From Caldithrix abyssi DSM 13497 (lineage in GTDB: Bacteria; Calditrichota; Calditrichia; Calditrichales; Calditrichaceae), in the NCBI RefSeq assembly GCF_001886815.1, contig NZ_CP018099.1:434001-498000 (forward strand): 64,000 bases of DNA, read 5' to 3'. Below are positions 1 through 64,000 of the stretch, one piece after another (position 1 is the first letter of the stretch; each line of letters starts with the position of its first letter). Under the pieces are notes generated by a model that saw only the letters and a list, made by a program, of their open reading frames with translations, was not told where the DNA came from and ran no database searches. Position numbers and translations under genes: made by a program.

Positions 1-14
1 ACTGGCGAAAGATT

Positions 15-1448
15 TTGTGTCAGGAGAGTGCGGACGGTTTAGGCCAAGGACGATTAATCAAAGACTCATCGAATTGGGCGGAGCGGGAATTTGGCAGCAT
101 TCGCTTATATGACAATCGTCTCAAACAGCGTTTGTACGCCATAGCGGATGACTTTTACAACAAGCCGCAGGCCAACATTCCGGAGGCCTGTGGTGGTAAG
201 GCGCGCACGATGGGCGCCTATCGATTTTTTCAAAACGAGAAGGTAACCATGGATATTATTTTAGATGCACATACCGAGGCGACGATAGATCGCATAAAAG
301 AACACAAGGTGGTTTTAGCGCCTCAGGACACGACCATTTTAGACTACAGCACGCATCCCATGACCAAAGACTTGGGGCCGACAAGCCATATAGATCACCA
401 GAGCATTGGCTTGATTTTACATGATACATTGGCCTTTAGTGAGGATGGCACGCCGTTAGGCGTATTGGATGCCCAGGTATGGGCTCGTGATCCGAAGGAT
501 CGAGGCAAGACGCGTCGTCGGAAGGAATTACCCATTGAGCAAAAAGAGAGTATGAAATGGTTACGTAGTTATCGCCGGGTCAACGAGATCGCTAAGTTAT
601 GTCCGGAGACGCTTATCGTAAGCGTGGGCGATCGAGAGGCGGATATCTACGAATTATTTCATGAGGCTCAAAGGAAAGATAGCAAGGCAGGACTTTTGGT
701 ACGCGTGGGCAAGCGCCGCAATCGCAAAGTGGCCGGAATTGATCTGTGGGATTACATGTCCAGTCAAGAAGAGCGCGGTCAATTTCAAATTCATGTTCCT
801 CGTAGGGGCAATATCAGGGCTCGTGAGGCCAAGATGTCCTTGCGTTATTCGTCGATAGACTTAGAACCGCCGAAACGATTTTCGTCCTCTAAGCCCATTA
901 AGGTGTGGGCTGTTTATATCCGAGAGGTCGATCCGCCAGCTGATATTAAGAGTCCAATAGAGTGGATGTTATTGACCACGGTGTCGGTAGAGAATTTTAC
1001 TGATGCCTATCAACGAGTGCAGTGGTACACTCGTCGTTGGGGTATCGAGATATATCATCGAACGCTCAAGAGCGGCTGCCGCATAAAAGATCGTCAATTA
1101 GGCAGTGCGGATCGTTTAGAGACGGCCTTAGCCGTGGATATGGTTGTAGCCTGGCGCATTTATCATATGACCATGTTAGGTCGTGAAATACCGGATTCGC
1201 CGGCGAGCGTATTTTTCAAAGAAGAGGAATGGAAAGCGTTGTATTGCTATGTGCATAAGACGCCCATAGCGCCGGAGGAGCCGATGAGTTTACGAGAAGC
1301 CATCCGTATGGTAGGTCAGATCGGAGGCCATTTAGGCAGAAAGAGTGATGGCGAGCCTGGCACAGTAACGCTCTGGCGAGGAATACAGCGATTGGATACG
1401 GCAACCGAGATGTATATTATTTTTACTTCAAGCCGAGACGGCCCATAA
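15..1448 (+). CDS. IS4-family (Tn5/IS50-like) transposase
   Basis: Cut-and-paste DDE transposase. An N-terminal Tn5-type DNA-binding segment (about residues 20-75, WAEREFGSIRLYDNRL then ACGG and AYRFF) precedes an RNase-H-like catalytic core. The catalytic triad is visible: D105 in APQDTTILDYS, D206 in VSVGDREADIY, and E345 in the YREK-type signature YTRRWGIEIYHRTLKSG. The length (477 aa) matches the family, so it looks intact. It begins with TTG at 15, and the frame stays open to the window edge, so the true start may lie upstream. The left end of the element is outside the window, and I could not identify terminal inverted repeats. It shares no operon with its neighbours. Confidence 0.93.
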   Translation: MCQESADGLGQGRLIKDSSNWAEREFGSIRLYDNRLKQRLYAIADDFYNKPQANIPEACGGKARTMGAYRFFQNEKVTMDIILDAHTEATIDRIKEHKVVLAPQDTTILDYSTHPMTKDLGPTSHIDHQSIGLILHDTLAFSEDGTPLGVLDAQVWARDPKDRGKTRRRKELPIEQKESMKWLRSYRRVNEIAKLCPETLIVSVGDREADIYELFHEAQRKDSKAGLLVRVGKRRNRKVAGIDLWDYMSSQEERGQFQIHVPRRGNIRAREAKMSLRYSSIDLEPPKRFSSSKPIKVWAVYIREVDPPADIKSPIEWMLLTTVSVENFTDAYQRVQWYTRRWGIEIYHRTLKSGCRIKDRQLGSADRLETALAVDMVVAWRIYHMTMLGREIPDSPASVFFKEEEWKALYCYVHKTPIAPEEPMSLREAIRMVGQIGGHLGRKSDGEPGTVTLWRGIQRLDTATEMYIIFTSSRDGP

Positions 1449-1884
1449 CCCACGGTGCTATGTGTGGGTAAAGGTCAGCGATTTTCGGGAGAGGGGGCAG
1501 GGGGTGAGGGCTAATGTAATGTTTTCCATGATTTTAAATAATTATACATTTAATTTCTCTTTTGAGACCCCCCCCGGGAGCAATTGTGCCGATTTGCTTA
1601 GCTTTGGTCTCAGAATAATTTGTTTAATCTTTTTCTGAGATTATTTGCTCAATCTGCGAGAAAATTTTTTGGCGAACGTTGCGGTTGTTTTTGGTTGGGG
1701 CCTGGAAAGGAAGCGCTGAAAACATCCGCGGTGGGGAAATCCGCCGTGATTGGTGTTGATAATTAGATTTGTTGCGCTTTTAATCTTTTTTTAAATTCAT
1801 TTCTGACAAGTTTAAAAACGGATTAAAAAAAAAGAATATTGTATCATAGAAAAATTTTAAACATCATAATAGGAAGAAATCCAT
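1449..1884. other. Intergenic region with dispersed-repeat fragment
   Basis: No gene is visible in these 436 bases. The first part should contain the right end of the insertion sequence, but I could not recognise its terminal repeat. Bases about 1577-1703 match part of the dispersed repeat seen again near 6520-6665 and 15490-15640. The last 90 bases are A+T rich and lead into the sigma-factor gene, so they probably carry its promoter; no clear -35/-10 pair stands out. Confidence 0.6.
1577..1703 (+). repeat. Dispersed repeat, short copy
   Basis: Shares blocks in the same order with 6540-6665 and 15510-15640: GCCGATTTGCTTAGCTT, then AATTTGTTTAATCTTTTTCTG, then GAAAA followed by GTTGCGGTT and a TTGG-rich tail. 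It is more diverged than the two longer copies and lacks their first 230 bases. Non-coding in all frames. Confidence 0.6.
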
Positions 1885-2478
1885 TTGGACGAACAGGAAA
1901 TAGTTCAACGGGCAAAGAACGGCGATCGGGCGGCGCTGGCCCAACTGGTTAATAAATACAGTGATCGGATCTACAACCTGGCGCTGCGCATTCTGCGTCG
2001 TAAAGAGGACGCGGAAGACGTACTGCAGGAAACGTTTTTAACGGTCATTGAAAAGCTGGATAAATTTGACGGCCGTTCTTCTTTTTTTACGTGGATTTAT
2101 CGGATTGCCACCAACGCCGCTTTGATGCGGCTGCGTAAAAAAAAGGTGGTGTTTCAGGAGCTGAACGATGATCCTGACTTTCAGGAGAGTATCGAAAGCC
2201 GTGTATTTGTGGATTGGAGCCAGGATCCATCGGTTAATGTGTTTGATGAAGAGATAAAACAAAAATTGAATGAGGCGATTAACAAGTTGTCCGATATTTA
2301 TCGTAGCGTGTTCGTTCTGCGGGATATCGAGGGATTGTCCATTAAAGAAACCAGTGAGATTCTCAACATTACCGAAGAGAATGTTAAGATCAGGCTGCGC
2401 AGGGCGCGCCAGTTTTTGAGGAATTATTTGTCGGATTATTTCGAAGAAAGGTTGAGGGAAAGTAATGCTTCATCCTAA
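1885..2478 (+). CDS. ECF-type RNA polymerase sigma factor
   Basis: Sigma-70 family factor of the extracytoplasmic-function group (197 aa), directing RNA polymerase to a stress or envelope regulon. Region 2 spans about residues 20-90 (YNLALRILRRKEDAEDVLQE, FFTWIYRIATNAALMRLRKK). A charged linker follows, then region 4 at about 130-185, with a helix-turn-helix ending in ENVKIRLRRARQFLRNYL. The TTG start at 1885 is preceded by AGGAAG about 8 bases upstream. The last 14 bases overlap the next gene, a zinc-binding anti-sigma candidate, so the two are translationally coupled. The regulon cannot be told from sequence. Confidence 0.93.
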   Translation: MDEQEIVQRAKNGDRAALAQLVNKYSDRIYNLALRILRRKEDAEDVLQETFLTVIEKLDKFDGRSSFFTWIYRIATNAALMRLRKKKVVFQELNDDPDFQESIESRVFVDWSQDPSVNVFDEEIKQKLNEAINKLSDIYRSVFVLRDIEGLSIKETSEILNITEENVKIRLRRARQFLRNYLSDYFEERLRESNASS

Positions 2479-2734
2479 AGAACGGATTAAACAAATTTGC
2501 GATTTAATGGGAGAAGACCTGGATCATCCGTCCTGCCAGGAGATCCTGGAGCATATCAATAATTGCCCGACCTGTAAGGTGTATTATGACACCGTAAAAA
2601 AGACCATTTTTTTGTGTCGCGACCTGGATTGCCCGGAAGAGATGCCCGAAGATGTTAACGAACGTCTGATGAAGGTGTTAAAACTGGATGATCTGCTCAC
2701 GGAGCAAATCAAGAAAAATCGATCAACAAAATAA
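2465..2734 (+). CDS. Small zinc-finger anti-sigma factor (ZAS-like)
   Basis: An 89-residue protein whose core H-x3-C-x2-C (HINNCPTC, about residues 30-37), preceded by a cysteine in HPSCQEI, matches the zinc-binding anti-sigma (zf-HC2/ZAS) motif. Proteins of this class sequester the cognate ECF sigma and may release it on thiol oxidation. It has no transmembrane segment, so it would be a soluble cytoplasmic regulator rather than an envelope sensor. It overlaps the sigma gene by 14 bases, which supports partnership. Family assignment rests on the short motif and context; the signal sensed is unknown. Confidence 0.8.
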   Translation: MLHPKERIKQICDLMGEDLDHPSCQEILEHINNCPTCKVYYDTVKKTIFLCRDLDCPEEMPEDVNERLMKVLKLDDLLTEQIKKNRSTK

Positions 2735-3219
2735 AGCCCCATTCCAGTTTTGGCTTCTATCATTTTTTACCATTCAAAAGCTGGACGCCGTTAAATGAGA
2801 AAGAGTCCCCCTTAACAGTGCACCCCATCTGTACGATAATGCCAGCGTAAAAAGTTAAACTTTTGAATTTACTTCAGGGCAGCAAAACCGCGGCGACTTG
2901 ACTGCCCGGTCAAAATTGCTGCCGGTTATGGGAGAAATATTGCGGCCCGGGGCGTTGCCCCGGGCCATGCTCTCCACCGCGCACACGGAGCGCTCTGACA
3001 GAGCGCTCCTTCCTCCTATCCCCCAATCACAATGATCCAATGGCGATTTCCCCTCCCGACACGGCCTGTTAAAACAAAGCAAAAGTCCTTTTAGCCCCTT
3101 CATTCGTAAACTACGGCTGCTTTTACTCTCACTCTTTGTAAAGTTAATTATTTGCCCGACAATTATTTAACTTGTAATTTATTTACTAACAGAATAACCA
3201 AAAAAGAAAAAGGTCGAAA
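2735..3219. other. Intergenic region with two GC-rich hairpins
   Basis: No convincing gene in 485 bases. An 82-codon open frame on the minus strand (2855-3103) lacks a start signal and runs through the hairpins, so I treat it as chance. The region holds two perfect palindromic hairpins (2944-2966 and 2987-3009). The last about 110 bases are A+T rich and probably hold the promoter of the acyl-CoA ligase gene. Confidence 0.6.
2944..3009. repeat. Pair of perfect GC-rich inverted repeats
   Basis: Two adjacent perfect hairpins. The first, at 2944-2966, has arms GGCCCGGGGC and GCCCCGGGCC with a 3-base loop. The second, at 2987-3009, has arms GGAGCGCTCT and AGAGCGCTCC with a 3-base loop. Neither is followed by a T run, so they are not typical intrinsic terminators; they resemble REP-like intergenic palindromes. 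Confidence 0.7.
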
Positions 3220-4911
3220 ATGGAACATTTAAAAACGTTTAAAGATCTTCTTGAGTACGTTTATCAGACACACGCCCAACATCCTGCGCTTTCATTTGTG
3301 GGAGAGCCCTCCATAACTTACAAGGAATTTTATGACAGGGTACATGAAGTCGAAGCCATGTTAAGTAAAGCGGGCATCGAAAAAGGAGAGCGCGTTGCCA
3401 TTTTAAGCGAGAGCAAGCCCCACTGGTCCATCGCCTTTTTTGCCATAACCGCTTTTGGCAGGGTGGCCGTTCCGATTTTACCGGATTTTCATCCAAACGA
3501 AGTGCAACACATTATTCGCCACTCTCAGGCCAGAGCCATTTTTATCTCATCCGCACAAATAGCCAAAATCGAAGATGCCAGGCTGGAAAACCTGAAGCAA
3601 ATTATCATCCTGGATGATTTTACGCCGTATCAGTTAGAGAGCAAAGCCCCAATCAAGGAGATCATCGATCGTGGCAGTAAAGAAATCGGCAAATTAAAAC
3701 AGGCGGCAAGCAAATTAACGCAACGAGGCGCAACAGAAGCGATGCTGCCAGACGACCTGGCTTCTATTATTTACACCTCCGGTACCACCGGTCATTCCAA
3801 AGGCGTAATGCTCAGTCATTACAATATCATTAGCAACGCCATTTCCATTTTAAAAGTGGTAGAAGTTTCGCCAGCCGACCGTTTATTATCGGTTCTTCCC
3901 TTATCGCACGCTTATGAATGTACGGTTGGTATGGTGGCGCCCTTTATTGCCGGAGCCAGTATTCATTACTTCGACAAACCGCCAACCCCTCGTCTGTTGT
4001 TAAATGCCTTTCAGACTGTAAGACCAACCTTTATGCTGATCGTGCCGCTGATTATCGAAAAAATTTACAAAACGAAAATTCTTCCGCAATTGAATAAAAA
4101 CTGGCTGTTGCGTGGTATTCAAAAAGTGCCGGCCCTGCGAAAAGTAATCATTAAAAAAGCTGGCCAAAAGCTGTACGAAACGTTTGGCGGTCAGTTACGC
4201 TACATGCCTATCGGGGGCGCGCTGCTGGCGCCTGATGTGGAAAAGTTTTTGTTTGAGGCCGAATTCCCGTATGCCATTGGCTACGGCTTGACGGAAACCT
4301 CGCCTATTGTGGCCGCCATGGTAAAGGGTAACTTAAAACTACGCTCAACAGGCCGCCCCATACCCGGCGTGCAAATTAAAATCCATAATCCCGCCCCGGA
4401 CACCGGCGAAGGCGAAATTTGGGTCAAAGGGCCCAATGTGATGAAAGGCTACTACAGAGACCCCGAAAAAACAGCGGAAGTTTTAACGGAAGACGGTTGG
4501 TTCAGAACCGGCGATCTGGGAGTTGTTGACCAGGATGGCTTTTTGTTCATCAAAGGGCGAATTAAAAATGTGATTCTGGGCCCCAGCGGCGAGAATATTT
4601 ATCCCGAACAAATTGAAGCCGTTTTGAACGAATTTGAATGCGTGGCCGAAAGCCTGGTTTACGATGATAACGGAAAAATTACCGCCCGTGTATTTTTAAA
4701 TTACGAAGAGGTGGATCGCAAATTCGGCATTAATCATTTAAGCGAAAGCCAGGTGCGGGAAAAAGTTAAAGAGTTGCTGGAGACCATTCGGCAACAGGCC
4801 AATGAACGTCTTTCCACCTTTTCACGAATTTCCAGGATTATTGAACAGACCGAACCATTTGAAAAAACGCCAACTCAAAAGACAAAACGTTATCTGTATG
4901 TGAAAGGTTAA
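3220..4911 (+). CDS. Long-chain acyl-CoA synthetase (AMP-forming)
   Basis: ANL-superfamily adenylating enzyme of 563 aa, activating a fatty acid with ATP and joining it to CoA. The phosphate-binding P-loop IIYTSGTTGHSKGVMLSH lies near residue 185-200. The GYGLTETSPIV motif follows, then the GWFRTGDLG and KGRIKNVI motifs near 430-455, marking the C-terminal lid domain. No signal peptide or membrane helix is evident, so it is cytoplasmic or membrane-associated. It stands alone; the next gene is 450 bases away. Chain-length specificity cannot be read from the sequence, and a substrate other than fatty acid is possible. Confidence 0.92.
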   Translation: MEHLKTFKDLLEYVYQTHAQHPALSFVGEPSITYKEFYDRVHEVEAMLSKAGIEKGERVAILSESKPHWSIAFFAITAFGRVAVPILPDFHPNEVQHIIRHSQARAIFISSAQIAKIEDARLENLKQIIILDDFTPYQLESKAPIKEIIDRGSKEIGKLKQAASKLTQRGATEAMLPDDLASIIYTSGTTGHSKGVMLSHYNIISNAISILKVVEVSPADRLLSVLPLSHAYECTVGMVAPFIAGASIHYFDKPPTPRLLLNAFQTVRPTFMLIVPLIIEKIYKTKILPQLNKNWLLRGIQKVPALRKVIIKKAGQKLYETFGGQLRYMPIGGALLAPDVEKFLFEAEFPYAIGYGLTETSPIVAAMVKGNLKLRSTGRPIPGVQIKIHNPAPDTGEGEIWVKGPNVMKGYYRDPEKTAEVLTEDGWFRTGDLGVVDQDGFLFIKGRIKNVILGPSGENIYPEQIEAVLNEFECVAESLVYDDNGKITARVFLNYEEVDRKFGINHLSESQVREKVKELLETIRQQANERLSTFSRISRIIEQTEPFEKTPTQKTKRYLYVKG

Positions 4912-5362
4912 TGCTTAAATCGGAAAGGTTTCCGCACGTTTGGCGCTAATAAGAATTATTTGAGGCTTGAAAAGTGGAGGGAAAGCGCCACCTTAAAAGG
5001 TGGCGCTTCATGCGTAAAATTCGGCCCTCTCATTCCATGGTTGAGTTAATCTCCGCCTCATCTAACGGAAGTCGTTCCGAACAGCAGACCTCATTCCTTT
5101 CAACGAATATTTTCTACACTTTTTGAGCGGATTCTCTTATATTTGTCATGTCTTTTGAGAATGTAAGAAATGGCCGAACGACTGGATGACCAAACTGCTG
5201 GGACAGACCTGAAGGCATGTCCTGTCGTCCCATTCAGGTTGTCTGCGGCATCCAAATGTTTGCGTATCAGGTTCCGGAGCTTTTGCGCAATGGATGATTT
5301 AAAGAAACGGATCGGAGAATGAGACGTTTATTGTACAGGAGGGAACAAGCAAAGGGGATAAA
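4912..5362. other. Intergenic region, no gene seen
   Basis: Contains a strong hairpin at 4983-5008 just after the acyl-CoA ligase gene and otherwise no recognisable gene, RNA or repeat. The GroES-like gene is preceded by AGGAGGG at about 5337-5343 and a second purine-rich stretch (AAAGGGGATAAA) directly before its ATG. Confidence 0.5.
4983..5008. terminator. Hairpin downstream of acyl-CoA ligase
   Basis: Perfect 12-base arms (AAGCGCCACCTT and AAGGTGGCGCTT) separated by AA. Only two Ts end the right arm and no long U tract follows, so termination would be atypical. Confidence 0.45.
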
Positions 5363-5758
5363 ATGATCGAAAAGAAAATTATTGTTGTAGGAGACCGCGT
5401 GCTCATTCAACCGGACGAGTCGCGCTCAAAAACAGCGCATGGCCTGTATTTGCCTCAGGGCGTTCATGAAAAAGAAAAAGTTCAGGCCGGATTTGTGGTA
5501 AAGGTCGGGCCGGGATACCCGCTGGCCGACCCGGCGAACTTATCAGACGAGCCCTGGGGCGAACAGCAAAGCGAACCGCGCTACATACCCTTGCAGGTTG
5601 AAGAAGGAGACTACGCCATCTTTATGCGTAAGGCAGCCATTGAAGTGGAAATAGACGATCAAAAATACGTCATTGTTCCGCAGTCCGCTATTTTACTCGT
5701 GATTCGTGAAGAGTTGATTCCGCCTCCAATCGACGATGAAGAAACAGAGTCGGATTAA
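5363..5758 (+). CDS. GroES-like (Cpn10) co-chaperonin paralogue
   Basis: A 131-residue Cpn10-fold protein. It opens with the GroES-like strand pattern VVGDRVLIQPDESRSKTAHG-(L)YLP and closes with EGDYAIFMRKAAIEVEIDDQKYVIVPQSAILLVI, which match the start and end of GroES. Canonical GroES is about 95 aa; this one has a proline- and acid-rich insertion of about 20 residues after KVGPGYPLADP and an acidic C-terminal tail (DDEETESD). No GroEL gene lies beside it, so it is probably an accessory paralogue rather than the housekeeping groES. Whether it still caps GroEL is unknown. Confidence 0.85.
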   Translation: MIEKKIIVVGDRVLIQPDESRSKTAHGLYLPQGVHEKEKVQAGFVVKVGPGYPLADPANLSDEPWGEQQSEPRYIPLQVEEGDYAIFMRKAAIEVEIDDQKYVIVPQSAILLVIREELIPPPIDDEETESD

Positions 5759-5815
5759 AGAAACGCCAATAATTAATATACTTTCTTCGTAGCATCTGTC
5801 CCGACATGGCTGGAT

Positions 5816-5861
5816 TAGTTGAATGGTTGAATGGTTGATTGGTTGAATGGTTGAATAGTTA
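5816..5861 (+). repeat. Octamer tandem repeat (TGGTTGAA)n
   Basis: Five imperfect copies of TGGTTGAA ending in TAGTTAA. Similar short runs sit just before the dispersed repeat at 15187-15221 and, in inverted orientation, at 38630-38665, so this motif travels with the intergenic repeat family. Confidence 0.8.
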
Positions 5862-5868
5862 ACGGTTT

Positions 5869-6289
5869 GTCATTACAAATTTGTTTCTGTAATGTGGAGA
5901 ATTTCTGCCACCGTTGGAGGCAACTCTCCACGTTCAGAGCTTCCCCCTCTCCCAGACTTTTATTCTGGGAGAGGGGGAGTCGAGGGGGTGAGGGCTATTT
6001 CGGGCAATGCCTTCCACCGTAGGGCAGAAAAAGTGTAAGAGTATAAGAGTTGAAGAGTTAGTTGAATAATCACTGTCCTGTCATTACAAATTTGTTTCTG
6101 TAATGTGGAGAATTTCTGCCACTGTTGGAGGCAACTCTCCACGTTCAGAGCTTCCCCCTCTCCCAGACTTTTATTCTGGGAGAGGGGGAGTCGAGGGGGT
6201 GAGGGCTATTTCGGGCAATGCCTTCCACCGTTGGGCAGAAAAAGTGTAAGAGTATAAGAGTTGAAGAGTTAGTTGAATAATCGCTGTCC
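5869..6289 (+). repeat. Tandem 210-bp direct duplication
   Basis: Two nearly identical units, 5869-6078 and 6079-6289, each beginning TGTCATTACAAATTTGTTTC and ending in an AGAGTTGAAGAGTTAGTTGAA-type block. Each unit contains the hairpin CTCTCCCAGACTTTTATTCT followed by GGGAGAG. A third unit begins at 6290 but switches after about 25 bases into the longer dispersed repeat. Confidence 0.9.
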
Positions 6290-6290
6290 T

Positions 6291-6670
6291 GTCATTACAA
6301 ATTTGTTACTGTAAATGTGGTGAATTCTTATCACCGTTTATGCAGGGGCGAAGGATTTCCAAGAACAAATCAGCGCTGGTAAGCATTAACTTTAGTCATA
6401 TAAAAAAAGCACTCTGGATAAAGTAGGGATGGAAATCCTTCGCCCTTACAAGTACTTAAATTCCTGCGAGAATGTTTTTGGTTGTGGCTAAGCTGTACTT
6501 GAATTAAAAATTATCACGCGGAGCGGGAGGCTGTGCCCGAATAGTAGAGCGCCGGTTTGCTTAGCTTGCGTCTTAAGTGTTTAATCATTTTCTGCGATGA
6601 TTGGCGTAATCTGCTAAAAAATTACTTTGCGCGCGTTGCGGTTGGTTCTGGCTGCGGCCGGGCTGGCTGA
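6291..6670 (+). repeat. Dispersed repeat, long copy 1
   Basis: Aligns base by base for most of its length with 15231-15640, with scattered substitutions. Shared blocks include GTCATTACAAATTTGTT at the left, GCTGGTAAGCATTAACTTTA in the middle, and ATTATCACGCGGAGCGGGAG near 6510-6530. Non-coding. It includes a MITE-like inverted repeat at 6344-6447. Confidence 0.85.
6344..6447. repeat. MITE-like inverted repeat
   Basis: Left arm AGGGGCGAAGGATTTCCA (6344-6361) and right arm TGGAAATCCTTCGCCCTT (6430-6447) pair at 17 of 18 positions around a 68-base centre. The same structure occurs at 15283-15386, with a related one at about 38327-38432. The size (about 104 bp) and paired ends suggest a miniature element, but I see no target-site duplication. 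Confidence 0.6.
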
Positions 6671-6817
6671 ACTAAGCAAAAGACGGGAAATTTTATTCAT
6701 GTTTAATCGGTTTATGATAAAAAGACTGCTTTAAAGCAGATCATGACTGTTAAAGTGGAAGAGAAGGCGTCATTTAAAATTGGGTTCAATATGAAACTGA
6801 AAGCAAACGAGTAGCAC

Positions 6818-8029
6818 ATGCGCGGCATGTTATTTTTCTTAATCGTTATCGGCATTTTTGTAGGTATTACTTTTTTAGTGCGCTACATGGCCAGAAAAGC
6901 CAACCGAAAAATATGGCAAAGTTCCCTAATAGATCGCCTGGCTTTTTTTTACCCCTATGGCGTACTGCTGGCAATCGGCTTAATACTGGCCAGCAGCAGC
7001 GCCGGCCGCCGCCATTTAATGATGGAAATTTCCACCACGCTGGCTTTTGTCCTCTTTGTCCTCAGCATGGCGCTTTTACTGGCCCTGCCTCTTACGTTTA
7101 TAATCTATTTTGTTTACAGAGCAGTTTTTGCGGCTCAACAAAAATCTAAAAAGCAGAAACAAGCTTTTTCCGTTGAAAGACGTGCCACTTTAAAATGGAT
7201 GACCGGCGCCGTCCCCCTGCTGTTTTTAGGCGCTTCGGCCAGAGGCTTTGCCGGCGCCTTCAACCAGGTACAAACCCCGCAGATTGAATTGCATTTTAAA
7301 AATTTACCGCGCGCCTTAATCGACTTTAAAATTTTACATTTAAGCGATCTGCACCTGGGATATTATTTTAATCTGGACGACCTTGAGCAACTGGTTGCCA
7401 CGCTCTCGGGCCAAACATTTGATCTGGTGGTGATTACAGGAGACTGCGCCGATGATATTAAACAATTGCCCGAAGCGTTGCAGCTGATTGACCAGATTCC
7501 CGCCACCCATCGCAAATTCTTTTCGCTGGGCAATCATGAATATTTTCGCGGCCTGCCGCAAATCCTTAAAATTATTGACCGGAGTCCAGTAGAATTGTTA
7601 CGCAACCGATCGGTAACGCTTAATCACCGCGGAACGCTTTTGCGCTTAACCGGCATTGACGACCCCGTGTTTATGGGACGCGACATCTCCGATTTTTTAC
7701 AAAAGGCCATTCAGGCAGGAACAGCCAACGCCTCGCCTTTGCCTTTTAATATTCTGCTTTCACATCGTCCGCAGGCGCTCGACTTTGCGCCGCCGTTTGG
7801 CATTGACCTGGTTCTGGCCGGGCATACCCATGGCGGCCAGCTTGGTTTTAATAGGCGCAGCCTCTTTGAAAACTGGAATATCCACAAATATTTATGGGGC
7901 CCTTACCAGAACGGAGCAACTCAGCTTTACACATCGGCCGGCGTGGGACACTGGTTTCCCTTCCGCCTGGGATGTCCGCCTGAAGCGCCGATCATTATTT
8001 TAAAAAACGATCCCGATGTGAATATTTAA
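6818..8029 (+). CDS. Membrane-anchored calcineurin-like metallophosphoesterase
   Basis: 403 aa. The first about 115 residues contain three hydrophobic segments, and a further hydrophobic stretch (WMTGAVPLLFLGASARGFAG) precedes the catalytic domain. The dinuclear-metal signatures are present in order: LSDLHLG, VITGDCADD, LGNHEYF and LAGHTHGG. The layout matches the YkuE/YaeI-like branch of membrane-anchored phosphoesterases, some of which hydrolyse UDP-sugar lipids; the substrate here is not determinable. ATG start at 6818 follows a weak ribosome-binding site. It is preceded by a repeat field and followed 103 bases later by a K+ channel gene on the same strand. Confidence 0.9.
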   Translation: MRGMLFFLIVIGIFVGITFLVRYMARKANRKIWQSSLIDRLAFFYPYGVLLAIGLILASSSAGRRHLMMEISTTLAFVLFVLSMALLLALPLTFIIYFVYRAVFAAQQKSKKQKQAFSVERRATLKWMTGAVPLLFLGASARGFAGAFNQVQTPQIELHFKNLPRALIDFKILHLSDLHLGYYFNLDDLEQLVATLSGQTFDLVVITGDCADDIKQLPEALQLIDQIPATHRKFFSLGNHEYFRGLPQILKIIDRSPVELLRNRSVTLNHRGTLLRLTGIDDPVFMGRDISDFLQKAIQAGTANASPLPFNILLSHRPQALDFAPPFGIDLVLAGHTHGGQLGFNRRSLFENWNIHKYLWGPYQNGATQLYTSAGVGHWFPFRLGCPPEAPIIILKNDPDVNI

Positions 8030-8132
8030 TTTTAAATTTTGACAATTTTTCTTAATTTTGTTCATGCTAACGGTTTGAGATAAAACGTTCAGGAAATGAA
8101 AAGGGCAAATAAGCTTTTGGCGGTTAATATTC

Positions 8133-9149
8133 ATGCATAAAGACAGCATCTATTTGAATTTTATTTTTGTGGCGGTCAGCCTGATTCTTCTGCTTCTTCT
8201 TGGCGTTGTCGGCTATAGCTGGATCGAAGGCTGGTCGTGGCTCGACGCCCTGTACCAGACGGTGATCACTTTTTCTACCGTTGGCTTTCAGGAGGTTGCG
8301 CCCCTGAGCCGCAACGGAAGAATGTTTACTATTTTATTGATTTTCCTGGGGTTGGTTATCATTGCCCTGCTGTCGGGCAGCATTACAACCTGGTTTGTTT
8401 CTTCGCAAATTTTAGCAAAAAGGAAGATTTTAAAAATGAAGCAAAAAATAGCGGCATTAAAAGATCATGTCATAATATGCGGGGGCGGCGAAACGGCCAA
8501 AACCCTGATCCGCGAATTTCAGCAGGCTAAAAAACCGTTTGTGGTCATTGAGCATAAGCCAGAAATTGTCTCGGAACTGCAAGAGTTTTTTCCGAATTTG
8601 TTGATTATCGAAGGCGACGCCACAAAGGATGAGTTTTTAGAAGAAGCCAGGATCGAAACCGCCCATGGCTTAATTACCACCATGCCGGTTGACGCGGACA
8701 ATTTATTTATTGTGGTCTCCGCCCGTAGTTTGAATCCCAATTTAATCATCGTGTCGCGCGCGGTAGATCCGCATACCGAAAGCAAACTTTACAAAGCCGG
8801 AGCCAACTACGTGATCGTGCCCAACGTCGTGGAGGGCCTGCGCATGGCTTCGGTGTTGCTGCGCCCTACCCTGGTGAGTTTTCTGGAAGTGATGATGTCC
8901 AATAACGATCTGGCGCTGCGCCTGGAAGAGGTTGCTCTGCCGGAAAGCTCCGCGCTGGTAAACAAGCCGTTGAGCGATGCCCGCATTCCGCAGCGTACGG
9001 GCTTAATCGTCATCGCCCTTAAGCGCGCTAAAGATTCGCAGTGGATATTCAATCCGGTTTCTTCAACCTTGCTGCACAAAAATGATCGGTTGATCGTGCT
9101 CGGCGACGAAGAGCGCATCAAAAAACTACACGCATTGCTTAAGGAGTAG
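8133..9149 (+). CDS. Two-helix potassium channel with RCK (TrkA) domains
   Basis: 338 aa. Two transmembrane helices (about residues 9-29 and 64-90) flank a pore loop TVITFSTVGFQEV whose TVGF replaces the canonical TVGYG filter. A cytoplasmic RCK/TrkA-N domain begins at DHVIICGGGETAKTLI (Rossmann glycine motif near residue 112), and a TrkA-C domain ends the protein (about 255-338). This is the MthK-type architecture of ligand-gated K+ channels. The cysteine-cluster gene starts 7 bases after its stop, so the two are probably cotranscribed. The F at the filter suggests K+ conduction with possibly altered selectivity. Confidence 0.9.
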   Translation: MHKDSIYLNFIFVAVSLILLLLLGVVGYSWIEGWSWLDALYQTVITFSTVGFQEVAPLSRNGRMFTILLIFLGLVIIALLSGSITTWFVSSQILAKRKILKMKQKIAALKDHVIICGGGETAKTLIREFQQAKKPFVVIEHKPEIVSELQEFFPNLLIIEGDATKDEFLEEARIETAHGLITTMPVDADNLFIVVSARSLNPNLIIVSRAVDPHTESKLYKAGANYVIVPNVVEGLRMASVLLRPTLVSFLEVMMSNNDLALRLEEVALPESSALVNKPLSDARIPQRTGLIVIALKRAKDSQWIFNPVSSTLLHKNDRLIVLGDEERIKKLHALLKE

Positions 9150-9155
9150 TCGTTC

Positions 9156-9797
9156 TTGGCTGATGATTTCCCGATCATCGAAAAAACATTTGCCTTTCGC
9201 TGTACGCAGTGTGCGGACTGCTGTACGGGCGACCAAACCGTGTTTTTGAATCTTTTCGATCTTTACAAAATGGCGCAATATTTGCAATTGAATCACACTG
9301 CGCTGCTTTTTTCAAAAAAAATCGTCGCCTTAAAAAAAGACACGCAAAACGATGTTTACAGACCGGTCATTCGCTTTAAAAGCAGGCCGTTTAAATTTTG
9401 CCCGTTTCTGATTAATGAATGGGGGGAGAACGGAAAGATAACCGGCTGGTGCCGGCTCCACCCGCGCCATAAACCGCTGGTGTGTTCCCTGGCGCCGGTG
9501 GGGGTACGTTTTGACGCCGCAGAGGACAGTCTGCAATTTTTGTTGGTCCCGCCAACCGACCGCTGCCCCGGTTTAAAGGAAGCGCCGGTTCAAATTCTTG
9601 AGGAGTACCTGGCCCCTTATCAGCAGGAAATTGCCTTTCAAAATCTTTTTTTTAAAGTTCTGGAATGCGTCAAATCTAACGGCTGGTCTGCCGCCCAATT
9701 TCAACACAACCTTTACGCCTTTTCGCTGCAAAAGCCGTTCGCAGAAACGTTGGAAGATATCTTACGCGTTCATTGCGGAACGGACAGAATTTCCTGA
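9156..9797 (+). CDS. YkgJ-type cysteine-cluster protein
   Basis: 213 aa, soluble. The N-terminal FRCTQCADCC (residues about 13-22) and later cysteines in KFCPFL, GWCRLHPRHKPLVC and DRCPGL fit the CxxCxxxxC metal-binding cluster family (UPF0153/YkgJ), predicted to bind zinc or an Fe-S cluster. Molecular function is unknown. A TTG start at 9156 is supported by AAGGAG at about 9140, inside the end of the upstream channel gene. The next gene is convergent on the minus strand. Confidence 0.82.
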   Translation: MADDFPIIEKTFAFRCTQCADCCTGDQTVFLNLFDLYKMAQYLQLNHTALLFSKKIVALKKDTQNDVYRPVIRFKSRPFKFCPFLINEWGENGKITGWCRLHPRHKPLVCSLAPVGVRFDAAEDSLQFLLVPPTDRCPGLKEAPVQILEEYLAPYQQEIAFQNLFFKVLECVKSNGWSAAQFQHNLYAFSLQKPFAETLEDILRVHCGTDRIS

Positions 9798-9892
9798 AAA
9801 ATGCAGTATGATAAAAATTAAGTCGGCGGACATCCTTTCCCGCCGGCTTAAAATGTTTTTTAAAGCTTTGATGTGTTTTTATGATGCTATTT

Positions 9893-10945
9893 CTATTCGA
9901 TCAAAGAATAACCCGCCGGCACCTGAAAAGATTGGTCCCCCAGTGGAGCCTTTTCCAGCTTAATGAGCTCGGTGCGATAAGAAAAATCGGGCCCTTTTGC
10001 CGCTGTTTTTTTCATGGTTTTTTCTTTTAACTTTTTCTTTAAAAAACCGCCAAACATACCGCCCGGATTGGTGATGTCCAGTCCTGGTTTTTCCTCTTGC
10101 ATTTCCTGTTTTGGTTTGGGACGGGTGGCAAAGTACTGTCCTTCGATCAGTATGGGCAACCCTTCGATTTTATTTAATTCCTGAACAAACTTAGAACCCT
10201 TAAAGTCAGACATATTGTTACTTTCCTGGTTCATAGCCCGGAATAGTTTAAACCAGTTTAAGCCTAAAATTGCGTCTGTTTCCATGCCCACCGGAAAACC
10301 GACTTTCTCCATAAATGTTTTTTGAAATTCCTGTTCTTCCTTTATTGCGTCCTCTATGTTCTGATTGGAAGCGGTTGCCCAGACGTCAGTGAACAGGCTG
10401 TCTTTACCTTTTTCTCCCGTTTCGGTGTTTTCCCATTCCGTAACCCAGAATATCTGGTACTCCTTGCAGGGAAAGTTGTTAATCGTTTTGCTTTTTCCAG
10501 TGGGCACAACTTTGAAGACCTGTCGGGTAATTTTAATCGGGCTTTCTTCCTCTTTATACTCGTCCTCTTCATATTCTGCTTCTGTATCCGGAGAGTAATG
10601 TTCTTCGCTCTCTTCAAACGTTAATTTCTCGATGGGGCGCACACGATACTGTTTTTTATCATGAAAAATATCGTACACTTTCATCTCTTCCAGATCGATG
10701 ATTTCGCCTTTTTTCCGGTCGCCAAACACGAATTTTGACATCATCTTGCCCATCATTCCCTGCGCTTTAAAATCATTCTCACTCTCCTTGTGCTTTTTAA
10801 GGCTTTGAAGCCATATCGTTTCATGGGTTGTGTATTCGCCAAAATCTTTGAATTTCACCGTGGTTTTGCTTTCACGTATAACGCCAGCAGAGAGCGCCTG
10901 GAAAGCAAACATTAATAAAAATACGGTCATAAAATGTAACTTCAT
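9893..10945 (-). CDS. Exported protein of unknown function (DUF4412-like?)
   Basis: 350 aa. A cleavable signal peptide is clear (MKLHFMTVFLLMFAFQALSA). The mature part is polar, rich in Lys/Glu, with an acidic stretch (DTEAEYEEDEYKEEESP) near residue 130 and a repeated methionine patch (MMGKMMSK). Phrases such as KTINNFPCKEYQIFW resemble periplasmic DUF4412-type proteins, but I cannot confirm that. The start is well set by GGAGGAGG 5 bases before the ATG. The EnvC-like gene ends 79 bases upstream on the same strand, so both may belong to one envelope operon. Confidence 0.75.
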   Translation of the reverse strand: MKLHFMTVFLLMFAFQALSAGVIRESKTTVKFKDFGEYTTHETIWLQSLKKHKESENDFKAQGMMGKMMSKFVFGDRKKGEIIDLEEMKVYDIFHDKKQYRVRPIEKLTFEESEEHYSPDTEAEYEEDEYKEEESPIKITRQVFKVVPTGKSKTINNFPCKEYQIFWVTEWENTETGEKGKDSLFTDVWATASNQNIEDAIKEEQEFQKTFMEKVGFPVGMETDAILGLNWFKLFRAMNQESNNMSDFKGSKFVQELNKIEGLPILIEGQYFATRPKPKQEMQEEKPGLDITNPGGMFGGFLKKKLKEKTMKKTAAKGPDFSYRTELIKLEKAPLGDQSFQVPAGYSLIE

Positions 10946-11024
10946 GGTTCCTCCTCCATTATGATTTTACGCATCTAATCTATCGGTTATCGCTGTAAAA
11001 ATCAAACATCACAAGAGTAAAAGG

Positions 11025-12272
11025 TTATTCTAACCAGTGTTCAGGATTGTGAATTTTATTATGGCTGTAAATGCCAAAGCCCAGGCTGGGCGAACCGTTG
11101 TAACCAGAATCGCTGACTTTACCGATAATCTGATTTTGTTCCACGGGAGAATCCCAGTAAACGTAGATTTCGGCAAGATGAGAATAAACGGAATAATAGC
11201 CCTTGCCATGGTCTACAATAACCAGGTTCCCATAACCGGGCAAATACTGGATGACGCGCACCACCCCCGGGAAAACACAGCGCACGGGCGAGCCGGGCTT
11301 TGCCTTGATTTCAATATCCGTGTTTTTGATGTAGGTTTTTAAAACAGGGTCGCGCTTTTTACCAAAATGCGAAATCACCTTTCCTTTAACCGGCCAGGGA
11401 AGTTTCCCTCTGGCTTTTTCGAAATTTTTAAACTTAAATACTACCCCGGACTTTTTTGGGGACGCGCGGTCTGGAGTTTGCTTTTCCTGTTTAAGTCGTT
11501 CCTTTTCGAGCGCGGCGATCAAATCCAGCAAGCTGGCGCGCTCGCGGTTTTTGCGTGTTAATAATTGCTGATAATTCGCCTGATTACGCTTTATCCTGCT
11601 TAACAGCCGTTGTTTTTCTTTTTTGCGGGCAACAAATTGCCTGGTTTTTTCTTCAAGCGATTTTAAGGCAATATCCTTTTGCTGCAGCGATTTTTCCAGC
11701 GACCTTTTTATCTGTTCTATTTGCTTTTTTTTATTGCGAATGGTACGAATCAGGTTTTCGTCGTGACGGGCAATTTGCCGCAAATGTTTAAGACGAACCA
11801 TGGCCTGATTCAGAGAGCGCGAACTTAACAAAAGTTCAATATTTTTAATACGTCCATATTTATAAGCGTACACGGCGCGGGCGGCGTAAAGGGCTTGCAA
11901 ATCTTCCAGCTGTTGATTGGTTTCACGCAGCTTGTTTTCGGATTCAGAGATTCTGCTTTGTAAAAGACGGATTTCCTGCTCAAGGATTCCTCTACTGCGG
12001 CTGATGAGCGCCATTTCGTGTTCCAGTAGTTGAATTTGAATGGCCAGGCTGCTTTTCTTCTTTTGGGTGGCAAGGATCTTTTGACGCAGTTCGTCAATCT
12101 GAGATTCAAGTTCCTTTAACAGGTTTCGATTTTTGTTAAGGCTGCCATCAATGCCTACCTGTGCGTGTAGCACAGACAGGTTAAAATGGATGAAGCCAAA
12201 AATCAACCATAATATAAAATAAACTCGAGCGATGGAATTAAATTTACAAGAAATAGCCAACCGAAATCGCAT
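11025..12272 (-). CDS. EnvC-like murein hydrolase activator with degenerate LytM domain
   Basis: 415 aa. A membrane-spanning signal (about residues 15-37) is followed by a long coiled coil (about 45-260, heptads rich in Leu/Gln/Lys/Glu) and a C-terminal LytM/M23 domain. The zinc ligands expected in an active M23 peptidase are absent: the HxxxD region reads NTDIEIKAKPGSP and the C-terminal HxH region reads SLGFGIYS. This is the hallmark of EnvC/NlpD-type proteins, which activate amidases rather than cut peptidoglycan, so a role in cell separation is inferred. AGGAG lies 7 bases before the ATG. It overlaps the preceding PorV-like gene by 29 bases. Confidence 0.88.
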   Translation of the reverse strand: MRFRLAISCKFNSIARVYFILWLIFGFIHFNLSVLHAQVGIDGSLNKNRNLLKELESQIDELRQKILATQKKKSSLAIQIQLLEHEMALISRSRGILEQEIRLLQSRISESENKLRETNQQLEDLQALYAARAVYAYKYGRIKNIELLLSSRSLNQAMVRLKHLRQIARHDENLIRTIRNKKKQIEQIKRSLEKSLQQKDIALKSLEEKTRQFVARKKEKQRLLSRIKRNQANYQQLLTRKNRERASLLDLIAALEKERLKQEKQTPDRASPKKSGVVFKFKNFEKARGKLPWPVKGKVISHFGKKRDPVLKTYIKNTDIEIKAKPGSPVRCVFPGVVRVIQYLPGYGNLVIVDHGKGYYSVYSHLAEIYVYWDSPVEQNQIIGKVSDSGYNGSPSLGFGIYSHNKIHNPEHWLE

Positions 12273-13059
12273 TACTTACTCCTAATCGCGCGTGGTATTC
12301 CAGCGCATAACAAATGGAAACGACCTTCCTTTTAAAAATTAGACCCGAGGCAAAAGTTTGCGCCTGCTGCCGAAACCCGACCATTAATGAAAACATGGAG
12401 TTGAGCGCGTACGTTAATCCAATCCTATAATCGAAATCAAAGCGCTCGTCTTTAAAAAGATCTAATGTAATTTGCGCTTTGGGCAGGGGCTTAAGGCTAA
12501 TACCATTGATAAAATAAATGGGGATGTCTCCTTTTTTTGCAGAGAGTGCGGGCTCGTTAATATTGCCCGCCACACTCGCCACGTTTAACCAGGGTAACAC
12601 TTTGACATGAATTCCCAGCGTTAACCCTACGGCATTGTAATTTCCATATTTCTTAATTTGCAAAAAATAGTTTTGAATTGCCAATCCAAAGGAAAATTTC
12701 TCGAAAAACCGGCCGGAAATGTATAATGAAAATTGCTGTTCTCTGTAATTTTGATCGCCAAACTGGCTGACGAACAGGCCGAAAGGCAAACCTTTAATGC
12801 GGCCCCGGAAACTTAAACCGAATTCATTTAGTTGAGAAATGTTGTAGAAATTTCGATATTGTAAACATAATTCCGTTTTGGAATCGAGCGCAAGAAGGGC
12901 GGGATTGATATTGAAAAAAATGCCGGATTGGCCCGCAATGCCGGAACCGCCCAGGGCAAGGTAAGAAGGGGGCAAACGGCCCGGCTCAAAAGAGGCCAAT
13001 AGCGAACGCATAATCAAAAAATGAATAAAAACAATTTTTACCGACGAATACATTTTCAT
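12244..13059 (-). CDS. PorV/PorQ-like outer-membrane beta-barrel protein
   Basis: 271 aa with a hydrophobic N-terminal signal (about 10-23). The mature region alternates short aromatic beta strands and turns, with the phrase LALGGSGIAGQSGIFFNINPALLA typical of PorV/PorQ-type (UPF0164-like) barrel proteins of the FCB group, which begin with an AxGGAGxA...NPA motif. Such proteins accompany type IX secretion or act as outer-membrane porin-like barrels; nothing else of a secretion system is seen here. It overlaps the downstream EnvC-like gene by 29 bases, so the two are coupled. Confidence 0.75.
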   Translation of the reverse strand: MKMYSSVKIVFIHFLIMRSLLASFEPGRLPPSYLALGGSGIAGQSGIFFNINPALLALDSKTELCLQYRNFYNISQLNEFGLSFRGRIKGLPFGLFVSQFGDQNYREQQFSLYISGRFFEKFSFGLAIQNYFLQIKKYGNYNAVGLTLGIHVKVLPWLNVASVAGNINEPALSAKKGDIPIYFINGISLKPLPKAQITLDLFKDERFDFDYRIGLTYALNSMFSLMVGFRQQAQTFASGLIFKRKVVSICYALEYHARLGVSNAISVGYFL

Positions 13060-13148
13060 GGGAATACATTTTTAATGATCTGGTAAAATTTACATGGATT
13101 GAGAAAAAAAGCAAGATTTACAGGTTAATTTTTTAACGGGAGAAATGG

Positions 13149-14273
13149 ATGAAGCGCATTTATTTAGACAACGCCGCCACCACGCCAATGGTCTCTGAAG
13201 TCATAGAAGCCATGCATGAATGGAATACCCGCTTTTTCGGAAATCCAAGCAGCGTCCATCACTTTGGACAGATCGCCCGGGCGCGGCTGGAAGAGTGCCG
13301 GGACATCATCGCTGATTTTCTGGGCGTTCCTTCAAAAAAGTTCTTTTTTACCAGCGGCGGTACAGAAGGCAATAACTGGATTCTGAAAAGCGTGGCCGCG
13401 CAATTAACATCCGAAAAAAAACACATTCTGATTTCTGCCCTGGAACATGCGTCTGTTTTCGAAACGGCGCGCTTCCTGAAAAAACAGGGAGCAGATATTG
13501 ATTTTATTGAACCGGATGGAGAAGGCCTTATCACCGTAGATCAAATCCAGAAAGTTCTTCGCAAAGACACGGCCTTTATTTCCATAATGTACGTCAACAA
13601 CGAAACGGGGATTATTAATCCTGTTAAAGAAATCGCTGACTTCTGCAAAAAAAACAACATTCAATTTCACTGCGATGCCGTACAGGCGCTGGGTAAAGTC
13701 GATTTTGAGTTGCAAGAAATGGATGTTGATTTTTTGACCGTTTCCGCCCATAAAATCCACGGGCCTAAGGCGGTGGGCGCTGTTTACATAAAAGAACCGG
13801 CCTTGTTAGAACCTTTTTTACACGGCGGACAACAGGAAGCGGGAACTCGCGCTGGTACGGAAAATGTATCCGGAATTATCGGTTTTGCCCGGGCGGCGCA
13901 GTGGATTGCCAGCCGCCGCAGTCAACGTGACAAAGTTAAACAACTCCAGAGCTATTTTGAGGAACGATTGAAAGAACTGTTTAAAAAGGTTGTGGTGATC
14001 GGAGGTGACGCGCCGCGAACGCCGTTTATCTCACAGGTGGCCTTTCCCGGAGTCGACAATCAAAATTTACTAATGCGCCTGGATTTAAACGGAATTGCCG
14101 TTTCCGTCGGCTCTGCCTGCAGCAGCGGAACTTTAAAGCCTTCGCGTGTGTTACAGAAAATGCATTTAGCGGATGATGTGGTGCGCTCAGCGCTTCGTTT
14201 TAGCTTTTCTTATCTAAACAAAATGGAAGAAATTGAAACTACTTTAGAGAACTTGAAAATATTAATAAGTTGA
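13149..14273 (+). CDS. Cysteine desulfurase (NifS/IscS group)
   Basis: 374-aa PLP enzyme that removes sulfur from cysteine for Fe-S cluster or thiolation pathways. It begins YLDNAATTPMVSEV, carries the PLP-binding lysine in SAHKIHGPKAVGA and the mobile-loop cysteine in SVGSACSSGTLKPS, which places it in group I (IscS/NifS) rather than SufS. No iscU, iscA or mnmA gene is next to it. GGGAGAAA lies 7 bases before the ATG. A second, more divergent class-V enzyme is present at 23265. Confidence 0.93.
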   Translation: MKRIYLDNAATTPMVSEVIEAMHEWNTRFFGNPSSVHHFGQIARARLEECRDIIADFLGVPSKKFFFTSGGTEGNNWILKSVAAQLTSEKKHILISALEHASVFETARFLKKQGADIDFIEPDGEGLITVDQIQKVLRKDTAFISIMYVNNETGIINPVKEIADFCKKNNIQFHCDAVQALGKVDFELQEMDVDFLTVSAHKIHGPKAVGAVYIKEPALLEPFLHGGQQEAGTRAGTENVSGIIGFARAAQWIASRRSQRDKVKQLQSYFEERLKELFKKVVVIGGDAPRTPFISQVAFPGVDNQNLLMRLDLNGIAVSVGSACSSGTLKPSRVLQKMHLADDVVRSALRFSFSYLNKMEEIETTLENLKILIS

Positions 14274-14376
14274 CAAATTGATAAGCATCACTGACAAAAG
14301 AGTATTAATTTTAGAGTTTAAAATTAGATCAACAATTTTTTTCAATAAAAACTTCAATTAAATAGGGAGGTCTGCC

Positions 14377-15090
14377 ATGAGGTTATTTCGTATGAGTTTA
14401 TTTTTAGTATTAATCGGAGGACTTGTTCTTTTTTCATGTTCAGAGGACAAAAAGGATGACGGCACCAATGCCACAGATACGCCGCCGGAAGGTGTTTCCA
14501 TCACAGAGATAGAGGTTCCGCCTGCCTTGCTGCAATCCACAAATCAGTATGCTCAGATGGCCGTTGGCACCATTAACTTTGTGAATTCCTTTAAAGGTTA
14601 TGTAGGTTTTTTTAATCCTAATGTCGGACTCCAGAGCGATACGGACGGTCCGCCATGGGTCTACACCTGGTCTGACGGAGGTTTAACCATAACGCTAACC
14701 ATTACCATTGAAGATAATCAGTACCACTGGGTACTAACCTTCAACGGTACGGATGGCGAGATGCAATACAATAACTTTGTTATGTATGAAGCCTGGCAGA
14801 ATCTGGACGGGACTTACGGAAAACTGGTTGTGTACGATCCCGAGTATCAAAACATCAGCTCAGAATGGACCTGGGTGCAGGATGATCAGGGCGTGATCAC
14901 GGTTACCTTTATCAATCATTATGACCAAAGTAAAATAATTGTTACGCAAAATCAGGATTTATCCGGCACGCTGGAAGTGTATGAAAATAACATTTTGACC
15001 ATGAAAATAAGCTGGAATGCAGATGGCTCGGGCAACTGGTGGACTTATGATGATGATGGCACTCTAACCGGTTCTGGTAGCTGGACATAA
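14377..15090 (+). CDS. Lipoprotein of unknown function, beta-rich
   Basis: 237 aa. A lipoprotein signal ends LVLFSC, with C21 as the lipidation site, followed by a charged linker (SEDKKDDGTN). The mature part is rich in Trp, Tyr, Gly and Asp and reads as a repetitive beta sheet (WTYDDDGTLTGSGSW at the end), much like MORN/YD-type surface sheets, though I see no exact repeat. A clear GGGAGG lies 8 bases before ATG and an intrinsic terminator follows the stop, so it is a single-gene unit. Function unknown. Confidence 0.8.
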   Translation: MRLFRMSLFLVLIGGLVLFSCSEDKKDDGTNATDTPPEGVSITEIEVPPALLQSTNQYAQMAVGTINFVNSFKGYVGFFNPNVGLQSDTDGPPWVYTWSDGGLTITLTITIEDNQYHWVLTFNGTDGEMQYNNFVMYEAWQNLDGTYGKLVVYDPEYQNISSEWTWVQDDQGVITVTFINHYDQSKIIVTQNQDLSGTLEVYENNILTMKISWNADGSGNWWTYDDDGTLTGSGSWT

Positions 15091-15096
15091 ACTTTT

Positions 15097-15120
15097 AAGG
15101 GGCGCAAGCCCCTTTTTTAA
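15097..15120 (+). terminator. Intrinsic terminator after lipoprotein gene
   Basis: Stem AAGGGGC/GCCCCTT with loop GCAA, running into TTTTTT six bases after the stop codon. Confidence 0.9.
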
Positions 15121-15642
15121 TACTTCTTTCAAACAGCTGGCGCTACACATCGTGTTAAAGTTTTCAAGCAGCCACAATGGATTATTGGTTAATTAGTTGA
15201 ATAGGTGAATGGTTGAATAGTCGCCGGCCTGTCATTACAAATTTGTTTCTGCAATGCGGTGAATTCTTACCACCGTTTATGTAGGGGCGTAGGATTTCCA
15301 AGAACAATTTAGCGCTGGTAAGCATTAACTTTAGTCATATAAAAAAAGCGCTCTGGATAAAGTAGGGATGGAAATCCTTCGCCCTTACAATTACTTAAAT
15401 TCCTGCGGAATTTTTTTTGGCTGCGGCTTTGCTGTACTAGAATTAAAAATTATCACGCGGAGCGGGAGGCTGTGCCCGAATTATCACGCGGAGCGGGAGG
15501 CTGCGCCCGAATAGTAGATTGCCGATTTGCTTAACTTTGCTCTCAAAATAATTTGTTTAATCTTTTTCTGCGATGATTGGGTAATCTGTGAAAAAATTGC
15601 TTTGCGCGCGTTGCGGTTTATCTTGGTTGCGGCTCTGCCGCT
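15119..15642. other. Intergenic repeat region
   Basis: No credible gene. A short TGGTTGAA-like run (15187-15221) is followed by the second long copy of the dispersed repeat (15231-15640), which abuts the 3' end of the DMT transporter gene. A 99-codon plus-strand frame starting at 15527 is an antisense reading of the transporter and is rejected. Confidence 0.75.
15231..15640 (+). repeat. Dispersed repeat, long copy 2
   Basis: Matches 6291-6670 in order. It differs by an internal duplication: the block ATTATCACGCGGAGCGGGAG occurs twice in a row near 15448-15510, once in the other copy. The MITE-like inverted repeat is at 15283-15386. The right edge ends at the transporter stop codon. Confidence 0.85.
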
Positions 15643-16527
15643 TTATTTCTCGGAGGCCTTACTCACCAGACCAATCCCTGCAAAAATTATAACCATACCA
15701 GCGATTAACTGCCAGGATATCTGTTCGTCGCGAATGAGCCAGCCCCAGAACAAAGCCAGGGGCGGCGTTACAAAGGTTATTAAAGACATCAACACGGCAG
15801 AAGTCGTTTTGAGTAACCAGAAATAGAGAACAAAGGCCAATGCCGTGCCCAGTAAGGCAAGGTAAAGCAAAGAAAGAATGGCATTTAAATCGTAGGTTGC
15901 CGTTTGTCCCGACTCGGTGGCCAGATGCAATAAAAAGAGGGTAAGCGCTGCGTACAATATGGGAAAGGTGTTCAAAGTTACCGGGTGGAATTTTGCCCGG
16001 GCTTTTTTCCCCACAATAGTGCCCAGCGCCGAAAAAGCGGGGCTGATAAGAACCGCTATCATGCCGTAGATTCCATAGGGATGCGTGATATTAAGCTGGT
16101 CATGAAAAATGATGACAACGCCCAAAAAACCGGTTAAAATCCCCAGCATCTTTTTTAAGGTGATGTCCTCCGAAGGCAGAAGTTTAATGGAAAACAGAGC
16201 TACATAAAAAGGCATTACGGCAAATAAAACCGAAGCCAATCCGGAATTAATGTATTGTTCGCCCCAGTAAACCAGCGCATAGCCGCCGGTAAAGTTGATT
16301 ACGCTAAACCACAGAAAAAAGAGATGGGTTTTTAAATCCCGCGGAATCGGATGGTCCATTTTAATGGAATAAATAAACAAGGGGACAAAAGCGATTAAAA
16401 AACGCCAGCCGGCCGATAAAAAAGGCGGTAGCGATTCCAGGCCGATTTTTATGGCCAGCCAGGTGGAACTCCAGATAATGGAAAGAAGAACAACCACCAG
16501 AATGGCAATAAGTTTTGTTGAACGCAT
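15643..16527 (-). CDS. EamA/DMT-family transporter
   Basis: About 294 aa with ten predicted hydrophobic helices in two EamA halves. The first half has SSTWLAIKIGLESLPPFLSA and the second begins YGMIAVLISPAFSALGTIVG; this is the drug/metabolite-transporter fold. Substrate unknown. The ATG at 16527 fits AAAGGA spaced 10-11 bases better than an in-frame TTG at 16536. The stop lies exactly at the edge of the dispersed repeat. The gene follows the SLC12-like transporter by about 70 bases on the same strand, so cotranscription is likely. Confidence 0.88.
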   Translation of the reverse strand: MRSTKLIAILVVVLLSIIWSSTWLAIKIGLESLPPFLSAGWRFLIAFVPLFIYSIKMDHPIPRDLKTHLFFLWFSVINFTGGYALVYWGEQYINSGLASVLFAVMPFYVALFSIKLLPSEDITLKKMLGILTGFLGVVIIFHDQLNITHPYGIYGMIAVLISPAFSALGTIVGKKARAKFHPVTLNTFPILYAALTLFLLHLATESGQTATYDLNAILSLLYLALLGTALAFVLYFWLLKTTSAVLMSLITFVTPPLALFWGWLIRDEQISWQLIAGMVIIFAGIGLVSKASEK

Positions 16528-16599
16528 CCGAAACAATTCCTTTTGTTTTTAAAGCTCTGGAAAATACAGAAAGAACGACAAAAACACAACTCCCACTCT

Positions 16600-18765
16600 T
16601 TAAACCATGGCATTTTCCAGGCCGGAGTCGCGCACAAAAAGGCACGAAGCATTAACCAGCTCTGGCGCCTGGCGCATAAAATCGAACGGCAGATGGTCGG
16701 CCAGACCAAAAATGTTGATATCAGCCGTTGGCGCCTGGGCCAGCGCCTCTTTGAATTTGCCTTCCAGCACGTAATACTCAGTCATGGAAGGCAGGCGCGC
16801 CCGGTCGGACAATTTTTCCAGAAAATGGAGCAGTTGCTGTTTTTTGGCGGGGTCTTCCGTGGCGGTAATTAAATTCAACTTTCCGCCCCAGTTCAATTGC
16901 AATTGCAGCGAAATCAAGATCGCCAGATGCCAGTTGGGGCTCTGGTCGCGCAGCCAGAGATTGATGTTTTGCTGCAGGCCAAAAGCAATGCGCGGATGCT
17001 GACGCAAGATCAGCAATCCGAGTTCGTGTTCACGCGCATAACGTGAAAGTGTTTCTATTACCGCATCTTTTTCTTTATGGTTGCCCAGCGTTAAAAACAA
17101 CGTATTCGGGCGGATGGAGTAGGCCTTAAGGGTTTGAATGACCAGTAACGCGCCGTGTAAAAAATCGTCGTCCTGAATGGCCGTGGTATGAACCAGCGCC
17201 TGCTGACGCTCAAAGGGCTCGAATAATTTTTTTAATTCTTCCCCCGTAGCTTTAACATCGTGGGGCGTAACGGTAAACGCAAAAATACTACCCGCCGGAT
17301 TGACCACATTTTTAATAAACAACAACGGCCCGGACCATACTCTGGGATCGTCAATGGGCAGGAGCAGATCTGGCTTCCAGGAAACCTGATCCCGCGGAAA
17401 GCGCTGGGCAATTTGCGCCGCTCGCTCGGCCAGCATCAAAAACATGCCGCCTCTGATGTCGCCCCACTCGGCGCGTAAGCCCCGTTTGCCCAGCCAGCCG
17501 TAAAGAACCACAATGGCGCTGATAGCTACCGCGCTGAAAACGGGATTAATCAAAAACATGACAAATACACTGCCCACCGCGCCGATGAAGGGCACAAATG
17601 AAGGAACTTTAAAGGTGGGCCGAAAGCTAATGATGCGCATTTTTTGTTGAATGAAAACCACCAGATTGATCATGCCATAGGTAATCAAAAAGAACATGGT
17701 GATTAAAGAGGCCAGGGCGTTTAATTCGCCCATTAAAAGCGCCAGTTCAACTAAAATGGCGGTAAAAATAAAGGCGTTCAGCGGTTCATTGGTTTGGCTT
17801 TTTTTGGCGAAGAATTTGTGAAACGGAACGGTTTTATGCTCGGCCAGGGCCTGCAAAATACGCGGCGCGCCCAGCAGGCTGCCAAGCGCCGAAGAAAAGG
17901 TGGCCGCCAGAATTCCCATCAACACCAGAAAGCCCCAGCGCGCATGATCGACCATTACCATTTGATTGGTGCGCAGCTCTTCAGCCGGTATATGGTGGGC
18001 CGCCGTGTAGGCCAGCGCCAGATAGATCAGCATGGTTACGCCAATAGCGCTTAACGTGCCCAGCGGTATGGCCTTGCGCGGATTTTTCAAATCCCCGGAA
18101 AGGTTGGCGCCGGCCATAATGCCCGTTGCAGCCGGAAAGAAGACCGAAAAAACATACCAGAAATTTCCATCTTCAAAATTGCCAATTAAAGGCACGCTGT
18201 TTTGCGTTGGCGTTGGCGTTAAAAAAAACGAAAGCAACGAAAGGCCGATAATACCCAGAATTAAATACTGGGTTTTAATGGCAAAATGCGTACTGACCGA
18301 AATGATCCCCAGCAAAACGAGCCAGGTGAGAGTAGAAATTAAAATTGGATTGTGCGTGGGAAAGATGCGCAGCCAGCCCTCTGTAAAACCAACGATGTAC
18401 AGCGCCACCGAGAGCATCTGCGAAATGTAAAACGGAATGCCAATGCTGCCGCCCGCTTCCAGGCCCAGCGATTTGGCAATGATGGAATATGCGCCGCCGG
18501 CGCCGATTTTAATGTTGGTGGTGATGGAAGACATGGACAGCGCGGTACAGGTGGTAATGGTTTTGGAAAGTAAAATAATGACCACTGCGCCTAAAAGCCC
18601 GGCATTACCAACCACCCATCCCAATCGCAGGTACATAATTACACCCAGGATGGTCAAAACATCCGGGGTGAAAACGCCGCCAAAAACGCCCAGCTTTTGC
18701 GGCCTGTTTGGCCGTTGCGCTTTTAGTCTGTCCAGAATCTTTGCAAAATCTATCTTAAAATCCAT
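16600..18765 (-). CDS. SLC12-like cation-chloride cotransporter / amino-acid permease
   Basis: 721 aa. An APC-superfamily membrane domain with about 12 helices fills residues 25-450 (GVFTPDVLTILGVIMYLRLG, then ISQMLSVALYIVGFTEGWLR). A cytoplasmic C-terminal region of about 250 aa follows. The opening VFGGVFTPDVLTILGVIMYLR and this C-terminal domain match the bacterial cation-chloride cotransporter (SLC12) family better than ordinary amino-acid permeases. Likely moves ions or amino acids; the exact substrate is unresolved. It starts 15 bases after the NhaC-type antiporter, so both belong to one transport operon. Confidence 0.85.
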   Translation of the reverse strand: MDFKIDFAKILDRLKAQRPNRPQKLGVFGGVFTPDVLTILGVIMYLRLGWVVGNAGLLGAVVIILLSKTITTCTALSMSSITTNIKIGAGGAYSIIAKSLGLEAGGSIGIPFYISQMLSVALYIVGFTEGWLRIFPTHNPILISTLTWLVLLGIISVSTHFAIKTQYLILGIIGLSLLSFFLTPTPTQNSVPLIGNFEDGNFWYVFSVFFPAATGIMAGANLSGDLKNPRKAIPLGTLSAIGVTMLIYLALAYTAAHHIPAEELRTNQMVMVDHARWGFLVLMGILAATFSSALGSLLGAPRILQALAEHKTVPFHKFFAKKSQTNEPLNAFIFTAILVELALLMGELNALASLITMFFLITYGMINLVVFIQQKMRIISFRPTFKVPSFVPFIGAVGSVFVMFLINPVFSAVAISAIVVLYGWLGKRGLRAEWGDIRGGMFLMLAERAAQIAQRFPRDQVSWKPDLLLPIDDPRVWSGPLLFIKNVVNPAGSIFAFTVTPHDVKATGEELKKLFEPFERQQALVHTTAIQDDDFLHGALLVIQTLKAYSIRPNTLFLTLGNHKEKDAVIETLSRYAREHELGLLILRQHPRIAFGLQQNINLWLRDQSPNWHLAILISLQLQLNWGGKLNLITATEDPAKKQQLLHFLEKLSDRARLPSMTEYYVLEGKFKEALAQAPTADINIFGLADHLPFDFMRQAPELVNASCLFVRDSGLENAMV

Positions 18766-18780
18766 ATAGTAAATCTCGCT

Positions 18781-20694
18781 CTATTCCACCTTTTTTCCTA
18801 AAAATCGAATAATTAAAATTATTAAAATTAAACCAATAAACAAACTCAACCACGGGCTGGCGCCATAGCCAATTAATAAATAACCGGCAATCAAAGAGAT
18901 CAAAGCGCTGATCAGGGCGTACGGTAGTTGGGTGCGTACATGATCCACATGATCCGCGCCGGTAGCCATAGAAGACATGATGGTGGTGTCGGAAATGGGA
19001 GAGCAATGATCGCCAAAGGTTGCGCCCGCCAGAATGGAGGCAATGGAACTTAAAAAAATATGGTCCTGCAAAAGAGGGCTGATGGTGGGGTCGAGTTTAG
19101 GCAGCTGGTAAGCCATGGGAATCACAATCGGAATGAGAATGGCCATGGTGCCCCACGAAGTTCCTGTGGAAAGAGCAATAATGCCGGCGGAAATAAAAGC
19201 AATCACCGGGATTAAATGAGGCGAAAGAAAATCTCTGGTTAAATAGATGACATAATTGGCCGTTTGCAGATCGGTGCAAATATTGCCAATGGCCCAGGCC
19301 AGCGTCAAAATAATGGCGGCCATCACCATGGCTTTTACTCCGCCCACCCAGGCCTGCAACGTTTGATCCAGATTCAAAATACGCTGCACAAGTGCCAGGA
19401 CAATGGCCACAATCCCGCCGGAAAAAGAAGCCCACATCAAAACAGAGAAGGAGTCGGCGCTGCCAACCACCAGGCTCACATAACGCAGGCCAGACATGTT
19501 TTCGCTGAGCAGCCCCTGGGCGCTGGCGTTGTAATAGCCGGTAAACCACAGGCCTGACAGGGTGGTTATGATGACTACCAGAATGGGAATAAGGGCATTG
19601 TACCAGCGCAAAGGCACGCCCTCTTTGGGCTTCAGCTCGCTGTTTTCAAGATCGGCCAGGGGAACCGCCCCCTCCCGCAAAACGGTGCCTTTGGTTACGC
19701 ATCGTTTTTCTGCCCGGTACATGGAAAACAGGTCGCGGTTAAAAAAAGCAATGAAAAAGCCAAACATAAGGCTAAAAATGGGATAAAAATTGTAAGGGAT
19801 GGTTTTAATGAAAACAATGTAAGCGTTCAAATCCAGGTTCAGCGTTTGAAACGAATCGTTCATCAAACTGAGCTGGTAACCGATCCAGGTGGAAATGATG
19901 GCCATTGTGGCCACGGGCGCCGCGGTCGAATCGACCAGGTAAGATAACTTTTCGCGGCTGATTTTCAAGCGATCGGTCAATGGGCGCATGGTATTGCCAA
20001 CAATGAGCGTATTGGCGTAATCATCAAAAAAAATAAGCACGCCCATCAGCCAGGTGGCCAGCTGTCCCTTGCGCCGGTTAGAGGCAAAACGCCTTAAGCT
20101 GTGCACAATGCCCATGGTTCCGCCGGAACGCGAGATTACGCCCACCATGCCGCCCAGCGCCAGGCTAAAGATCAAAATAGCCATCCGCTCCGGATCGGTC
20201 GGCGCCTTGCCAATGTATTCGGTCAATGTATTTAAAAAACCGCTAAATGGATTGTAGTCAAACAAAAAAGTTACGCCCAACCAGATGCCAAAAAATAAAG
20301 AAATAATCACCTGTCGAAATAACATGGCAAAAACAATGGCCACAAAAGGCGGCAAAATACTAAGCCAGTTGGGAATGACTTTTAATTCCGTTTGCCAGTT
20401 TAAGTTTTTAGCAACCAGCCGGTAATGACCGGATTGCGGAAAGGAAACAGCGGGCAAAATGATCTTTTGCGTTGCAGAATCGAGTTTGGCGTTTAGCGGA
20501 ACACGGGTGTTTGCCGTTTCCAGATAAATTTCTGAAAGCGAGGAGGAATCTGCCCCTGCAAGGCTCAAAATCAAATCATACTTTAAATGACTGAGGTAAA
20601 CAACCTTTTTATTTTCCAGAGTGGGGGATTGGCCGAAAAGCAGATTCAAATTCAAAATTAAAAAAAGAATCAAAAAAATACGGAAAAAACGCAT
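18781..20694 (-). CDS. NhaC-family Na+/H+ antiporter
   Basis: 637 aa. A signal-like N-terminus (residues 1-22) and a periplasmic domain of about 90 residues precede an NhaC/ArsB-fold membrane region (about 105-637) with many hydrophobic helices. Recognisable blocks include ILIFSLALGGMVGVISRSGG, FFDDYANTLIVGNTMRPLTD and GDHCSPISDTTIMSSMATGA; the acidic DD/D and the GDHCSPISDTT signature are typical of NhaC-type sodium or amino-acid:cation exchangers. The extra N-terminal extracytoplasmic domain is longer than in ordinary NhaC. GAGGGAG precedes the ATG by 5 bases. First gene of a three-transporter run. Confidence 0.88.
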   Translation of the reverse strand: MRFFRIFLILFLILNLNLLFGQSPTLENKKVVYLSHLKYDLILSLAGADSSSLSEIYLETANTRVPLNAKLDSATQKIILPAVSFPQSGHYRLVAKNLNWQTELKVIPNWLSILPPFVAIVFAMLFRQVIISLFFGIWLGVTFLFDYNPFSGFLNTLTEYIGKAPTDPERMAILIFSLALGGMVGVISRSGGTMGIVHSLRRFASNRRKGQLATWLMGVLIFFDDYANTLIVGNTMRPLTDRLKISREKLSYLVDSTAAPVATMAIISTWIGYQLSLMNDSFQTLNLDLNAYIVFIKTIPYNFYPIFSLMFGFFIAFFNRDLFSMYRAEKRCVTKGTVLREGAVPLADLENSELKPKEGVPLRWYNALIPILVVIITTLSGLWFTGYYNASAQGLLSENMSGLRYVSLVVGSADSFSVLMWASFSGGIVAIVLALVQRILNLDQTLQAWVGGVKAMVMAAIILTLAWAIGNICTDLQTANYVIYLTRDFLSPHLIPVIAFISAGIIALSTGTSWGTMAILIPIVIPMAYQLPKLDPTISPLLQDHIFLSSIASILAGATFGDHCSPISDTTIMSSMATGADHVDHVRTQLPYALISALISLIAGYLLIGYGASPWLSLFIGLILIILIIRFLGKKVE

Positions 20695-20878
20695 GCTACT
20701 CCCTCATTACATCTAAAGATAAAGCGTTCAACAAAATCTATAGCTAAAGCAGCCAAACCGCAACCTAAAACTGCGTTAAATTATTTTTGCTCTGCGCTGA
20801 GTGGCCTCACTATGCCCCACATTAACTTGATTTGCAAATTTTGAGCCTTTAAATTGTTAATTTAAGGGGATAAAGAAT

Positions 20879-22147
20879 ATGATTCCAAGAATAATTATCT
20901 GGATATTGGTTGGTTCGTTATTTTTAGCGGCTCAGCAGGAACCCACAGTCAGAAAATTAAAGACCAGGTATGGTTTTACGGTCGATCGATTAAAACCGAT
21001 TACCTATCAATTATTTGTTCACCGCACCGCCGAATGGAAACCGATCATCTACCTGGCAGTAGATGTTCAACATGATATTCTTTCTTTTGTAAAAACGAAG
21101 GACGGCTATGTGAGTAAATTCCGCGTCAGTGTGGCCATTCGCGACGATAAGGGTAATTTAACCAACAAAAACTCGTGGGACGAACAGGCCCTTTTGAAGG
21201 ACTTCGAAGACACCAACTCCAAAGTGCAATTTCAATACCGCCTGTACAAGCTTAAAGTTTTTGACGCTGATTGGTTAGGAAAACGTTCCGGTCAGTTTCA
21301 GCTCTACCTGGCAGTTAACGATCTGGTCGCCAACAATGTTTACTCTTTTAAACACAAGTTTACCATCGATAGCTTGGAGAAAAAGTGGGCCAGCACCGAA
21401 ATCGCCTTTTTGAAACAAAGGGCAGACAGCGCGCGCTTTCCGCTGATGGGGCGGGACAAAGTTCTGCGCTTTAGCAAACCTGCCTGGGCATTTGTCCGTT
21501 TAAAGAACCCCGATGAACAAAAATTGACGTTTAATCTTCGCATCTATCAGGAGGAAAAGCAGGGCCATAAGCTGTTTTATCAACAATTTTTAGAGGTTGA
21601 GGGGCAAAATGGGCTGTTCGATTTACAGGCGCCGCTGCCCATGGATTCTCTGGACGAAGGCAGCTACCTGTTGCGCATAAGCTGTAAAGAGTGGCATAAG
21701 GAGCGTAAGTTCAAAGTATTCTGGTTTGAAAAACCCACCTATCTTTACCGCTACGATCTGGCCATTCGTCCCATGCGTTTAATTCTGGATAAAAAAACGT
21801 ATAAATACGCGCGCAGCCTGAGTTACGATGAGCTGGAAAAGTGGTTCAAACAATACTGGAAAAAACGCGACCCGTCTAAAGGCACCGTTTACAACGAAAT
21901 CATGGCCGAATTTTTCAGGCGCGTTGAGATTGCAAACAAACGTTATTCCAATCGCCATCGTGAAGGCTGGGAAACCGACCGCGGGCGCATCTATATTCTT
22001 TACGGCGAGCCTAAAGAGATTGACGACCACCGTTATGCCACAGAAACCAAGCCCTATCAAATTTGGGTATATTCAGATAGCTTACAATTTATGTTTGTAG
22101 ATAAAAACCTGGATGGAGAATTTGAATTGGTTAACGAAGAAAAGTGA
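20879..22147 (+). CDS. GWxTD-domain exported protein
   Basis: 422 aa with a signal peptide (IPRIIIWILVGSLFLAAQQ). The C-terminal part contains GWETDRGRIYILYGEPKEID (about residues 365-384), the defining motif of the GWxTD domain found mainly in FCB-group bacteria. The central region is beta-rich and may be a carbohydrate-binding-like or Ig-like domain. Function unknown. AAGGGGATAAAGAAT precedes the ATG. Its stop overlaps a possible GTG start of the next gene, so it heads a six-gene plus-strand run. Confidence 0.88.
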   Translation: MIPRIIIWILVGSLFLAAQQEPTVRKLKTRYGFTVDRLKPITYQLFVHRTAEWKPIIYLAVDVQHDILSFVKTKDGYVSKFRVSVAIRDDKGNLTNKNSWDEQALLKDFEDTNSKVQFQYRLYKLKVFDADWLGKRSGQFQLYLAVNDLVANNVYSFKHKFTIDSLEKKWASTEIAFLKQRADSARFPLMGRDKVLRFSKPAWAFVRLKNPDEQKLTFNLRIYQEEKQGHKLFYQQFLEVEGQNGLFDLQAPLPMDSLDEGSYLLRISCKEWHKERKFKVFWFEKPTYLYRYDLAIRPMRLILDKKTYKYARSLSYDELEKWFKQYWKKRDPSKGTVYNEIMAEFFRRVEIANKRYSNRHREGWETDRGRIYILYGEPKEIDDHRYATETKPYQIWVYSDSLQFMFVDKNLDGEFELVNEEK

Positions 22148-22155
22148 GGACGCGA

Positions 22156-23217
22156 ATGGATTTTAATAAAGTAAGAGTTGCCGTAATTGGCGTTGGACAC
22201 CTGGGAAGCATTCATGCCAAATTGTACACACAAATACCGGAAGCCGAGTTGGTTGGCGTTTTTGACATCGATCGGCAAACCTGCGAACGCGTGGCCGGCG
22301 AATTAGACGTTAAGGCCTTTGAATCGCTGGAAAGCCTGTGGCCCGCTGTAGATGCGGTGAATATTGTTACGCCCACCACCACCCATTTTAATATTGCCAT
22401 GGAGGCTTTACAAAACAATAAACATGTTTTTATCGAAAAACCAGTAACCGATAAAATCTTCCAGGCCTACGATTTAAAGAAGTTTGCCGAGCACAAGGGA
22501 TTAAAGATTCAGATCGGGCATATCGAACGATTTAACCCGGCCGTGCTTGCCCTGACCGATGTGCAAATTAATCCGCTGTTTATCGAAACGCATCGTCTGG
22601 CTACATTTAAGCCAAGAGGCACGGACGTGGCCGTTGTGCTGGACTTAATGATTCACGACATCGATCTGGTGCTGAAATTTGTAAAAAGCGAGCCGACCAG
22701 AATCAGCGCCAACGGCGTGGGCGTTGTTTCCAGCAATATTGATATTGCCAACGCCCGCATCGAATTTAAAAACGGCTGCGTGGCCAATTTAACGGCCAGC
22801 CGAATTTCCGCCAAAAAGATGCGTAAAATGCGCATCTTCCAGAAAGACGCTTACATTTCCATGGATTTTAACGAGGGCTATTCCGAAATTTTTTACCTGG
22901 AAAACGAAGAACACCCGATCTTTGAAAACGGAACCCTTGCTCTTTCGCTGGGCGAACTGGAACTGGGAGAATTAAGGCGCGAAATCAAGTACAACCGCCT
23001 GAAAAGAGATGATGTTAATCCTTTACAGCTGGAGCTCATCAGTTTTATTGACGCCGTAAAGAACAATCTGGAACCTGCGATTACCATTCAGGACGGGATC
23101 AATGCGCTTGGTCTGGCCCAGAAGGTGATGAAAGAAATAAACAGGCATCAAAAATACCTCAGTCGCCAGATGGGGCTTGCCATTCATCAATCCGCAGTAA
23201 AAAATGCAGAGGAATAA
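22156..23217 (+). CDS. Gfo/Idh/MocA-family NAD(P)-dependent oxidoreductase
   Basis: About 353 aa. The N-terminal Rossmann fold opens AVIGVGHLGSIHAKLY (glycine-rich NAD-binding loop), followed by TPTTTHFNIAMEA and the conserved EKPVTD motif; the C-terminal half has the substrate-binding domain with HDIDLVLKFV. Such enzymes oxidise or reduce sugars, inositols or bile-pigment-like substrates. I choose the ATG at 22156, five bases after TGAGGA, over the GTG at 22144 that overlaps the GWxTD stop. Substrate unknown; a sugar-nucleotide role is conceivable. Confidence 0.9.
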   Translation: MDFNKVRVAVIGVGHLGSIHAKLYTQIPEAELVGVFDIDRQTCERVAGELDVKAFESLESLWPAVDAVNIVTPTTTHFNIAMEALQNNKHVFIEKPVTDKIFQAYDLKKFAEHKGLKIQIGHIERFNPAVLALTDVQINPLFIETHRLATFKPRGTDVAVVLDLMIHDIDLVLKFVKSEPTRISANGVGVVSSNIDIANARIEFKNGCVANLTASRISAKKMRKMRIFQKDAYISMDFNEGYSEIFYLENEEHPIFENGTLALSLGELELGELRREIKYNRLKRDDVNPLQLELISFIDAVKNNLEPAITIQDGINALGLAQKVMKEINRHQKYLSRQMGLAIHQSAVKNAEE

Positions 23218-23264
23218 ACGTATTCATTATCCATAAAGTTGATTCGCGCAAATAAGGAGTTGTT

Positions 23265-24671
23265 ATGAGCGTTTACGATTCAGATGCTGAAAAAATCCGC
23301 CCGTTAATCATTGGTTGTGAGCAAAAAGTGCCAACCCTTTCCGGCGAAATGAAACCGTACATTAACTTTGACAATGCGGCCAGTACGCCGAGTTTTAAGC
23401 CCGTGCTGGAGGCGATTAATCAGTTTATGCCCTGGTATTCAAGCATTCACCGTGGCGCCGGCTTTAAATCGCAGTTAAGCACCCTGGTTTACGATAAAAC
23501 GCGCGAAATTGTGCTGCAGTACTGCAAGGCCGAGCCCCAATTCCATACCGTGGTTTACGGCAAAAACACCACCGAACTGGTCAACAAAGTGTCTAAAAGA
23601 TTAATGACTGCCGACGATGAGTTTGTACTAACCACACGCATGGAGCACCATTCCAACGACCTGCCCTGGCGCTATCATCAAAAGGCGCTTTTTGTGGAGG
23701 TGGACGAAAAAGGGCGCCTGGACCTGGAAGATTTACGCCGCAAGCTAAAAGCCTACAAAGGCAAGATTAAACTGCTGGCCATGACCGGCGCTTCTAATGT
23801 TACCGGTTATATTAATCCCATCTATCAGGCGGCGCAGATGGCTCATGAGTATGGCGCGCAAATTTTAGTGGATGCCGCCCAGCTGGCGCCGCATCGTCCG
23901 CTGGATATGAAGGCGCAGGACGATCCGCAGCACATCGATTTTCTCGTCTTTTCAGGGCACAAAATTTACGCCCCTTTTGGGCAGGGCGCATTGATTGCCG
24001 ATATCGCCTTTTTAGAGCAGGGCATGCCCGATCAGGTAGGAGGCGGAGTCATCGATATTGTGGATAACGATTATGCCTACTGGACTTCGCCGCCGGATAA
24101 AGACGAAGCAGGAACGCCCAATGTGGTGGGCGCCCTGGCGCTGGCCAGAGCTTTGCAGGTTTTTCAGGAAATCGGGCTGGACGTTATTGTGGAACACGAA
24201 AAAGAACTCACCAGATACGCGCTGCAAAAAATGAAGGAGATTCCCGGCATCACCATTTACGGCTCCGACGACCCGCAGGAGGTGGACGACAGATTGGGCG
24301 TTATTACCTTTAACCTGGACGGTTATTATCATGCCTTTGTTTCGGCTGTTTTAACTTATGAACATGCTATTGGCGTGCGCAACGGCTGTTTTTGCGCTCA
24401 TCCCTATTTAAAACGCCTGCTAAAGGTTACGCCCGAGCAAAACGCCGCTTTTGAACAACGACTGAAAGAGGGCGACCACAGCGACATTCCGGGCGCTATT
24501 CGCATGAGTTTCGGCATCTACAACACTAAGCAAGAAATAGATCGCTTTATTCAGGCGTTGAAGGATATCAAAAACAACAAAATCGCCGGCCTTTACCGGC
24601 AAAATAAAGCGACCGGAGAATTCCATCCGGAAAACTATCGTTTTAGTTTTAAAGGCTATTTTGAGCTCTAA
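23265..24671 (+). CDS. Class-V aminotransferase / cysteine-desulfurase-like protein
   Basis: 468-aa PLP-dependent enzyme of fold type I. After an about 30-residue extension it reads NFDNAASTPSFKPVLEAI, then DAAQLAPHRPLD, and the PLP lysine in SGHKIYAPFGQGALI. A late GCFCAHPYLKRLL carries a cysteine where SufS-type enzymes have theirs, but the enzyme is longer and its loops differ, so the reaction (desulfurase, selenocysteine lyase or another elimination) is open. AAGGAG lies 7 bases before ATG. The AlaX-type gene follows after 20 bases. Confidence 0.85.
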   Translation: MSVYDSDAEKIRPLIIGCEQKVPTLSGEMKPYINFDNAASTPSFKPVLEAINQFMPWYSSIHRGAGFKSQLSTLVYDKTREIVLQYCKAEPQFHTVVYGKNTTELVNKVSKRLMTADDEFVLTTRMEHHSNDLPWRYHQKALFVEVDEKGRLDLEDLRRKLKAYKGKIKLLAMTGASNVTGYINPIYQAAQMAHEYGAQILVDAAQLAPHRPLDMKAQDDPQHIDFLVFSGHKIYAPFGQGALIADIAFLEQGMPDQVGGGVIDIVDNDYAYWTSPPDKDEAGTPNVVGALALARALQVFQEIGLDVIVEHEKELTRYALQKMKEIPGITIYGSDDPQEVDDRLGVITFNLDGYYHAFVSAVLTYEHAIGVRNGCFCAHPYLKRLLKVTPEQNAAFEQRLKEGDHSDIPGAIRMSFGIYNTKQEIDRFIQALKDIKNNKIAGLYRQNKATGEFHPENYRFSFKGYFEL

Positions 24672-24691
24672 TTAAACGATCGGTCTAATCC

Positions 24692-25867
24692 ATGACAGAA
24701 AAGTTTTACTATCACAATCCATACACTGCCAAAATCGTAGCTACTGTACTGGATGTGCGGGAAAAAGACGGCGAACGCTGGGTATTAACAGACCAAACCG
24801 TTTTTTATCCGGGAGGCGGCGGCCAGCTACCCGATCGAGGCCTTATCGAAAAACAGACGGTAACGGATGTCAAAGAAAAGAACGGCAAAATATGGCATAA
24901 ATTGCAAAAAGACGCCTCCCAATTTGTACCAGGCCAGAAGGTTACCATGGAAATTGACTGGCCCTATCGCTTTTATCAAATGCAGCAGCACACCGGCCAG
25001 CACCTTCTTTCTGCCGTTCTGGAAAGGGCTGGCTGGCCAACGGTTTCTGTGCATCTCGGAGAGGCCCATACGCTGATCGAAGTGGAAGGACGCCTGCCGG
25101 AAACGGCTGAACTGCACAATCTGGAAAAGCAGGCGCAAACCATGATTGCCCGCGCGCTTGCGGTGAAAACACACTGGGTAACGGCTGATGACATGGACCG
25201 TTTTCCCTTGCGCCGGCCGCCAGCAAAATTTGATAACTTACGCGTGGTGGAAATTGAACATCTGGATTACTCAGCCTGCGGCGGCACTCATTTGCAAAAC
25301 ACGGCGGAAATCGGTCTGATTAAAATTGTGGGCTGCGAAAAGATCCGGGGGCGGGCGCGAATTAAAGCGCTGATCGGAGAGCGGGCTTTTGAGTACATGG
25401 AGCAACTGCACCAGACCAGTGTGCTGCTGCGGGAAAAATTAAACACCGATCACCTGCAATTTAATGAACGGGTGGCGCAGCTTCAGGAAGAGTTACACTA
25501 TCTAAAGCGTTTAAAAAAATTCTATCAACAATATTTTGTCAATTTTACCAGCAGAGAACTGGCCGAATCGACGAACAACGCGCTGGTGGTTTTTAAGATG
25601 GAACAGGGCGAACAAGACGATGCCGCGGCCATTGCCAAAAAGCTCAGTCAAACCTATCACAAAGTGGCTTTAATTCAGTTTGACCGGCGTTTTTTTCTCA
25701 CTTCGCCTTCGGCCGAACGGTTTGACACCATTAAGTTTATCAAAGAAAACGCCGAACATCTGGAAATAAGAGGCGGGGGGCCGCAGGGCTATTGCCAGGG
25801 CGTGATGAAACGAAATAACTTGAATCAAATTGCAGAAACGGTTAATATGGCCTTGAAATCAATTTAA
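24692..25867 (+). CDS. Alanyl-tRNA editing protein (AlaX-like with DHHA1)
   Basis: 391 aa. The N-terminal AlaRS-related domain (DQTVFYPGGGGQLPDRG, about 30-46) is followed by the editing site, with the zinc-binding HTGQH motif (about 96-100) and CGGTH (about 198-202). A C-terminal DHHA1 domain closes the protein (GGGPQGYCQG). It hydrolyses mischarged Ser- or Gly-tRNA(Ala) in trans, protecting translation fidelity. It lacks the AlaRS aminoacylation core, so it is not a synthetase. No strong ribosome-binding site is visible; it probably depends on coupling within the plus-strand run. Confidence 0.88.
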   Translation: MTEKFYYHNPYTAKIVATVLDVREKDGERWVLTDQTVFYPGGGGQLPDRGLIEKQTVTDVKEKNGKIWHKLQKDASQFVPGQKVTMEIDWPYRFYQMQQHTGQHLLSAVLERAGWPTVSVHLGEAHTLIEVEGRLPETAELHNLEKQAQTMIARALAVKTHWVTADDMDRFPLRRPPAKFDNLRVVEIEHLDYSACGGTHLQNTAEIGLIKIVGCEKIRGRARIKALIGERAFEYMEQLHQTSVLLREKLNTDHLQFNERVAQLQEELHYLKRLKKFYQQYFVNFTSRELAESTNNALVVFKMEQGEQDDAAAIAKKLSQTYHKVALIQFDRRFFLTSPSAERFDTIKFIKENAEHLEIRGGGPQGYCQGVMKRNNLNQIAETVNMALKSI

Positions 25868-25891
25868 GAATTTTAGGAGGAGTAATTTTCA

Positions 25892-26440
25892 ATGAGTGGC
25901 ATTAAAGGGATTGTTTTACTGGGTCGCTTAAATTATGTGGAAGAAAATTTTGACAAAGACGGATTGAAAAATCTATTAGATAAATTGAATGTGGGTAAAG
26001 AAAGTCCGCTCTTTCAGCCCATCATCATTTCTAAAGATTATCCGGAAAATTTACTGACGGAAATCGATGAGATTTTGCTTAAACACTTTTTCAATAATGA
26101 TCTGCAAAAATTTTACCAATTGGGCGTGTGGCATGCTCAGCACATTATGTCCACCTATTTTCAGGTTTATATTGATGAGCAAAGTCCGGGCGGCTTTTTA
26201 AACCAGATGGTTCGCCTGCGCCCCTATCTGGTTGGCCTGGGTGAACTGAGCGTCAGCGAAATCGATCCCCATGAATTTTACCTGTTAATCAATTACGGAC
26301 AGAAATACCCGGAATCGGTCAGGTTGAGCGAACTGGGATTTATTGAAGAAGGTTTGCGTTTATGCGGCGCTAAAGATGTTAAATCTAAAATTGAAGAGAA
26401 AGACGATATTTCCGTAGAGTACAAGTTGAATTGGAAATAA
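25892..26440 (+). CDS. Protein of unknown function, 182 aa
   Basis: Cytoplasmic, mixed alpha/beta, no signal peptide and no motif I can name. It opens GIKGIVLLGRLNYVEENFDK and continues DGLKNLLDKLNVG, a pattern that faintly recalls V4R/HNOB-like ligand-binding small domains (TIGR02265-type). The start is well defined by AGGAGG 11 bases before the ATG. SatD follows after 3 bases, so the two are cotranscribed. The V4R/HNOB resemblance is only an impression. Confidence 0.75.
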   Translation: MSGIKGIVLLGRLNYVEENFDKDGLKNLLDKLNVGKESPLFQPIIISKDYPENLLTEIDEILLKHFFNNDLQKFYQLGVWHAQHIMSTYFQVYIDEQSPGGFLNQMVRLRPYLVGLGELSVSEIDPHEFYLLINYGQKYPESVRLSELGFIEEGLRLCGAKDVKSKIEEKDDISVEYKLNWK

Positions 26441-26443
26441 AAG

Positions 26444-27088
26444 ATGGGGCCCGTAACTGTCATCAACGGTGATATTAAAGCTTCGCGCAAGATGCAGCGC
26501 ATGGAACGCTACGAATGGCAGTTATTCATGAAATCGACTATCGTTCAGCTCAACGAGCAATATTCCGAATTAATCGAAGCGCCGTTTATGATTACCAAAG
26601 GCGATGAGTTCCAGGGCGTAATCCGGCGCATGAGCGATGTGGACCGGATCATCTGTAAAATTGAGCAGTTAATTTATCCGCTGCAAGTTCGTTTTGGCGT
26701 GGGCTACGGGAATATTCACAAAATGGGCAGCAAAATACCCATCGAAATGGACGGGCCGGCTTTTCATCGGGCGTCGGAAGCATTGAACACGGCCAAGCAG
26801 AAAAAGCGCTTTGTATGGTTCAGCACGGGCGATGATAGATTCGATCTGGCGGCCAATACGATTTATCTGCTCATTTTTGCCATTAAATCCAAATGGCGCA
26901 AAAATAGTTTTACGCGCTACTGGAAATACAAAGAAATGGGCACATACGAACGGGTGGCCAGTAGCGAAGGCGTAAGCGCCCAGGCCGTTTGGGATACCCT
27001 GCATCAGGCGCGGGCCATCGAGGTAATAGAAGCAGAAAAGGCCATCGAAGCATTGTTAAAGCAAAGAGAGAATTTTTATTTGCTGTAA
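26444..27088 (+). CDS. SatD-family protein
   Basis: 214 aa. The N-terminal TVINGDIKASRKM, then TKGDEFQGVI and GVGYG, match the SatD family, described from the streptococcal acid-tolerance sat operon and often found with a SatE-like membrane gene. A C-terminal helix-turn-helix-like segment is present (YERVASSEGVSAQAVWDTLH). Biochemical role unknown. Its 3' end overlaps the convergent CPBP protease gene by 13 bases. No satE homologue is adjacent. Confidence 0.8.
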   Translation: MGPVTVINGDIKASRKMQRMERYEWQLFMKSTIVQLNEQYSELIEAPFMITKGDEFQGVIRRMSDVDRIICKIEQLIYPLQVRFGVGYGNIHKMGSKIPIEMDGPAFHRASEALNTAKQKKRFVWFSTGDDRFDLAANTIYLLIFAIKSKWRKNSFTRYWKYKEMGTYERVASSEGVSAQAVWDTLHQARAIEVIEAEKAIEALLKQRENFYLL

Positions 27089-27894
27089 AATCGATTCATC
27101 ATCCTGATGGTACCCACCAGCAGCGTCAGCCCAAACAGCACAATCAACGGATTAACATGTCCTTTCCATTCGTAAAAAGAAAACTTCTCCGTAATATCAA
27201 TATTGACGAGCACAACGCCGATCAGATTGTAAATACCGTGGATGACGATGGCAGGGAAAACCGAATCGGTTCGCCAGGCCACAAAGCCGATCAACACGCC
27301 GATTACAAAAATCTGGATGGCCCAGTAGGGATTTTGATGAATCAGGGTCCAGGCGATGGAAGTGAGCAGCACGGCCCTGGTCACATCGCCTTTTTTTTCC
27401 AGCGAAATTTGCAAAAATCCGCGAAACAGAAATTCTTCGGCCACGGCGGCAATAAGCACGGCGCCAAGCAGTACCTGCAACCATTCCGCGCTGCTTTGCA
27501 CGCGCAGGGGCTGCAACATTTCGGCCAGCCATTCCGGCGCCGGAACAATCAACTGGACAATGCGATCCAGCTCGTCTCCGATGATCGTTAGGCCAATGGC
27601 GTTTACAACGCTCAGGTACATTATTTCTGCAGGAACGGGCTTTAATCTGAAAACTTGCACAATGTCAAATTTACGGATTCGGGCATAGATCAAAGGCACC
27701 ACCAGAAACACCAGCCCGCCAAATATGTAAATGGAACGGGAATTTTCAATCATCTCAATAGGTTCTTTGGCGCCAGAAATCGCACCCACCGCAACGACCA
27801 TTAATACCAGGAAAAAGAAAGAGGCCAGTACAACAATAAGCGCCTCCACAGGTTCCGGATAGCTTCTGACTTCTTTATTGTCATTATTATTCAT
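27076..27894 (-). CDS. CPBP-family intramembrane metalloprotease
   Basis: 272 aa with about eight hydrophobic helices. The Abi/CPBP (CAAX-protease-like) motifs are present: motif 1 AEEFLFRGF (EExxxR, about residue 178), motif 2 with the histidine in IHQNPYW, and the C-terminal HGIYNLIG. It would act inside the membrane on prenylated or peptide substrates; bacteriocin self-immunity is one known role of this family. AAGGAG lies 9 bases before ATG. It overlaps the upstream SpoU gene by 8 bases and the convergent satD gene at its end. Confidence 0.88.
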   Translation of the reverse strand: MNNNDNKEVRSYPEPVEALIVVLASFFFLVLMVVAVGAISGAKEPIEMIENSRSIYIFGGLVFLVVPLIYARIRKFDIVQVFRLKPVPAEIMYLSVVNAIGLTIIGDELDRIVQLIVPAPEWLAEMLQPLRVQSSAEWLQVLLGAVLIAAVAEEFLFRGFLQISLEKKGDVTRAVLLTSIAWTLIHQNPYWAIQIFVIGVLIGFVAWRTDSVFPAIVIHGIYNLIGVVLVNIDITEKFSFYEWKGHVNPLIVLFGLTLLVGTIRMMNRFYSK

Positions 27895-28696
27895 GTTTGC
27901 CTGCTCCTTTAAAATCCAGGGAACTGATTAAGGTAAAGTGGTACAAAAAAATAGTTCCGGCCATGGCCAGGTTTAAGGATTCGCCTTTGCCCGGCCTTTT
28001 AATATTCACCTGCCAGTCGCTCAGCGTTAAAATCCGCTTCGAAAGTCCATGAGCTTCGCTTCCCAGGGCCAAAATCCGCTTTGTCCGGCTGTTGAGCGTA
28101 AAGGTGGTCAGCTCCTGTCCTGTGTGCGCCGAGGCGGCAATCAGTCGATAACGGCCTGCTTTTTTAAGTTGTTCCAGCTCGGCGGCGCCAACGTTTTCAT
28201 AAATTTGAAGGTGAGCAATCGTTCCGGCGCTGGCGCGGACGGTTTTGGGCGCATAGGGATCGACCGAATTTTTGCTTAATAGGATTGCCTGCCAGCCAAA
28301 CCAGGCTGCGCTGCGCATCAGCGTGCCCAGATTTCCCGGATCGTTGATCTCTTCCAGATAAAGAAGCGCCTGCGGAAGACGTCGGACATCCAGAGAAAAA
28401 TGCGGCTTTTTAACGACCAGCGCAATGCCCTGCGGCGTTTTTTCTTCGACCAGCTGTCTGAATTCATCGCCAGAAAGCGTCAAAACTTCTTTGTCAATCG
28501 TACGCGGGAGTTCATTCATTAAATGCAACTGGGCCTCGTCGATGAGCACGGATTCTATGGCGATTTCCGCGGCGCTTAACGCTTCTTGCACGGCCCGCAG
28601 TCCGCTGACAACGTACAATCCATGTTCCTGGCGGTACTTCTTTTTTTGCAGCTGGCGAAAGAATTTCAATCTATTTTTACTGATCTTTTTAATCAT
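27887..28696 (-). CDS. SpoU/TrmH-family RNA 2'-O-methyltransferase
   Basis: 269-aa SPOUT enzyme using S-adenosylmethionine to methylate a ribose in rRNA or tRNA. An N-terminal L30e-like substrate-binding part (about 1-100) precedes the knotted catalytic domain. The three SPOUT motifs are visible: INDPGNLGTLMRSAAWFG, ILALGSEAHGLS and SLNLAMAGTIFLYHF. Target could be 23S rRNA (RlmB-like) or tRNA. It overlaps its neighbours by 8 bases on one side and 1 base on the other, within the HisS-ClC-SpoU-CPBP operon. Confidence 0.9.
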   Translation of the reverse strand: MIKKISKNRLKFFRQLQKKKYRQEHGLYVVSGLRAVQEALSAAEIAIESVLIDEAQLHLMNELPRTIDKEVLTLSGDEFRQLVEEKTPQGIALVVKKPHFSLDVRRLPQALLYLEEINDPGNLGTLMRSAAWFGWQAILLSKNSVDPYAPKTVRASAGTIAHLQIYENVGAAELEQLKKAGRYRLIAASAHTGQELTTFTLNSRTKRILALGSEAHGLSKRILTLSDWQVNIKRPGKGESLNLAMAGTIFLYHFTLISSLDFKGAGKHE

Positions 28697-30519
28697 TATT
28701 CACGACTGTCCGTTAACAACAAACTTTCTTTGGAGTAACGACGCCAGATGTCTTCGCGAGCGACCATCCCCAGATAACGCATGGTTTGGGTTGATTCGAC
28801 CACCGGCAACAGTTCCGAGTCGTCAATCTCCATTTTTTGCAGGGCTTCTTCCAGGGTGCTATCCTGTTCAAGGACAAATACATTTTCGCTCATAATGTCG
28901 ATGGCTAAAAGCAAGGGGGCGATGTCGCGGTCGAACAAGACCGGCCGGATTTCGCGCAGAGAAATGGTGCCAACCACCTTCTGATCTTTGTTGAGCACCG
29001 GAATGGTGTTGTAATGGGTTTTCATGAAGAGATTTAAAACCTCTTCAAAAGGCGTATATTCGTAAACCACGGGCACATCGGTGGTAATCAGGCTGGTAAT
29101 ACGATGGGAGCGTAAAATGTCAAGATTTTTGCCCGCTTCGGTTCGGTGCGAAAAATGGGATATTTTCATGGTGTAAATGGATTCTCTTTCGATGGCGCGC
29201 GCCACAATAACGGAGGTAACGGTGCCCAGCATCAGGGGCAAAATGATATCGTAATCGCCGGTAATTTCAAAGATCATCAGCAGCGCCGTTAACGGAGCAT
29301 GAATGGTACCGGAGACGAGAACGCCCATTCCAACCAGGGCATAAGCCCCCGGCGGCGCGGTCACTCCCGGAAACAGCATATTAACCACCGTGCCAAACAG
29401 GGCGCCAAACATAGCCCCGATAAAAAGGGAAGGCGTAAACAACCCGCCCGTTCCTCCGGAGCCCAGGGTGAATGATGTGGCCAGAATTTTGGCCACAATC
29501 AGGATGGCGATAATGGAGATTTCTGTGTAACCCATAAGGGCGGTATGGGTAGCAGAATCGTCAAAGCCGTATAACTCCGGAAATTTGTAAGCAATAATAC
29601 CGGTCAACAATCCGCCGATGGCCGGCTTCACCCAGCCTGGCACGGTAAGATTGTCTTCGAAAAAGTCTTCGATGCCGTAAAGGGTTTTGATAAAGATGAC
29701 GGCTAAAATACCACCTAACAGCCCCATCAGCAAATACAGCGGGTACTCTGCGGGGCTTTGCAGCGAGTATTGAGGGATCATAAACACCGGGCTGGAACCG
29801 ATCAGGGCGCGGGAAAGCGTGGTAGAGATGACCGAAGAAATCACAATAGGCGAAAAGACGCCCAGGCGGTAATCGCCCAGAATGATTTCGATGGCGAAAA
29901 GCACGCCGGCCACTGGCGCGTTGAACACCGCGGCCAGGCCGCCGGCCGCGCCGCAGCCCACCAGAATTTTTAACCGTCGCTGCGAAACACGAAACAATTG
30001 GCCGATGCTGGAACCAATGGCCGCGCCGATCTGCACAATAGGGCCTTCTTTACCGGCCGATCCGCCAGAGCCAATGGTCATGCCGGAATTAATGGAAGTT
30101 AAAATGGTCACCCGTTTGCGAATGTAGCCGCCCTTGTTAGCCACGGCGTCCATTACGCTGGGAATACCGTGCCCTTTAACCTCCGGCGAAAATTTGTAGG
30201 CGATAATACCGACCATCAGCCCGCCCAGCGCCGGATAAAGAATGCGCAAAAAATTGGATGTCTGATCTGTAAACACCGCAAAACCAAGGTGCTCAAAAAG
30301 AAAGAAATGAACGCCGTTGACGATGATGTTCAGGAAATAGGCGCCAAAGCCGGTCAATACGCCGACCACTGCCGCCAGCACAAGCAGATACAGATCGGTA
30401 GGGGCATTGAGTTTGTACAGGGCGCGCAGCCCCTTTATCTGCCAGCGTCTGAAAAGGCGTTCCCACCTTTTTTGCGAGCGGATGTGAAATTTTGGTCTGT
30501 CAGGCATTCCTTGTTCCAC
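28696..30519 (-). CDS. ClC-type chloride channel/antiporter with CBS domains
   Basis: 607 aa. The membrane domain (about 45-455) has the ClC signatures GSGGSAGKEGPIV, with the external gating glutamate in GKEGP, and GTGGLFTPSLFIGAMFG. Two CBS domains at about 465-595 (LITTDVPVVYEYTPFEEVLN, then IMSENVFVLEQDSTLEEA) would bind adenine nucleotides. Length and CBS pair suggest the regulated type rather than E. coli ClcA. GTG at 30519 is taken as start; an ATG 12 bases inside is possible. It follows hisS by 11 bases. Confidence 0.9.
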   Translation of the reverse strand: MEQGMPDRPKFHIRSQKRWERLFRRWQIKGLRALYKLNAPTDLYLLVLAAVVGVLTGFGAYFLNIIVNGVHFFLFEHLGFAVFTDQTSNFLRILYPALGGLMVGIIAYKFSPEVKGHGIPSVMDAVANKGGYIRKRVTILTSINSGMTIGSGGSAGKEGPIVQIGAAIGSSIGQLFRVSQRRLKILVGCGAAGGLAAVFNAPVAGVLFAIEIILGDYRLGVFSPIVISSVISTTLSRALIGSSPVFMIPQYSLQSPAEYPLYLLMGLLGGILAVIFIKTLYGIEDFFEDNLTVPGWVKPAIGGLLTGIIAYKFPELYGFDDSATHTALMGYTEISIIAILIVAKILATSFTLGSGGTGGLFTPSLFIGAMFGALFGTVVNMLFPGVTAPPGAYALVGMGVLVSGTIHAPLTALLMIFEITGDYDIILPLMLGTVTSVIVARAIERESIYTMKISHFSHRTEAGKNLDILRSHRITSLITTDVPVVYEYTPFEEVLNLFMKTHYNTIPVLNKDQKVVGTISLREIRPVLFDRDIAPLLLAIDIMSENVFVLEQDSTLEEALQKMEIDDSELLPVVESTQTMRYLGMVAREDIWRRYSKESLLLTDSRE

Positions 30520-30530
30520 CGGTGGTTAAT

Positions 30531-31796
30531 TTAATCTTGTTTTGTTTGCCGTTTTAAAAAATCGACGATTTCGTCAAAAGGTACAGAGATTTGCTCTCCA
30601 CGATCCATTAACTTTACGCTGAATTCTTTGCGCTGCAATTCATCCTCGCCCACCAGCAGTACAAAACGTGCGCGCTGGCGGTTAGCTTCGCGCATCTGGG
30701 CTTTGATGCTGCGGCCCAAAAGGTCTGTTTCTGCAGAAAGGCCGGACAGACGAATTTGTTTTAACCAGCGGGGCGCCTGGCTTTTAGCCTGATCGCCGAG
30801 CGCCACAATAAAAACGTCCAGGCGGGGCGGTTCTTGCAATACAATGCCTTCCTGTTCCATGGCTATTAACAGGCGTTCCATGCCAGCGGCAAAGCCAACA
30901 GCCGGCGTATCGGGACCTTCCAGCTCGCTGGCCAGCAGATCGTAGCGTCCCCCGCCGCAAATGGCATTCTGGGCGCCAAGCACGTCGCTGGTAATTTCGA
31001 AAACCGTGCGCGTGTAATAATCCAGCCCACGCACCAGATAAGGATCTTCTGTAAAAGGAATTTCGAGAAGCTTTAGCGTTTCTTTAACGCGCGCATAATG
31101 TGCGTCGCACGCTTCGCAAAGATGCTCGTTTAATTTGGGCGCCTGTTGATTTAACTGTTGACAGGTTGGATTTTTACAATCCAGCACGCGTAAGGGGTTT
31201 TCTTCGTACCGACGTTGACAGTCTTCGCAATACTCGGCCAGATGAGGGCGCATGTACTCTTTTAACGTCTCTTTATAAGGAGCGCGGCATTGAGGATCGC
31301 CCACCGAATTAATTCGAAGGTTGATGTTTTTGAGCCCGACCAATTGGAATGTACTCATCGCCAGGTCGATGATCTCCACGTCGGCCAAAGGATCGGCCGA
31401 GCCCAGGGTTTCTGCGCCAAACTGGTGAAACTGGCGCAAGCGGCCGGCCTGCGGATTTTCCTGACGAAAAAGGGGCGCGATGTAAAAAACTTTATTGACG
31501 GGCGCCCGGGCGTACAGTTTATTTTCGATGTAAGCGCGCATGATGGGCGCGGTCATTTCCGGCTTTAAGGTTAACTGTTTTTTGCCGCGATCAAGAAAGG
31601 TGTACATCTCTTTGGAAACGATATCCGTCAACTGGCCGATTCCGCGGGCAAACAACTGGGTTTGTTCAAAAATGGGTGTGCGTAATTCATGGAAGTTGTA
31701 AAGCGTCATTGTTTTTCGGATTAAATTTTCCAGCGCAATCCATTGCGGCGTTGCTTCCGGCAAAATATCCTGGGTGCCTTTAATACGTTTTATCAT
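30531..31796 (-). CDS. hisS: Histidyl-tRNA synthetase
   Basis: 421 aa, standard class-II length. It shows the N-terminal KGTQDILPE, class-II motif 2 region PLFRQENPQAGRLRQFHQ, the histidine-specific LVRGLDYYTRTVFE, and GGGRYDLL, followed by a C-terminal anticodon-binding domain (VFIVALGDQ onward). A cysteine-rich insertion (YCEDCQRRYEENPLRVLDC, about 190-215) is seen in many bacterial HisS. First gene of a minus-strand operon hisS-ClC-SpoU-CPBP. Essential; charges tRNA(His). Confidence 0.96.
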   Translation of the reverse strand: MIKRIKGTQDILPEATPQWIALENLIRKTMTLYNFHELRTPIFEQTQLFARGIGQLTDIVSKEMYTFLDRGKKQLTLKPEMTAPIMRAYIENKLYARAPVNKVFYIAPLFRQENPQAGRLRQFHQFGAETLGSADPLADVEIIDLAMSTFQLVGLKNINLRINSVGDPQCRAPYKETLKEYMRPHLAEYCEDCQRRYEENPLRVLDCKNPTCQQLNQQAPKLNEHLCEACDAHYARVKETLKLLEIPFTEDPYLVRGLDYYTRTVFEITSDVLGAQNAICGGGRYDLLASELEGPDTPAVGFAAGMERLLIAMEQEGIVLQEPPRLDVFIVALGDQAKSQAPRWLKQIRLSGLSAETDLLGRSIKAQMREANRQRARFVLLVGEDELQRKEFSVKLMDRGEQISVPFDEIVDFLKRQTKQD

Positions 31797-31906
31797 TGCT
31801 AAGTAGTTCTCCGTAAATTATTTAGATTTAAAATTGAATTAAAGCCCTAAAGATAATATAAAATTCTGGATTAAACAACTTTACAAACGGGGGATGCCGA
31901 AACAGG

Positions 31907-33391
31907 CTATTGTGTGGAATGTCCTTTAACTGGCGAGGCTGCTGTGGGCAGAAGCACAAAATAGAGCTGCTGCCTTTGGCCGGGTTTTACCTCAATTTGC
32001 CTGGTTATTGGCTTGAAGCCGTTTTGTTCGAGATGCAAACGGTAAAGACCGGTTAACAGGGAATCGATCTTTAATGGCGTTTGACCGATTACGCTATCGT
32101 TAAGGCTGACGGTAGCCGCGGAAGGAGAGGAAAAGATGCGTAACTCGGCCCGGCCGATGTTTTCAAATGCAGGCAACGCTATGCTGGTTTTTTGACCGGG
32201 CGCCACGGAAAAAAAGATATGGAACCACTGATAGGTTTTTAAATTTTGAAGCATTAAACGGTGTTCGCCGCGCAGGATATTGTCAATTTGAATGCGGCTT
32301 CCTGCTTTCATCAAGTGTCGTTTATCATCCAGTACCAGGCGGTATTGGGCGGGATCTGTTTTGATTTCCAGCGCGCCGAGATGAATACGCGAGAGATAGC
32401 CGGGGAAAAAGTAAAACGTACTTAATATCAAAAGGCCGATGAAGATTCGGGCAAGATGCCACTTTGTTCTGGAAGAGTGCCTGATAAAATCCAGAATGAT
32501 TGTCTGCGTACTGGTCGGAGCGGTTTTGTTCAGTTGATTTAAAAAACGCGAAAGAATTTTTTTGCGTCGATTGCGGATTTGCCACGGTAAGGCGCGCTCC
32601 AGATCGTTGATTAATTCTGTGGCAGATTGATAGCGTCTGGCGGGGCTGTGCTGCAAACATTTTTTGATAATCCGCCTGAGCTTACGAGGGATGGCGGGGT
32701 TGATGCGTTCCGGGGCAAGGTATTTTCCGCGAACGATTTTATTCAAAACTTCGCTTTGATTGTTGCCGTCAAACGGTTTTAAACCGGTTACCATTTCGTA
32801 GAGCAAAACGCCAAGGGAGAAGAGATCGCTTTGAGCCGTCAGGGCGTCGCCGTTGGCCTGTTCCGGCGACATGTAGGCCGGCGTTCCCACGATCATACCG
32901 GTCAGGGTTAGACGCGTGGAAAGATCGTCGCGCGCAATGCCAAAATCGATGATCTTTACGTTTCCGTCATACGATAACAGGATGTTGGACGGTTTGATAT
33001 CGCGGTGAATGATATTGCGCGTGTGCGTGTATTCCAGACCGCGGGCAATGCCCAGGGCGATGAGCATGGCAATATTCGCGGAAATCGGCGCCAGGTGTTC
33101 AATAATCGTTTGCAAGTCTTCGCCGTCCACGTGTTCCATTACCAGGTAGTAATTGCGGTTGGAGTAAATAAAGTCGTAGATGGCCACCAGATTTTCATGA
33201 TGGAAAGAGGCGCTGAGCAGGGCTTCTTTTTTAAATCGTTTGATGATTTCGCGGTTGGGGTCTTTTAACTTTTTAATGACGACAGAACGACGGAGCGAAG
33301 GCTGAATGGCTTTAAAGATATATGCCATCCCGCCTTCGCCGATTTTTTGCACAATTTTATATGCGCCTATATATTCTGCATGTTCTGCCAT
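31907..33391 (-). CDS. Membrane Ser/Thr protein kinase with PEGA domain
   Basis: 494 aa. The Hanks-type kinase domain fills residues about 10-275: glycine loop IGEGGMAYIFKA, catalytic lysine in VVIKKLK, catalytic loop HRDIKPSNILL, DFG in IIDFGIARDD and APE-like MSPEQAN. A single transmembrane helix follows (about 315-333), then an extracytoplasmic part with a PEGA repeat (GRAELRIFSSPSAATVSLND onward). This is a PknB-like topology with a surface PEGA sensor or anchor. It ends a signalling operon with the PII-like and EIIA-Ntr-like genes; its targets are unknown. Confidence 0.92.
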   Translation of the reverse strand: MAEHAEYIGAYKIVQKIGEGGMAYIFKAIQPSLRRSVVIKKLKDPNREIIKRFKKEALLSASFHHENLVAIYDFIYSNRNYYLVMEHVDGEDLQTIIEHLAPISANIAMLIALGIARGLEYTHTRNIIHRDIKPSNILLSYDGNVKIIDFGIARDDLSTRLTLTGMIVGTPAYMSPEQANGDALTAQSDLFSLGVLLYEMVTGLKPFDGNNQSEVLNKIVRGKYLAPERINPAIPRKLRRIIKKCLQHSPARRYQSATELINDLERALPWQIRNRRKKILSRFLNQLNKTAPTSTQTIILDFIRHSSRTKWHLARIFIGLLILSTFYFFPGYLSRIHLGALEIKTDPAQYRLVLDDKRHLMKAGSRIQIDNILRGEHRLMLQNLKTYQWFHIFFSVAPGQKTSIALPAFENIGRAELRIFSSPSAATVSLNDSVIGQTPLKIDSLLTGLYRLHLEQNGFKPITRQIEVKPGQRQQLYFVLLPTAASPVKGHSTQ

Positions 33392-33415
33392 GAAATTAGT
33401 TCTGATAATATGAAT

Positions 33416-33748
33416 TTAAAATTGATGGATTCCTTTGACCAGGTCGAGCGGAAGGCTCATAAAAATGCCATTACCAGGCTCGTCAAAGCTGCCAATCATC
33501 CGCTCAAGCGTTTGAAGAATTAGTTCAACTTTGTCGTCTTCAACGGCGGTTAAGATGGTTTTGTTGCCTGGTCGGCTCTCCTGCAGCAGATTACGGAATC
33601 CGGCAAAGATGGGAATGTCGTGCGCCAGAATGCGTCCCATCCCAACACTGTCAATTACCGTGGCGCCGGAAATGCCCAATTCGACAAAGGCCTCCAGCAC
33701 TTCGTTTAAATATTCTTCTTTATTTAAAACAAAAATCACTAATTTCAT
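33416..33748 (-). CDS. PII-like regulatory protein
   Basis: 110 aa, cytoplasmic, ferredoxin-like fold expected. MKLVIFVLNKEEYLNEVLEA and the later AVEDDKVELILQTLERMIGS resemble GlnB/PII-like (PF00543-type) proteins, but the classic T-loop tyrosine and ATP-binding signatures are missing, so it is a divergent member. It lies 24 bases before the kinase gene and 21 bases after the EIIA-Ntr-like gene on the same strand, suggesting joint use in a nutrient- or energy-sensing circuit. Ligand unknown. Confidence 0.78.
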   Translation of the reverse strand: MKLVIFVLNKEEYLNEVLEAFVELGISGATVIDSVGMGRILAHDIPIFAGFRNLLQESRPGNKTILTAVEDDKVELILQTLERMIGSFDEPGNGIFMSLPLDLVKGIHQF

Positions 33749-33769
33749 GTTTTAGCGCCGCAAAGAAAG

Positions 33770-34243
33770 TTATTCCAGTTCAAAGTAATAACTTTCTTCT
33801 TCTTTCAATAATTCATGGGCTTCTTCCGGCGAAGAACATTCCATCAATTGTTCGCGCAGTTCTTCGTTGCTCATCAGGCGCGAAATACGGCTGAGTAATT
33901 TAATATGTAAACTGGGATTATTTTCCGGGCCTACCAGTAAAAACACCAGATGTACCTTTTTCTTGTCGATAGAATCAAAATCTACGCCTTCCGGATGAAC
34001 GCCCATGGCAACGGCGAAGTTTGGACAGGAACTGTGCTTGCAGTGAGGAATGGCAATTCCGTTACCAACGCCGGTGGTCATCAGTTTTTCGCGCTCAAGA
34101 ATGGCTTCAAAGGCCTTGGCAGGATCGGCAATAAGGCCCTCTTTCTCGATAGCCCCAATTAGTTCTTTGATACACTCGTCACGCGTTTTGCATTTTAAAG
34201 GGATTAAAATATGTTTTTCCGTAAGTAAATCGGTAAGTTGCAT
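33770..34243 (-). CDS. PTS EIIA (nitrogen-type, PtsN-like) protein
   Basis: 157 aa. A single EIIA type-2 domain with the phosphorylated histidine in GVGNGIAIPHCKHSSCP (about residue 68) and the second conserved region VFLLVGPENNPSLHIKLLS. No membrane IIB/IIC domains accompany it, so a regulatory role like PtsN of the PTS-Ntr system is more likely than sugar transport. GGAGG lies 5 bases before the ATG. First gene of the operon EIIA-PII-like-kinase; no HPr or EI gene is in view. Confidence 0.88.
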   Translation of the reverse strand: MQLTDLLTEKHILIPLKCKTRDECIKELIGAIEKEGLIADPAKAFEAILEREKLMTTGVGNGIAIPHCKHSSCPNFAVAMGVHPEGVDFDSIDKKKVHLVFLLVGPENNPSLHIKLLSRISRLMSNEELREQLMECSSPEEAHELLKEEESYYFELE

Positions 34244-34365
34244 TTTACCTCCTTATTATTAATTTGTATTAATTTAGGGAATTTATTTATTGATGCCAAA
34301 AGAATTGTATGGGCAGAGTGGGGCAGGGAGGCAAAAAATTGTATTTTTTTTTGAAAGAGGGGATT

Positions 34366-34435
34366 TACACAGTACACAGTACACAGTAGGCAGTAAGCAG
34401 TACACAGTACACAGTAAGCAGTAGGCAGTAGGCAG
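34366..34435 (+). repeat. Heptamer tandem repeat, ten units
   Basis: Ten contiguous 7-base units of the forms TACACAG, TAGGCAG and TAAGCAG. The units vary only at positions 3 and 4. A short run of this kind could change length by slippage. It is too short and too regular to be CRISPR. Confidence 0.9.
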
Positions 34436-34462
34436 AAGAGGCTCGTTTGACCTCAAACAAAA

Positions 34463-34495
34463 AGCGGCCGTCCCTTAAAAAAGAGGACGACCGCC
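34463..34495 (-). terminator. Intrinsic terminator of dps
   Basis: Read on the minus strand, stem GCGGTCGTCC/GGACGGCCGC with one wobble pair, ending in TTTTTG, 42 bases after the Dps stop. Confidence 0.8.
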
Positions 34496-34537
34496 GTTTG
34501 TAGGAGAACGTAAAATTTTACGTCATTTCCCGATGGC

Positions 34538-34978
34538 TCATTTACTGGCTTTTAACATCCAGATCGCCTTTTCCAGCCATTCCACATTACCGTCGGCCAG
34601 ATTTGCCGTTGTCGTGTCATTCAGCTCTGCCGCCGCGCTGGAAATTTCTTTAAAATCCTTTAACAGAACGTCAAAGTCAGCCAGCAAGCCGTCAATCACC
34701 TCTTCCGCCGTGAAATCCGTTTTTGCGCTTTCGTCAAGCGTTGCTTTTTCCAGGTAATCTTTCATGGTTACCAGCGGCTTTTTACCCAGTTGAAGAATAC
34801 GCTCGGCAATGGCGTCGTATTGTTCGGTCATGTAATTGTAGTAGCCTTCGGTTAATTCGTGCAGGCCAAAAAACTGCTTTCCTTTAACGTTCCAGTGGTA
34901 ATTGTGCAGTTTTACGTAAAGGACCTGTAAGTTAGAGAGTGTACGTTGTAAGTTTGCGATTAATAGTTCCTGATTCAT
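34538..34978 (-). CDS. dps: Dps-family ferritin-like DNA protection protein
   Basis: 146 aa, four-helix-bundle ferritin fold. The Dps ferroxidase motif is clear: LHNYHWNVKGKQFFGLHEL (about residues 24-42) followed by YDAIAERILQLG. Dps oxidises Fe(II) with H2O2 and shields DNA. It lacks the long charged N-terminal tail used for DNA binding in E. coli Dps. AAGGAG is 8 bases before ATG. Dps, KatG and the PerR-like regulator are clustered on the same strand, suggesting joint control by peroxide. Confidence 0.93.
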   Translation of the reverse strand: MNQELLIANLQRTLSNLQVLYVKLHNYHWNVKGKQFFGLHELTEGYYNYMTEQYDAIAERILQLGKKPLVTMKDYLEKATLDESAKTDFTAEEVIDGLLADFDVLLKDFKEISSAAAELNDTTTANLADGNVEWLEKAIWMLKASK

Positions 34979-35055
34979 TTCGAATCTCCTTTCATTTATT
35001 ATTTGTTCTATTTATTTGAAATCTGTTTCTGAACGGGGCATCGACCCCGATCTTC

Positions 35056-35086
35056 ATCCGCAGGAGCCAGTCGGTCGCCTGCGGAT
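35056..35086. terminator. Hairpin between katG and dps
   Basis: Perfect 9-base arms ATCCGCAGG and CCTGCGGAT around a 13-base loop, about 70 bases after the katG stop. It lacks a strong T run on the minus strand, so termination is uncertain. Confidence 0.4.
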
Positions 35087-35151
35087 TTTAGCAAATTCAG
35101 CTATTTTTAGTATTTAAAATTTTTTCGTAATCCATATTCATACGCTCCGGC

Positions 35152-37362
<2,211 letters not shown>

Positions 37363-37391
37363 TTAATACTTGGTGATAAAAATAGTTTTCA

Positions 37392-37407
37392 AATAATAAT
37401 TATTATT
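37392..37407. promoter_or_regulatory. PerR/Fur-box-like palindrome upstream of katG
   Basis: Perfect 16-bp palindrome AATAATAATTATTATT, 48 bases before the katG start and between katG and the Fur-family regulator. It resembles PerR boxes (TTATAATnATTATAA type). Confidence 0.65.
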
Positions 37408-37429
37408 ACATAACGCGTAAAAAAATATT

Positions 37430-37864
37430 TTATTCCCCTTTCTGCAAACAATCGGAACAAATGACGTTAAAATGAACGCTGTACGCCACCAGTTTATTGG
37501 ATTGCAGAATATCCGCCGGAATATCGAGCTGGTTTAAATTCTCGTCAAAAACATCCATCACCTTTTTGCACTTGATGCACACCAGATGATGATGTGGTTC
37601 TGTCACCGAATCATAGCGAACCGTGTTGTGAATGGGCGTAACAACGGCCAGCACGCCTATCTTCTCAAAGGTTTCCAGAGTTTTGTAAACCGTGGCAAAT
37701 GAGATGGTCGGAAATTCTTCCTTAACTCTTTTGTACACCTTTTCCGGACTGGGGTGCGTGTGATCGTCCATAATCTGCTTAAAAATAGCCAGCCGCTGCG
37801 GCGTAACGCTCAGATTGGATTCCCGGCACTTTTTTATAAATTCGTCTATTTTAGATTTATTCAT
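37430..37864 (-). CDS. perR: PerR/Fur-family peroxide-responsive repressor
   Basis: 144 aa, typical Fur-family length. The N-terminal winged helix (about 1-80) contains SVTPQRLAIFKQIMDDHTHPS and ISFATVYKTLETFEKIG. The dimerisation half has the metal motif HHHLVCIKCKKVMD and a second CxxC in CSDCLQKGE, giving the structural zinc site. Placement directly upstream of katG, with operator-like palindromes on both sides, supports PerR rather than Fur. AAGGAA precedes the ATG by 6 bases. Probably autoregulated. Confidence 0.88.
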   Translation of the reverse strand: MNKSKIDEFIKKCRESNLSVTPQRLAIFKQIMDDHTHPSPEKVYKRVKEEFPTISFATVYKTLETFEKIGVLAVVTPIHNTVRYDSVTEPHHHLVCIKCKKVMDVFDENLNQLDIPADILQSNKLVAYSVHFNVICSDCLQKGE

Positions 37865-37882
37865 TGTTTCCTTGTTTTTATT

Positions 37883-37906
37883 TAATAATTGTTATTAGAT
37901 AATAAC
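37883..37906. promoter_or_regulatory. Overlapping Fur/PerR-type palindromes upstream of the regulator
   Basis: Two overlapping palindromes: TAATAATTGTTATTA (37883-37897, 6-3-6) and GTTATTAGATAATAAC (37891-37906, perfect 7-2-7). They lie 19-42 bases before the regulator's start codon, fitting autoregulation. Confidence 0.65.
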
Positions 37907-37919
37907 AAATAAACATAGT

Positions 37920-38710
37920 CAATGCAAATTTATTTGGCCTCCATTCCAAAAAAACACGGAAGAGCCATACCTAACGCCAATCTTTAAAAGATCAAAACGT
38001 TTAATTTTAACGAATTTCAGGGTCTTCAAAATTCCCAAACGTTTCACTAAAGGCAGCAAAACCGCCATCAAAATCAACCACAGAGAGCACAAGGAAAGAA
38101 CCCGTGGCGCAAAGATAGTTTCAATTACCCTCACCCCCTATCCCAGAATAAAAGTCTGAGAGGGCAGGCGGGACAAAGACAGTCAAGGGGGGAGCGCATT
38201 GAACGACAAAAGGCTGCCTACCATGTCATCTCGGCGAGCCCGATCCGTAGTCACTCTCCTGTCATTTCGACGAGCCCGTCCCACGGGCGAGGAGAAATCT
38301 TTTCAAAACGTGGCGAGGGAAAACAGTAAGGGCGAAAGATTTTCCTGAAAATTTCGCTTTGGCGCGCAGTAATCTTTGTAAAAATGAAACAAATATTAAT
38401 TGAGAAAAAGCAGCTGAAAATCCTTGCCCCCCCACAAAAACGCCTAAACATCCAAGGCAGCACAGCCGCAACCAAAAACATTTCCGCAGGAATTTAAGCA
38501 ACCACGGAGATCACAGAGAATCACAAAGGGCACAAAGAATGTTAAAAATTAAGAATAGTTACAATTGTCTCACTCCCTCTCCCAGAATAAAAGTCTGGGT
38601 GAGGGGAACGCTGAACGTGGACAGTTGCCATTCAACCATTCAACTAATTAACCATTCAACCATTCCCTCCATGGCGTCCAGATGCTACGAAGGAAGTACT
38701 CTAAAAAGCA
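37920..38710. other. Intergenic repeat and hairpin region
   Basis: No convincing gene in 790 bases. It contains the hairpin family CCCAGAATAAAAGTCTGGG (about 38580-38598, with a related copy near 38143), the complement of the hairpin inside the 210-bp duplication. It also has a hairpin around GAGCCCGTCCCACGGGCGAG (38271-38290), a diverged inverted relative of the dispersed repeat (about 38323-38500), and the TGGTTGAA run in inverted form (38630-38665). A 71-codon minus-strand frame at 37919-38134 has no ribosome-binding site and is rejected. Confidence 0.7.
38323..38500 (-). repeat. Dispersed repeat, inverted and rearranged copy
   Basis: AGTAAGGGCGAAAGATTTTC at about 38329 and GAAAATCCTTGCCCC at about 38417 form the MITE-like ends. 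GCCGCAACCAAAAACATTT then CCGCAGGAATTTAAG at 38467-38498 is the reverse complement of the block beside the MITE in the other copies. The order of the two parts differs, so this copy is mosaic. Confidence 0.55.
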
Positions 38711-39148
38711 TTACATTTCATATTTTTTAAATAGAATCAGGCTGAAAACGAAAATAATAATGATTACGCCCAGCACGCCCATTTCAATCATGTGGTGGTT
38801 GAATTTCTCCGGCAGGTAGGCGCCTTCAACGCTTATGATTAAGATACGTCGGATGGACGCGATCAGGCCGATGATAAAGAAAGGGGCCGGACTGAGCTTA
38901 TGAGATTGGATCGAAACCTTTACGGTATATAAAATTTCCACAACCATAATAATTAGCAGGACACGATCGATCAATTTAAGAACGCCACGGATGAAGTTTG
39001 AAGTTTCTACCGTTTTGCCAATGACCAGTACGGAATTATAAACCAGCAAGCCGATGGTGATAACCAGTAAAATCGAAACGATTAAATAGATAAAATATTC
39101 AAAGGCAACATAGCTTTTGGTAATAAAGTCGCGTTTGTGCTCAATCAT
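38711..39148 (-). CDS. PsiE-like small membrane protein
   Basis: About 145 aa with four hydrophobic helices. The phrase FEYFIYLIVSILLVITIGLLV and the helix pattern match the phosphate-starvation-inducible PsiE family; function within the family is poorly known. I choose the ATG at 39148 (MIEHKRDF...), preceded by AGGGGG, over an in-frame start 18 bases upstream at 39166. It is a single-gene unit between repeat-rich DNA and the MFS gene. Confidence 0.8.
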   Translation of the reverse strand: MIEHKRDFITKSYVAFEYFIYLIVSILLVITIGLLVYNSVLVIGKTVETSNFIRGVLKLIDRVLLIIMVVEILYTVKVSIQSHKLSPAPFFIIGLIASIRRILIISVEGAYLPEKFNHHMIEMGVLGVIIIIFVFSLILFKKYEM

Positions 39149-39360
39149 AAAAAATCCCCCTGGCAAATATTTTGCAAGAACCTTTGATTTATTCCATCAC
39201 CAGGCGCAGGAAAAAGGTAAAAAGTAGCTGCAACAACATGTAGACGAATAATTCGCTATCCAGAGATCCCGTCAAATACGGTACATTTTCATTATTTCGG
39301 CAATACTATTTTTCTCAAAGGCTTCCTTAAAATTAAATGGTTTTTGAAAAAAATCAACCT

Positions 39361-40581
39361 TTAATCGACCGGACAGGTCAATTTTTTGATAAAAAAAAGA
39401 GCGGAAAGGGAAATTAAGCCAAAAGCAAACAAAATAAAGGCCGGCGATATCAGGTAAAACAGTAGGCCGGTTAATAAGGGAAATAGCGAAGAGATCAGGT
39501 TGGTGGCGCCAAACACGCCAGTAAAAAGCACGCGGTTTTCGTTGGTCGAAATTTCCAGCAGTCCGCCTTCGATGGCTATTTTGAAAGCGCTAATGCCGCT
39601 TCCCACCAGAAAGAAAAAGAAGTACAGGGGCAAAACCATGTTTAATTGCAAAATAAAGTAAGCCATTGGCGGCATGGAGCCTATCAGCAGAGCTGTCATT
39701 TTAAGCAGACCTTTAAAGCCTTTTGTTTTAACAATTTTTTTCCAGACCCAGTTGGAGACAATCATGCCTGCATATTGAAAAATCAGCAAATTGCCGATCA
39801 GGGAGCCGGAGAATTCAAACTTCCCTTTGAGCGAGCCGGTAATAAAGGGGATAAGAATCATCGATGCGGAAAGGAGATTGGCCGTTATAATTAAATAAGT
39901 CAGGTTTTTATTGTTCCTTAAAATTTGCGGAATTCTTTTTAAAAAATTCAATATGGAAGTTCTATTTTTTTTGATTTTTACCGTTTTTTCGTTTAAAACC
40001 CAAAAGCCCGCCGAGGCCACTAGCAACATGCCGCTGGCCATAAAGAATAATTGCATGTAATTGCTGGGGTATGGTTTTTGGCGCAAGATGAAGGTTACGG
40101 CCGTAGCCGAAAGCGCCAGGCCAATGGCGCTTAGCACCTGTTTGGAAACAATCAAATGTTTTCTTTCATCCCCTTCAAAACTCAGTCCCAGAAGATGTGT
40201 GTACGAAAGACCGGCAAAAGCGCCGCTAAAGGTAAAAAACAGCATCCACAAATAGACGTTGATCATAAAAAGCGTAAAGGACGGATTGTGCAAAAACCAG
40301 TAAATCGTAAAGCCAATGCCGGCCAGAGCAACGATTCGCAAATTGATGCCTAAAAGAAGAAAAGGTTTTTTTTGGGGGCGCGTTTCGATAAACGGCGTAA
40401 ACAGCAATTGTGAGGCAAGGGGTACGCCAATGGAAATAAAAGTTAAAACGCCAATATGCCACATGCCGCCGCCCGCTTTAACGATGAGCGCCGGCAGCAC
40501 GGTGTTGTAATCGGTAAAAGCCGAAGTAAAGGCAAACCACAGGGCGTGCCATAAAAAGCCGTAAAAATTTCGTTTATTCAT
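39361..40581 (-). CDS. MFS transporter
   Basis: About 406 aa with 12 predicted helices typical of the major facilitator fold. It opens MNKRNFYGFLWHALWFAFTS, and the loop between helices 2 and 3 is basic (FIETRPQKKPF). No substrate-specific motif is recognised. The ATG at 40581 has a purine-rich AAGGTTG upstream; an in-frame ATG at 40632 would add 17 mostly polar residues and has no better ribosome-binding site. Substrate unknown. Confidence 0.85.
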   Translation of the reverse strand: MNKRNFYGFLWHALWFAFTSAFTDYNTVLPALIVKAGGGMWHIGVLTFISIGVPLASQLLFTPFIETRPQKKPFLLLGINLRIVALAGIGFTIYWFLHNPSFTLFMINVYLWMLFFTFSGAFAGLSYTHLLGLSFEGDERKHLIVSKQVLSAIGLALSATAVTFILRQKPYPSNYMQLFFMASGMLLVASAGFWVLNEKTVKIKKNRTSILNFLKRIPQILRNNKNLTYLIITANLLSASMILIPFITGSLKGKFEFSGSLIGNLLIFQYAGMIVSNWVWKKIVKTKGFKGLLKMTALLIGSMPPMAYFILQLNMVLPLYFFFFLVGSGISAFKIAIEGGLLEISTNENRVLFTGVFGATNLISSLFPLLTGLLFYLISPAFILFAFGLISLSALFFIKKLTCPVD

Positions 40582-40770
40582 TTTCAATATCAACCTTAAA
40601 AAACAATTTGTGTTTGGATGAAATACGGCCATTTAAGTTACAAAGTCAACCTGAAAAAATAATTAAAAACCTTAAACTTACCGTTTGCGTCAATATTTGC
40701 TTTTACCGTTAAAAAAAAGTAAATTAATTAGCTTTAAATCAATTTTAGTGCAATAGGAGGTTTTAAACGA

Positions 40771-42036
40771 ATGGTTAAAACGGAAATAAAAAAAATATCC
40801 AGTTCCAAACGGGAATTGACCATAACTTTACCAAAAGAAAAAGTAGATGAAATTCGGGACGAACAGGCGTTACGTTTGCGTAAAGAAATTCAGGTGCCTG
40901 GTTTTCGTAAAGGTAAGGCCCCTCTGGGTATGGTGAAGCGGCGTTATCAAAGCTTAATTGAAGCTTACGCTCTGGAGAATGCCGTTGAACAAAGCCTGGG
41001 CATGGCTGCTGAAAAGGAGAACATTGATATTCTGGGCACGCCGGAAGCCAAGGAAGTTAACTTTGACGACGAAGGCAACCTGGTGATGCAGATCGAGATT
41101 GAAACGTTTCCGGAAATCGAGCTGAAAAAGTATAAAGGTATTGAATTAACGCGCGATAAATACGTAGTAACCGACAAGCTGGTTGAAGACAATATTAATC
41201 AGCTGTTAAAAGAGCGCGCCGAAATTTCGCCTGCGGAAGGGCCGGTTGCCGAAGGTAATCTGGTAAAAGTAGATATGCAGGAGCTGGATGAGAGCGGCGT
41301 GCCGGTGGTTGGCCGCAAGTACAGCGATGTGGAGTTTAAAGTTGGCGAAGGACGGTTTGATAAGGACATCGAACTCCAGTTGGTCGGCGTAAAGAAAGGC
41401 GAAACCAAACGCGTGGAAAAGGTCTATCCGGAAGATTTCCCGCAGAAGGAATTTGCCGGCAAAAAGGAGTTGTACGATATTACGGTTAAAGAGATTTTTG
41501 ATGAAAAGATTCCTGAGTTAAACGACGAGTTTGTGCAGGAATTAGGCGACGAGACATTGAGCACCGTTGAGGACTTAAAAAAACGCATCCGTGAAAATCT
41601 TGAGCTGCAGTACAAAAAGGAATCGGAAAATCGCCTGGAAGATGAATTAATTCAGACCTTATTAGCAGAAAACGATTTCGATGTGCCGGCGGCCATGGTC
41701 AATAATTATCTGGACAGTTTGGTGCGTTCTGCCAGGCAGCAGTATCCGCAAGCCAGCGAAGAAGATTTACGTAACGCCTACCAGGCCAATGCAGAAACCA
41801 TGGTTAAGTGGTATTATCTTCTGCAAAAAATAGGTGAAGCAGAAAATATCGAAATAACCGACGAAGATGTACGCAAGATGCTTGAAGAAAAGATCGACAA
41901 TGAAGAAGAGATCAAAAAAATTATGGGATTACCGCATCAGGTGGCGCGTCTTAAAGAAGACCTGTTTTTCGAAAAAGTCCGGAACTTTTTATTGGAAAAC
42001 GCAAAAATTACAGAAAATGAGATTGTACTCGATTAA
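40771..42036 (+). CDS. tig: Trigger factor
   Basis: 421-aa ribosome-associated chaperone and prolyl isomerase. The ribosome-docking signature GFRKGKAPLGMVKRRY (about residues 46-61) is intact. The FKBP-like domain follows (about 155-245) and the helical C-terminal domain ends the protein. TAGGAGG lies 12 bases before ATG. It heads the classic protein-quality run tig-clpP-clpX-lon; clpP starts 34 bases after its stop. Confidence 0.95.
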   Translation: MVKTEIKKISSSKRELTITLPKEKVDEIRDEQALRLRKEIQVPGFRKGKAPLGMVKRRYQSLIEAYALENAVEQSLGMAAEKENIDILGTPEAKEVNFDDEGNLVMQIEIETFPEIELKKYKGIELTRDKYVVTDKLVEDNINQLLKERAEISPAEGPVAEGNLVKVDMQELDESGVPVVGRKYSDVEFKVGEGRFDKDIELQLVGVKKGETKRVEKVYPEDFPQKEFAGKKELYDITVKEIFDEKIPELNDEFVQELGDETLSTVEDLKKRIRENLELQYKKESENRLEDELIQTLLAENDFDVPAAMVNNYLDSLVRSARQQYPQASEEDLRNAYQANAETMVKWYYLLQKIGEAENIEITDEDVRKMLEEKIDNEEEIKKIMGLPHQVARLKEDLFFEKVRNFLLENAKITENEIVLD

Positions 42037-42070
42037 TAGAACAATGCTAAACTAAGAAAGGAGCGGGCGC

Positions 42071-42691
42071 ATGCCTTTAGTTCCCATTGTAATAGAACAA
42101 ACCGGTCGTTCCGAACGCGCTTATGATATTTATTCCCGATTGCTAAAAGAGCGCATTGTGTTTTTAGGAACGCCGATAGACGACAACGTGGCCAGTTTGA
42201 TTATTTCGCAATTACTGTTTTTGGAAGCCGAAGACCCCACTAAGGATATTTACCTGTACATTAATTCGCCGGGCGGCATTGTTTCTTCCGGGCTGGCGAT
42301 TTACGACACCATGCGTTACATCAAGCCGGACGTGGTTACCACCTGCATGGGGCAGGCGGCCAGTATGGGGGCCGTTTTATTGGCCGCCGGCGCCAAAGGC
42401 AAACGCTATGCTCTGCCCCACGCCCGAATTATGATCCACCAACCCCTGGGCGGCGCCGAAGGACAGGCTTCAGACATTGCCATTGCCGCCAACGAAATTT
42501 TACGCATCAAAAAAGTATTGAATCAGATTCTGGCCGACGCCACCGGCAAGCCTCTTGAAAAGATTGAGCAGGATACGGATCGAAACTTCTTTATGTCCGC
42601 AGAAGAAGCGCTGGAATACGGTTTAATCGATAAAGTCCTGAGCTATCGTAAAGAAGAAAAAGATGATGGAGCAAAGGGGAAAAATAAATGA
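42071..42691 (+). CDS. clpP: ATP-dependent Clp protease proteolytic subunit
   Basis: 206 aa. Serine protease with Ser in [14 protein letters not shown], His in [11 protein letters not shown] and Asp in [14 protein letters not shown]. The N-terminal [20 protein letters not shown] region matches the propeptide/axial loop. Assembles into tetradecamers and works with ClpX. AAAGGAG lies 7 bases before ATG. Its stop overlaps the clpX start by 4 bases. Confidence 0.97.
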
Positions 42692-43932
42692 GCAAGTCTT
42701 TTAGAGGGCCGATTTTTCGATGTTCTTTTTGCGGAAGGGCCGCCGAAGAGGTGGAAAGCCTTATCTCCGGTCCCGATGTGCATATTTGTAATTACTGTGT
42801 TCAAAGCGCCAATGAGATCATAGCGCGGCACAAAAAGCAGGCGGTAATCAGCAAAAAGCAGAAATTGATCCCGCCCAACAAAATCAAGGAACTGCTCGAC
42901 CAGTATGTAATCGGCCAGGAGAGAGCCAAGCAAATTCTTTCGGTGGCGGTGTACAACCACTACAAGCGAATCAATAATATGACTCAGGCGGATGACGTTG
43001 AAATCGAAAAGAGCAATATTTTGTTGATTGGCCCGACCGGTACCGGCAAAACCCTTTTGGCCCAGACGCTGGCCAAAATTTTACAGGTGCCCTTTGCCAT
43101 AGCCGACGCTACGGTATTAACCGAAGCAGGGTATGTGGGCGAAGATGTGGAAAATATTCTCGTTCGGCTTTATCAGGCCGCTAATTTTAACGTGCAGCAA
43201 ACGGAGCGCGGCATCATTTACATCGACGAAATCGATAAGATAGCCCGTAAAGACGGCAATCCATCCATTACGCGCGATGTTTCCGGAGAGGGCGTTCAAC
43301 AGGCTTTGCTTAAGATTCTGGAAGGAACGATTTCTAACATTCCGCCCAAGGGCGGCCGCAAGCATCCTGAGCAAAATCTGGTGGCCATTAACACCAAAAA
43401 CATCCTTTTTATCGTTGGCGGCGCTTTTGAAGGTCTGGACGATATCATTCTGCGCCGTATCGGCGAAAAAAATATCGGTTTTGAAAAAACGCTTAGCAAC
43501 ACGCACTCTTTAAGTAAAAGCGAACTTTATGCCATGGTGGAGCCTGAGGACCTGCTGAAATATGGCTTGATCCCCGAGCTAATAGGCCGGTTGCCGGTGA
43601 TTGGCACTTTAAATGAAATCGACGAAAACGCTTTGTACACCATTTTGACCAGGCCGAAAAATGCGCTGGTTAAACAATACAAACAACTGATGAAAATGGA
43701 AGGCGTACAGCTGGAGTTTGAAGAGGGAGCGTTAAGAGCCATTGTGGCCAAAGCCCTTAAGCGCAAAACCGGCGCCCGTTCTTTGCGGTCGATTATGGAA
43801 GACGTGATGCTGGATGTTATGTTTAAAGTCCCGTCTATGGAAGGCCTGAAGTCGGTTACCATTACCGAAGAGGTGGTGACCAAGAAAAAAGAACCGATTT
43901 ATGAGTTCAAAAAAACTAAAAAAAGCGCTTAA
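42688..43932 (+). CDS. clpX: ATP-dependent Clp protease ATP-binding subunit ClpX
   Basis: 414 aa. An N-terminal zinc-binding domain (RCSFCGRA ... HICNYCVQ, a CxxC pair) precedes an AAA+ module with Walker [13 protein letters not shown], Walker [12 protein letters not shown] and sensor motifs; the GYVGEDVE pore-loop region is present. It unfolds tagged substrates for ClpP. ATGA overlap with clpP shows translational coupling. An intrinsic terminator follows, so lon is probably transcribed separately. Confidence 0.97.
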
Positions 43933-43954
43933 AAACCCTTAATCTTTGTTTACG

Positions 43955-43979
43955 GCGGAGCCTTGCTCCGCTTTTTTTG
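43955..43979 (+). terminator. Intrinsic terminator after clpX
   Basis: Stem GCGGAG/CTCCGC, loop CCTTG, followed by seven Ts. Confidence 0.9.
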
Positions 43980-44157
43980 CTTTTAACTGTTTGCAAGAAA
44001 AGTTAAACATTGCTCAGCGACTGAATGCGGAACGCTTGTTCATCAAAGGAGGAAAAGAATACGTGCGCCCAATTCAGGATATTTGATCAATGGCCCTCAG
44101 GAACTATGGCTTTATTAAAGAGTTATATTTAAATTTAAAAAAAGAAGGCGCTGAAAA

Positions 44158-46503
44158 ATGATGAAATCCGTTGAGATTATTGAATTAGATCTTTCCAAAC
44201 AGTATTCAATCACCGTATTGCCATTAAAAGACCTGGTCTTTTTCCCGCACATGGTTGTGCCGCTTATTGTAGGCAGGCAACAATCCATCGAAGCGGTAGA
44301 ATCGGCTATGAAAAAAAACCGACTGGTCTTTTTAGTGGCGCAAAGAAATCCGGAGCAAGAAGTGGTAACCGGACGCGACCTGCACCGTTTTGGCGTTTTG
44401 GGACGCATTTTGCAGGTGGTTGAACTGCCCAATAACCTGTTAAAAGTACTGGTCGAAGGCCTGGTACGCGCTTCGGTGTATAGCTATCGCAAACAGAAGA
44501 ATATCATTTACGTTACGCTGAAGATCCCCCAACACGAGGTTAATTACAACGATCAGATCGAGGCCTGGCGCCGCGAATTGATTTCGTTGTTTAAAACCTA
44601 TGTGCGCTTAAACGAGGACCTGCCTGAGGAGCTTATTTTTTCCGTTAATCAGATGGAAGATATCGAAAAGGTGACGGATTTTATCGCCAGCTATCTGGAT
44701 ATTAAACTGGCTGAAAAACAATTTATTCTGGAACAATATGAACTTGAATCGCGATTGCCGTATATGCTGCACATTCTAAATCGCGAGAACAATATTCTGG
44801 ATTTAAAATCGGAACTGGACACAAAAGTGCGCGATCAGATGATGAAGACGCAACGCAACTACTATTTGCAAGAGCAGTTGCGTGTCATTCGCGAAGAGTT
44901 AGGCGAAGAGGGCGAAGAAGGCAGCGACGTGGCCATTTTGCGCAAACGATTTCGACAAAAAGTCCTGCCGCAAGAAGCGCACCAAAAGGTTGAGGAAGAA
45001 CTGACGCGGCTGGCCAAAATTCCGCCCCTTTCACCGGAATATAATGTGATTCGCACCTTTTTAGAATGGATTTTAAACCTGCCATGGCAGGAACAAACCC
45101 ATGATGAAACGAGCCTGGAAAAGGCGCAAAAAATTTTAGATGAGGATCATTACGGGCTGGAAAAGGCCAAAAAACGCATTTTAGAGCACATTGCCGTTTT
45201 GCAGCGCGTTAAACAGATAAAAGGCCCCATTTTGTGCCTGGCTGGCCCGCCGGGGGTGGGCAAAACTTCGCTGGGCCGTTCCATTGCCCGCGCTCTGGGG
45301 CGTAAATTTGTGCGTATTTCGCTGGGCGGTATTCACGACGAAGCCGAAATACGCGGGCATCGACGCACCTACATCGGCTCCATGCCCGGCAAAATTATTC
45401 AGGGAATGAAAAAGGCGGGAACGGTGAATCCGGTTTTTTTGCTGGATGAAGTGGATAAAATCAACAGCGATTACCGCGGAGACCCGGCATCGGCGCTGCT
45501 GGAAGTGCTGGACCCCGAACAAAACCACTCTTTTATTGACCATTATCTGGAAGTGGAATACGATCTTTCTAAAGTGTTTTTTGTGGTTACGGCCAACAAT
45601 CCGGACGCCATTCCCGAACCGCTGCTCGACCGCATGGAGGTGATTGAACTGCCCGGCTACCTGGATTATGAAAAGCTGGCTATTGCTCGCCAATATTTGA
45701 TTCCCAAGCAGCTGGAGCTGAATGGCTTAAAAGCGGAAGATCTGGAAATTACCGACGACGCCCTGAACGAAATCATTATCAATTACACCTTAGAGGCCGG
45801 GGTGCGCAATCTGGAACGGGAGATCAGTAAAATTTGCCGCCAGGCCGTGATTCAGCTCTCTAAAGTTAAGGAGCCTAAAAAGTTAGTCGTCAGCAAAAAG
45901 AATTTAAGCCGCTATCTTGGCGAACCCAAGTACGCCATTTCTAAATTAAAAGGTCAAAAAGAAATTGGCGTGGCCACCGGCCTGGCCTGGACGCCTTTTG
46001 GCGGCGACCTGCTGCGCGTGGAGGTTAACTTAATTCCCGGTAAGGACAAATTAACATTGACAGGTAAGCTGGGCGAGGTGATGCAGGAATCGGCCATGAT
46101 CGCCGTGGATTACATCCGTTCGCGTTTTCGCAAATTTAAAATCGACCAGAATTTTACCAACAAGTACGAAGTGCACATTCACTTGCCGGAAGGCGCGGTG
46201 CCCAAAGAGGGACCCTCGGCCGGGGTTACGTTGACCAGCGGCTTGATTTCGGCCTTAAAAAAACAGCCTTTGCCGGCCGACCTGGCCATGACGGGCGAAA
46301 TTACCTTACGAGGCAAAATCCTTTCCGTTGGCGGTTTGCAGGAAAAACTGATGGCCGCCCGGCGCCACGGCATCAAGCGCATCATTCTGCCCGCTGAAAA
46401 CAAACCCGACGTGCGCGAAATGAGCAAAGAACTGCTGGAAGGCCTGGAACTGATCTTTGTTAAGGATTACGAGCAGATTTACGATTTGTTGTTTAAAAAA
46501 TAA
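44158..46503 (+). CDS. lon: Lon ATP-dependent protease
   Basis: 781 aa. N-terminal substrate domain (about 15-210), AAA+ ATPase with Walker A GPPGVGKTSLGRS and FLLDEVDKI, then the Ser-Lys dyad protease: Ser in GPSAGVTLTSG and Lys in RGKILSVGGLQEK. The protein ends YDLLFKK. Degrades misfolded and regulatory proteins in the cytoplasm. The 3' end of this gene is repeated in diverged form at 62124-62255, on the far side of the AT-rich island that follows. A sigma-70-like promoter begins 10 bases after the stop. Confidence 0.97.
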   Translation: MMKSVEIIELDLSKQYSITVLPLKDLVFFPHMVVPLIVGRQQSIEAVESAMKKNRLVFLVAQRNPEQEVVTGRDLHRFGVLGRILQVVELPNNLLKVLVEGLVRASVYSYRKQKNIIYVTLKIPQHEVNYNDQIEAWRRELISLFKTYVRLNEDLPEELIFSVNQMEDIEKVTDFIASYLDIKLAEKQFILEQYELESRLPYMLHILNRENNILDLKSELDTKVRDQMMKTQRNYYLQEQLRVIREELGEEGEEGSDVAILRKRFRQKVLPQEAHQKVEEELTRLAKIPPLSPEYNVIRTFLEWILNLPWQEQTHDETSLEKAQKILDEDHYGLEKAKKRILEHIAVLQRVKQIKGPILCLAGPPGVGKTSLGRSIARALGRKFVRISLGGIHDEAEIRGHRRTYIGSMPGKIIQGMKKAGTVNPVFLLDEVDKINSDYRGDPASALLEVLDPEQNHSFIDHYLEVEYDLSKVFFVVTANNPDAIPEPLLDRMEVIELPGYLDYEKLAIARQYLIPKQLELNGLKAEDLEITDDALNEIIINYTLEAGVRNLEREISKICRQAVIQLSKVKEPKKLVVSKKNLSRYLGEPKYAISKLKGQKEIGVATGLAWTPFGGDLLRVEVNLIPGKDKLTLTGKLGEVMQESAMIAVDYIRSRFRKFKIDQNFTNKYEVHIHLPEGAVPKEGPSAGVTLTSGLISALKKQPLPADLAMTGEITLRGKILSVGGLQEKLMAARRHGIKRIILPAENKPDVREMSKELLEGLELIFVKDYEQIYDLLFKK

Positions 46504-46962
46504 AAATTTTATTTGACACAAAAAAAGGAATATTTTATATTCTAACTGAATTATTTAATCATATCACAAAAATTTTTAAAAAAAAAGTTTTAATCCATCA
46601 GGAAGAATTAAAAAGTAGTTCCAGGGACGGCTAAACATAAAACCTTAGCAAAAAAGGTTGCTGATGGTTTATTGTTTTTACAAAATTCTTAATAGAAACT
46701 TTGTAATTTTTTTGACTGAATCAATTAGCGCTAAAGCCAATCAGCTTTATTTAAAAAGAATAAATTTTAATCTTTTATCTTTTTTATTTAATCATAAATT
46801 CCCCCCCCCCCCCCGCAATTTTGCCTGAAATATTGCCTTTTTCAAATAAAAGAATTTAAATGTTGTTTTGGTTATGATTATTGGAAACTCGCTTTTACAT
46901 AGTTTCGGTAAAAATTTTAAGCGGATTTAATTTTGTTGTTTGAGAAAAACTAAAATTGAAAA
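46504..46962. other. A+T-rich leader region between lon and the first MauE-like gene
   Basis: No gene. It holds a promoter-like pair (46513-46541), a possible folded RNA segment (46595-46667: CCATCAG pairing with CTGATGG around a hairpin AACCTT/AAGGTT), an uninterrupted tract of 14 C (46801-46814), and a 110-base block (about 46855-46962) repeated upstream of the second MauE gene. The long untranslated stretch suggests leader regulation but proves none. Confidence 0.6.
46513..46541 (+). promoter_or_regulatory. Sigma-70-like promoter at island start
   Basis: TTGACA (46513-46518), 17-base spacer, TATATT (46536-46541). Transcription would start near 46548 and read the island on the plus strand. 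Confidence 0.6.
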
Positions 46963-47397
46963 ATGAGAAATTTATTAAACAATTGGCGTTTTCAATTAAT
47001 TTTAAGAATTGTTCTTGGTTTATTTCTTTCGATTTCCGGTGTGGCCAAGATTATGGATTTAGCGGCCTTTGGCAAAGCGGTTAATGGTTTTGGGCTGTTA
47101 CCTTCCACCTGGGTGGTGCTGGTTACTGTTATTATTCCTTATCTGGAATTGATTTTAGGCTTAATGCTGCTATTAAATTTTTATGCCAAACCGGCTTATG
47201 TAACGGCTTTAACCATGCTCATTATTTTTACGGCGCTTTCGGCTTACAAATATTTTAGCGGCGATATTTCGGACTGCGGTTGTTTTGGCAAACTATTGCA
47301 ATGCAAAACGGATGAAAAGCTATTAATTGAAAACGCATTATTAATGGTTTTATTTGCCTTAGGTTTTTTTAAGATGAAAGGGACAAAAAATGAGTAA
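46963..47397 (+). CDS. MauE/DoxX-like redox membrane protein, copy 1
   Basis: 144 aa, four hydrophobic helices. The motif SDCGCFG (C105 and C107) after helix 3 fits the MauE/DoxX redox-associated family. MauE is needed in methylotrophs for disulfide-rich methylamine dehydrogenase small subunit, so a role in making disulfides in exported proteins is inferred. The adjacent small cysteine-rich peptide gene overlaps its end by 8 bases, which supports that. No strong ribosome-binding site. Nearly identical to the copy at 49442; the only non-conservative change near the motif is C113 to Arg. Confidence 0.85.
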   Translation: MRNLLNNWRFQLILRIVLGLFLSISGVAKIMDLAAFGKAVNGFGLLPSTWVVLVTVIIPYLELILGLMLLLNFYAKPAYVTALTMLIIFTALSAYKYFSGDISDCGCFGKLLQCKTDEKLLIENALLMVLFALGFFKMKGTKNE

Positions 47398-47665
47398 CGT
47401 CAAAAAGTTTTTGATCATTGTTTTTACGGTAATGCTGGTGATTAGCTTACAATTTAACACACCATTAACACATAAAATGAACAATGGTTTTTCTGTAACG
47501 CAGTTAATGAATAATTTATTCGTTCCAGAAGCATATGCAACTCAAGCCGGATGGTGTAAAGATATGGGATGTAGATCAGGAGATTATTTTTGTGCTTTTA
47601 TTGTTTTCCCAGATGGTATGGGTACTTGTTATGACCGTGAAGGTCCTCAGTGGCCTAAAGAATAA
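47390..47665 (+). CDS. Small exported four-cysteine peptide A
   Basis: 91 aa. An N-terminal hydrophobic segment (about 7-20) is followed by a polar stretch and the motif NLFVPEAYA ending at A50, then a 41-residue C-terminal part with C-x4-C-x6-C-x11-C (CKDMGC, CRSGDYFC). AYA is a plausible signal-peptidase -3/-1 site, but it lies about 30 residues after the hydrophobic core, unusually far. The leader is nearly the same as in peptide D, while the cysteine-bearing end differs completely. It resembles NVEALA-type Bacteroidota peptides by layout only. It overlaps the MauE-like gene. Function unknown. Confidence 0.8.
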   Translation: MSNVKKFLIIVFTVMLVISLQFNTPLTHKMNNGFSVTQLMNNLFVPEAYATQAGWCKDMGCRSGDYFCAFIVFPDGMGTCYDREGPQWPKE

Positions 47666-47688
47666 AAAATAAAAGGAGGAATAAAAAA

Positions 47689-47919
47689 TTAAAAACAATA
47701 ATAAAAATATTAATAATTATAATAATTTTAATTAATATAAATAGTAATTTTGGCACTAACAAGAGAATCCTTTTAAATATTAAAGATTTATTTATACCTG
47801 AGTTATATGCTTCTGTTCCTTGGGGACTTTGTAAAAAAGCAGGATGTTATTCAGGAGATATTCTTTGCTTTATATGGGAGGATGGTACAACAACTGTATA
47901 TTGTATGGATCATTATTAA
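47689..47919 (+). CDS. Small four-cysteine peptide B without a canonical start codon
   Basis: A 76-codon frame follows peptide A, with AAGGAGG at 47673-47679. Reading from TTA at 47689 gives a hydrophobic stretch (KTIIKILIIIIILINI), then KDLFIPELYA and a C-terminal part with C-x4-C-x6-C-x11-C (CKKAGC, CYSGDILC). This is the same layout as peptides A and C, but no ATG, GTG or TTG exists in frame. The TTA stands where ATG would be expected (LKTII in place of MKTII). Either a start was lost by mutation or a non-standard start is used. The frame is otherwise intact. Confidence 0.6.
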   Translation, partial: LKTIIKILIIIIILININSNFGTNKRILLNIKDLFIPELYASVPWGLCKKAGCYSGDILCFIWEDGTTTVYCMDHY

Positions 47920-47935
47920 AATTGTAGGAGGTAAA

Positions 47936-48199
47936 ATGATAAAAAAAATATTAATTATTTCATTTATTATTTTGTTAGTAAATTCAATAAATTTCTTTGG
48001 TAATTTTAATACAACAAATAAGGTAAGTTTAAAATGCATAATTAAAAATATTTTTCTGCCTGACGTTTATGCATCGGATATGAATCCTTTGGTGTGTGAT
48101 TGGGTAGGGTGTCCTGGAGGTGAAGTAATATGCGCATTTGTCAATGAAGGGCCAGACCCTGACAATGTAATTGCTTGCTATGATTTATTGTTTGTCTAA
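47936..48199 (+). CDS. Small exported four-cysteine peptide C
   Basis: 87 aa. Start ATG at 47936 is placed by GGAGG 6 bases upstream. MIKKILIISFIILLVNSI is the hydrophobic segment; NIFLPDVYA ends at A46. The C-terminal 41 residues have C-x4-C-x6-C-x14-C (CDWVGC, CPGGEVIC). It follows peptide B by 16 bases and precedes a hairpin terminator. Same family as A, B and D. Confidence 0.8.
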   Translation: MIKKILIISFIILLVNSINFFGNFNTTNKVSLKCIIKNIFLPDVYASDMNPLVCDWVGCPGGEVICAFVNEGPDPDNVIACYDLLFV

Positions 48200-48201
48200 A
48201 T

Positions 48202-48238
48202 AAAAGAGGCGGGAAATCCAATTTTCCGCCTCTTTTAT
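48202..48238 (+). terminator. Terminator-like hairpin after peptide C
   Basis: AAAAGAGGCGGGAAA pairs with TTTCCGCCTCTTTT through a short loop and ends with T-rich sequence, just after the peptide C stop and before the propeller lipoprotein gene. Confidence 0.8.
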
Positions 48239-48264
48239 TTAATTAAAATTAGGGAGTTGAAATT

Positions 48265-49272
48265 ATGAGAAAATATATTTTATATTTTATTGTAGTATTA
48301 ATGATATTATTTTCATGTAAAAAAACAATCGAAAAAAAAATTGAAATTATACCTGTTAAAATCTATGAGCAAAATATACATCAAAGAGTATGGAAAAAAT
48401 GTAATTTTGATTTAATAGCAAAAATTAAAAGTGACAGCCTTTACAATCCAATTTCATTAAAAGTAGATAATGAAGAAAATATTTATGTGTATGATCTCCC
48501 GAAACAAAAAATAAAAATGATTTCTAATGAAGGTAAATATATAGAATATGGATCTGGAAGGGGAAAAGGACCAAAAGAATTTTTAAATTTGACAGATTAT
48601 TATATAGATAGTCTTGTTTATATTGTAGATCCTAACCTAAGCAAAGTTGCTATTTTTAAAAAAGATGGGAGATTTATTGAAGATTTTAAATTAAAAAAAA
48701 TAAGACCTTATAGATTTGTTTCTATAGGAAAATATTATCTGATTAGGCCAGTCAATTTGACTGAAAGATTATTTATATTACTTGATAAAAATTTCAAAAA
48801 AATTTCAGAAATAGGTAATTTTTTTGAATACATAGAACCGATAAAGAGAAGTATTCTTTTTGATGGTAAACTATGTACCAATGGAATTGATAAAATATAT
48901 TATGGATTTTTGTATTCTGGAATTATAGCAAAATATGATATAATAAATGATACGTTTGAATATTATAATACCATTGATAAAACAAAATTACCTCAAATAG
49001 AAAAAATTGCTGGAGGAAAAGGAGTAAAAGCTCCTAAAAAAAGTCCCAAAGCATGTATTGATATATTTTTCGATGATGATAAAGTTTATATTTTAACAAA
49101 TACTACTAAAAATAAAGAACCTGTCTTAGATGTCTATAATAGTAATTTATCTTATTTATTTTCATTTAGATTACCGTCAGATAAAATATATTCATTAAAA
49201 ATAAAGAATAAAAAATTATTTGCACTTCTCATAACAGGTGAAATATTAATTTGGCAAATAAAATTTGTATAG
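48265..49272 (+). CDS. 6-bladed beta-propeller lipoprotein 1
   Basis: 335 aa. Lipoprotein signal MRKYILYFIVVLMILFSC with C18 as lipidation site. The mature part has repeated short beta-strand blocks with DxxxNxYVYD-like units and the motif GSGRGKGPKEF (residues 96-106). Propellers 2 and 3 carry the fuller GNGPGE. This GxGPxE phrase is typical of the NHL-like 6-bladed propellers (DUF4934/BF3475-like) found beside NVEALA peptides in Bacteroidota. Probably on the periplasmic or surface side of the membrane. TAGGGAG lies 9 bases before the ATG. Function unknown; binding of the peptides is a guess. Confidence 0.75.
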   Translation: MRKYILYFIVVLMILFSCKKTIEKKIEIIPVKIYEQNIHQRVWKKCNFDLIAKIKSDSLYNPISLKVDNEENIYVYDLPKQKIKMISNEGKYIEYGSGRGKGPKEFLNLTDYYIDSLVYIVDPNLSKVAIFKKDGRFIEDFKLKKIRPYRFVSIGKYYLIRPVNLTERLFILLDKNFKKISEIGNFFEYIEPIKRSILFDGKLCTNGIDKIYYGFLYSGIIAKYDIINDTFEYYNTIDKTKLPQIEKIAGGKGVKAPKKSPKACIDIFFDDDKVYILTNTTKNKEPVLDVYNSNLSYLFSFRLPSDKIYSLKIKNKKLFALLITGEILIWQIKFV

Positions 49273-49441
49273 GTTTAAATCTTGCTAGGGTAAATCATAT
49301 AATTTAAATAGAATGTTATTTCAGATAAAACAATTTAGGTGTTGCTTTGGTTATGATTATTGGAAAATCGTTTTTACTTAGTATCAGTAAAATTTTTACG
49401 CGGATTTAATTTTGTTGTTTGAGAAAAAGTAAAATTAAAAA

Positions 49442-49876
49442 ATGAAAAATTTATTAAACAATTGGCGTTTTCAATTAATTTTAAGAATTGTTCTTGGGTT
49501 ATTTCTTTCGATTACCGGCGTGGCCAAGATTATGGATTTAGCCGCCTTTGGCAAAGCGGTTAATGGTTTTGGGCTGTTACCTTCCACCTGGGTGGTGCTG
49601 GTTACTGTTATTATTCCTTATCTGGAATTGATTTTAGGCTTAATGCTGCTATTAAATTTTTATGCCAAACCGGCTTATGTAACGGCTTTAACCATGCTGA
49701 TTGTTTTTACGGCGCTTTCGGCTTACAAGTATTTTAGCGGTGATATTTCGGACTGCGGTTGTTTTGGCAAACTATTGCAACGCAAAACCGATGAAAAGCT
49801 ATTAATTGAAAACGCTTTTTTAATGGCTTTATTTGCCTTAGGTTATTTTAAGATGAAAGGGACAAAATATGAGTAA
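49442..49876 (+). CDS. MauE/DoxX-like redox membrane protein, copy 2
   Basis: 144 aa, nearly identical to copy 1 (46963) with the same SDCGCFG motif and helices. The upstream 110 bases are also conserved between copies, including GGATTTAATTTTGTTGTTTG, so the promoter or leader was duplicated with the gene. It overlaps peptide D by 8 bases. A fragment of a third copy lies at 51237. Confidence 0.85.
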   Translation: MKNLLNNWRFQLILRIVLGLFLSITGVAKIMDLAAFGKAVNGFGLLPSTWVVLVTVIIPYLELILGLMLLLNFYAKPAYVTALTMLIVFTALSAYKYFSGDISDCGCFGKLLQRKTDEKLLIENAFLMALFALGYFKMKGTKYE

Positions 49877-50153
49877 CGCCAAAAAGTTTTTGATTATTGT
49901 TTTTACGGTAATGCTGGTGATTAGCTTGCGATTTAACACCTCATTAACGCATAAAATGGATAACGGTTTTTCGTTAACGCAGTTGGTGGAGAATATTTTT
50001 GTACCGGAGGTTTATGCCACATTTGGTGGTTATGGGTGTAAAGCAAAATCGGGATGTGGCCATGTTGAATGTACAGGTACTGATACATGCGAGGCAAATG
50101 ATCACTCAGTTACTTGTGATGGTAAAACAAGTACTTGCTTTTGCTATCACTAA
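49869..50153 (+). CDS. Small exported seven-cysteine peptide D
   Basis: 94 aa. Leader is nearly the same as peptide A (MSNAKKFLIIVFTVMLVISL, FSLTQLVENIFVPEVYA to A50), but the end is different: seven cysteines in C-x5-C-x4-C-x5-C-x8-C-x6-C-x-C. This contrast of constant leader and variable cysteine-rich end is seen between the peptides of all three modules. It overlaps MauE copy 2 and is followed by a hairpin and a propeller gene. Confidence 0.8.
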   Translation: MSNAKKFLIIVFTVMLVISLRFNTSLTHKMDNGFSLTQLVENIFVPEVYATFGGYGCKAKSGCGHVECTGTDTCEANDHSVTCDGKTSTCFCYH

Positions 50154-50165
50154 CATTATTAATAA

Positions 50166-50196
50166 AGGCATGGTAATTTTAATTACCATGCCTATA
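50166..50196 (+). terminator. Terminator-like hairpin after peptide D
   Basis: AGGCATGGTAATT pairs with AATTACCATGCCT; the right arm is followed by ATAATTTG. Perfect stem of 13 pairs, located between peptide and propeller gene as in module 1. Confidence 0.7.
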
Positions 50197-50228
50197 ATTT
50201 GTTATAAAATTAATAGTATTATATAAAT

Positions 50229-51224
50229 ATGAGTAATAATATGAAATTAATTATATTCTTTATTTTTATGTTTTTTCTTGTTTCATGTAAAGAAAAATAT
50301 AGTTTTGAAAAACCAGAGATTATTAGAATCTATAATACAGAAAAAAGAAAAATACATATAGGCAATTTGAAGAGAATGCTTAAACACAAAAAATCATTTT
50401 ATTATATTGATAACAAGTCACACATTGTAAAAAAACTAGACGAAAACTTTTATTTAAAAAAAATTATCGCACATGAAGGAAACGGCCCAGGAGAAATATA
50501 TTATCCATCCTCATTTGCAGTTAATAGAGATAAATTATATATTTATTCATCAAGAAAAGAAAATATTATAATATTTGATACTACCGGTACATATATTGAT
50601 GAAATAAAAATTGGAAGGATGTATCCAACTAGATTTGCTATTGATGACAGTCTAAATCTATACTACACCCCAGCTTCATTTGACATCCCAAATCCAATTG
50701 TGAAAATGAATTATAGACAAAAAAAAATAACTACTTTCGGCACATGGTTGAAAAAAAGAGAAAATTTAACAAATTTATTGAGAAATTTAAGACATGTTTT
50801 AATATATAAAAATAATTTAATCTGCGTATCTTATACAGAACCTATTATAGAAAAATATAATCTTACTGGTGAAAAAATTTTCGAAGTAAATATTAAAAAT
50901 TATTCCTTTATGAAAAAGATCATAGAACAAAATGAAAAATTTTATAATAGTTTAAAAAATAAAAATAGGCCTCATGTAGGATCGTTTAGTATTTTGTTCG
51001 ACGATGCTTATACATATGGAGATTTACTTTATCTGACCCTATATGATGAAGATAGAAAGTTAAATAAAGTATTAATTTTTTTATTAAGTAATGATAAAAT
51101 AATCTTTAAAGAGATTTTTAAAATTGACAATTGTCTAATAAAATCTATTAGTGCTGATGAGAGATTTTTGTATGTATTCAATGGTTATAATTTTAATTTT
51201 TTAAAACTAAGACTGGATTTTTGA
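50229..51224 (+). CDS. 6-bladed beta-propeller lipoprotein 2
   Basis: 331 aa from the first ATG; C20 (LVSC) is the lipidation site. The motif EGNGPGE (about 83-89) and several strand repeats mark the same propeller class as 48265 and 51724, though overall sequence has diverged strongly. A second ATG four codons later is an alternative start; neither has a clear ribosome-binding site. Very A+T rich. Probably works with peptide D. Confidence 0.72.
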   Translation: MSNNMKLIIFFIFMFFLVSCKEKYSFEKPEIIRIYNTEKRKIHIGNLKRMLKHKKSFYYIDNKSHIVKKLDENFYLKKIIAHEGNGPGEIYYPSSFAVNRDKLYIYSSRKENIIIFDTTGTYIDEIKIGRMYPTRFAIDDSLNLYYTPASFDIPNPIVKMNYRQKKITTFGTWLKKRENLTNLLRNLRHVLIYKNNLICVSYTEPIIEKYNLTGEKIFEVNIKNYSFMKKIIEQNEKFYNSLKNKNRPHVGSFSILFDDAYTYGDLLYLTLYDEDRKLNKVLIFLLSNDKIIFKEIFKIDNCLIKSISADERFLYVFNGYNFNFLKLRLDF

Positions 51225-51236
51225 CTTATATTTAAA

Positions 51237-51398
51237 GCGCTTTCGGCTTACAAGTATTTTAGCGGCGATATTTCGGAGTGCGGTTGCTTTGGCAAACTTT
51301 TGCAACGCCAAACGGACGAAAAACTATTAATTTAAAACGCGTTATTAATGGTTTTATTTGCCATAGGTTTTTTAAAGATGAAAGGGCAAAAAAATTAG
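51237..51398 (+). pseudogene. Fragment of a third MauE-like gene
   Basis: The C-terminal 54 codons of a MauE-like gene: ALSAYKYFSGDISECGCFGK continues to LLI, then an in-frame TAA (GAA to TAA, at the position of Glu), then NALLMVLFAIGFLKMKGQKN and stop. The first two-thirds of the gene are missing. Remnant is in the same orientation and precedes peptide E as in the intact modules. Confidence 0.85.
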
Positions 51399-51658
51399 TA
51401 ACGCCAAAAAGTTTTTGATTATTGTTTTTTACGTTAATGCTGGTTATTAGCTTGCAATTTAACACCGCATTAACGCATAAAATGAATAACGGTTTTTCGT
51501 TAACGCAGTTGATGGAGAATATTTTTGTACCGGAGGCTTATGCTACAAATCAATATGGGGTAGCGGTAATTGTAATAGGTACAGGCAATATCGCCTGTTG
51601 TCCGAGTGATCGCCCAAATTGTGATCCAAAAGATCCGGATTGGGAACCGTGTCGCTAA
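51394..51658 (+). pseudogene. Decayed peptide E gene of module 3
   Basis: Aligns with peptides A and D: ISNAKKFLIIVF, then an extra T in a T run shifts the frame, then LMLVISLQFNTALTHKMNNG and NIFVPEAYA followed by cysteines CC-x6-C-x9-C. The start codon ATG has become ATT. The mature cysteine region remains intact, so decay may be recent. A shorter product from the internal ATG at 51437 is possible. Confidence 0.75.
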
Positions 51659-51668
51659 AGAACAATAT

Positions 51669-51695
51669 GGAGGAGGAAGGGTGTTTTCCTCCTCC
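51669..51695 (+). terminator. Hairpin after peptide E remnant
   Basis: GGAGGAGGAA pairs with TTCCTCCTCC (loop GGGTGTT). Same position between peptide and propeller as in modules 1 and 2, but no T run follows. Confidence 0.55.
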
Positions 51696-51723
51696 TCAAT
51701 AAAAATGAAAGGAATAGGAGTAT

Positions 51724-52812
51724 ATGAGAATTTATATTTTATTATTTTGTATTTTTTTGATTGTAATATTTTCATGTAATGAAAAAAAAGAAAATTTAAA
51801 TAGAAATACAATAATGTCAACTTCTTTAAATAAATTTTTTGAAATTAACGATAGTCTAATTTTAGAATATCCCATTGATAGTTCTCCAAGTTTTATCAGA
51901 GATATCTGTTTTACCGGAGAAAACTATTATGTATTGGGTAGTAATCGTAAATATCCTTTGGTAAAGTTTGATAAAAAAGGAAATTTTATCAAGAATATAG
52001 GTAAAATTGGTAATGGCCCCGGTGAATTCATTTTTTTTATTCATAAAATTGCCATTAATAAAAATAAAGAAATAGTTGCTAAGACTTTGTCTTTTAATCA
52101 ACTCTATTTAATTAAAAATGATTCAATAGTTTTACGAAAAACTCTGGGTGAAGCAGCCGCAATTTCAGACATTGGATGGTTGAGCAATGATAAAATATTA
52201 TGTACAGGATATGGTAGAGGTAAATGGCATTATTTAATATTCAATAAAAAATTGGAACTTACCGATACGCTGGTAGAGCTCAAGCATAACATCTTGCCGG
52301 AAGGATTTATTGAAAACTTTTCTTTGAATATAAAAGAGAATGAAATTATCTCACATCATTTATATCCGGCTAAAATTTATTTTTATAATTTTAAAAATAA
52401 TCATTTGATTAAAAAAAGAGAAATATATTTTCAAAATTATTTAACCGACTTTAAAAAGGTTGATCTTAATAAAATTCTTGAAAATTACCATAATGGGAAA
52501 ATTTCTTTAATTCAAATGTTATATTCTTTTCCTAAAATTATGTGGCTTACAAGATACAATAAACTTATTACAGGAATATATTATGCCGCCAGAACTTCCA
52601 GAAAAATATCCAAACGAAAAGAAAAAAAATTTTATTTATTCATCCTGAATTTAGAAAATAATAAAGTTAAAGATTTTGAATTGGAGCCGGGAGCTACAAA
52701 AGACTTATATTGCTGGGAAAACGGATTTTTTATTAGTAAATCACAAAAAATAAATGAAAAGATTTTTTATAAACTCTATTTTTTAAATTTAAGAGATAAT
52801 ATCGATATTTAA
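51724..52812 (+). CDS. 6-bladed beta-propeller lipoprotein 3
   Basis: 362 aa, lipidation at C18 (IVIFSC). The GKIGNGPGEF motif (residues 93-102) is the clearest in the set. Several blade-like repeats follow. AGGAATAGGAG precedes the ATG by 6-14 bases. Its peptide and MauE partners in this module are broken, so the lipoprotein may now work with those of modules 1 and 2 or be on the way to loss. Confidence 0.75.
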   Translation: MRIYILLFCIFLIVIFSCNEKKENLNRNTIMSTSLNKFFEINDSLILEYPIDSSPSFIRDICFTGENYYVLGSNRKYPLVKFDKKGNFIKNIGKIGNGPGEFIFFIHKIAINKNKEIVAKTLSFNQLYLIKNDSIVLRKTLGEAAAISDIGWLSNDKILCTGYGRGKWHYLIFNKKLELTDTLVELKHNILPEGFIENFSLNIKENEIISHHLYPAKIYFYNFKNNHLIKKREIYFQNYLTDFKKVDLNKILENYHNGKISLIQMLYSFPKIMWLTRYNKLITGIYYAARTSRKISKRKEKKFYLFILNLENNKVKDFELEPGATKDLYCWENGFFISKSQKINEKIFYKLYFLNLRDNIDI

Positions 52813-52837
52813 ATTATACCGAACGATTACCAATATT

Positions 52838-52945
52838 ATGTTTTTGCGAAACGATCGCGTAAAGAAGCGCTATGTCGCTTATGTTTTGCAGGAAGACAAG
52901 GAAGAATATCTCAATTTCGATTTAAAAAGATCAAAATTTAAATAG
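52838..52945 (+). other. Short open frame, possible gene remnant
   Basis: A 35-codon frame MFLRNDRVKKRYVAYV... ends at 52945, 9 bases before the O-antigen-ligase start. It has coding-like composition but no ribosome-binding site; upstream codons continue open for 10 more. It may be the 3' end of a lost lipoprotein or adaptor gene. Not assignable. Confidence 0.3.
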
Positions 52946-52953
52946 AGGTTCAT

Positions 52954-54762
52954 TTGGTTAGCAGAAAATTGTTGTTTTTATTAAGTTATTCTATCTTTAT
53001 TTCTATTTTCTTGATTAATTTAATTTATTCAAAATCAATTTACAACGGAGTCTATTTTGTTAAAATTTATTTTCTATTTTACGCATCTTTTGTAATCATT
53101 TTTTTAGAATTATTCATTTTATTAAAAGCAGACAAGATAAAATACAGATTTCTTATTATTGATATTTTATTTATTTCTTTATTGACATATTTGATATTAA
53201 CTATTCATTTGAATTATTTATTGATATTTTTATTGCTAAACTTTCTGGTTTTTTATTTTTCTTTTGATTTCATTAAAATAAATTCAAAAATAATTTTTTT
53301 CACTATTCTGATTGTCGCAGTTATCGAATCATTTATCGGCTTATTACAAAACTACGGTTTTGATTTTACCGCTTTGGCTACTTTTTACAAAATTGTAGGT
53401 ACCTACACCACGCCAACGTTGTTCGTAGCTTGCATCACGCATGCCTTGCCTGTGGTTTTGGCATTGTATTACTTAAATAAAAATGAAAACATAAAGAATA
53501 TCATTCTTTTTACAATTGGTTTAATTTTACTGGCTGTTTTACTTTCAGGAATCCGCGCCGCCTGGCTCGCTGCGTTCGTTGGCATTGGATTATTTTTTTT
53601 ATTAAAAGATTTAAATATCATCAAACAGTGGCTTTCTAAAAGGCACATTAAAATTTTTACTGTAATTGCCAGCCTGTTATTGATTATGTTTTTAACATTA
53701 ATGTTGTATTACATACGTCCCGCCTCGGCCAATGCCCGGTTGTTAATCTGGCGTATTAGCTTAAATATGATCAAAGATCATCCTATTACTGGAATTGGTC
53801 TCGGTAATTTTGCCGTACAATATATGAACTATCAGGCGGAATTTTTTAAGAATCCCGCCAATATTGAACATTGGGCCAATGTGGCAGGCAATGTAAATCA
53901 TGCACACAATGAATTTTTGCAAATATTTGTTGAGACGGGCATTTTGGGATTGTTGTTATTTTTAGCGATTTTATTTTTTACATATCAAGATACATTCCGT
54001 CTCATTCGTGCAAATAGATTGAATGAAGAAGATCGTTTAATTATCATCGGATCGATATCCGCTATTTCGTCAATTCTTGTTTTGTCGTTTTTCGGTTTCT
54101 TTCTTTATTTTCCCTATTTAACCATCTTCTTTATTGCTTATCTTGCCATAATTGGTAGCATACTAAAAAAATATCAAAAAGGCATTATTGAATTTCATTT
54201 AACCCGATCTGTTCATCTAACGTTTTTATTTATTATTACTGCGCTATTTTTGCAAATTGCTCCTAAAATGTATAAGGAATACAAAGCGAGAAAAGTCTGG
54301 CAGCAAGCGCTAATATTGGCGTTGTACAAACAACCGGAGTTGGCGATTAAAAAATACAATCAAATCTATGATACGTTAAAAGACAACGGTGAATTTCTTT
54401 TTATGTTTGGTGCTACGTATGTTTCCATTGATAGTTGTCAAAAAGGAATTGAACTTTTAGAACGGTCTAAATTAAATTACAATAATCCAAAAATTTATAT
54501 TGCCCTTGGTAATGGGTATGAAAAATCAGGTCGTTTTCAAAAGGCCATAAAAAATTATCAGATAGCCGGTTATATGATGCCGCATCAATTGTATCCACAT
54601 TATTTATTGGCTAAATTGTATCATAAAATAAAGAATGACAAAAAAGCAATATCAGAAGCCCAGATTGTTATCAATAAACCGATTAAAATTGATTCTCCGG
54701 CTGCCCGGCAGATGAAAGAGAAAATGCACGTTTTATTAGATAAATTAAAGAAGGATCATTAA
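52954..54762 (+). CDS. O-antigen ligase/polymerase-like membrane protein with TPR tail
   Basis: 602 aa. Eleven or so hydrophobic helices in the first about 440 residues with the Wzy_C/O-antigen-ligase region, GIGLGNFAVQYMNYQAE then NVNHAHNEFLQIFVETGILG, whose histidines and glutamate are typical of this family. The last about 120 residues form TPR-like helices. Enzymes of this type join polysaccharide or glycan chains, but similar proteins also serve as non-glycan ligases. The TTG start at 52954 is preceded by AGAGG. The membrane-fusion gene follows immediately. Confidence 0.82.
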   Translation: MVSRKLLFLLSYSIFISIFLINLIYSKSIYNGVYFVKIYFLFYASFVIIFLELFILLKADKIKYRFLIIDILFISLLTYLILTIHLNYLLIFLLLNFLVFYFSFDFIKINSKIIFFTILIVAVIESFIGLLQNYGFDFTALATFYKIVGTYTTPTLFVACITHALPVVLALYYLNKNENIKNIILFTIGLILLAVLLSGIRAAWLAAFVGIGLFFLLKDLNIIKQWLSKRHIKIFTVIASLLLIMFLTLMLYYIRPASANARLLIWRISLNMIKDHPITGIGLGNFAVQYMNYQAEFFKNPANIEHWANVAGNVNHAHNEFLQIFVETGILGLLLFLAILFFTYQDTFRLIRANRLNEEDRLIIIGSISAISSILVLSFFGFFLYFPYLTIFFIAYLAIIGSILKKYQKGIIEFHLTRSVHLTFLFIITALFLQIAPKMYKEYKARKVWQQALILALYKQPELAIKKYNQIYDTLKDNGEFLFMFGATYVSIDSCQKGIELLERSKLNYNNPKIYIALGNGYEKSGRFQKAIKNYQIAGYMMPHQLYPHYLLAKLYHKIKNDKKAISEAQIVINKPIKIDSPAARQMKEKMHVLLDKLKKDH

Positions 54763-55893
54763 ATGTTGAAATATCTTACTTTAGTTTTCTTCCTTTTATT
54801 CTTTTTTTCTTGCTCCCAAAAAGAAAACACGGCAGTCAAAGTAAAAAAGGCGCCGGATATTCCGGTTGAAGTTAAAACGGAACGGGCGTTTAAAGGTAAA
54901 TTGGTAAAATATATTAAAACCGAAGGCATTGCTCAAGCCTTTCGCAAAAGTCCGGTTATTTTTTTCCAGAATGGTTATCTGATTAAAATGATTGCTCGCG
55001 AAGGGCAATATGTTAAAAAAGGCGATTTAATCGCCCAATTGGAAAATGAGCAACAGGCTATCCGTCTTGCGGAAAGTAAGGCTGCCCTGGTTAAAGCCAT
55101 TACCGAATTTGCCGCCAAAACCGGAGATCAAAACATAGCGTTACAACTTTTGAAAAACAATGACAATTCATTTAATGAAGAAAATTATTACACAAATCTG
55201 GATTCACTTGCCAGAGAAATTTTAGGCGGCAAAAGAAGGGCGGAAACTTTGATGGCCCATAGCGGATTAAGCCAGGCTTACACGGCTTACCAAAGAGCCT
55301 TGCTCGATTACAAAAAAACGAAATTTCTTGCTCCGTTTGACGGTGTTGTTGGAAATATTAGCGTAAGAAATGGGGAATATGTTACCGCGGGCGCTCCGGT
55401 ATGTTGGCTTTATGATCTTGCTAAAATAAAAATTGAGGTAGAAGTACTGGAAAATGAGGCGTCGTTAATTAAGGTGGGCAATCCGTGCGAAGTTACGTTC
55501 CCTGCTTTAAAAAATAGGACCTTTAAAGGAACGGTATTTGACAAAAACGTAGCCATAAACCAGGAAACGCATACGTTAAGATTAAACGTTTTGTTAAATA
55601 ATCATGCCCTGGGAATTTCTCCCGGAATGAATGCCCGGGTTAAAATCATTGTAAAATCCGAGAATGAAACATTGCTGGTTCCCAAAAAAGCCGTATTAGA
55701 AAGGGATGGAAGATTTTTAGTTTTTGTGGTAAGAGATTCTATAGCTAACTGGTGCTACATCACGCCGGGCGAAAGCAATGATCAATACGTTCAGGTATTG
55801 GATTCTGAGTTTCATTTAAAAGCCGGCGAGCCTGTTATCGTTGAAGGACAATTTACTTTAGCGCATGGGGCAAGAGTAAAACTTAAAGATTAA
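54763..55893 (+). CDS. RND efflux membrane-fusion lipoprotein
   Basis: 376 aa. Lipoprotein signal ending FFFSC with C17 lipidated; HlyD/MFP hallmarks follow: GYLIKMIAREGQYVKKGDLI (biotinyl-lipoyl-like), a short coiled hairpin (about 80-170), then FLAPFDGVVGNISVRNGEYV and GMNARVKI. It would link the two permeases below to the outer membrane; no outer-membrane factor gene is present. AAGGAT lies 7 bases before ATG. The permease gene follows after 30 bases. Confidence 0.88.
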   Translation: MLKYLTLVFFLLFFFSCSQKENTAVKVKKAPDIPVEVKTERAFKGKLVKYIKTEGIAQAFRKSPVIFFQNGYLIKMIAREGQYVKKGDLIAQLENEQQAIRLAESKAALVKAITEFAAKTGDQNIALQLLKNNDNSFNEENYYTNLDSLAREILGGKRRAETLMAHSGLSQAYTAYQRALLDYKKTKFLAPFDGVVGNISVRNGEYVTAGAPVCWLYDLAKIKIEVEVLENEASLIKVGNPCEVTFPALKNRTFKGTVFDKNVAINQETHTLRLNVLLNNHALGISPGMNARVKIIVKSENETLLVPKKAVLERDGRFLVFVVRDSIANWCYITPGESNDQYVQVLDSEFHLKAGEPVIVEGQFTLAHGARVKLKD

Positions 55894-55923
55894 AAACCGT
55901 GAAAATCGCTTAAAAAGGATTTT

Positions 55924-58900
55924 ATGAATTCATTGCTTAGATCGCTTTACAAAAGACCGATAACAATTTTTATGTTTTTCTTAGGTCTTTTAATACTTGG
56001 CGCAATTTCTTTAAAAGAGCTTGAGATTTCATTGCTCCCTCCGTTAAACTTCCCTCAAATTACGGTACATGTTTCCTATTCGAATAGTTCGCCGGAAGAG
56101 GTTGAACAAAACATTACACGCTATCTGGAAGAAGCTTTTAGTACAGTGAATGGCGTTACCGATGTTATTTCACGTTCTTTAAGCGGAGAATCCATTATTA
56201 CATTAAAGTTTGCCTGGGGTACGGATATGAAATATGCCGCGTTAAATGTGCGGCAACAGGCAGATAGGGTCTATAGTTATTTCCCAAAACAGGCCGGTCG
56301 TCCGGTTGTCAATCTCAAACAACCGCAAAACAGACCGATTGTTACTTTAGCTTTAAGCGGCAATTCCTTGTGGGAATTAAAACGGTTTGCCGAATATGTT
56401 TTAAAAAAGCGAATGGAGCAAATTCCTGGCATTGCCGAAGCCGCCATCATAGGCGCCCCGGTTCGTGAAATTAAGGTTTACATTGATCCTGATTTTTTGA
56501 GGATATACGGATTTTCTTACAATGATATTGAGCAGGCCTTAAAAAATAATAATATACTAATTAGCGGCGGGAGTATTAAAAAAGGCCATTTTAGATTGGC
56601 TTTACGGATCAATAGCGAAGTTCAGTCCGTGGAAGATATTGCCCAAATTCCTGTTTTAAACAGAAAAAGAGGGACATTCGTACCTTTAAAAAAACTTGCC
56701 AGGGTCATCGACGGTTCTAAAGAGCCCGAATCATTAGCCAGAATTAATGGTAAGCCATGTATTGCCATCGATATTTACAAAGAAAGCCAGAGTAACACAT
56801 TAAAGATAAATAGTCAAATTGAAAAGGTGGTCAAAGAAATTCGGGACGCATTTCCTGACATTAAAATTCATACTATTTATTCTCAGGCTTCATTCATCCG
56901 TACCACGATTAACAATGTAAGCTATGCCATTTTAAGCGGCGCCGTATTGGCGATAGCGGTATTGTTCTTTTTTCTGTCAAACTGGCGGGCGCCTTTGATT
57001 ATTGCAATTTCTATTCCGGTTTCGGTAATTATTGCTTTTTTATGTATGAAATATTTTGGCATCGGTCTGAATATTATTTCGCTTGCCGGATTGGCATTGG
57101 GCGGCGGTATGTTAGTTGACAATTCCATAGTTGTTCTGGAAAATATTCACCGTTACCGCGAGAACGGCTTCACAACGTTTGAGGCCGCTGTAAATGGCGC
57201 ATCAGAGGTCGCTTTGCCTATTACGGCTTCTACCTTAACGACCATAGCTGTGTTCATTCCGATTCTATTTTTAAAAGATGTCTCGGCAGCTGTGTTTACT
57301 CAGGAAGCAGAAACCGTAACATTTGCGCTCTTGGCTTCTTTACTGGTTAGCTTAACGTTATTACCGGTTATATTCATTTTGTTAGAAAAGAAAAGAAAAA
57401 CCGTTTCAGAAAATGTTCTGGTGAGCAAAGGACTTGAACGGTTCTACGAATCCGGAATTAATTTTACTTTAAAACGGGAAAATTTATTTTTGTCCGTTGT
57501 TTTTTTTCTCCTGATATTGAGCCTGTTTTTGTTAAAAAATTTAGATCGCAGATTGTTGCCGGAAACCGATCAACATGCCGTTGAAATGCGTTGTAATTAT
57601 TTGCCCGGCGTTTCACTAAATTATATTGATAAACACATTCAGCGAACGGAAAAAATTTTAAAAGAACAGCAAGGTATTAAATATTATTACGCAGAGTTGG
57701 GCAAAAAACAAGGCGTTTTTCTTGAACCGGATGAACGAAAATTAAATCGCAGTTATCTGTACATTCAACTGGATAAAAATCAGAATAGTAATCGGTTTAT
57801 TCATCATTTCAAAGAGAAAAATCGATCAGGCGAAAAAATTCAAATTGAATATCGAAAAATTGAGCCTGCTTTGAGCGGCGTATTAGGGAAAAAGGAAGCG
57901 CCCTTGTCGGTTTTTATTAGCAGCCCGTCTTTAAAAATTCTGGATTCATTAGGCCATGCGCTTGTTCAAAAAATTGAAGAAATTCAACCCGGCGCCATTT
58001 ACAATTCCAATTTTTTCGAACGATATCCAACCATTTCATTAGATCTTGATTTAGAACGTATGGCGCTTTATGACCTGACCGCTTCGGACGTTGCTCAGCT
58101 ATTAAAAGTTGCTCTTAATGGTGTTGTAGCTACGCAATTGCGTGATTTTGATCGCAAAATCGATGTATTGGTTAAGGCGGAGGAATCATTTAGAGAAAAT
58201 TTAGATAAGCTATTAAATTTACGAATAAATAATTATCCGATAAGGAATTTTGTAAAGATTAAACGAACCAATGAATTAAGCTATATTGAGCGTAAAAATC
58301 AAAATCGCGTTTTCCGTCTGGATTTAAACGTAGAAAACATTTCTAATTTTGTGAAAAAATTAAATACTCAGATAGAAGAGATTGATCGACCTTCCGATTC
58401 CAACATTTATTTAGGCGGCGAATGGCAGGAAAGCGGAAAATCGATTAAACAATTGTATTTTGCTTTTATTATGGCCATTGTTCTGGTTTACTTAATCCTT
58501 GCCGCCCAGTTCGAATCTTTTTTAGCGCCTTTTGTAATTATGTTTACGGTGCCGCTGGCTTTGATTGGCATTATTCCGGCGCTCTTAATAACGGGGATGA
58601 CCATTAATATTATGTCGGTAATCGGTCTTGTGGTGATTGTAGGTATTGTGGTTAATGATGGTATTCTTAAAATCGATTTTATTCAACGTCATCAGCGAAA
58701 AGGCATGAACCTGAATGATGCCATCCACGCCGCAGGAAAGATGCGCATTCGACCGATTGTGATGACCACGGTTACTACCTTATTCGGGTTGTTACCGCTG
58801 GCTCTGGGTATTGGGCCTGGGGCCGACTTTCAACAACCGATGGCCATTGCCATTATTGGTGGCGAAGGGGTTGCCACTATTTTAACGTTGTTTGTTTTGC

Positions 58901-58932
58901 CTTTACTTTACAAAAAGCTGGTTAGCAAATGA
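55924..58932 (+). CDS. RND-family efflux permease 1
   Basis: 1002 aa, HAE/AcrB-like architecture: helix 1 at the N-terminus, large periplasmic loops about 40-330 and 550-860, and helices 2-6 and 8-12. Recognisable blocks are EEVEQNITRYLEEAFSTVNG, GGGMLVDNSIVVLENIHRY (with an aspartate of the proton relay) and GIVVNDGILKIDFIQRH. Substrate unknown. It overlaps the second permease gene by 4 bases. Confidence 0.92.
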   Translation: MNSLLRSLYKRPITIFMFFLGLLILGAISLKELEISLLPPLNFPQITVHVSYSNSSPEEVEQNITRYLEEAFSTVNGVTDVISRSLSGESIITLKFAWGTDMKYAALNVRQQADRVYSYFPKQAGRPVVNLKQPQNRPIVTLALSGNSLWELKRFAEYVLKKRMEQIPGIAEAAIIGAPVREIKVYIDPDFLRIYGFSYNDIEQALKNNNILISGGSIKKGHFRLALRINSEVQSVEDIAQIPVLNRKRGTFVPLKKLARVIDGSKEPESLARINGKPCIAIDIYKESQSNTLKINSQIEKVVKEIRDAFPDIKIHTIYSQASFIRTTINNVSYAILSGAVLAIAVLFFFLSNWRAPLIIAISIPVSVIIAFLCMKYFGIGLNIISLAGLALGGGMLVDNSIVVLENIHRYRENGFTTFEAAVNGASEVALPITASTLTTIAVFIPILFLKDVSAAVFTQEAETVTFALLASLLVSLTLLPVIFILLEKKRKTVSENVLVSKGLERFYESGINFTLKRENLFLSVVFFLLILSLFLLKNLDRRLLPETDQHAVEMRCNYLPGVSLNYIDKHIQRTEKILKEQQGIKYYYAELGKKQGVFLEPDERKLNRSYLYIQLDKNQNSNRFIHHFKEKNRSGEKIQIEYRKIEPALSGVLGKKEAPLSVFISSPSLKILDSLGHALVQKIEEIQPGAIYNSNFFERYPTISLDLDLERMALYDLTASDVAQLLKVALNGVVATQLRDFDRKIDVLVKAEESFRENLDKLLNLRINNYPIRNFVKIKRTNELSYIERKNQNRVFRLDLNVENISNFVKKLNTQIEEIDRPSDSNIYLGGEWQESGKSIKQLYFAFIMAIVLVYLILAAQFESFLAPFVIMFTVPLALIGIIPALLITGMTINIMSVIGLVVIVGIVVNDGILKIDFIQRHQRKGMNLNDAIHAAGKMRIRPIVMTTVTTLFGLLPLALGIGPGADFQQPMAIAIIGGEGVATILTLFVLPLLYKKLVSK

Positions 58933-61900
58933 AACAATTTCTTGACTGGTGGTTAGAAAGACCGGTTTCGTTTTTAATTCTTAATATCATTATCATTATT
59001 CTAGGATTTCTATCGGTACTGAGTCTTCCCCTTGAACTTTCTCCTGAAGTTGAGTTGCCGCAGGTTTCCATTACGGTTTATTACCCGAATAGCTCGCCAG
59101 AGATGATAGAGGCTTTAATTACATCTCCTATCGAAAGTAGAATGCAGGAACTTTCCGATTTACGAAAAATTGAATCTGTTTCATCAAACAATTCAGCGCG
59201 TGTTACTTTGAAATTTGACCGTAAAGCCGACATGGCGTTTGTCGTTTTTAGAATCAATGAAATTCTCAGCGATTATCAATCATGGTTGCCGGAAGGGGCG
59301 TTTAAACCGCAGATACAAAAATACATCCCCGAAGAATTTAAAAGTGAAAGTTTTTTAAGTTATCGCTTATTAACCGACCTCCCCGAAAATGAGCTCTATC
59401 GGATGGTTCAGGATAAAATAAAACGCCCCTTATTAAATATTCCTGGCGTGTCTTCCGTTGAAATTTTTGGCCTTAAAACTCCGCAAGTAGAAATATTGTT
59501 GAATTTGAGGCAAATGAATCAATATGGCATTTCACTGAATACCATTCAACAGAAATTATCAAGCGCTAAAATGCAGGTGGGAAAACTGAAAAATGAAAAT
59601 CTAATTTTGCCAGTTAGCATGGATCTTAATTTCAAAAACATCGAGGAAATTAAAGATATTCCGTTTAAGATTTCAGAAACAAGATTAATTCATTTAAAAG
59701 ATTTCGCGATTGTTAGGCAGGGCTATCAACCGCTTCGATTTAAAAAACGGATTAATGGCAAACATACCATTTTGATTTCAATCGAAAGAGAAAAAGGTAG
59801 CAACACCATATCTGTTGCGGATCGGGTTTTTAAAGTTATCCGAAAGATTGAAAAACAACTGCCGAAAGATAATCAGTTGATTTTAGTGGATGATGCCAGT
59901 AAACCGATCCGAAAGGCGTTGAATGATTTGTTGATACGTACGGCAATCGCCATGGCCTCCATGTTCTTTTTATTGATTTTAGTTTTGCGTCGTTTGCGCT
60001 ATACGTTTATTATCATCACAAGTATTTTATTGTCTATCGCTTCTATTTTTATTTTAACAAAATTTATTGGTTATTCACTCAATTTGGTGACGCTTGCCGG
60101 TCTGGCGTTGGGCCTTGGTTTTATTATTGATAATTCTATTCTTGTTTTTGACGCCATTGAATCCTCAAAAGAAAAAAAAGAGATCATCTACAAGACAATA
60201 AAAATCATTTTTCCGGTTTTTGCCTCCACACTAACAACTCTGGTTGCTTTGTTTCCTTTTATTTTTCTTCATGGAATAATTAGAACTTATTATATTCCAT
60301 TTGCCTTTATAGTAACGGTCGCCTTATTGTCCTCCGTTTTTTTTGCATTTATTTTTATCCCGGCTGCTTTTAGGCATTTAAATCAGAACAAGACTATTTT
60401 GCCGGGGCGATCTTCTTTCTTTCAATTACACCTGAAAAACCTTTACGGCAAAATATTGTTTAAAATAATTCGGTTCAGGAAAGTCGTCATCGTTTTATTT
60501 ATCTTATCATTTGGCATTCCATTATGGTTATTACCGCAATCGATTGATAAAGATCATCAACAAGGGATTAAAGCCTTTCTGGCAAATCTTTACAATAATA
60601 CCCTGGGTAGTGAATTCTATCAGTCCGTAAGAGAATATACGGACCCTGTTTTAGGGGGCTCTCTTTATTTGTTCTTTAATTACGTTGAACGCGGCGAACC
60701 ATGGAGATGGTGGTCAGGTAATAAGCTTTATGTTTATATTCGTATGCCTCATGGCAGCGACCTGGGCATAAGCGAAAAAATAATTCTTGAATTCGAAAAA
60801 ATAGCCTTAGCGCAGGAAGGTATTGACAAAGTTGAAACGACTATTAGTCCGTCTGCAGCCTATTTATCCATTTCATTTAAACAAAAAACATTAAATTCCT
60901 TTGTGCCTTATTATTTAAAAGAATTGCTCATTCAAAGGGCAACCAAAGTTGGCGGAGTGTACATTTCTGTCTCAGGATTCGGAGACCCTTATTCAAGCGG
61001 GTTTTACGGAACCGTTTCAAATTTTCGAATCAAATTAACCGGATATAGTTATACCGGATTAAAAGCCCTTGCCTTGCGGTTAAAAAAAGAACTTGAAAAA
61101 AACATCCGCGTTCAAAATATCGATATTAACGCTCCATTAGGTTTTATTCTTGAACCATTATATGATATGCAAATGGATATGGATAAATTTAAACTGGGCC
61201 AGATGGGGCTTACTCCAAAAGAGGTTATTCCATTGTTGCGTTTGTACACTTCGGAGCGGTTGACTGCAAGACGAATTAAAATAGGTTATGAAGAAAAATT
61301 TTTATCCATTAAATCTCAAAATTATGAACGATTACAACTGGATGAATTAAAAAGTTTATGGTTTCGGTCTTCTGCAAATATTCCTTTTAGGCTTAATCAA
61401 TTTTCTTCTTTTCAAAAGAAAAAAGTGCTCAATGAAATCCATCGGGAAAATCAAGAATATATTCGAATGTTTACCTTTGACTATTTAGGGCCATATCATT
61501 TTGGAACGGAGTATCTAAATCAAGTATTAAAAAATTTTAGAGTACCGGTCGGTTATAAAGTATTACCTTTTTATTGGCGAGAAAAAGAAAAAGATAATTC
61601 TCAATTGATTTTAATTGTATTCCTGGGGTTGCTTTTTATTTACATGGTTACGGCTTCTTTGTATGAATCGTTTCTGGATCCTTTATTGATTTTTTTAACG
61701 ATTCCAGCCGGTTTGGTAGGTATTTTTTTACTGTTTTATTTTACCGATACCATTTTTACAAAATCAGCTTACATTGGCGTGCTTTTTATTAGTGGGATTG
61801 TTGTTAATAATTCCATTATTCTTGTTAGTAAATATAAACAATATTTTTTGCGAAGTCATTCCATTGTTAGAACAATAATTAGAGGCAACCTTAATCATTT

Positions 61901-62099
61901 CCGGCCAATTTTTTTAACTACTTTTACAACAGTATTGGGATTTCTTCCTATGATTCTTCTTTCGGAGCAAAATGCCGATAATATATGGTACACGCTTGCT
62001 TTAACAGGGTTAGGAGGGATGATAAGTTCTTTCTTATTTATTCTGTTTGTTTTGCCAGTACTTTTTTATTCTTTTCATAAAAAAAGAAAAACAATTTAA
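58929..62099 (+). CDS. RND-family efflux permease 2
   Basis: 1056 aa, same fold as permease 1 but clearly diverged: ITVYYPNSSPEMIEALITSP near residue 45, GLGFIIDNSILVFDAIE in helix 4 and GIVVNNSIILVSKYKQYFL in helix 11. The helix-4 aspartate pair is reduced to D-N as in permease 1. Two tandem permeases fed by one fusion protein suggest a heteromeric pump. Stop at 62099 is 24 bases before the lon 3'-end remnant. Confidence 0.92.
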   Translation: MKQFLDWWLERPVSFLILNIIIIILGFLSVLSLPLELSPEVELPQVSITVYYPNSSPEMIEALITSPIESRMQELSDLRKIESVSSNNSARVTLKFDRKADMAFVVFRINEILSDYQSWLPEGAFKPQIQKYIPEEFKSESFLSYRLLTDLPENELYRMVQDKIKRPLLNIPGVSSVEIFGLKTPQVEILLNLRQMNQYGISLNTIQQKLSSAKMQVGKLKNENLILPVSMDLNFKNIEEIKDIPFKISETRLIHLKDFAIVRQGYQPLRFKKRINGKHTILISIEREKGSNTISVADRVFKVIRKIEKQLPKDNQLILVDDASKPIRKALNDLLIRTAIAMASMFFLLILVLRRLRYTFIIITSILLSIASIFILTKFIGYSLNLVTLAGLALGLGFIIDNSILVFDAIESSKEKKEIIYKTIKIIFPVFASTLTTLVALFPFIFLHGIIRTYYIPFAFIVTVALLSSVFFAFIFIPAAFRHLNQNKTILPGRSSFFQLHLKNLYGKILFKIIRFRKVVIVLFILSFGIPLWLLPQSIDKDHQQGIKAFLANLYNNTLGSEFYQSVREYTDPVLGGSLYLFFNYVERGEPWRWWSGNKLYVYIRMPHGSDLGISEKIILEFEKIALAQEGIDKVETTISPSAAYLSISFKQKTLNSFVPYYLKELLIQRATKVGGVYISVSGFGDPYSSGFYGTVSNFRIKLTGYSYTGLKALALRLKKELEKNIRVQNIDINAPLGFILEPLYDMQMDMDKFKLGQMGLTPKEVIPLLRLYTSERLTARRIKIGYEEKFLSIKSQNYERLQLDELKSLWFRSSANIPFRLNQFSSFQKKKVLNEIHRENQEYIRMFTFDYLGPYHFGTEYLNQVLKNFRVPVGYKVLPFYWREKEKDNSQLILIVFLGLLFIYMVTASLYESFLDPLLIFLTIPAGLVGIFLLFYFTDTIFTKSAYIGVLFISGIVVNNSIILVSKYKQYFLRSHSIVRTIIRGNLNHFRPIFLTTFTTVLGFLPMILLSEQNADNIWYTLALTGLGGMISSFLFILFVLPVLFYSFHKKRKTI

Positions 62100-62123
62100 A
62101 ACTATAAAGAAAAAAACTTACCC

Positions 62124-62255
62124 CATGGTATTAAACTCATTATTTTGCCGGCGGAAAACAAACCCGACGTGCGCGAAATGAACAAAGAACTACTGGAAGG
62201 CCTGGAATTAATTTTTGTTAAGGATTGCGAGCAGATTTACGATTTGTTGTTTTAA
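62124..62255 (+). pseudogene. Diverged copy of the lon 3' end
   Basis: Encodes HGIKLIILPAENKPDVREMN then KELLEGLELIFVKDCEQIYD and LLF before a frame-shifted stop. It aligns without gaps to lon 46366-46494. By hand count there are about 15 differences in 129 bases; 11 of 14 changed codons are synonymous and only R-L, S-N and Y-C change residues. An extra T removes the last KK. The rest of lon is absent here, so it is a remnant, not a gene. Confidence 0.9.
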
Positions 62256-62257
62256 AA

Positions 62258-62540
62258 AAAATAAATGAGTCCACTCTAAAAAGATATTATTATCGAATTT
62301 CATTTAAATGGGATTCAAATTACATAAAATATATTCGTGTCCATTCGTGAAATTCGTGGTATTTATATTGAACTCATTCTTTTCCTCCATTTTTGGGTAC
62401 AGCCCCTGACAATAATTTAAAAAGAAGGAAAAAGCTTTTTGTCCTACTCAAAAGCAATTTACCGGTTTTTTCTCTTGTCTTAAATATTTTTAATCTTTAT
62501 TTTATTAAAACCGCTTTTTTATTTTCAGGAGAGTTGATCC
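62258..62540. other. Intergenic region at island edge
   Basis: A+T rich, with ATTCGTGTCCATTCGTGAAA-type phrases (62330-62355) that look like short intergenic repeats. An out-of-frame 118-codon reading at 62393 is rejected as it overlaps the TPR gene and has no ribosome-binding site. CAGGAG precedes the TPR gene. Confidence 0.5.
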
Positions 62541-63821
62541 ATGCGTTACCTGGTCATTTTTTTGCTTTTACTTTTGTCTCAACTTCTTTTCGCACAAAAC
62601 CAGACCCTACAAAAAGCGCTTATCGATTTTTCACAGAATCGTTATGCACAGGCAGAAAAACTTCTCTTCCAGCATGCCCAAACCCATGCAGACGATCCCA
62701 CGCCCTTAAATTTATTAGGCCACATTTACATGAACAGGCAAAATTTTAAAAAAGCAATTCAAGTTTTTCAAAAAGCGCAGGAATTACGTCCCGATGATGG
62801 GGCCATTGCTTTGAATTTAGGAAAAGCGCTGGAAAAAACAGGATATTTTACCTTAGCCCAGCGGCAATATTTACGCGCCATGCAGGATACCTCGCTAACG
62901 CGCCTGGCTAAAATGGCGCTGGCTCAACTATATTACAAACAAAGCCATTTTAAAAAAGCGCTTAAGTTATATCGGGAATTAATTAAATATGACGCCCGGA
63001 ACGGCTACTTTTTTAAACAAGCCGGGCGTTGCGCGTTAAAAGTATCAAAAGATATCGGGCAGGCTGAAACCTATTTACAACAAGCCTTACGGTTTACTCC
63101 GGGCGATCTGGACGTTTACGTTCTACTTTATAACCTGTACAAAAAGAAAAACGACTGGCCCAACGCCCTGCAAATCGCCCAGCAGGGACTGATTCAATTT
63201 CCGCAAAACAGACAACTATTACTTGTCGTTGGCGACAGTTATTTCGCCACGGGCAAATACGATCAGGCCATCTCCCCTTACCGAAGCGCTTTACAAGCTG
63301 GCGATTCCAGCGCTTATGTGTTTAAAAAATTGGGCGCCGCTTATTACTATCTCAACGACTATCCTTCCGCTCTTTTGTCTTTAAAAAAATCGGTTAAACG
63401 GGACGATCAGGACCCCATTACCTACTATTTTTTAGGCCTTACACAAAAAGCATTAAACCTTAAAAAAGCAGCCATTGTCTCGCTTAACAAAGCGGTTAGC
63501 CTTTCGTTGCCTGATTTTTTGACCGATATCTATTTTCATCTGGCCGAAGCCTATCAGAAGCAAAAAAAGTATACGCGGGCCATCGCCATGTACAAAAAGT
63601 TGATGGAAACCGATTCGTCGCAGGTCATGCCGCTTTTTTACCTGGCAACCATTTACGACGATTATTATGAAGACCGGCAAACGCCGCTGCGCTACTATAA
63701 AAAATTTTTGGAACAGGCAGGCGACTCTGTTGACGAGCGTTACAAAAACTACGCTCTGGAAAGGATGAAGATCATTCGCGAAAAACTACACTTTTTGAAA
63801 GGCAGAAAGGAAGCGCAATGA
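62541..63821 (+). CDS. Exported TPR-repeat protein
   Basis: 426 aa with a signal peptide (MRYLVIFLLLLLSQLLFA). Nearly the whole mature part is tetratricopeptide-like: repeating blocks of about 34 residues such as PTPLNLLGHIYMNRQNFKKA and DDGAIALNLGKALEKTGYFT. TPR arrays scaffold protein complexes, often in the periplasm or at the outer membrane. CAGGAG lies 9 bases before ATG. The next gene starts with ATGA overlap, so it is translationally coupled. Partners unknown. Confidence 0.88.
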   Translation: MRYLVIFLLLLLSQLLFAQNQTLQKALIDFSQNRYAQAEKLLFQHAQTHADDPTPLNLLGHIYMNRQNFKKAIQVFQKAQELRPDDGAIALNLGKALEKTGYFTLAQRQYLRAMQDTSLTRLAKMALAQLYYKQSHFKKALKLYRELIKYDARNGYFFKQAGRCALKVSKDIGQAETYLQQALRFTPGDLDVYVLLYNLYKKKNDWPNALQIAQQGLIQFPQNRQLLLVVGDSYFATGKYDQAISPYRSALQAGDSSAYVFKKLGAAYYYLNDYPSALLSLKKSVKRDDQDPITYYFLGLTQKALNLKKAAIVSLNKAVSLSLPDFLTDIYFHLAEAYQKQKKYTRAIAMYKKLMETDSSQVMPLFYLATIYDDYYEDRQTPLRYYKKFLEQAGDSVDERYKNYALERMKIIREKLHFLKGRKEAQ

Positions 63822-64000
63822 AGATTAACATGCTCTTTGTCATTTTTGTCCTGATCGGCGGTCTGCATAGCCAGACGCTTCAGACGCCATGGTTTCAACA
63901 GCTCAGGCAAAGTTTTGAAAGCTGCCAGTCTCTTGAGCAACTGGATAGCCTCAGCAGGCAATTTGAAGCGCAAAATCAAAATCGTCCTCAACGATTGATT
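63818..64000 (+). CDS. Exported protein, 5' part only
   Basis: The first 61 codons of a gene that runs off the window: a signal peptide (MKINMLFVIFVLIGGLHSQ) then a helical start (WFQQLRQSFESCQSLEQLD). Starts at 63818 within the TPR gene's stop (ATGA). AAAGGAAG lies 6 bases upstream. Too little to classify; likely partner of the TPR protein. Confidence 0.75.
   Translation, partial: MKINMLFVIFVLIGGLHSQTLQTPWFQQLRQSFESCQSLEQLDSLSRQFEAQNQNRPQRLI

What the first reader, a model, noticed from the sequence alone, without database searches (positions are those of the whole stretch)
46963..52812. Repeated MauE - cysteine peptide - hairpin - beta-propeller lipoprotein modules
Seen: three successive units on one strand. 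Each has a MauE/DoxX-like membrane gene (intact at 46963 and 49442, fragment at 51237), one or more short peptide genes overlapping or abutting it, a hairpin, and a lipoprotein with a GxGPxE-type propeller motif. Known: MauE is required to make the disulfide-rich small subunit of methylamine dehydrogenase; NVEALA-type peptides lie beside 6-bladed propellers in Bacteroidota (from memory). Inference: MauE supplies oxidising power for folding the cysteine peptides, and the lipoprotein binds or presents them. No thioredoxin-like partner (MauD type) is in view, which is odd for MauE. I do not know of a described system with this layout in this lineage.
Basis: partly seen in the sequence, partly recalled or inferred. 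Interest (0 to 1): 0.87.

Follow-up and report, generated by a model that had tools for sequence, protein, structure and literature searches.

The report
Swappable disulfide peptides with matched propellers
A heat-loving bacterium carries repeated gene units in which one unchanging export-and-folding cassette is joined to ever-changing small cysteine peptides, each next to its own matching surface propeller protein; the same arrangement recurs in a second phylum, which points to an undescribed secreted-peptide system whose purpose is still unknown.

Summary
The window (a 4.98-Mb single-contig Calditrichota genome) holds two full units and one decayed unit: MauE, Cys-rich secreted peptide(s), hairpin, DUF5128 propeller lipoprotein (LP). 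(1) The units' DNA is 91-92% identical from upstream of MauE to the exact leader/core junction (VPEAYA|T). Beyond it the peptide cores fall to 25-28% identity, and the LPs barely align. (2) The layout recurs in another Calditrichota genus and in Bacteroidota. A profile of the leader alone found 16 new peptide loci; 15 lie next to a propeller LP, five directly behind the same Wzy_C/TPR gene that follows unit 3 here. There were no hits in about 345 genomes outside Calditrichota. (3) Peptide core and LP evolve together (Mantel r=0.46, p=0.0002; repeated on a largely new set, r=0.42, p=0.0002), also where leaders are identical. So this is a constant-leader, variable-core secreted disulfide peptide system with a cognate propeller lipoprotein. 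MauE (with a ResA-like thioredoxin in Bacteroidota) probably makes the disulfides. The LP most likely binds its own peptide, perhaps as immunity. Binding, oxidation and activity are inferred, not shown. No paper describing it was found in the open-access library searched.

The parts
46840..47541 (+). Constant cassette of unit 1: upstream region, MauE, peptide leader
   Evidence: 702 nt at 92% identity to 49319-50020; the match ends at the leader/core junction
46963..47397 (+). MauE/DoxX-type membrane protein, unit 1 (DCGCFG motif)
   Evidence: PF07291 E=1e-24
47390..47665 (+). Peptide 1a precursor, 91 aa; leader ending VPEAYA|T, 4-Cys core
   Evidence: ORF overlaps MauE by 8 nt; recovered by leader profile A5
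47689..47919 (+). Peptide 1b, leader ..FIPELYA|S, 4-Cys core; no standard start codon (TTA after AGGAGG)
47936..48199 (+). Peptide 1c precursor, 87 aa; leader ..FLPDVYA|S, 4-Cys core
48197..48241 (+). Hairpin between peptide 1c and LP1, terminator- or attenuator-like
   Evidence: MFE -27.5 kcal/mol
48265..49272 (+). LP1, propeller lipoprotein of unit 1 (lipobox FSC)
   Evidence: PF17170 27.4 bits, over cut-off; best relatives in Bacteroidota peptide loci L168 (85 bits) and L179 (68 bits)
49319..50020 (+). Constant cassette of unit 2
49442..49876 (+). MauE, unit 2
   Evidence: 94% identity to unit 1; PF07291
49869..50153 (+). Peptide 2 precursor, 94 aa; 7-Cys core without Trp
   Evidence: core 68% identical to the peptide in G007, a different genus
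50166..50193 (+). Hairpin between peptide 2 and LP2
50229..51224 (+). LP2, six-bladed propeller lipoprotein of unit 2
   Evidence: PF17170 29 bits; model pLDDT 77.5, pTM 0.76, Z 22.8 to Brat NHL; 160 bits to the LP beside the matching peptide in G007
51231..51546 (+). Truncated constant cassette of unit 3: MauE fragment with stops plus frameshifted leader
   Evidence: 317 nt at 91% identity to unit 2; stops
51437..51658 (+). Peptide 3 from an internal ATG, 73 aa, 4-Cys core; start lost and 1-nt insertion in leader
51669..51695 (+). Hairpin between peptide 3 and LP3
   Evidence: MFE -18.8 kcal/mol
51724..52812 (+). LP3, propeller lipoprotein of unit 3
   Evidence: PF17170 44.1 bits
52954..54762 (+). 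Wzy_C (O-antigen ligase/polymerase type) membrane protein with TPR; recurrent partner of the module
   Evidence: PF04932 6.6e-23; homologues directly before the peptide in L132, L166, L172, L177, L179, L186 and inside array L152
54763..55893 (+). Periplasmic adaptor (HlyD/CusB type), possible export partner
   Evidence: PF16576 2e-23; same order in G007, 65% identity
55924..58932 (+). RND pump 1, possible export partner
   Evidence: PF00873; conserved order in G007 and present in G653; only weak enrichment near LPs overall
58929..62099 (+). RND pump 2, possible export partner
   Evidence: PF00873

Best explanation
The units belong to a polymorphic secreted-peptide system. A constant leader (N-terminal hydrophobic helix, then a pro-region of about 25 residues ending xPxxYA) takes the precursor through the inner membrane and is removed at YA|T/S, leaving a small Cys-rich core. 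MauE, helped by a ResA-like thioredoxin where one is present, oxidises the core cysteines to disulfides in the periplasm. Each core is encoded with its own six-bladed propeller lipoprotein, which binds that core specifically. Because cores are hypervariable and arrayed behind one re-used leader, while each LP tracks its core, I think the peptide most likely acts outside the cell (antagonism of relatives, or recognition) and the LP protects or registers the producer. New units form by placing the MauE+leader cassette in front of old core+LP payloads. Shown here: the anatomy, the junction, cross-phylum recurrence, core-LP co-inheritance and the propeller fold. Inferred: cleavage, disulfides, binding, export route and biological role. 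My estimates: cognate pairing (some specific functional link between core and LP) about 0.85; MauE acting on these peptides about 0.7; immunity/antagonism as the role about 0.4. The stated confidence is for the whole chain with the LP as specific binding partner, the role left open between antagonism and recognition.
For: Junction: DNA identity of 91-92% ends at the leader/core boundary in all three units, leader 78-89% and core 25-28% identical. Co-inheritance: a second genus has a core 68% identical to peptide 2 beside an LP that scores 160 bits to LP2 but only about 34 bits to LP1 and LP3. In Bacteroidota array L152 the peptide most like peptide 2 sits by the LP most like LP2. Mantel r=0.46, p=0.0002 over 29 pairs; r=0.42, p=0.0002 over 26 largely different pairs, and r=0.39, p=0.0004 with Bacteroidota only. 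In the G580 array with near-identical leaders, similar cores have similar LPs. Recurrence: 15 of 16 non-seed leader-profile hits have an adjacent LP; no hits outside Calditrichota among 385 mixed genomes. MauE beside peptides in G007, G653, G460, G884; ResA-like thioredoxin. Precedent for MauE in candidate RiPP clusters: PMC7794033.
Against: No activity, binding, expression or disulfide data. Many Bacteroidota modules have no MauE within view, so MauE is not obligatory. 16 of 27 Bacteroidota DUF5128 LPs had no peptide detected directly upstream, so the LP family also has other uses or the peptide was missed. Only 2 of 40 Calditrichota genomes carry the peptides. The peptide model is uninformative (pLDDT 48). 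RND association is weak overall. A hydrophobic-to-cleavage distance of about 25 residues is unusual for signal peptidase I. An odd number of cysteines (7) in peptide 2 would leave one unpaired.
Confidence: 0.55

Rival explanations
1. Permanent two-subunit complex: the peptide is a small disulfide-rich subunit docked on the propeller, as the MauA light chain docks on the MauB propeller in methylamine dehydrogenase, with MauE (and a MauD-like thioredoxin) as the dedicated disulfide maturase. The pair would be a periplasmic sensor, enzyme or binding protein.
For: The gene set MauE + thioredoxin + small Cys-rich protein + beta-propeller echoes mauB/E/D/A (family knowledge); co-inheritance of core and LP is what a complex predicts.
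Against: Peptide 2 has no Trp in its core, so no TTQ cofactor; cores are hypervariable and several may share one LP (unit 1 has three peptides); no electron-transfer partner in view; the propeller is a six-bladed NHL type.
Confidence: 0.2
2. Peptide signalling: the core is a secreted pheromone-like signal and the LP its surface or periplasmic receptor, diversified to keep signals private.
For: Cognate pairing and diversification; hairpins between peptide and LP could give more peptide than LP transcript.
Against: No conserved sensor kinase or regulator seen next to the units in the loci examined.
Confidence: 0.2
3. Coincidental or unselected neighbours: the peptides are ordinary short exported proteins or decaying gene remnants, and the repeats are neutral tandem duplications.
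For: Unit 3 is decayed and peptide 1b lacks a start codon; most relatives of this genus lack the module.
Against: 15 of 16 leader hits in other genomes have an adjacent LP; core-LP Mantel tests; core of peptide 2 conserved at 68% between genera.
Confidence: 0.05

Closest known systems
NVEALA peptides (Pfam PF14055) with 6-bladed propeller lipoproteins (PF17170) in Bacteroides-type genomes
   Same: Tandem peptide-LP units, leader with N-terminal hydrophobic helix and a pro-region ending in an AxA-like site, variable Cys-containing C-terminus; a Wzy_C gene and an MFP nearby in L114
   Different: Window peptides give no PF14055 match; cleavage motif is xPxxYA; MauE is in the unit. No function is published for NVEALA in the library searched (0 papers)
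MauE-containing candidate RiPP families in Streptomyces (decRiPPter, PMC7794033)
   Same: MauE (one also MauD) beside a candidate precursor peptide, proposed to modify it
   Different: Different phylum, no propeller lipoprotein or repeated units reported in the passages read
Methylamine dehydrogenase mau cluster (MauB propeller, MauA disulfide-rich subunit, MauE, MauD)
   Same: MauE family, small Cys-rich exported protein and a beta-propeller encoded together
   Different: No TTQ possible in peptide 2 (no Trp), no MauD in the window, propeller is a six-bladed lipoprotein, cores hypervariable
Double-glycine leader (TIGR04149-like) peptides with C39 peptidases in Bacteroidota
   Same: In G580 (L127) GG-leader Cys peptides alternate with the same kind of LP, and core tracks LP
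   Different: Different leader and exporter; TIGR04149 match below cut-off (18.2 vs 25 bits)
Class II bacteriocins / polymorphic toxin-immunity arrays
   Same: Constant export leader, variable payload, adjacent payload-matched partner, tandem cassettes
   Different: Partner is a propeller lipoprotein; no toxicity or immunity tested

Membership tests
MauE (PF07291) | Match over curated cut-off along the full domain | tested here: met
   87.7 bits vs cut-off 27, residues 10-136
6-bladed beta-propeller DUF5128 (PF17170) | Match over curated cut-off | tested here: met
   LP1 27.4, LP2 29.0, LP3 44.1 bits vs 22.9
6-bladed beta-propeller DUF5128 (PF17170) | Six-bladed propeller fold | tested here: met
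   LP2 model pTM 0.76; best matches NHL six-bladed propellers, Z up to 22.8, plus B. fragilis BF0058 (4raa, Z 19.9)
NVEALA peptides (PF14055) | Pfam match | tested here: not met
   No PF14055 hit for any window peptide at E<=5, while L114 peptides hit at 1e-12 to 1e-14
NVEALA peptides (PF14055) | Encoded beside a DUF5128 lipoprotein | tested here: met
   All three window units; L114
Methylamine dehydrogenase (mau) system | Two Trp in the small subunit for TTQ | tested here: not met
   Peptide 2 core has no Trp
Methylamine dehydrogenase (mau) system | MauD-type thioredoxin partner | tested here: not met
   None among the ORFs of 44-63 kb; present as a ResA-like protein in Bacteroidota modules
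Bacteriocin/immunity pairs | Cognate payload-partner specificity | tested here: inconclusive
   Co-inheritance of core and LP is shown (Mantel p=0.0002 in two sets), but binding or protection specificity was not measured
Bacteriocin/immunity pairs | Peptide inhibits cells lacking the partner; partner protects | not testable with these tools
   Needs experiment
RiPP | Enzymatic modification of the core beyond proteolysis | not testable with these tools
   MauE and Wzy_C are candidates only

The most novel reading that the evidence does not exclude
A categorically new class of polymorphic, disulfide-stapled secreted peptides spanning at least two phyla, in which a six-bladed NHL-type propeller lipoprotein serves as the dedicated cognate partner (immunity or receptor) of each hypervariable core. 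MauE/ResA would be its folding machinery, and a Wzy_C/TPR ligase would add a further modification or step. Different exporters (xPxxYA, NVEALA and double-glycine leaders) would feed the same peptide-propeller pairs.
Probability: 0.4. Interest if true: 0.9.

Novelty: new variant of a known kind. Interest (0 to 1): 0.76.

Why it matters
DUF5128/6-bladed propeller lipoproteins and NVEALA peptides are Pfam families for which I found no described function. This work offers a testable role: matched peptide-propeller pairs. It supplies a leader profile that finds new members with almost no false hits, and a natural series of cognate and non-cognate pairs for swap experiments. If the peptides act between cells, this would be an unrecognised layer of competition or recognition in Calditrichota and Bacteroidota, which include dominant gut bacteria. 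It would also give MauE a natural role in peptide disulfide formation outside methylamine metabolism.

Tried and rejected
- Peptide families: no Pfam or NCBIfam match for window peptides.
- Simple single-protein scan of genome contigs with MauE found nothing; the alignment-based scan gave five loci, two of them distant MauE without the module in view.
- Peptide structure prediction failed (pLDDT 48), so no fold search was made with it.
- First adjacency statistics were not usable: the home-made profile missed propellers, drifted to adaptor proteins after iteration, and a Shine-Dalgarno filter does not suit Bacteroidota. A third version gave 11/27 against 11/62 controls, p=0.03, but by eye 9 of the 11 'control' hits were themselves propeller or module genes. 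I rely instead on the reverse test from the leader profile.
- RND pumps as exporter: conserved order in the window and G007 and present in G653, but only 9 LPs against 3.9 expected within 12 kb (P about 0.02). Kept as a suggestion.
- G006 leader hit (E=0.006) lies in an Lgt-like gene and is chance; L173 is likewise discarded.
- Methylamine dehydrogenase membership: rejected on the missing Trp.
- Literature: NVEALA 0 papers, DUF5128 0 papers, four combination searches without a match describing this system. The library covers open-access PMC only.
Full report
WHAT IS THERE. Between lon (ends 46503) and a Wzy_C/TPR gene (52954) are three same-strand units. Unit 1: MauE (46963-47397), peptide 1a (47390-47665), peptide 1b (47689-47919, no standard start codon), peptide 1c (47936-48199), a strong hairpin, LP1. 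Unit 2: MauE, peptide 2, hairpin, LP2. Unit 3: a MauE remnant with stops, a frameshifted leader with intact core, hairpin, LP3. MauE matches PF07291 at 1e-24; the LPs match PF17170 above its cut-off; the peptides match no family. The genome has no other MauE over the cut-off and no other copy of the peptides. LP2 models as a six-bladed NHL-like propeller (pLDDT 77.5, pTM 0.76), nearest to Brat NHL (Z 22.8) and also to B. fragilis BF0058 (4raa, Z 19.9) and a DUF4221 protein (3s9j).

THE CONSTANT/VARIABLE BOUNDARY. Units 1 and 2 align over 702 nt at 92% identity, from about 120 nt upstream of MauE to positions 47541/50020, which fall in the first codon after VPEA/VYA. Units 2 and 3 align over 317 nt at 91%, ending at the same place. 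Beyond it the peptide cores are 25-28% identical (near noise), and the LPs align only over short stretches of 27 bits. In G007, a different genus of the same family, the leader is 65% identical but the core is 68% identical to peptide 2 and 18-24% to peptides 1a and 3. So within this genome the MauE+leader cassette has been recently duplicated or homogenised in front of older, divergent core+LP payloads. This is direct sequence evidence that the two parts have different histories.

CONSERVATION ACROSS GENERA AND PHYLA. G007 contig 96 (JALSTK010000096) has MauE (cut by the contig end), peptide, LP, then adaptor, RND, RND in the window's order. Profile A1 finds the peptides in only two of 40 Calditrichota genomes (the third, weak hit is chance). 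In Bacteroidota (phylum of G385), 29 of 296 sampled genomes have a strong DUF5128 LP. Reading those loci showed peptides next to LPs with several leader types: NVEALA (L114, confirmed as PF14055), double-glycine (L127), and Sec-like with AxA ends (L130, L145 and others). Genomes G653 and G460 carry the window's own gene set: MauE, Wzy_C/TPR (252 and 243 bits to the window gene), peptides, LPs and thioredoxin-like proteins. G653 also has RND1, adaptor and RND2 downstream. In G460 (L152) four peptides share the leader ...MFFNLQIATNPNxNGDIDLFGLKISLFxPSVYAT with unrelated cores, each followed by an LP.

UNBIASED REVERSE TEST. I built a profile from seven leaders only, without cores (A5), and searched 391 genomes of the class of G460. 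Sixteen hits came from genomes not used in the profile. Fifteen have a propeller LP adjacent or within the same short cluster, and five have Wzy_C directly before the peptide (L166, L172, L177, L179, L186); the exception is a weak hit inside a 527-aa membrane protein. MauE or a MauE fragment is present in L170 and L180. The same profile found nothing in 385 mixed genomes except the two known Calditrichota, so it is specific. For scale, tens of LPs in a 4-Mb genome would put an LP within 1.5 kb of a random site only a few per cent of the time (my estimate).

COGNATE PAIRING. For 29 adjacent peptide-LP pairs, core similarity and LP similarity between different genomes correlate at r=0.46, and none of 5000 permutations reached this. 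A second set of 26 pairs, mostly new, gives r=0.42 (p=0.0002), r=0.36 without the peptide 2/G007 comparison (p=0.0002), and r=0.39 for Bacteroidota alone (p=0.0004). In the G580 array, where leaders are identical or nearly so, the two core pairs that resemble each other (normalised scores 0.26 and 0.34) have the related LPs (0.38 and 0.49), while other LP pairs with those leaders score 0.02-0.06. Across phyla, the G460 peptide nearest to peptide 2 sits by the LP nearest to LP2 among Bacteroidota. Caveats: the pairs are not phylogenetically independent, and local alignment of short Cys-rich cores is noisy; leaving out same-genome comparisons reduces but does not remove this.

MauE, THIOREDOXIN, Wzy_C, RND. 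MauE occurs in two contexts in these genomes: behind a rhodanese gene with no peptide (L045, L046, L048, L049, L051, L154, L155, L159, L160), and inside peptide-LP modules. A roughly 200-aa membrane protein with a conserved CxxC beside several modules is ResA-like (4nmu, E=7e-6). Two Calditrichota loci (L052, L053) have TlpA - Cys peptide - MauE without a propeller. MauE has been noted beside candidate RiPP precursors in Streptomyces and proposed to act on them (PMC7794033). The Wzy_C gene is the most regular extra partner; enzymes of this superfamily include O-antigen ligases and protein O-oligosaccharyltransferases (family knowledge), so glycosylation of the peptide or LP is possible but untested. 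RND linkage is only weakly enriched.

MECHANISM. Best-supported model: leader-directed export, cleavage at YA|T/S, MauE(/ResA)-driven disulfide formation, and specific recognition of each core by its own propeller lipoprotein. The combination of hypervariable cores, one re-used leader, arrays and payload-matched partners is what contact- or diffusion-based antagonism with immunity looks like, but private signalling and a two-subunit complex (as in methylamine dehydrogenase, minus TTQ) remain open. The hairpins between peptide and LP would allow more peptide than LP to be made (inference).

VERDICT. What is new is the exact constant/variable junction, the cross-phylum recurrence, and the statistical match of core to propeller. 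The system is not described in the open-access papers searched. I file it as a new variant of a known kind (leader-directed secreted peptides with a matched partner), with a substantial chance that it deserves a class of its own.

Noticed in passing
window 47689-47919: Peptide 1b has an intact leader and 4-Cys core frame but no ATG/GTG/TTG; the codon after AGGAGG is TTA. Either a dead start or non-standard initiation.
   Followed up: partly
window 46802-46814: Poly-C run upstream of unit 1, a possible slippage or phase-variable tract or assembly artefact.
   Followed up: no
L052 5019-7006 and L053 3596-5012 (Calditrichota G034): TlpA-like thioredoxin, Cys-rich secreted peptide and MauE in a row, twice, without a propeller gene: a possible simpler MauE-peptide system.
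   Followed up: partly
L081 7642-8864 (Flavobacteriales): Small Cys-rich lipoprotein directly upstream of a MauE-thioredoxin fusion protein.
   Followed up: no
L127 (Bacteroidota G580): Array of truncated C39-type peptidase gene, GG-leader Cys peptide and propeller lipoprotein, repeated about five times; core and LP similarity match within the array.
   Followed up: partly
L045, L046, L048, L049, L051, L154, L155, L159, L160: MauE genes outside the peptide modules regularly follow a rhodanese gene, suggesting a second, separate MauE role.
   Followed up: no
L131 (Bacteroidota G597): Run of about nine consecutive propeller lipoprotein genes beside RND pump genes, with no Cys peptide detected.
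   Followed up: no
L112 5800-7150 (Bacteroidota G653): An insertion element sits between two MauE/LP units.
   Followed up: no
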